From a virus, in IMG/VR virus record IMGVR_UViG_3300000116_000335, positions 1 through 20,196 of that record: a stretch of DNA of 20,196 nt, one strand, 5' to 3'. The translations under genes were made by a program, and so were the position numbers. The stretch's first letter is position 1. Every line of letters begins with the position of its first letter. Shown in pieces: positions 1-20,196 of the stretch. The notes beneath the pieces are model-generated. The model saw only the letters and a program-made list of their open reading frames with translations. It was not told the DNA's origin and ran no database searches.

Positions 1-1
1 T

Positions 2-325
2 AAAAGAAAAGATAAAGATGGTACAGAAGTTGTCGGTAATATAATTCGTTGTAAAAATTACAAGTCTAGAATTACAAAAGAAAATGAACAAGTAGATGTT
101 AGACTATCATATAAAACAGGTCTAGACAAATATTATGGACTTATAGACTTAGCAGAAGAATGTGGTATATTTAAAAAAGTATCAACAAGATATGAATTAC
201 CAGATGGCAACAAACAATATGCAAAAACAATAAATAATGAACCTGAAAAATATTTCACTAAAGAAGTATTAGAGAAGATTGATGAGTATGCAAAAAGAAA
301 ATTCACCTACGGAATCGAAGACTAA
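2..325 (+). CDS. uvsX: UvsX-like recombinase, C-terminal part (5' end outside window)
   Basis: The open frame enters from the left edge and stops with TAA at 323-325, leaving 107 residues. The stretch [20 protein letters not shown] matches the conserved C-terminal region of T4 UvsX (STGLDPYYGLLDLA type), the RecA-family strand-exchange protein that loads on ssDNA for recombination-dependent replication. The Walker motifs lie upstream, outside the window. The next small gene starts inside its last 45 bases and gp41 helicase follows, the same uvsX-40-41 order as in T4. The order and the motif agree, so I am fairly sure of the family; the N-terminal two thirds cannot be checked. Confidence 0.82.
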
Positions 326-614
326 ACCATATACCTTTGCACAAAGACAAGAAGATGATTATACTTGTATAAAACTTACAGAAGGTAAGTATGCAGAAGT
401 TATCTTTAAGTATGGCAATGTTGGGTTTAAAGAAGTAAAAGATTCAGAAAAACTTTCAGTAATATTTGATTATAATATTCTAAAAAATCCTAATGAAGTG
501 GACATTGATGAACAAGAGTTTATCGACCATATAGGTGATATATTAATTGATTTAGTTGAAGAACAATTAGCAACAGGTAAACTTGATTTAAAAATAGAGG
601 ATGTAAATGAGTGA
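282..614 (+). CDS. Conserved small protein in the T4 gene 40 position
   Basis: This is a 110-residue acidic soluble protein with no signal peptide or membrane segment. Possible starts are TTG 279, ATG 282 and ATG 288. ATG 282 is preferred because AGAGAAG at 271-277 sits four bases upstream; ATG 288 (ten-base spacing) is also possible. It overlaps the end of uvsX by 44 bases and gp41 by 8, so it is translationally coupled to both. T4 has a gene of almost the same length (gene 40, about 114 aa, linked to head-vertex assembly) at this position. I see no recognisable motif, so equivalence to gp40 rests on position and size only. The C-terminal half ([13 protein letters not shown]) looks helical. 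Confidence 0.75.
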
Positions 615-1983
615 TAGAATAGAAAGGATTATATTAAGAAATTTATTTTTCAATGAAGACTTTACAAGAAAGGTTTTACCATTTATCAAAGAAGAATTTT
701 TTACTAATCAAAATGAATCTAATTTGTTTGGCGAAGTATCTAACTTTGTACATAAGTATAAAAATCTACCGACAAAAGAAACAATTAATGTAGAATTAAC
801 TAAAAGAAAAGATTTAAGAGAAGATGAATTATCTCAAATTAAAACGATAATTGATGGTCTTAAACATGAAGAAGTAGAATTACAATGGTTATTAGATACA
901 ACAGAGAAGTTTTGTAAAGACCGTGCTGTACATAATGCAGTCTTACAAGGTATTCAAATTCTAGATGGTAAAGATAAGAAACAAAATCCAGAGGCGATAC
1001 CTCAAATTTTATCAGAGGCACTTGCAGTATCTTTTGATAATCATGTCGGTCATGATTATGTTGAAGACGCTGAATCAAGATTCGATTTCTATCACAAAAG
1101 AGAAAAAAGATTTAAGTTTGACTTAGATTACTTTAATAAGATTACTAAAGGTGGTGTGCCAAGTAAAACACTTAACATTGCCCTTGCAGGTACCGGTGTC
1201 GGTAAATCATTATTTATGTGTCATGCAGCCTCAAATTGGTTGTTACAAGGTAAAAATGTTTTATACATTACTCTTGAAATGGCAGAAGAAAGAATTGCAG
1301 AAAGAGTAGACGCCAATCTTATGGATGTTACTATAGATGATTTACATGTCATGCCAAAATCTATGTATGATAGTAAAATGTCTAAACTACAAAAGAAGAC
1401 AGTTGGTAAATTAATCATTAAAGAATATCCTACTGCTTCTGCTCATAGCGGCCACTTCAGAGCATTACTAAACGAATTATCATTAAAGAAAACATTTAAA
1501 CCGGATGTTGTATTCATAGATTATCTCAACATATGTGCGAGTAGTAGATTTAAAGGTGGCAATATATCATCATACTTTTATATAAAGGCAATTGCTGAGG
1601 AATTGAGAGGCCTTGCAGTTGAATTTGATATGCCTATTTTCTCTGCTACTCAAACTACAAGAAGTGGTTTTACAGCAACAGATATAGGTTTAGAAGATAC
1701 GGCAGAATCATTTGGTTTGCCGGCAACAGCAGACTTCATGTTTGCTCTAATATCTAATGATGAGTTAGAACAATTAGGTCAATTAAAAGTCAAACAATTA
1801 AAGAACAGATTCGGCGACCCAAGTATGAATCGTTCCTTTATAGTCGGTGTAGACCGTTCCAAAATGAGATTATTTGATGTAGAAGCGTCAGCTCAGAACA
1901 TTGTTGATAGTAATCAGACTGTAGAAGAAGAAAAGATAACACCGGAAGGTGCTTATGAGAAGTTCTCTGATTTCAAGTTATAA
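607..1983 (+). CDS. 41: Replicative DnaB-type helicase (T4 gp41-like)
   Basis: The 458-residue product is the expected size for T4 gp41, the hexameric 5'-3' helicase that works with the primase at the phage fork. An N-terminal helical region (1-150) precedes a RecA-fold domain. The Walker A motif AGTGVGKS lies at 194-201, followed by NVLYITLEMAEERIAERVDA, the DnaB-family H1a region. A Walker B strand, DVVFIDYLNI, lies near 300, and an SATQTTRSG sensor-type motif near 346. AGAGG at 596-600 is six bases before ATG 607, and the start overlaps the preceding gene by 8 bases. A late-promoter octamer spans its stop codon. Confidence 0.93.
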   Translation: MSDRIERIILRNLFFNEDFTRKVLPFIKEEFFTNQNESNLFGEVSNFVHKYKNLPTKETINVELTKRKDLREDELSQIKTIIDGLKHEEVELQWLLDTTEKFCKDRAVHNAVLQGIQILDGKDKKQNPEAIPQILSEALAVSFDNHVGHDYVEDAESRFDFYHKREKRFKFDLDYFNKITKGGVPSKTLNIALAGTGVGKSLFMCHAASNWLLQGKNVLYITLEMAEERIAERVDANLMDVTIDDLHVMPKSMYDSKMSKLQKKTVGKLIIKEYPTASAHSGHFRALLNELSLKKTFKPDVVFIDYLNICASSRFKGGNISSYFYIKAIAEELRGLAVEFDMPIFSATQTTRSGFTATDIGLEDTAESFGLPATADFMFALISNDELEQLGQLKVKQLKNRFGDPSMNRSFIVGVDRSKMRLFDVEASAQNIVDSNQTVEEEKITPEGAYEKFSDFKL

Positions 1984-1986
1984 ATA
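1979..1986 (+). promoter_or_regulatory. Candidate T4-type late promoter (TATAAATA)
   Basis: An exact TATAAATA octamer sits across the gp41 stop codon, inside the longer string TTATAAATAGTATCAT, which is repeated almost identically at 16096 and 6393. With T4-like geometry transcription would start near 1992, the A of the next start codon, giving a leaderless message. In sequence this AT-rich several octamers are expected by chance; the shared flank is what supports this one. Confidence 0.5.
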
Positions 1987-1991
1987 GTATC

Positions 1992-3203
1992 ATGCCTACT
2001 ATAAACAACATATCGGTATCGGATGCTGAATTTACAGGAATGCAAGAGCGTGCTACAGCATATATATGCAAGCGTGCTTTTCAAGACAACATAAAATTTT
2101 ATTCACCTGAAGATATAGTAAAAGATACAGTTACTAAAAGAAATCTTGAAGAATTATTTGTAAAAGGTGGTAAAAAACTATTTAAATTTAGTTTACCGAT
2201 AGAAACAAAAACGCCAGAAGACAAATGGTTAAATACTTTTTATGCTCAACAGAAAAAACTATTAACAGAATTTTCAGCCGCCAAGTTTACAGTATTTAAT
2301 AGAGATGGTGGTTTCATGAATTTTATATCAGAGTTAATAAATGATAGATATGGAATATCACAAAAAGATAGGTGGGACCCTGCTGATATATGGTTGATAG
2401 AAACAAAAGATAAGTATAGAGAACTTATTAAAAAAGAATTAGAAGGACCTAGTGAAACACAAAGTATATTAGAGTTAAATGCTATTATGAAAAAACTTTT
2501 CAAAGAAAGAAAAGTTGTAGGTCTTTCATTAAAATTAATATCAGGCAAAACTGCTAGATATGAAGAAGTAAATGTTAGTGATAAGTTTTATGATAGTTTA
2601 AAAGGTTATGATTATACTTTAGGAGATATTACTTGTAAACTAGGAGTAAAAAAAGATGGCACAGGACAACCTACTTTTGAAACCCAAGATTCAATTATAA
2701 CATTAAAAGGCACACGAGGACCTGTTGCTAAATTTCAAATAAAAGGAAATACTACAAGTAGATTATCAAATTTAAAATTTGAACCTACTGAAATAGGTGC
2801 AACATCAGCTAGATTAGGAAAAGCACCTTTAGAATTAGTAAAAAAACTTTCTGATTTCTATAACAAAAAATTATACAATAATAGACATCAAGACTTTCCT
2901 GTTGATTTAAAACAATTTAATAATAGAGAAAATGAGTTTGCTACAATTTTCATGAATATAAAAAATAAAGTAACATCAATCAATGTAAATACAAAAGAAG
3001 AATTTATAAAAAACATGAGAAAAGTTTTTAAAGGAAAAACTTCACATATTGCAAATGTAAAATTAATGCAAATTTATTTTATTGACCAATTACTAAAATT
3101 AAAAAAGAAAGAACAAGATGAATATCTAACAGACTTATTATTTTTAGCACAGAAAAAAGGTAATAAAGTTTTTGACTTTGGTCCTTTCGGTAAACTGTAT
3201 TAG
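1992..3203 (+). CDS. Unknown 403-aa protein with possible PD-(D/E)XK-like core
   Basis: I recognise this only as a type of protein found in marine T4-like phages; I cannot name its function. It is soluble and lysine-rich. Two blocks stand out: DRWDPADIWLIE (126-137) and VVGLSLKLISG (175-185). An acidic PADI strand followed by a G-[IL]-S-L-K strand is the sort of arrangement seen in PD-(D/E)XK nuclease folds (D132 and K181 as candidates), but the usual E/Q of the E-x-K pair is a serine, so this is a weak suggestion. No Shine-Dalgarno precedes ATG 1992; ATG 2040 (in frame) has AGGA directly abutting and is no better. A 187-base gap follows, so it ends the replication block. Confidence 0.7.
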   Translation: MPTINNISVSDAEFTGMQERATAYICKRAFQDNIKFYSPEDIVKDTVTKRNLEELFVKGGKKLFKFSLPIETKTPEDKWLNTFYAQQKKLLTEFSAAKFTVFNRDGGFMNFISELINDRYGISQKDRWDPADIWLIETKDKYRELIKKELEGPSETQSILELNAIMKKLFKERKVVGLSLKLISGKTARYEEVNVSDKFYDSLKGYDYTLGDITCKLGVKKDGTGQPTFETQDSIITLKGTRGPVAKFQIKGNTTSRLSNLKFEPTEIGATSARLGKAPLELVKKLSDFYNKKLYNNRHQDFPVDLKQFNNRENEFATIFMNIKNKVTSINVNTKEEFIKNMRKVFKGKTSHIANVKLMQIYFIDQLLKLKKKEQDEYLTDLLFLAQKKGNKVFDFGPFGKLY

Positions 3204-3319
3204 TATATTATTATAAAGTGAAACACGAAAAATAATTCAATACACAAGTTACCAAACTACTAAATAATAACAGAAATAATAAGATTTAATATCGTCCCTC
3301 AAAAATAGTCCATTCACAC

Positions 3320-3348
3320 TTGACTTTTTTTGTTCCTTACGATATAAT
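3320..3348 (+). promoter_or_regulatory. Sigma70-type promoter of the AlkB-like gene
   Basis: TTGACT (3320-3325) and TATAAT (3343-3348) are separated by exactly 17 bases. This matches host housekeeping consensus rather than the phage late TATAAATA type, so early transcription by unmodified host polymerase is likely. The start would be near 3355, giving a leader of roughly 36 bases. The rest of the gap, 3204-3319, holds nothing I can identify. Confidence 0.85.
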
Positions 3349-3376
3349 GCTTATTATAAACAATTAACTATTTGAT

Positions 3377-3382
3377 AGGAGG
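3377..3382 (+). promoter_or_regulatory. Consensus ribosome binding site (AGGAGG) of the AlkB-like gene
   Basis: A full AGGAGG lies eight bases before ATG 3391. It is the strongest site in the window, where most genes have only AGGA/GGAG or rely on overlap coupling. It fixes the start and implies high expression. Confidence 0.85.
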
Positions 3383-3390
3383 ATAATCAA

Positions 3391-4620
3391 ATGGGAAACA
3401 TTTTATTAAACCTTAGATACCTATTAGCACCTGTGTTAATCATAGTTGCTGGAGCAGGTGTCTTAATTGGTGGCATAATGGCATGGCTAGGAGTAGTTTT
3501 ACTATTCGTAGGTTTAATTGTCGATATCGCTACTAAATTTGAAACGACAGGCGTAGGATATGATAGCGAAGGCAATAGTTTGGGTTGGGCAAGTTTCCAA
3601 AACTTAACTATGTACTTCATGTTACCTATATTCGTTCTGTTTCAACTAGTAATGGCATGGAGATTAAATACTTACATGACACTAGGTGGGATGGAAGGCG
3701 AAGCAATTATGACAATTATTCCAGGCATATTAGTTATGTCTGAAGGAATAACTGGTCTTAACTTGATTGGCGCTACATTGTCATCTGGTATCTTTATTGG
3801 TATCGGAATTATCTATGGTCACGAACTAAGTCATACAAAAGGATTTGGATTCGTAATCTCTAGAACAATGATGGCACTATCGGGTTCAGCACATTTCTGC
3901 TACGCTCATGTATACAACCATCATCTAGAACTTGCAAGTGAAGATGACCCTGCTACGGCTCCAAGAGGTCGTACAATTTATGGTCATTACCCACTTTCAT
4001 ATCTAGGTCAATCAAAATTTCTATATAACATGGAAAAAGAAAGACTATCAAGAATGGGTGTATCATTCATTTCTTGGCAAAATCGCTGGATTAGAGGATA
4101 TCTAATGGCAGTACCTTCAGTTGCATTATTTTTTGCTGCTGGTGGTTGGGTAGGTATGGCTGTACTCGCAACAGTTTGGGGAATCTCAAACTTCGAGTTA
4201 GAAGCACTTAACTATCTAGAACACTATGGTCTTGTCCGTGTTAAAGACCAACCAATTGATTACAGACACAATTGGGATAACTCAACTGCTTTCACTTCTT
4301 GGTTCTTTATTGAAATCGGAAGACAGGCAGACCATCACGACAGAGGCGAAACTCATTTTTGGGAACTCGAAAATGTCGGATGTCCAAACACCGGTTGGGG
4401 TTACTTTGTAGTATTCTTTATTGCATTAGTACCACCAATATGGCATTGGTATATGAGAAAAAGATTGGCTGCATGGGATACACACTTTGCAACTGATGAA
4501 GAAAGAGCAATTGCTAGTAGAATCAATACAGAGGTAGGTTATGAAGGAACACCTTTTGTTGGAGATGTACTAGGGGATGCCGGTAATGTAGACCTCGGAA
4601 TGAGGGCTGCTAAGAAGTAG
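3391..4620 (+). CDS. alkB-like: AlkB-family membrane di-iron monooxygenase (alkane hydroxylase-like)
   Basis: The 409-residue integral membrane protein has about six hydrophobic segments (roughly 10-30, 30-47, 70-90, 105-140, 237-265, 336-353) and the histidine boxes of AlkB/XylM enzymes. These are HELSH (144-148), HVYNHH (173-178, followed by EDDPATAPRG, the counterpart of PEDPASSRMG), NYLEHYGL (274-281, essentially identical to the AlkB signature) and QADHH (312-316). AlkB hydroxylates terminal carbons of alkanes or related chains in the inner membrane, with electrons from rubredoxin. Differences from classical AlkB: the last box is normally RHSDHH, so one histidine is Gln312, and the first residue of EHxxGHH is Ala. 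There is no fused rubredoxin and none nearby. It has its own promoter, ideal RBS and terminator, so it is a monocistronic cargo gene. Family assignment is firm; the substrate is unknown and could be a fatty-acyl chain. Confidence 0.9.
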   Translation: MGNILLNLRYLLAPVLIIVAGAGVLIGGIMAWLGVVLLFVGLIVDIATKFETTGVGYDSEGNSLGWASFQNLTMYFMLPIFVLFQLVMAWRLNTYMTLGGMEGEAIMTIIPGILVMSEGITGLNLIGATLSSGIFIGIGIIYGHELSHTKGFGFVISRTMMALSGSAHFCYAHVYNHHLELASEDDPATAPRGRTIYGHYPLSYLGQSKFLYNMEKERLSRMGVSFISWQNRWIRGYLMAVPSVALFFAAGGWVGMAVLATVWGISNFELEALNYLEHYGLVRVKDQPIDYRHNWDNSTAFTSWFFIEIGRQADHHDRGETHFWELENVGCPNTGWGYFVVFFIALVPPIWHWYMRKRLAAWDTHFATDEERAIASRINTEVGYEGTPFVGDVLGDAGNVDLGMRAAKK

Positions 4621-4641
4621 AATAAGTATTTAATTACTTAG

Positions 4642-4669
4642 AAAGGGTCTCCTCGTGAGGCCCTTTTTT
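4642..4669 (+). terminator. Rho-independent terminator after the AlkB-like gene
   Basis: A ten-pair stem, AAAGGGTCTC (4642-4651) against GTGAGG/CCCTTT (4657-4666, read as GAGGCCCTTT plus one G), closes a five-base loop CTCGT. It has one G-U pair and is followed by Ts to 4669. It lies 21 bases past the stop codon and would isolate the gene from downstream. Confidence 0.88.
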
Positions 4670-4720
4670 ATGGGCAAATCAAATGAGAACCATTCTCAAC
4701 AAAATAAATGAAAAAATAGC

Positions 4721-4749
4721 TTGACATATGTTGTTTAGTCCTGTATAAT
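4721..4749 (+). promoter_or_regulatory. Sigma70-type consensus promoter of the DGQHR/HNH gene
   Basis: A perfect TTGACA (4721-4726) and perfect TATAAT (4744-4749) are separated by 17 bases. Transcription would start near 4756, about 57 bases before ATG 4813. It has the same architecture as the promoter at 3320, so the two cargo genes are independently but similarly driven, presumably early. Confidence 0.88.
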
Positions 4750-4812
4750 GGTATCATATCACGAGATATATAACTATTCCTTACTACGGTGAGGATTCAA
4801 CGAGGAGATAAA

Positions 4813-6369
4813 ATGACAACATTAATAACAGAAGCACCCAAAGTAACGCTTCTTTCAAACAAAGTTACTGAAGAATCTTTTGAAAAACCAGTAGATTGGC
4901 TTTTTCAAAAGTATATTAATAAAAAACTATTTTCTGATAATGAGAAAGTACAAAGGTTACTAATTGACTGGAAAGGTTATAAGATAAATTCTTATCTTAC
5001 AACACTACTCAATGGTATGCCTAAGAAGGATTCTTTCATATTAGCAGATATATCAAAAATCGTAGAAAGTATTAAGTCTGATATGGCTAAAAATACTGAT
5101 ACAGCTCTTGATGAATATTTTGAATTTAATTTAAAATATTTTTCTGATTTGGAAAATGAAGGTTATGAGTATTTAATTATTGATGGTCAACATAGAATTG
5201 ATACAATTTTTAAATATTTTGATAATCAAATAGACTTTAAACCTAAAACTTCAATTGAATATGGAATTGAAGGTGAATCTGGTAAAGTTAAAGTCGCTGG
5301 TAAATTTCAATCACTTGCTGTACCACCTGTAATGCAAAAATTACTTGATACAATGATACGAGTGGTAATTTATTCAACAGGTGATTTACAAGAGTTGGTA
5401 AATGTTTTTGTAACTAGTAATAGTCAAAAGGCTATGACACATCACGAAATAAGGATTATTAATTTCAATAAGAACAACCAATTCATTGTAAGATTATGTA
5501 AATCTACAACAAATATTATGAACATGTTTAAGTGTATGAAAAACATGACAAGTGATTACTCACTTGATTGTAAAGGTGATACATTATTTGCATGTGAAAT
5601 GTTATTGTGGACACATACTAATGATTATGAACATCAAACAGATACTCTAGATACAGCATTTGGTCCTGTTCTTGTAGATAAGAAAGATTATTATCCTCTT
5701 TATATACAACCTACTACTAGAAATCTAACTGAAAAGATTTTTAGAAAAATGGGTGATATTTGTAAACAATATCCTGGACTAAAAAACAAATTTGCTAGAG
5801 CTAGTTTTTATAACTTATATATGACATTAGCATTTTTCATGCAACCAACAAACAAGTTTGGTAAAGAAAAAGGTATTGCTGGTAACTATGAAGTTATAAA
5901 CGACAAACTATTTGCAAAGTGGTTTTTTGATGAAGAAAATAAAAGATTAAATGCAGTTGGTCACAAAATGACTTTTTCAAAACCTAATGGAAAAACTGGT
6001 GAACAATTACATCCTCTCTCATTTAAGGCTCATCAAAACGACCAGAAACATCAAAGTAAAAAGTCTGTTAAAGGAGATGGTGGTTCTAAATATACTTTTA
6101 ATGATTATGCTAGAATCAGATATCTTCTTGAAGACTTATGTCAAATGCTTGATGAATTTCAAACCAAGAAAATACTTCAAAAACTTGGTAGTAGAAGTGG
6201 TCTAACTAGAGCAGAAGCTGCTGTTGCACATGATATACCTTTATCAGAAACAGAAGGTAAACATCTTGATGAAATATTACCTGTTTCAAAAGGTGGCAAT
6301 AGAACAGTAGAAAATACACAGTTTGTGGATGCTGGTTTAAATATGAGAGATAGTAATAGTATTAAGTAA
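4813..6369 (+). CDS. DGQHR/DUF262 (ParB-like) protein with C-terminal HNH-like motif
   Basis: The 518-residue protein starts at ATG 4813, chosen over the in-frame GTG 4789 because GAGGAG at 4802-4807 is five bases upstream. YLIIDGQHRIDTIFKYF (DGQHR at 124-128) is the signature of the DUF262/DGQHR branch of the ParB-like fold, found in GmrS-type restriction subunits and DndB-like proteins. The last 37 residues read HLDEILPVSKGG...ENTQF...LNMRDSNS (484-516), an HNH-type pattern (DHIxPxSKGG...N...N). The usual catalytic His of D-H-I is Glu487 and there are no CxxC zinc pairs. The order, ParB-like then HNH, recalls GmrSD/BrxU-type type IV restriction enzymes that attack modified DNA. In a phage it might exclude competitors, degrade host DNA, or be a catalytically altered regulator. 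The family is likely; the activity is uncertain. Confidence 0.72.
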   Translation: MTTLITEAPKVTLLSNKVTEESFEKPVDWLFQKYINKKLFSDNEKVQRLLIDWKGYKINSYLTTLLNGMPKKDSFILADISKIVESIKSDMAKNTDTALDEYFEFNLKYFSDLENEGYEYLIIDGQHRIDTIFKYFDNQIDFKPKTSIEYGIEGESGKVKVAGKFQSLAVPPVMQKLLDTMIRVVIYSTGDLQELVNVFVTSNSQKAMTHHEIRIINFNKNNQFIVRLCKSTTNIMNMFKCMKNMTSDYSLDCKGDTLFACEMLLWTHTNDYEHQTDTLDTAFGPVLVDKKDYYPLYIQPTTRNLTEKIFRKMGDICKQYPGLKNKFARASFYNLYMTLAFFMQPTNKFGKEKGIAGNYEVINDKLFAKWFFDEENKRLNAVGHKMTFSKPNGKTGEQLHPLSFKAHQNDQKHQSKKSVKGDGGSKYTFNDYARIRYLLEDLCQMLDEFQTKKILQKLGSRSGLTRAEAAVAHDIPLSETEGKHLDEILPVSKGGNRTVENTQFVDAGLNMRDSNSIK

Positions 6370-6380
6370 TTTCTATCTTA

Positions 6381-6442
6381 ATGTAACGAATCTTATAAAT
6401 AGTATTGTCGTTGTGAATAGTACATTTATGGATTCGTTATAT
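6381..6442. repeat. Inverted repeat flanking a late promoter
   Basis: TAACGAATC at 6384-6392 is the exact complement of GATTCGTTA at 6431-6439. Allowing one G-U pair the match extends to 12 (6381-6392 with 6431-6442), with 38 bases between. The late-promoter octamer starts two bases inside the left arm. It could be an operator, a long-range mRNA hairpin, or chance. Confidence 0.45.
6394..6401 (+). promoter_or_regulatory. T4-type late promoter upstream of the ligase-like gene
   Basis: TATAAATA lies within CTTATAAATAGTAT, shared with the site at 16097. The predicted start is near 6407, 58 bases before ATG 6465. It sits at the head of the long overlapping late operon (6465-16085), with GGGAG at 6456-6460 serving as RBS. 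Confidence 0.75.
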
Positions 6443-6464
6443 ATATGGAACAATTGGGAGACAC

Positions 6465-7676
6465 ATGTTTAGTTTTAAAGGATACCAGACTAAGGCAAAG
6501 AATAAGCACTTAGAACATTTAGAAGACCAGATTATAGACAATGGTTCTCAAGGTGGGAAAAATGCAGTTAATTTTCTAGTTGCAATTCGCAACATGCTAA
6601 AAGGTTCATCAAGTAGTAAAGTCAATATGACTGTTAAGTGGGATGGTGCCCCAGCAGTTATCTGTGGTATTAATCCTGAAAACGGCAAATTCTTTGTGGG
6701 TACTAAATCAGTATTCAACAAAACACCTAAAATAAACTATACAGTTTCAGATATAAACAGAAATCATTCAGGTGTACTTGCAAGTAAACTTGCAGTATGT
6801 TTATCACAATTAAAAAAAATAGTAACTAGTGGTGTATATCAAGGTGATTTACTATTTACATCAGGTGATGTTAAAACAGCAATCATAGATGGCCAAAGTC
6901 AGTATACATTTACACCTAATACTATTACATATGCAATGCCAACAAATTCATCAATAGGTAGCAAAATTAAAAGTGCAAAACTTGGTATAGTCTTTCATAC
7001 AAAATATTCAGGTAGAACTATGCAAAGTTTAACAGCAGGTTTCGGAACAGTAAGAGGTGGTGGTGGTCGCAATGTGTATCTTGCTTCAGCAGGTTACAAA
7101 GATACCTCAGGCTCATCTAAATTCACATCAACAGAATTATCTAGATTCAATGGACTAATTGCAATGGCAAAAGGTTCATTATCAAAAGCAGGTCCTATGT
7201 TAGATAAAATGAATAGTAGAGATTCAACATCAGTAGGTTATAGATTAAAAACATTTTTCAATTCTGTAATTAGAAATGGTTCAGGTGGAATGGGTAAAGT
7301 CAAAACACTACAAGGACAATTTAGAGATTACTATGAAAGTTTTATTAATGCAGAAATATCTGCTAGAAAGACAGTCGCAGGTAAACAAAAATTTATACAG
7401 GCAAAAAAAGATAATTTAAAATTTATAGATAAAAATCAAACGGCATTGTATTTTGCAATTGCAAGTCATGTCAGTTTAGCAAATGCAAAGAATTTCTTAG
7501 TAAGTAAACTATCACAAATACAAAGTATAGGACACTTTCTAAAAACATCAAATGGGTACAAGGTAACAGCGCCTGAAGGTTTTGTCGCAGTAGACAGAAC
7601 TGCTGGTGCAGTTAAACTTGTAGATAGACTAGAATTTAGTCGTGCAAATTTCCAGATGGATAAGGACTGGGGTTAA
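6465..7676 (+). CDS. Ligase-like covalent nucleotidyltransferase (KxDG family)
   Basis: The 403-residue protein carries the motif series of ATP-dependent DNA/RNA ligases and capping enzymes. These are TVKWDGAPAVICG (motif I, candidate AMP-accepting Lys58), FVGTKSVFN near 77-85, VYQGDLLF near 124-131 (motif III type), PEGFVAVD at 370-377 (motif IV) and GAVKLVDR at 381-388 (motif V, Lys384). Motifs III and IV are far apart, implying a large insertion. Related proteins occur in marine T4-like phages, usually without a function. The N-terminus, MFSFKGYQTKAKN, resembles the capsid-targeting-type peptide of its neighbours, though the expected Glu (YxTE-A) is Lys. It is the first gene of the late operon; a kinase gene begins 2 bases past its stop. 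I infer RNA or DNA end joining; substrate unknown. Confidence 0.7.
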   Translation: MFSFKGYQTKAKNKHLEHLEDQIIDNGSQGGKNAVNFLVAIRNMLKGSSSSKVNMTVKWDGAPAVICGINPENGKFFVGTKSVFNKTPKINYTVSDINRNHSGVLASKLAVCLSQLKKIVTSGVYQGDLLFTSGDVKTAIIDGQSQYTFTPNTITYAMPTNSSIGSKIKSAKLGIVFHTKYSGRTMQSLTAGFGTVRGGGGRNVYLASAGYKDTSGSSKFTSTELSRFNGLIAMAKGSLSKAGPMLDKMNSRDSTSVGYRLKTFFNSVIRNGSGGMGKVKTLQGQFRDYYESFINAEISARKTVAGKQKFIQAKKDNLKFIDKNQTALYFAIASHVSLANAKNFLVSKLSQIQSIGHFLKTSNGYKVTAPEGFVAVDRTAGAVKLVDRLEFSRANFQMDKDWG

Positions 7677-7677
7677 T

Positions 7678-8280
7678 GTGAAAAGTTTTAAAAAATTTGT
7701 AAAAGAAGAAGTACCTGGAATACAAATGAGAATCATTATGTTAGGTGGACCTGGTTCAGGTAAATCAACATACTCTAAATTCTTAACTAAAGAATTTTTA
7801 ATACCTCATGTATACACAGGTGATATGATGAGAGATTTAGCAAAACAAGATACACCAACAGGTCGTAAAGTTAGAAGTGCATTAGACAAAGGCGATTATG
7901 TTGATACTAAAATTGTACTAAATACATTACAAAAAAGATTATCTAGAAAAGATACAGAAAGAGGATATGTATTAGATGGTTTTCCTAGAAGTATGGAACA
8001 AGTAAAAGAAATGGAAGACAGAAACATAGGGTATGACCATGCAGTCTATTTAGATGTTGCAGAAGAAGAAGTCATTAGAAGATTAATGTCTAGAGGTCGT
8101 GCAGATGATAAACCTGACATTATAAAAAATAGAATTGCAGTATATAAAAAACAAACACAACCTGTTATAAATTATTATAAAGATAAACTTATAACTATCA
8201 AGGCAAAAGGTGGTGAAGAAATAGAAGACATTGCAAGTTTAATTATAAAACAGATTAAGGATAAAGATGAAAGAATTTAA
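7678..8280 (+). CDS. adk-like: Adenylate kinase-like enzyme with N-terminal targeting-type extension
   Basis: The start is taken as GTG 7678, directly after the previous stop; an upstream in-frame ATG at 7642 would overlap the ligase-like gene. The 200-residue product has GGPGSGKST (23-31), YTGDMMRD (NMP-binding), YVLDGFPRS (the adenylate kinase signature), SRGRADD and a short LID of the zinc-free type, then YKKQTQPVINYY. Adenylate kinase interconverts ATP+AMP and 2 ADP. A normal enzyme would begin at Met17 (MRIIMLGGPGSGKST). The extra 16 residues, starting VKSFKKFVKEE, match the MKxFxxF peptide shared by the surrounding genes, which suggests targeting to the prohead. It overlaps the next gene by 14 bases. 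A phage-borne NMP/dNMP kinase role is possible. Confidence 0.85.
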   Translation: MKSFKKFVKEEVPGIQMRIIMLGGPGSGKSTYSKFLTKEFLIPHVYTGDMMRDLAKQDTPTGRKVRSALDKGDYVDTKIVLNTLQKRLSRKDTERGYVLDGFPRSMEQVKEMEDRNIGYDHAVYLDVAEEEVIRRLMSRGRADDKPDIIKNRIAVYKKQTQPVINYYKDKLITIKAKGGEEIEDIASLIIKQIKDKDERI

Positions 8281-8956
8281 AGGTTTTAAAGAACAATACT
8301 TACAAGAAGGTGTATATGACCCTGGCATATTCAAGGCATATTTTCTTGCAGGTGGACCTGGTTCAGGTAAAAGTTTTGTAACAAAATCTGCTTTTTCAGG
8401 CTTAGGATTAAAAGTAGTAAACTCAGATAGTGTACTTACAAGATATTTAGAAAGAGAAGGATTGTCTTTAAAAATGCCTGATTCAGAAAAAGACCAAAGA
8501 GATAAACTAAGAGCAAAGGCAAAAGTTACAACAGCAAGTATGTTAGATTTATACATTCAAGGTAGACTAGGATGTATCATGGATGGTACAGCAAGAGATT
8601 TTGGTTTAATATCAAGACAACAAAGACTATTTAAGTTTTTAGGTTATCAAACTATTATGATATTTGTTAATACAAGTTTAGAAGTATCATTAGAAAGAAA
8701 TAAAGCAAGAGATAGAACAGTAAACCATTCTATTGCAGTAAATAGTTGGAAAACAGTACAAAGTAATATGGGAAGATATCAAAATTTATTTCAACCAGCA
8801 AACTTTTATGTTGTAGATAATAATGTTAGTGAAAAAGAATTAGTAACAACAACCTTAAACAGAGCTAATATGATTGTTAGAAGAACTATGAATCAACCTC
8901 ATAATTATATTGCAAAAACATGGATTAAAAGAGAGTTAGATAGAAAGAAAAGATGA
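8267..8956 (+). CDS. Zeta-toxin/PNK-like P-loop kinase with targeting-type N-terminus
   Basis: The 229-residue protein has YFLAGGPGSGKSF (25-37, Walker A), VVNSDSVLTRYL (the N-S-D segment seen in zeta-toxin-like kinases), CIMDGTARDF (Walker B region), then IFVNTSLEVSLERNKARDRTV, the arginine-rich lid of this kinase class. Substrates in the class include polynucleotide 5' ends and UDP-GlcNAc; I cannot tell which applies. The N-terminus MKEFKGFKEQYLQE-G (1-15) combines the MKxFxxF peptide with a perfect L-x-E/G site of the T4 gp21 protease type, so removal of 14 residues in the prohead is plausible. TAAGG at 8256-8260 is the RBS; the stop overlaps the next start (ATGA). Confidence 0.78.
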   Translation: MKEFKGFKEQYLQEGVYDPGIFKAYFLAGGPGSGKSFVTKSAFSGLGLKVVNSDSVLTRYLEREGLSLKMPDSEKDQRDKLRAKAKVTTASMLDLYIQGRLGCIMDGTARDFGLISRQQRLFKFLGYQTIMIFVNTSLEVSLERNKARDRTVNHSIAVNSWKTVQSNMGRYQNLFQPANFYVVDNNVSEKELVTTTLNRANMIVRRTMNQPHNYIAKTWIKRELDRKKR

Positions 8957-11442
8957 AATTTTTTAGAGAACTAATAGAATCAATTATTGATATACCTAGA
9001 AAGGATTATGCACCTGGTGTATTTGATGACGCTGATTCTGAAAATCCTAAACTAAAACAAAAAGTTTTAGATATGATTGATAAACAGATTAAAGAGTTTG
9101 AAGAACTTGCACCTGTTGTATCAACATCATTAATAGGTTCTATACTTACAAAGAGATATCGTAATGACGCTGACTTAGATATCAATGTACTATTTGATGT
9201 GCCTGAAGATGAACAAGAAGAAAGGAGAGAACAATACTCTAAACTATTAAGAGATATTAATGGCAAGAATGTACCTGGCACAGAACATCCTGTAAACTAT
9301 TATGTTATTACAGACCCTAAAGTTTTAGAAAACAATAATAAAAAGGCAGATGGTATCTTCTCTATAAAAGATAACAAGTGGATTAAAAAACCAGATGAAG
9401 ATATTTTTGAACCAGAAAAATATGAAGCAGATTTTAGAAAACAAGTACAAGAACTTGACATTATAAAAGGCGAACTAAAAAGAGATATCATAGATTATGC
9501 AGAACTAAAACAATTAACAAATAATGATGTTTTAAATCTACAAGAATTAGTCAATGAAAAACTAGAAGAAATAGAAGAATCAATTAGAAGACTAAAAGAG
9601 ATAGGTGATAAACTTACAAATGATAGGAGAGATATCTTCAGTAGAGAAATGACACCTGATGAAATTAGAGAGTTTGGTAAACAAAACAAACTACCTAAGA
9701 ATGTCATCTATAAGATGTTAGAAAAATATCACTACATGAAACTTTATAAAAAACTAAAAGATATATTAGAAGATGATAAAGTTACAGATAAAGAAATAGA
9801 TTCTTTAAAAGAGGCACCAGAATATTCTAAAGGAACTGCTGTGTTTACATTTGGTAGATTTAATCCACCAACAACAGGTCATCAAAAACTTATTACAAAA
9901 GTTAATGTTACACCTGGCGATTTTAAATATGTATATCTAAGTAAATCACAAGACGCTAAAAGTAATCCTTTAACAGTAACACAAAAAATTTCATATATGA
10001 GAAAGATGTTTCCACAACATAGAGGTATGTTTAGAATACCTTCCTCAAATATGATATTAGATATTGCAACAGAATTATTTAACAAAGGTTATACAAATAT
10101 CAATATGGTTGTGGGTAGTGATAGAGTACAAGATTTTAAAAGAATATTAAATCAATATAACAATGTAAAATCAAGACATGGATTTTATAACTTTAAAAGT
10201 ATTAAGATAACAAGTGCAGGTGAAAGGGATCCAGACGCCACTGGCGCTTCAGGTATGAGTGCAAGTAAAATGAGAAACGCTGTTTCACAAGGTGATATCA
10301 AATCATTTGCAAAAGGTCTACCATCAGGATTCACAGATATAAAAGGATTGTTTAGAGATGTTGCAGTAGGTATGAGAGTAGACTTTAAAAAAGTATTAGC
10401 TGCTAATAGAAATAATCACTTTGGATATTCATATAAACCTGTTGCAAGTTTAGAAGCATTTGAAAAGAAACAATTAAGAGATTTATATATTAGAGAAGTT
10501 ATCTTTAATATAAATGACAAAGTACATTATGTAAAAGAAGATATACATGGTAAGATTGTAAGAAGAAGTACGAACTATATTGTACTTGAAGATACAGAAG
10601 AAAACTTACATAAGGCATGGATATATGATTGTGTGCCTGATTCAGCAGATAAAGAAGTTGCAATCAGAGAGTTTAACTTAGATGTGGATTATGGTTTTAC
10701 AGCTGTAACAGAGGGAGATATGAACGAGAAGAAAACATTAGACCAAGACCCGGATGTTAAAAAAGAACCTGGAAGTCAGCCAAAGAAATACTACAAGACA
10801 TTAAGTAAAGATGTAAAACAAAAGAGGTCAGATTTCTTTAAGAAACAAGACACAAACACAGATACAGCGACACCAGCGCCCGGTGATGACACAGCAAAGA
10901 CTAAAACATCTAAACATACTAAGAAATACAAACAGATGTATGGTGAAGTCAATCAAGAATCATATGAGATAGGGGCAGATTACGCTAATCATACTAAAGA
11001 AATGACACCTGGAGAAACACCAGATGAAAAACCTATTGATTCAAAAGAAAGAACACCTAAAAACAGTATAAATAAAGATATAGAAAAGGATAAATATAAG
11101 ATGAAAACATTCAAAGAGTATGCAGAAGACAGTAAATATGCACATCTTGATGAAGAACTTGAAATTACTGAGTCAGAATATCAAGGAAAGAAAGTAAAAC
11201 TTAACGACCCAATTAGAGGTGGTAGTAAAAAGTTTTATGTATATGTAAAGAATAATAAAGGTAATGTGGTCAAAGTATCTTTTGGTGATACAACAGGATT
11301 GAGTATCAAAAGAGATGACCCAGAAAGGAGAAAGAGCTTTAGGGCAAGACATAAATGCGACCAGAAGAAAGATAAAACTACAGCAGGTTATTGGTCGTGT
11401 AGAATGTGGACTGCTAAAACTAAAGTATCGGATTTAGACTAA
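8953..11442 (+). CDS. Multi-domain polyprotein-like: Pol-beta-type and NMNAT-type nucleotidyltransferases plus small modules
   Basis: The 829-residue product has several domains. Residues 1-10 (MKFFRELIES) are a targeting-type peptide with L-I-E/S. Residues 50-130 hold a Pol-beta-superfamily nucleotidyltransferase core (IGSILTKRYR...DADLDINV; Asp74 and Asp76). A charged helical region spans 155-285. Residues 295-460 form an NMNAT/cytidylyltransferase-type domain with FTFGRFNPPTTGHQKL (T-x-G-H form of HxGH) and SGMSASKMR (the ISSTxxR-like motif). A small KOW/SH3-like segment lies at 515-560 and a PKKYYKTLSKD...KKYKQMYGE module at 609-664. A second targeting-like start is MKTFKEYAED (717-726), followed by a basic C-terminal domain ending RRKSFRARHKC...YWSCRMW. 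Candidate cleavage tripeptides LKE/A (285-288), VTE/G (585-588) and ITE/S (738-741) fall on domain borders. Role inferred: NAD or nucleotide chemistry plus virion-internal modules. Confidence 0.8.
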   Translation: MKFFRELIESIIDIPRKDYAPGVFDDADSENPKLKQKVLDMIDKQIKEFEELAPVVSTSLIGSILTKRYRNDADLDINVLFDVPEDEQEERREQYSKLLRDINGKNVPGTEHPVNYYVITDPKVLENNNKKADGIFSIKDNKWIKKPDEDIFEPEKYEADFRKQVQELDIIKGELKRDIIDYAELKQLTNNDVLNLQELVNEKLEEIEESIRRLKEIGDKLTNDRRDIFSREMTPDEIREFGKQNKLPKNVIYKMLEKYHYMKLYKKLKDILEDDKVTDKEIDSLKEAPEYSKGTAVFTFGRFNPPTTGHQKLITKVNVTPGDFKYVYLSKSQDAKSNPLTVTQKISYMRKMFPQHRGMFRIPSSNMILDIATELFNKGYTNINMVVGSDRVQDFKRILNQYNNVKSRHGFYNFKSIKITSAGERDPDATGASGMSASKMRNAVSQGDIKSFAKGLPSGFTDIKGLFRDVAVGMRVDFKKVLAANRNNHFGYSYKPVASLEAFEKKQLRDLYIREVIFNINDKVHYVKEDIHGKIVRRSTNYIVLEDTEENLHKAWIYDCVPDSADKEVAIREFNLDVDYGFTAVTEGDMNEKKTLDQDPDVKKEPGSQPKKYYKTLSKDVKQKRSDFFKKQDTNTDTATPAPGDDTAKTKTSKHTKKYKQMYGEVNQESYEIGADYANHTKEMTPGETPDEKPIDSKERTPKNSINKDIEKDKYKMKTFKEYAEDSKYAHLDEELEITESEYQGKKVKLNDPIRGGSKKFYVYVKNNKGNVVKVSFGDTTGLSIKRDDPERRKSFRARHKCDQKKDKTTAGYWSCRMWTAKTKVSDLD
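11067..11074 (+). promoter_or_regulatory. Possible internal late promoter
   Basis: An exact TATAAATA lies inside the 829-aa gene, with predicted start near 11080, followed by AAAAGGA (11084-11090) and ATG 11101. It lacks the GTAT extension of the better sites, and an isolated octamer is expected by chance at this base composition, so it counts mainly because of what follows it. Confidence 0.3.
11101..11442 (+). other. Possible nested gene or fused-gene relic (113 aa) in the end of the 829-aa frame
   Basis: In-frame Met717 opens MKTFKEYAEDSKYAHLDEE, nearly the T4 capsid-targeting sequence, which normally occurs only at protein N-termini. It then has EITE/S and a basic domain (GKKVKLNDPIRGG...IKRDDPERRKSFRARH...YWSCRMW) that I know as a separate small domain in marine phages. 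An RBS-like AAAAGGA lies ten bases upstream and a TATAAATA precedes it. Either the short product is made separately, or an ancestral gene was fused on and kept its start. Confidence 0.4.
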
Positions 11443-11993
11443 TGAAATTTAAAGAATTTAAAAATAAATCATACGGATTAGAGGCAAAAGAAGTGCCACC
11501 TAAACCAATGACATATGCAGATGTTAAAGAAGACATAAGAATTTCAGACCCAAAGGGTAGTAAAAAGTCAGAGGCAGAACAATATATTGATGTATATAAA
11601 GATACTCATAGAGGGGCACCAGAAATTAAAAATGCAAAATTTCGTGAATTTACTTTAAGTGGTAAAGATGAAAAACTGGTCGCAGACATGGTTAACAAAG
11701 AAGGCAGATTTAAGGAAGAAGTAGATTTAGGAGAGGGTAAAGAACTAACAGACCTAACTAAACATTTTAATAATAAAAAGTTTGGCCAAACAATGGTTGT
11801 TATGTACTCATTATATGGTGACCCTAGTAAACTTAAAAGAATGACTACAAACAAATATGCTAAACAATTAAAAAAGTTAGATAATACAATGGGTACAATT
11901 AAAATGAAAGGTGATAAAGATGACCACCTAGACTTTGTAAAATATATGCACGATTTAGGTGTTAAACCAACAATTAGGGTAATAAAAAAATGA
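11442..11993 (+). CDS. Small two-part protein with targeting-type N-terminus and a DH-x-DF module
   Basis: The 183-residue protein begins MKFKEFKNKSYGLEAKE, a variant of the shared N-terminal peptide, followed by a charged, probably flexible region to about 95. VDLGE/G (95-99) is a candidate prohead-protease site placed just before a compact C-terminal domain (100-183) that ends KGDKDDHLDFVKYMHDLGVKP. The same pattern, K-G-x3-D-H-x-D-F-x-K-x5-G-x2-P with identical spacing, appears in the next gene's product at 500-520, so the two are paralogous modules. The ATG shares its A with the stop of the preceding gene (TAATG), and its own stop overlaps the next start (ATGA). Function unknown; internal head protein inferred. 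Confidence 0.72.
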   Translation: MKFKEFKNKSYGLEAKEVPPKPMTYADVKEDIRISDPKGSKKSEAEQYIDVYKDTHRGAPEIKNAKFREFTLSGKDEKLVADMVNKEGRFKEEVDLGEGKELTDLTKHFNNKKFGQTMVVMYSLYGDPSKLKRMTTNKYAKQLKKLDNTMGTIKMKGDKDDHLDFVKYMHDLGVKPTIRVIKK

Positions 11994-14698
11994 GTAGATA
12001 TAGAGCAACAACAGGCGAATTACTAGAACAAGTAAGAAAAGAAGCAAAAACAAAAGATATCTATCATATGGCTTTCGCTGGTGATAATGTTGAAGCAATT
12101 TCAAAGAAACTTAAATTAGATGTTTCAACAGTTAAGAAAATCTTAGGTGAAAGATTTAGTATGTCTGATTTTAAAGCCAATGAAAAACAAAATCACCATA
12201 GTGAAAATGCATTAGAACTTGCTAAACAATTTGGGACTGGTAAAGAAATACATGATATGAAAGCTATTATCAAATTTGTAAATCAAAGAGGTTATATCAA
12301 CAAACAAATGTTTGATATTGGGGCTAGAATAACAAAAAAATATGCTAGTAAATTAGAAGCATATAGAGAAGTACAAGAAGAAATTTTAAATGAATACAAT
12401 CCTAACTTTGGTAAAGATACTAATGCAGGTAGAACAAAAGAAACTCATGCTTCTAATATAAAAACATCTGGCGAAGACAAAGTTAAATCTCTAGAGAATG
12501 AGATTCAAAGATTAAAACTAGAATTAGAAAACGAAAAGAATGCTACTGTAAAACCAGAACCTAATCCTGATACAGGTGAAGTTCCTTTAACAATAGGTAT
12601 TGCACACAAATATATAAAAGATAAAGCAGATAAGAAAGAAGTTAAGAAAGAAGAAGTAGAAATAGATGAAGCAACTTTTAGTCCTGCTATGATTACTCAA
12701 CTTAAAAAACAGTATGAACCTTTAAGAGGTAAAAGAATTGCACCTGAACCTTTAATGAAAATATTTGATAAGATTGATAGTAATAAGGATGCTTTGATTA
12801 CATTATTTAAGGCAGATATACCTTTTGTTAGTCAATTGGCAGTTTCAAGACTTATTTCAAAACACAATATGAAAGGTGCAGAAATTAATAAACTTAGAGA
12901 AGAAGTAGAAGTACAAGAAGAAGAAGAAAGAACATACACAGTTATTCATGTGAAACATGGTAAAGAAGTTGTTAAAGCAAAAACTTCATATGACGCTGCT
13001 AAAAAATATGCACAAATGAAAAATCTTAAAAGTACAGCAGGTGTTGAGTCATATTTAATGACAGAAGAAGTAGAACTTACAGAATACTTTGCAACAGTAC
13101 ATTCAGATAAGAAACCAATCGTAGATTTCGTTAAGAAATATGCTAGAACACCATCAACACAAGCAAGTATTGACTATGTAGATGATGACGCTGGTGGCAA
13201 TATAGAGTTTGAAGGAAAGGGTGCTCATGACCTTGCAGATAAAGTAAAGGCAAAGTTTGGTGTAAGAGTTACAAAAGAAAGTTTTGAACCAATAGAAAAT
13301 AAATCATTAGAAGAAATGTCTTTATCATCTGCTGAAAGAGCAAGAGGTTCAGACAGACCAATTACTATTCAATATACTTACATGAGAAATCCAATCTTAT
13401 TTATGCAAACACTTAAAGGTACTAAAACAGGTAAGAAATTAAAACATGTTTTCCCTCGTAAAATGGGAAGTGATGAATATATCTTAAAAGGTACATATCA
13501 AGACCATATAGATTTCTTAAAAACATTAAACAGTAAAGGTATCATGCCCAATAATAAGATTATAGGTGAAGAACTAGAAGAAGATACTAACAAGTACATC
13601 ACAGAGAAAATAAAAGGATTAGAAAACAAGGCAAAGAAAACAGGCATGCCATATGGTATCTTAAAGAAAGTATACGATAGAGGAATGGCTGCATGGAAAG
13701 GTGGTCATAGACCTGGTGCTGGTCAACAGCAATGGGCATTTGCAAGAGTAAATTCTTTTGTAACTAAATCATCTGGTACATGGGGTAAGGCAGATAAAGA
13801 CCTTGCACAAAAAGTAAGAGCTGCAGAATCAGTAGAAGAATCAAGACAACTAAAAGATAAAGAAAAAGAAATGTTAGTTTCTTTAGATGGCAAAGTTAAA
13901 GTTATAGATAAGTCCGAATGGGATAAATATAAGTCAAAAGGATACATACAGGCTGAAGATAAAGAAGAAGAAAATGAGGCATGTTGGGATTCACACAAAC
14001 AAGTCGGTACTAAAATGAAAGGTGGAAAAAGAGTACCTAATTGTGTACCAAAGAATGAAGAAGTAGATGAAGGATATACTCCTTTAGGGTCTGGAAAATT
14101 GACTCCTGCTCAAAAGAGATTTCAAGATGTTTTAAAAAGGGCAACTAAAGATAAAGAATCTAAGAAGGCTACATACTTGAAAACTAAACACAATCTTTTT
14201 AGACTAAAAAAGAACGAAGAACTAGAAGAATCATTATTAGATAAAAACGGCAAACCATCTATGGGTAAACTAAAAAGTGCAATAGATGATGTAAATAATA
14301 CTAGAAGTATGGCAGGCGATAAGTATGGTATTACTAATATAGACTATCGAGAAAAAAATGGCAAAAAATTCCTAGATGTAGAAGTAGAAGATGAAAAAGG
14401 ATTATTAAATGCATTACGAAGAAAATATGGTAATAAAATTAAATTAAGAGGTTATTCAGATTTTTATATTGAAGAAGTACAAGAGGCAGACTTGACAGAC
14501 AAACAAGTAGACATGGTAAAAAAAGTCGCAGACAAATTACCAAAAGATGATTTCAAAAAACGATATGGTAAAGACGCCGATAATGTAAAATTCGGCACTG
14601 CTACTAATATTGTTAAGAAAAAACTAAACATTGATGGATACGATGGTGCTAGAAACCTCGTAGACAGACTATTAAAAAAGGAGAAAGGTGATGAGTAA
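11990..14698 (+). CDS. 902-aa modular polyprotein-like protein with acidic inter-domain linkers
   Basis: It begins MSRYRATTGELLEQVRKEA. A likely helix-turn-helix (26-53, AISKKLKLDVSTVKKILGE) is followed by a coiled coil (161-185). Then come about eight small domains separated by Glu-rich linkers at roughly 219-229, 302-314, 358-366, 429-444, 526-533, 612-620, 655-663, 688-695, 741-750 and 827-835. Recognisable modules are a helical domain (230-300), the DH-x-DF domain (455-525) also found in the upstream gene, a VYDRGMAAWKGGHRPGAG block (561-578), and a short CWDSHKQVGTKMKGGK...PNCVP block (665-687). Several linkers contain IDE/A (225-228), VEE/S (615-618), VDE/G (692-695), LEE/S (745-748) and VQE/A (830-833), close to the T4 gp21 cleavage rule. 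I infer a precursor cut inside the prohead; the individual functions are unknown. Confidence 0.75.
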   Translation: MSRYRATTGELLEQVRKEAKTKDIYHMAFAGDNVEAISKKLKLDVSTVKKILGERFSMSDFKANEKQNHHSENALELAKQFGTGKEIHDMKAIIKFVNQRGYINKQMFDIGARITKKYASKLEAYREVQEEILNEYNPNFGKDTNAGRTKETHASNIKTSGEDKVKSLENEIQRLKLELENEKNATVKPEPNPDTGEVPLTIGIAHKYIKDKADKKEVKKEEVEIDEATFSPAMITQLKKQYEPLRGKRIAPEPLMKIFDKIDSNKDALITLFKADIPFVSQLAVSRLISKHNMKGAEINKLREEVEVQEEEERTYTVIHVKHGKEVVKAKTSYDAAKKYAQMKNLKSTAGVESYLMTEEVELTEYFATVHSDKKPIVDFVKKYARTPSTQASIDYVDDDAGGNIEFEGKGAHDLADKVKAKFGVRVTKESFEPIENKSLEEMSLSSAERARGSDRPITIQYTYMRNPILFMQTLKGTKTGKKLKHVFPRKMGSDEYILKGTYQDHIDFLKTLNSKGIMPNNKIIGEELEEDTNKYITEKIKGLENKAKKTGMPYGILKKVYDRGMAAWKGGHRPGAGQQQWAFARVNSFVTKSSGTWGKADKDLAQKVRAAESVEESRQLKDKEKEMLVSLDGKVKVIDKSEWDKYKSKGYIQAEDKEEENEACWDSHKQVGTKMKGGKRVPNCVPKNEEVDEGYTPLGSGKLTPAQKRFQDVLKRATKDKESKKATYLKTKHNLFRLKKNEELEESLLDKNGKPSMGKLKSAIDDVNNTRSMAGDKYGITNIDYREKNGKKFLDVEVEDEKGLLNALRRKYGNKIKLRGYSDFYIEEVQEADLTDKQVDMVKKVADKLPKDDFKKRYGKDADNVKFGTATNIVKKKLNIDGYDGARNLVDRLLKKEKGDE

Positions 14699-15617
14699 AT
14701 ACTTAGAAACTAAAAAAGGTAGTCTAGAGGATATGGTAGCAGGCGTAACAGAAGGCAAACAATCCGAAGACTATAAACAATTATTTAAGAAAGAACTTGA
14801 AAAGACTGGCAAAGGAGTAGGTTCTATGTCAGATGTAGAAAAGAAAGCTTTCTTTAATAATATAGATAAAAAACATAAGGCAAAAAACGAAGGCGCTAAA
14901 GAGAATCAACTAAAGAATGTTAGAACTTCACCTGGTGAAGGAACTGGCGCAGCTGGTGGACCTAGACTAAAGGATACATCAGTAAAAAAAAAATCTGATG
15001 TAAAAGAAGAAGTAGATAATAGTCTAGTATCACAAGTAACTAAAGAGATATCTAAAACAGCTCTTAAAGAAGGTGGTGTAAAAGACTTCTTAATGGATGT
15101 TGAAGATGACGCCGCTCATATGAGTTTAAACGACTTAATTAAAAAATATTATAATCAAATGGGCTTATCTGCTCAAGATTTAAAAAAGATTTTTTATAGA
15201 GTAAATGAAGAACTAACTGCTGGACAAAAGAAACTTCCACCTGCTTTACAAAAAGCAATTAAAGATAAAGAAGATAAGAAGTCTATTAAAGCTTCTCATT
15301 GTTCTGAAGAAACTGAAGAAGAAGAAAAGACAATAGAACAAACTATTCATGATGTCTGGAATAATGCAGCTGCTGAGGAAGATAAAAGAGAATCAGAAGC
15401 TTCATATTTTAAACCTGTAGAAGAAGAAAAAAAAAGCCTGAGTGAAGAACAAATAAAGTGTCCTAACTGTGGTCATATGAATGACGCTGGTGCTCACAAA
15501 TGTTCTAACTGTGGCGCTTCATTAAAGAGTGAAGAAAAAGACGGCAAGAAAAAAGCTATGACAGGTTCACCTGCTTCTAAAGTAGATACAACACCTGAAG
15601 TAGAATACGAGCATTAA
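14691..15617 (+). CDS. Modular Lys/Glu-rich protein with C-terminal zinc ribbon
   Basis: ATG 14691 is chosen over GTG 14688 because AAGGAG at 14678-14683 is seven bases upstream. The 308-residue, very charged product starts MSKYLETKKGSLEDMVAGVTE/G, with a candidate cleavage at 21/22. A helical module (YKQLFKKELEKTG...FFNNIDKKHKAKNE, 28-67) is followed by a Gly/Lys linker and LKE/G at 125-128. A second helical part (129-170) and a KKLPPALQKAIKDKEDKKS block come next, then an acidic stretch and a four-cysteine zinc ribbon, CPNCGHMNDAGAHKCSNCG (Cys257, 260, 271, 274). The same linker style as the 902-aa protein suggests the same fate (head-internal, processed). The zinc ribbon may bind nucleic acid or protein. 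It overlaps the preceding gene; the HAD gene starts directly after its stop. Confidence 0.75.
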   Translation: MSKYLETKKGSLEDMVAGVTEGKQSEDYKQLFKKELEKTGKGVGSMSDVEKKAFFNNIDKKHKAKNEGAKENQLKNVRTSPGEGTGAAGGPRLKDTSVKKKSDVKEEVDNSLVSQVTKEISKTALKEGGVKDFLMDVEDDAAHMSLNDLIKKYYNQMGLSAQDLKKIFYRVNEELTAGQKKLPPALQKAIKDKEDKKSIKASHCSEETEEEEKTIEQTIHDVWNNAAAEEDKRESEASYFKPVEEEKKSLSEEQIKCPNCGHMNDAGAHKCSNCGASLKSEEKDGKKKAMTGSPASKVDTTPEVEYEH

Positions 15618-16085
15618 ATGATAATATATTGTGATATGGATGGAGTCCTATGCGACTTTGAAAGACAATGGGCTCGTGTAGCCGGTGTACCTTTCACCCA
15701 ATTTGCAAAAATGAGTTTATATGACAGGTGGGAACCAGTCAGAAAACATGGTAGTTTTTGGGAAACCATACCATGGAAAGGTGATGGTAGAGCATTATGG
15801 TCTTATATTAGAAAACATGATGTTCGTATCTTATCAGCATATTCATCATCTGATTCAAACTGTTTACCAGGTAAAAGAAAATGGTTAAACAAAAATGTAT
15901 CAATAAATGCGGCTAAGGTACATATAGTAACAAGAAGTCAAAAACAAATCTATTCAAAGAAAAACACTATACTTATTGATGATTACTCAAAGAACATTCG
16001 AGAGTTTGACCGTAAAGGTGGTAAGGGTATACGACATAGAAACACATCTCAAACAATCTCAGAACTTAAAAAACTAGGTTTATAG
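15618..16085 (+). CDS. HAD-family 5'(3')-deoxyribonucleotidase-like phosphatase
   Basis: The 155-residue protein has the HAD motif I at the very start, IIYCDMDGVLCDF (Asp6 nucleophile, Asp8 acid/base). A motif II/III region follows, RILSAYSSSD...GKRKWL, and motif IV is ILIDDYSKNI. The arrangement DxDGVxxDF with a small cap is typical of 5'(3')-deoxyribonucleotidases (NT5C type), which dephosphorylate dNMPs, and such genes are common in T4-like marine phages. It has no targeting-type leader, unlike the kinases upstream. It closes the late operon; the next transcription unit starts 12 bases later with its own late promoter. Class is well supported; substrate not proven. Confidence 0.85.
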   Translation: MIIYCDMDGVLCDFERQWARVAGVPFTQFAKMSLYDRWEPVRKHGSFWETIPWKGDGRALWSYIRKHDVRILSAYSSSDSNCLPGKRKWLNKNVSINAAKVHIVTRSQKQIYSKKNTILIDDYSKNIREFDRKGGKGIRHRNTSQTISELKKLGL

Positions 16086-16096
16086 ACATTATCTCT

Positions 16097-16104
16097 TATA
16101 AATA
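16097..16104 (+). promoter_or_regulatory. T4-type late promoter upstream of the 99-aa structural gene
   Basis: TATAAATA within CTTATAAATAGTATCAT, the same extended string as at 1979 and 6394. The predicted start is near 16110, giving a 51-base leader. AGGAGAG at 16148-16154, six bases before ATG 16161, is a strong RBS, set between two copies of AATATTAT. Confidence 0.78.
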
Positions 16105-16160
16105 GTATCATAGATTAAAACTGTGAGTACTTTAATAAAAATATTATAGGAGAGAATATT

Positions 16161-16460
16161 ATGTCAGGATGGATAAATACGGATGCACACACTAGTGCGC
16201 CTCTGTTTGCATTGGCACAAGTACAAAAGGCACCAACAGCTGCGAACATGGGAGCTGCAGCTTCTGGAAAACTTTTTAACAATGCAACAGAAGACAACCT
16301 TATCACAGATGTATTCGTTGGGTTATTTAACCTAAAAGATACTGAAGAAGAAAAGGGTGCCCACACTGGTTGGAATTTAAAAACAACTGGTACAGGTGGT
16401 CGTGCTTCAAGAGTAATGTATGAAACACTAGTTTGTTTAACTAACTCAGCTGACGCTTAG
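16161..16460 (+). CDS. Small conserved virion-type protein (99 aa)
   Basis: The 99-residue product begins MSGWINTDAHTSAPLFALAQ and ends with a Gly-rich strand region, HTGWNLKTTGTGGRASRVMYETLV. This pattern (GWxN at the start, H-x-GW-x-L-x-T-x-G-x-GGRA near the end) is one I associate with small structural proteins of marine T4-like phages; the exact location in the particle is not known to me. It is monocistronic-looking, with its own late promoter and a strong RBS, so high late expression is expected. It has no membrane segment and a single Cys. Called structural by resemblance and expression signals, not by a defined fold. Confidence 0.68.
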   Translation: MSGWINTDAHTSAPLFALAQVQKAPTAANMGAAASGKLFNNATEDNLITDVFVGLFNLKDTEEEKGAHTGWNLKTTGTGGRASRVMYETLVCLTNSADA

Positions 16461-16473
16461 TAGTTAAACGACA

Positions 16474-16481
16474 TATAAATA
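16474..16481 (+). promoter_or_regulatory. Candidate late promoter upstream of the 153-aa structural gene
   Basis: TATAAATA followed by ATGA rather than GTAT, in the 124-base gap before ATG 16585. The predicted start (near 16487) coincides with the base of a perfect hairpin, so the message would begin with that stem. Confidence 0.6.
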
Positions 16482-16487
16482 ATGATA

Positions 16488-16566
16488 GAGAGAGAAGGAA
16501 ACTTTCGAGAATACTTCTCTCTCACTTTGGTTCATGTATATGCATGAAGTAGCATTCCCGAAAGGG
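16488..16566 (+). promoter_or_regulatory. Structured 5' leader: three consecutive hairpins
   Basis: A perfect ten-base stem pairs GAGAGAGAAG (16488-16497) with CTTCTCTCTC (16514-16523). A six-base stem pairs TTCATG (16531-16536) with CATGAA (16543-16548). A short CCC-GAAA-GGG hairpin with a GNRA loop lies at 16557-16566. AGGAG at 16574-16578, unpaired in this model, precedes ATG 16585 by six bases. No T run follows the first stem, so it is not a standard terminator. An mRNA-stabilising leader is the simplest reading. Confidence 0.55.
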
Positions 16567-16584
16567 TTAACATAGGAGAAAACA

Positions 16585-17046
16585 ATGGCAGACAAAAAGA
16601 TAACGGCATTAGGTAATTTGGGTGATTCATTAGCTTCGGCTGATTTATTTCATGTTGTAGATGACCCAACAGGAACACCAGTCAATAAAAAAATAGCTGC
16701 TGAAGATGTTTTTAATAACATACCTTCATGGTTAGGTTTAAAACAAACTTCACAAACAGCAACAGCAGATGGTTCAACAACTATCGCAATCAATGTTACA
16801 ACAGCAATAACAGAAATTAATGCTACATCAGCATTAAGTGCTTCTTCATTAGCAGATGGCGCTGACGGTCAAGTTAAGACAGTCATAAATACATCTTCAA
16901 GTGGTACAAATGTTGTTACAATTACACCTACTAATTTGAGAGGATATACAAATGTTCTTTTAAATGCACCTGGCGAAACAGTAACATTATTATTTAAAAA
17001 CTCGAACTGGAACATTATCGCAGGTAATGGTTATACAACATCATAA
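16585..17046 (+). CDS. Probable virion structural protein (153 aa, beta-rich)
   Basis: The product opens MADKKITALGNLGDSLASAD followed by LFHVVDDPTGTPVNKKIAAED. This N-terminal pattern (KIT-L---A-DLF-VVDDP-GTPV-KKI) recurs in phage virion proteins, often fibre or decoration components. The remainder is rich in Thr, Ser, Ala and Asn with alternating strand-like segments, as expected for a trimeric or beta-sandwich exterior protein, and it has no cysteines. It has its own late promoter and hairpin leader, and is followed after 16 bases by a small coiled-coil gene. Assignment rests on this N-terminal pattern, composition and setting; tail, neck or head location is undecided. Confidence 0.65.
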   Translation: MADKKITALGNLGDSLASADLFHVVDDPTGTPVNKKIAAEDVFNNIPSWLGLKQTSQTATADGSTTIAINVTTAITEINATSALSASSLADGADGQVKTVINTSSSGTNVVTITPTNLRGYTNVLLNAPGETVTLLFKNSNWNIIAGNGYTTS

Positions 17047-17062
17047 ATTATAGGAGTAAATT

Positions 17063-17296
17063 ATGGCTAAGGCAATTGATGAAAAAATATTATTAGAAGA
17101 AAGAAAAACTTTAGAAGAGGATTATAAATCTACTGAAGAAAAAATTAAACTTATTGAAAAGGAACTAGGTAATTTAAAGAGTAATCTTAATGCTATCTAT
17201 GGGGCTGTTCAACAAGTAGATAAATTCATTTCATTATCTAAAGAAGGTGATGAGTTGAAATCTAAAAAAGAGGCAAAGAAAGGTGAAGTCGCTTAA
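17063..17296 (+). CDS. Small coiled-coil protein (77 aa)
   Basis: AGGAG at 17052-17056 lies six bases before the ATG. The product is almost entirely charged helix with heptad-like hydrophobics (ILLEERKTLEEDYKSTEEKI...LIEKELGNLKSNL), so a coiled-coil oligomer is likely, with a Lys-rich tail. No known family recognised. It is followed by an overlapping small acidic frame. Its place among head-assembly-type genes suggests a scaffold or core accessory role, but that is inference. Confidence 0.72.
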   Translation: MAKAIDEKILLEERKTLEEDYKSTEEKIKLIEKELGNLKSNLNAIYGAVQQVDKFISLSKEGDELKSKKEAKKGEVA

Positions 17297-17399
17297 GACA
17301 CATATAGAAGAACAAGAAAACTTGGAAGAGTTTGAAGAAGATTTATTAGCGAAGGAAGAGAGCGCTGATGAATCTGAAATTAACGAGGAAGATAAATGA
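17283..17399 (+). CDS. Small acidic overlapping gene (38 aa), targeting-type N-terminus
   Basis: This frame fills the gap between the coiled-coil gene and the next gene exactly. GTG 17283 lies 14 bases before the end of the upstream gene, and the TGA at 17397-17399 overlaps ATG 17396 (ATGA). The 38-residue product begins VKSLKTHIEEQENLEEFEED and continues very acidic (over a third Glu/Asp). The start matches the MK-T/S-[FL]-K peptide of the neighbours. Small acidic prohead-core proteins exist in T4 (gp67), so that is one possibility. AAGAAAGG just upstream could serve as a weak RBS. Fit to overlaps and peptide makes it more than a random frame. Confidence 0.58.
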   Translation: MKSLKTHIEEQENLEEFEEDLLAKEESADESEINEEDK

Positions 17400-17842
17400 A
17401 AACTTTTAAACAACATGTAACAGAAGGTATGGGTGCAGGTGTAAAAACGGCAGCTGCTGTTGGTACTACTGTTGATGGAAAATCTGCTGAAGATGGCCAA
17501 TTAGGTATGCATAACATACAAGATGAAGAAGTATTAAAGGTAGTCAATGGTTTTGTAGGTTCAATTGCAGAAAGGGAATATATCAATCCACAACATGCAG
17601 TAGATGAACTTAAAGAAAAACTATCTAGAGTAGGACTACATTTCGACTGTCAAATAGAAGGTGATAGTGGTACTAATGCTTGTGATGTCGTAAGACATGG
17701 CGGAAGATTCGGTAAAGATACAGATGGTTCAGATGTAAATGATGATGGTATTTCTCACCAAAAAGAAGGTGGGTTAAAACTAGAAATCAAACATGAACTA
17801 CTATCTACTGGTTCATCTAAAGTATACGCTAAATTAGTATAA
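17396..17842 (+). CDS. Conserved head-associated-type protein with capsid-targeting-like start (148 aa)
   Basis: The N-terminus MKTFKQHVTE/GMGAG closely matches the T4 internal-protein signal MKTYQEFIAE, with V-T-E/G a candidate prohead-protease site at 10/11. The body has DEEVLKVVNGFVGSIAEREY (mature domain start), a helical DELKEKLSRVGLHF segment and a C-terminal strand region with HGGRFGKD...DDGISH. I recognise this body as conserved in marine T4-like phages but without an established function. It is translationally coupled to the acidic 38-aa gene upstream. A component packaged in or processed within the prohead is the likeliest role. Confidence 0.75.
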   Translation: MKTFKQHVTEGMGAGVKTAAAVGTTVDGKSAEDGQLGMHNIQDEEVLKVVNGFVGSIAEREYINPQHAVDELKEKLSRVGLHFDCQIEGDSGTNACDVVRHGGRFGKDTDGSDVNDDGISHQKEGGLKLEIKHELLSTGSSKVYAKLV

Positions 17843-17861
17843 ATTAATTTTTGGAAATATT

Positions 17862-18227
17862 ATGGTTTTTGAAACAATTACGATTGATAATTGGATGACT
17901 TATGCAATGAAAAGTTATGATAACCCTACACTTGAAAAGGATGTAGAGTTTAATGATGATTTGAAAAGATTTAAGTATCTAAAAAGATTATTTCGTAAGT
18001 ATGAATTGACAGGCAATATTAAAGTGAGATTAGCAGTTAATCACATTGTTGTATTACACAATGTTTTTAATACGGATACTGCTACCACTTTATTGTTGTT
18101 TAAGATAGATAAAGTATATTGGCCGATTTTAAAGTCAATTTTAAAATACTTAAACTATTTGTATCCTGAAGAATTAAATGATATAGATGAAGATGAAAAG
18201 ATTAAAAAAATGTTAGAGGAACTATAA
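17862..18227 (+). CDS. Conserved T4-like phage protein of unknown function (121 aa)
   Basis: The helical protein has a clear conserved core: TYAMKSYDNPTLEKDVEFNDDL, then RFKYLKRLFRKYELTGNIKVR and LAVNHIVVLHNVFNTDTATT, ending with a helical YWPILKSILKYLNYLYPEEL region and an acidic tail. I know this pattern from many T4-like and marine phages, often next to the following gene, but no function is established. Only a weak RBS (GGAAA near 17852) is present. Its stop shares bases with the next start (TAATG), so the pair is co-translated and may form a complex. Confidence 0.75.
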   Translation: MVFETITIDNWMTYAMKSYDNPTLEKDVEFNDDLKRFKYLKRLFRKYELTGNIKVRLAVNHIVVLHNVFNTDTATTLLLFKIDKVYWPILKSILKYLNYLYPEELNDIDEDEKIKKMLEEL

Positions 18228-18718
18228 TGGCAAGTAGAGGTGTAGATTTATTAATAACATATAGAATAATGAAACTTCTAGTAACACCTTTTGATAAACA
18301 AGAGGCGTTTAAGTATGGTATTATAGATAAACAAGGCAAAGTTTTAAGACCTTGGAGAACTATACAGAAAACAGCAGAAAAGCAGTCGTATACAATTCTG
18401 CATAGATTTGTTTTTAATCTAAAAAGAATCTTAAAAAAAGTAGGACTTGGTGGTAGATTAGGAACTTTTGCTGTTGCACTTGCAACATTGATAAGAGAGA
18501 ACAAAGAGTTTGAACAACATCAAAGTCTTATAGAAAGTACAGTAATAAAGTATTTAAAAAAAGAAAAACTTTACGAAGAACTTTTACAAGAAGAAGGACA
18601 TATAGTAGGTAATAAACAAATAACTGAACAACCGATTAATACATGTTTTGGTATAGACTTATATCAAATTGAAAATAATCTTGTAGAAGAAAAAGAATAT
18701 GCCAAATCAAAAATATAA
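18227..18718 (+). CDS. Conserved T4-like phage protein of unknown function (163 aa), partner of the preceding gene
   Basis: The product begins MASRGVDLLITYRIMKLLVT, followed by a PFDKQEAFKYGIIDKQGKVL segment, a helical YTILHRFVFNLKRILKKVG region, and LGTFAVALATLIRE. These blocks recur as a pair with the upstream gene in marine T4-like phages. The protein is basic and has amphipathic helices but no obvious membrane span. The last 25 residues are less conserved-looking and overlap the start of the following gene by 20 bases. AGAGGA (18215-18220) upstream serves as RBS. No function can be assigned. Confidence 0.75.
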   Translation: MASRGVDLLITYRIMKLLVTPFDKQEAFKYGIIDKQGKVLRPWRTIQKTAEKQSYTILHRFVFNLKRILKKVGLGGRLGTFAVALATLIRENKEFEQHQSLIESTVIKYLKKEKLYEELLQEEGHIVGNKQITEQPINTCFGIDLYQIENNLVEEKEYAKSKI

Positions 18719-19451
18719 AGAATTTTTAACAAAGATTACTACTGAAGACATAGTAAATAAAATGTCTGAAGATACTCATGCATGTCCACCAGCCGCAGGT
18801 AGTGTAGACTTAAATACTAAAAATAGAAATGCAACAATAAGTAAACACAAATATGGTCCTCTCAATGTAGATGAACCAGGTGATTATTGGGAAAAGATTG
18901 CTAAACAATGGGACACATCTGTAGAGGCTGCAAAAAAATCTTTATGTGGCAATTGTGTTGCATTTGATATTTCTCCTAGAATGGATGAATGTATGCCTGG
19001 AGTTACAAGTGATGATGATGGTAGATTAGGATACTGTTGGATGCACCATTTTAAATGTCATAGTGCTAGAACATGTGATACATGGGCAAAAGGTGGACCA
19101 ATAAAAACAGATAAAATATCTTACGAGTGGCATGAAAGGTCAAATCTAGATGAAGACGCCCCAACAAATTCAGTATCAGCAGGTGGTGTAGATATGGCGA
19201 CTAACGCTAGACACCCATTATCAAAATCATATAATAAGTATAAAAAAGATAATGAAAAGGATGCTAAGAAGATTGGTCGAATGGTTAAAGAAAACTATGA
19301 TAACAATAATAACATATTGAAAGGTGTTAATGAAACATTAGATAGATTAGAAGATAAGATAGATGAAATTTCTGGTATAAACAATGAAATAGTATTTGAA
19401 GAAAAGAAAGAATATAAAACATTTAGTGAAAAATTTAAAGTAGGCAAATGA
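18699..19451 (+). CDS. HiPIP-like cysteine-motif protein (250 aa)
   Basis: The central region has LCGNCVAFDISPRMDEC (Cys83, 86, 98), then GYCWMHHFKC (Cys113, 120) and Cys126. The spacing C-x2-C-x11-C-x14-C with a G-Y-C near the fourth cysteine resembles the [4Fe-4S] ligand pattern of high-potential iron-sulfur proteins (CxxC...C...GWC). Zinc binding is the alternative. The first 80 residues contain YKEFLTKITTED, loosely like the targeting peptides, and a PAAGSV segment; the C-terminal 70 residues form a charged coiled coil. Homologous blocks (GRLGYCWMHHFKCHSARTC) are familiar to me from marine T4-like phages. The start at 18699 overlaps the upstream gene by 20 bases and lacks a good RBS, so it could lie slightly downstream. 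Role unknown; a redox or structural cluster in a virion or assembly protein is possible. Confidence 0.7.
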   Translation: MPNQKYKEFLTKITTEDIVNKMSEDTHACPPAAGSVDLNTKNRNATISKHKYGPLNVDEPGDYWEKIAKQWDTSVEAAKKSLCGNCVAFDISPRMDECMPGVTSDDDGRLGYCWMHHFKCHSARTCDTWAKGGPIKTDKISYEWHERSNLDEDAPTNSVSAGGVDMATNARHPLSKSYNKYKKDNEKDAKKIGRMVKENYDNNNNILKGVNETLDRLEDKIDEISGINNEIVFEEKKEYKTFSEKFKVGK

Positions 19452-19846
19452 AAACATTTCAAGAATTACAAGAATATCTAGGTGGATTCAGATTGGGTTC
19501 TTTCCCTACAATGAAACCAATGGCTAGTATGGGGGATAAATCGCCTCATAAAGCTGCCGGACAACAAAGTCTAGGTGTAGGTATTAATGCAGCTTATTCA
19601 ACACAAGCACCAGGTACAATGAGACCAACTGTTTCTTTAACAGCACAAACAAATACAGTGCTTAATAAAATAAAAGGTAAATATAAATTAACAAAAGACC
19701 AGCTTGCAGACTTAACAAAGTTACCAATGGCTACATTGACAAGTATCTTAAATTCTGCTGGCACTCTTGCACAATATTTACCAATGGGTGAACAAACAGA
19801 ATTAGAAAAGTATTTTGATAACATTGAAAAGGAGAAAACAAAATGA
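19448..19846 (+). CDS. Unknown protein with capsid-targeting-like start (132 aa)
   Basis: MKTFQELQEYLGG is the closest match in the window to the T4 capsid-targeting sequence, with L-Q-E at 7-9. It continues with a low-complexity Pro/Met/Gly/Ser region (15-60) and then a helical C-terminal part (KYKLTKDQLADLTKLPMATL...AQYLPMGEQTELEKYFD). Both ends overlap neighbours as ATGA. I know no function. The peptide, disordered middle and small helical domain fit an internal head protein or scaffold component. Confidence 0.7.
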   Translation: MKTFQELQEYLGGFRLGSFPTMKPMASMGDKSPHKAAGQQSLGVGINAAYSTQAPGTMRPTVSLTAQTNTVLNKIKGKYKLTKDQLADLTKLPMATLTSILNSAGTLAQYLPMGEQTELEKYFDNIEKEKTK

Positions 19847-19959
19847 TTGATAAGATAAAAGGATTAGTAGAAAGTCTATTGATAAAACTTGGTTTAAAAG
19901 AACCAAAAAAAGTAGTAAGAAAAAAGAAGATTAGAAGAAAACAATCTGCTAAAAAATAA
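19843..19959 (+). CDS. Tiny basic protein (38 aa)
   Basis: ATG 19843 overlaps the preceding stop (ATGA), with AAGGAG at 19829-19834 upstream. The product begins MIDKIKGLVESLLIKLGLKE, a short amphipathic helix, then a tail that is mostly Lys/Arg (PKKVVRKKKIRRKQSAKK). The next gene begins on the base after its stop. The tail would bind nucleic acid; a DNA-condensing internal peptide or a small core protein is possible. Context makes it a real gene; function unknown. Confidence 0.68.
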   Translation: MIDKIKGLVESLLIKLGLKEPKKVVRKKKIRRKQSAKK

Positions 19960-20196
19960 ATGAATAGTTTTCTAAAAATATTAGTTGAGTTTGGTTTACC
20001 TGTTGCAGCCGCAATTGTGATGGGAATATTTATCTATATCATTATAAAATATATTTTAGAATCAGTTGTTAGTAAAGTTAAAGGTATGCATGGTATTATC
20101 ATGGCACTTGATAACAGAGTTAAGTCTATGAATAACGACATGTTAAAATTAGATTTACTTATTTCACATTCACTAAATCTAAAACCAGATGAAGAA
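19960..20196 (+). CDS. Small single-span membrane protein (3' end outside window)
   Basis: Seventy-nine residues are visible and the frame is still open at the edge. MNSFLKILVEFGLPVAAAIV starts a hydrophobic segment (about 8-32, with MGIFIYIIIKYIL), followed by an amphipathic helix, SVVSKVKGMHGIIMALDNRV, and a helical tail. Proteins of this layout occur in marine T4-like phages without assigned function; a holin-like or membrane-anchored assembly role is conceivable but unproven. The start immediately follows the previous stop (TAAATG). Confidence 0.7.
   Translation, partial: MNSFLKILVEFGLPVAAAIVMGIFIYIIIKYILESVVSKVKGMHGIIMALDNRVKSMNNDMLKLDLLISHSLNLKPDEE

Follow-up and report, generated by a model that had tools for sequence, protein, structure and literature searches.

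An AlkB-fold monooxygenase gene of a T4-like phage, with a proposed role in methylated-sulfur oxidation

The window, that is the whole stretch of DNA analysed here, is a 20,196-base virus record of a T4-like phage. Its plus strand carries, in this order, genes for a UvsX-like recombinase, the gp41 helicase, a PHROG 1462 protein, an AlkB-like membrane enzyme, a DGQHR/GmrSD_N-like protein, a DUF6267 protein and an adenylate kinase (Table 1); no tRNA was found in the window. The genes downstream of the AlkB-like gene had been taken for a late operon in the first-pass annotation, but for the genes found there (DGQHR/GmrSD_N-like, DUF6267, adenylate kinase and others) this is a conjecture. In the Methylophilales phage Melnitz the DUF6267 gene follows directly after gp41 and one other gene, without alkB. 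The adenylate kinase (window 7642-8280; Pfam ADK 4e-41) is full-length and 74-93% conserved in several related contigs, and it is an unusual gene for a T4-like phage. A 5'-deoxyribonucleotidase-like gene (PHROG 2643, 8e-29) is present at 15618-16085.

Table 1. Positions of the AlkB-like gene, its signals and motifs, and the neighbouring genes in the window
Feature	Position	Strand	Basis
T4 gp41-type replicative helicase, upstream anchor of the insertion site	607..1983	+	PHROG 19, 4e-128; 65% to Methylophilales phage Melnitz
PHROG 1462 protein, left neighbour	1992..3203	+	7e-82; 92% in contig L026
Sigma70-type promoter, TTGACT-17-TATAAT	3320..3348	+	11/12 match
AGGAGG ribosome-binding site	3377..3382	+	Direct reading; kept in gp41-site relatives with upstream sequence
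AlkB-fold membrane di-iron monooxygenase (predicted), RQxDHH subfamily, 409 aa	3391..4620	+	ORF, Pfam, PDB, AF2 model
HELSH motif (H144, H148) = FtAlkB H137/H141	3820..3834	+	Alignment; ligands from PMC10113152
HVYNHH motif (H173, H177, H178) = FtAlkB H167/H171/H172	3907..3924	+	Alignment; PMC10113152
EHYG motif (E277, H278) = FtAlkB E271/H272	4219..4230	+	Alignment; PMC10113152
RQADHH motif; Q312 in place of FtAlkB ligand H311, H315/H316 kept	4321..4338	+	Alignment
H322, subfamily-only invariant	4354..4356	+	61/61 subfamily rows, 0/5 outgroup rows
Intrinsic terminator hairpin, 12-bp stem, 5-nt loop, T-run	4640..4668	+	-16 kcal/mol, z -2.5
Second sigma70 promoter, perfect TTGACA-17-TATAAT, for the next gene	4721..4749	+	12/12
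DGQHR/GmrSD_N-like gene, variable slot right of the cassette	4789..6369	+	Weak family matches; 92% in contig L029
DUF6267 protein, right anchor of the insertion site	6465..7676	+	1.7e-118

The AlkB-like gene had been described as a complete cassette of promoter, gene and terminator, and this description holds. Each of the 17 viral contigs that have the gene at the gp41 site and enough upstream sequence shows, at -64 to -71, a promoter with 10-12 of 12 matching positions and a 17-nt spacer, while shuffled upstream sequences give such a promoter in 0.15-1% of cases per contig. The arrangement was also said to be unlike that of the neighbours; the gene does have its own promoter and terminator, but the next gene possesses its own, perfect promoter as well, so the arrangement is less exceptional than first claimed. 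That the gene is richer in G+C than its surroundings was confirmed: its GC3 of 0.281 is about 5 s.d. above the 0.199 +/- 0.016 expected from the codon usage of the window, and is the same as in bacterial homologues. Relatives retain the block 3198-4633 whole, while its neighbours are exchanged; the PHROG 1462 slot holds different genes in contigs other than L026. Between the cassette and the DUF6267 gene (window 4634-6392) lies a variable slot where relatives carry quite different genes (x206/x193, x429, x199), and which looks like a cargo-exchange spot.

The 409-aa product matches the Pfam family FA_desaturase (PF00487; 2.3e-28, 100.1 bits against a gathering cut-off of 29.7), and its sole sequence relatives in the PDB are two FtAlkB entries (7e-29 and 6e-26). 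An AF2 model built from 66 related sequences (pLDDT 88, pTM 0.88) superposes on the structures of Fontimonas thermophila FtAlkB/FtAlkBG over 355-357 residues (8f6t, Z 39.5; 8sbb, Z 35.7), although the identity in this fold alignment is 23-24%. These two were also the only significant matches in Foldseek. The score to the stearoyl-CoA desaturase SCD1 (4zyo) is only 4.7, thus the model does not show an SCD1-like acyl desaturase fold; the folds of AlkB and SCD1 are known to differ (PMC10110569). From the difference between these scores we conclude that the phage protein has the AlkB fold, and its identity as an AlkB-fold oxygenase is practically certain. The earlier claim of a full-length AlkB-like enzyme borne by a phage is therefore upheld. 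We also checked whether the protein falls into an unrelated family without di-iron chemistry, and found the AlkB fold together with metal-site motifs; judging from these, the protein very probably works as a di-iron oxygenase.

The irons of FtAlkB are bound through nine histidines and Glu271 (PMC10113152), and the nine histidines of AlkB are reported to be invariant and indispensable (PMC10110569). The phage protein shares with FtAlkB the motifs HELxH, HxxxHH and EHYG, eight of the nine ligand histidines and the glutamate, which stands beside the HYG histidine in 66/66 aligned rows. The ninth, the Fe2 ligand H311, is replaced with Gln312 in all 61 subfamily rows, the phage protein included, while the position is a histidine in 5/5 more distant AlkB-type rows. 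By the nine-histidine criterion this change places the subfamily outside AlkB, its AlkB fold notwithstanding. Three additional histidines, H168, H199 and H322, are invariant in the 61 subfamily rows; among the five outgroup rows H168 and H322 occur in none and H199 in one. H322 could serve as a substitute iron ligand. This RQxDHH subfamily is discrete, with full-length matches at E <1e-120 inside it and >1e-70 to other AlkB relatives.

The closest cellular genes, 83-92% identical over the full length and with the same motifs (L082-L091, L098), come from MAGs and single-cell genomes, about 1 Mb in size, of marine gammaproteobacteria. Where they differ from the phage gene is in their setting, an operon-like cluster (GST, reductase, porin-like protein, methanethiol oxidase) with another promoter and terminator. 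Further bearers are Methylophaga, Thiobacillus, Thiodiazotropha, Porisulfidus and other mostly sulfur-oxidising bacteria. Recurrent neighbours of the cellular genes are a truncated globin, GST-like proteins (in 32 of 80 bacterial loci), a BenC/MmoC-type 2Fe-2S/FAD/NAD reductase (Fer2/FAD/NAD) and a small membrane protein, to which NorD/NorQ-type proteins are added in the Methylophaga group. The NorQ/NorD pair (a CbbQ-type AAA ATPase and a VWA protein) is divergent beside the oxygenase (L113:1771-4687, L149, L210:6160-9068) and may load or activate its metal centre. In the type-A order the oxygenase is followed by GST, reductase, a 90-aa membrane protein, a FadL-like porin, methanethiol oxidase (MTO, SBP56), SCO1-MauG and a thioredoxin-like protein. 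MTO was located about 4.4-4.7 kb downstream of the oxygenase in 6/6 close type-A host loci with 5 kb of sequence, and such a grouping of MTO with SCO1 and MauG is already known (PMC5739008).

Oxygenase and MTO also occur together across genomes. The 57 Methylophagaceae genomes comprise nine with both genes, two with the oxygenase only, two with MTO only and 44 with neither, so that MTO is present in 9/11 genomes with the oxygenase vs 2/46 without it (p 3e-7), and in a class sample of 369 genomes it is present in 12/13 bearers of the subfamily vs 36/356 others (p 7e-11), these p-values being guides only since related genomes were treated as independent. The two Methylophagaceae genomes with the oxygenase and no MTO are possibly incomplete drafts. 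In the one exception of the class sample (G002) the contig ends 3.4 kb after the gene, before the expected position of MTO. SoxB was considered as the linked function too, but its association is weaker (10/13 vs 141/356; p 0.009, likewise a guide). Together with the BenC/MmoC-type reductase and the sulfur-oxidising or DMS-degrading habit of the bearers, the linkage to MTO points to methylated sulfur rather than alkanes as the field of action. The reading we prefer, at a probability of roughly 55%, is that of a phage auxiliary gene whose AlkB-fold subfamily belongs, in bacteria, to a cluster for methylated-sulfur (DMS/methanethiol) oxidation and most likely converts DMS to methanethiol and formaldehyde. 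A role in a methylated-sulfur pathway is somewhat better than an even bet.

The first-pass annotation had proposed instead a hydroxylase of alkanes or acyl chains working with rubredoxin, that is a true phage AlkB which gains energy or carbon by oxidising hydrocarbons or fatty acyl chains. The AlkB fold and the eight retained ligand histidines are in accordance with such an enzyme, and the FadL/TodX-type porin of the cellular clusters would suit alkanes too. We nevertheless consider it unlikely, given the invariant exchange of H311, the discreteness of the subfamily and the strong linkage to MTO, which was found in only 5/29 genomes with only distant AlkB relatives. AlkB has rubredoxin as its partner, whereas the cellular subfamily genes are clustered with a 2Fe-2S/FAD reductase, and a search of 20 viral records, mostly fragments, gave no match to rubredoxin (PF00301).

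Expression data come from Methylophaga thiooxydans, whose first DMS enzyme is unknown (PMC6548844). Strong induction on DMS, compared with methanol, is reported there for MTO, for a “fatty acid desaturase” (MDMS009_226), for a porin and for the flavin reductase MDMS009_61 (PMC6548844). One of our genomes, G459, has an MTO ORF at 256503-257906 of contig C25 (local 13504-14907 in L210), and these are the coordinates printed for MTO MDMS009_211 (256503:257906 of scaffold 1104571000268; PMC6548844), which identifies G459 as M. thiooxydans DMS010. Its subfamily gene (C25:247669-248847, 392 aa, 61% identical to the phage protein) adjoins its reductase on the same contig, 8 kb from MTO (MTO cluster 1). 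Only two FA_desaturase-family genes were found in this genome, the other one on contig C9, and the MTO-cluster tags on scaffold 1104571000268 run from 97 to 284, bracketing 226 (PMC6548844); the desaturase count and the tag range therefore make it very probable that MDMS009_226 is the subfamily gene. The phage protein would then share with MDMS009_226 its subfamily, while the latter is cellular, 392 aa long, near MTO and induced by DMS. Against the preferred reading, Boden et al. (cited in PMC6548844) detected no DMS monooxygenase activity in M. thiooxydans and suggested a methyltransferase; a membrane enzyme could have been missed.

That DMS itself is the substrate we put a little short of an even chance. 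Counting against the preferred reading are the two of 11 MTO-bearing Methylophagaceae that lack the oxygenase and the two genomes that have it with no MTO found. For some bearers, such as Thiodiazotropha and sponge symbionts, use of DMS is not known; the enzyme may therefore act on a different methylated or reduced sulfur compound. An oxygenase for methanethiol, dimethyl disulfide or glutathione-bound sulfur species, with the GST-like proteins handling substrate or product, would fit the frequency of GST-like genes, the presence of SoxB in 15/23 bearer genomes and the several paralogues per genome, which suggest more than one substrate. This is about as improbable as the alkane hydroxylase, because MTO already handles methanethiol and a separate oxygenase for it would be redundant, and it is for DMS that induction was reported (PMC6548844). 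Three or four subfamily paralogues each are present in three sulfur-oxidiser genomes (G012, G015, G086), some without MTO nearby, and a diversification of substrates is possible there.

In PMC6548844 MDMS009_226 was read as serving lipid maintenance. Accordingly, the phage enzyme could be a desaturase or hydroxylase of membrane lipids that protects or remodels host membranes during the H2O2-making oxidation of methanethiol, and both the Pfam match and the induction of MDMS009_226 together with catalase on DMS (PMC6548844) would agree with this. The structural match to AlkB and not to stearoyl-CoA desaturase stands against it, and the clustering with porin, GST and reductase looks catabolic; we regard a lipid role as still a shade less probable than the two preceding alternatives.

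Returning to the oxidation of methylated sulfur, we infer substrate, reaction, timing of expression, host and benefit to the phage as follows. In the window's phage the gene would be transcribed from the host-type sigma70 promoter, which by itself suggests early expression. The oxygenase would hydroxylate a methyl group of DMS, and the unstable product would fall apart into methanethiol and formaldehyde; host MTO, followed by host sulfur and C1 pathways, would then yield electrons. Genes of the partner proteins (GST, reductase, globin, porin, MTO) were absent by BLAST from 82 viral loci, and a scan of viral contigs gave no MTO relative. Because the phage brings only the oxygenase, its electrons would be supplied by the clustered 2Fe-2S/FAD/NAD(P)H reductase of the host. 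Small-genome marine gammaproteobacteria, the finest level that we reached, are the probable hosts.

Phage auxiliary genes and AlkB-fold enzymes are both known kinds. The cyanophage gene psbA tops up one bottleneck enzyme, and the phage oxygenase would resemble it in this respect. Another phage auxiliary gene, rdsrA of SUP05 phages, belongs to sulfur oxidation. DmoAB is a flavin-linked soluble enzyme. The DMS monooxygenase DmoA of Hyphomicrobium (PMC13360808, PMC6548844) would catalyse the same overall reaction from DMS to methanethiol, if the DMS hypothesis is right, but it belongs to a protein family unrelated to the AlkB-fold oxygenase, and dmoA is absent from Methylophaga genomes (PMC6548844). 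A viral MTO has also been reported (PMC11018836). Like rdsrA and viral MTO, the oxygenase would supplement a sulfur-oxidation step of the host; it differs from them in the class of enzyme and in the step, being a membrane monooxygenase that depends on O2 and would act before MTO. We found no precedent in open-access papers, PHROGs, NCBIfam or BFVD for a phage's own oxygenase from a separate AlkB-fold subfamily with ties to MTO; the three databases gave no match to the protein, and the open-licence literature yielded no paper on a phage AlkB or an AlkB-type DMS enzyme.

Among the biogenic sulfur gases that leave the ocean, DMS is the main one. A wider hypothesis, tentative and held at slightly less than even odds, is that the RQxDHH subfamily is the missing first DMS enzyme of Methylophaga and marine sulfur-oxidising gammaproteobacteria, and that marine T4-like phages keep and move their own family of this gene, so that infection alters the oceanic DMS sink. 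If so, a long-standing gap in Methylophaga becomes testable, and one of the key steps of the DMS sink is also carried by phages. The gene deserves attention even if the DMS claim is set aside, for its occurrence in at least 199 viral contigs, its several independent captures, its two alternative sites and promoter types and its changed metal site; current annotation would label it “alkane monooxygenase” or “desaturase”.

In IMG/VR at least 199 stretches encode relatives, at several genome sites. Besides the site seen in the window, between gp41/PHROG 1462 and DUF6267, there is a second one in related T4-like phages, flanked by the genes for the major capsid protein (gp23) and the tail tube (PHROG assignments; for example L046:9494-10720, plus other gp23-site loci). 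Many copies at this second site are preceded by the T4-type late promoter sequence TATAAATA, from which they are probably transcribed. Both sites are empty in Melnitz, the nearest isolate. Two copies per phage were not seen; the 44-kb L012 record has the copy at the gp41 site and none after gp23.

Chimeric assembly at the cassette edges was checked and rejected. Contig L026 aligns unbroken with window 1-4624 and L029 with 3198-6980, both at about 86% identity, so that each junction is crossed by an independent contig. The gene is under purifying selection in phages, with dN/dS of 0.04-0.12 both among phage copies and in comparisons of phage with bacterial copies, and the silent distance to the bacterial copies (dS about 1.5-1.9, near saturation) speaks against recent contamination. 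A tree of codon-aligned DNA groups 34 of the 35 close phage genes into a single clade (100/99) next to the bacterial genes; copies from both sites are intermixed within this clade, which indicates one old capture, after which the gene moved among phages and from site to site. The protein tree had suggested that phages captured the gene from hosts repeatedly and recently; for this close group that is rejected, the DNA tree giving one clade with the exception of L030, and a single clade of all 35 phage rows was not rejected by an AU test (p 0.165). The L030 gene (L030:4720-5961) is a mosaic whose 5' part is about 96-100% identical to a Saanich Inlet bacterial allele (L084) and whose 3' part is phage-like; it could be a phage-host recombinant, and with it a host link, or a chimeric contig.

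The gene is a cell-derived metabolic gene in a replicated phage context and under selection, and this context, the dN/dS values and the phage clade mark it as probably an auxiliary metabolic gene. A passenger without benefit to the phage, or an artefact of assembly or binning, might be suspected from the metagenomic origin, the frequent exchange of cassette neighbours and the L030 mosaic, but is strongly disfavoured by the replicated junctions, the low dN/dS, the separate phage clade and the promoter conserved in 17/17 contigs.

More distant phage copies adjoin a ribonucleotide reductase gene, terminase or neck genes and fall in other parts of the tree, which indicates several captures. Annotated phage records contained two weak 32% matches and no named phage gene of this kind. 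A gene annotated alkB1, at 32% to the protein, is present in records named Acinetobacter phage MD-2021a (CAKLQH020000011.1:17450-18151 and CAKLQF020000009.1:30444-31145); it could belong to host DNA or represent a phage AlkB of separate origin.
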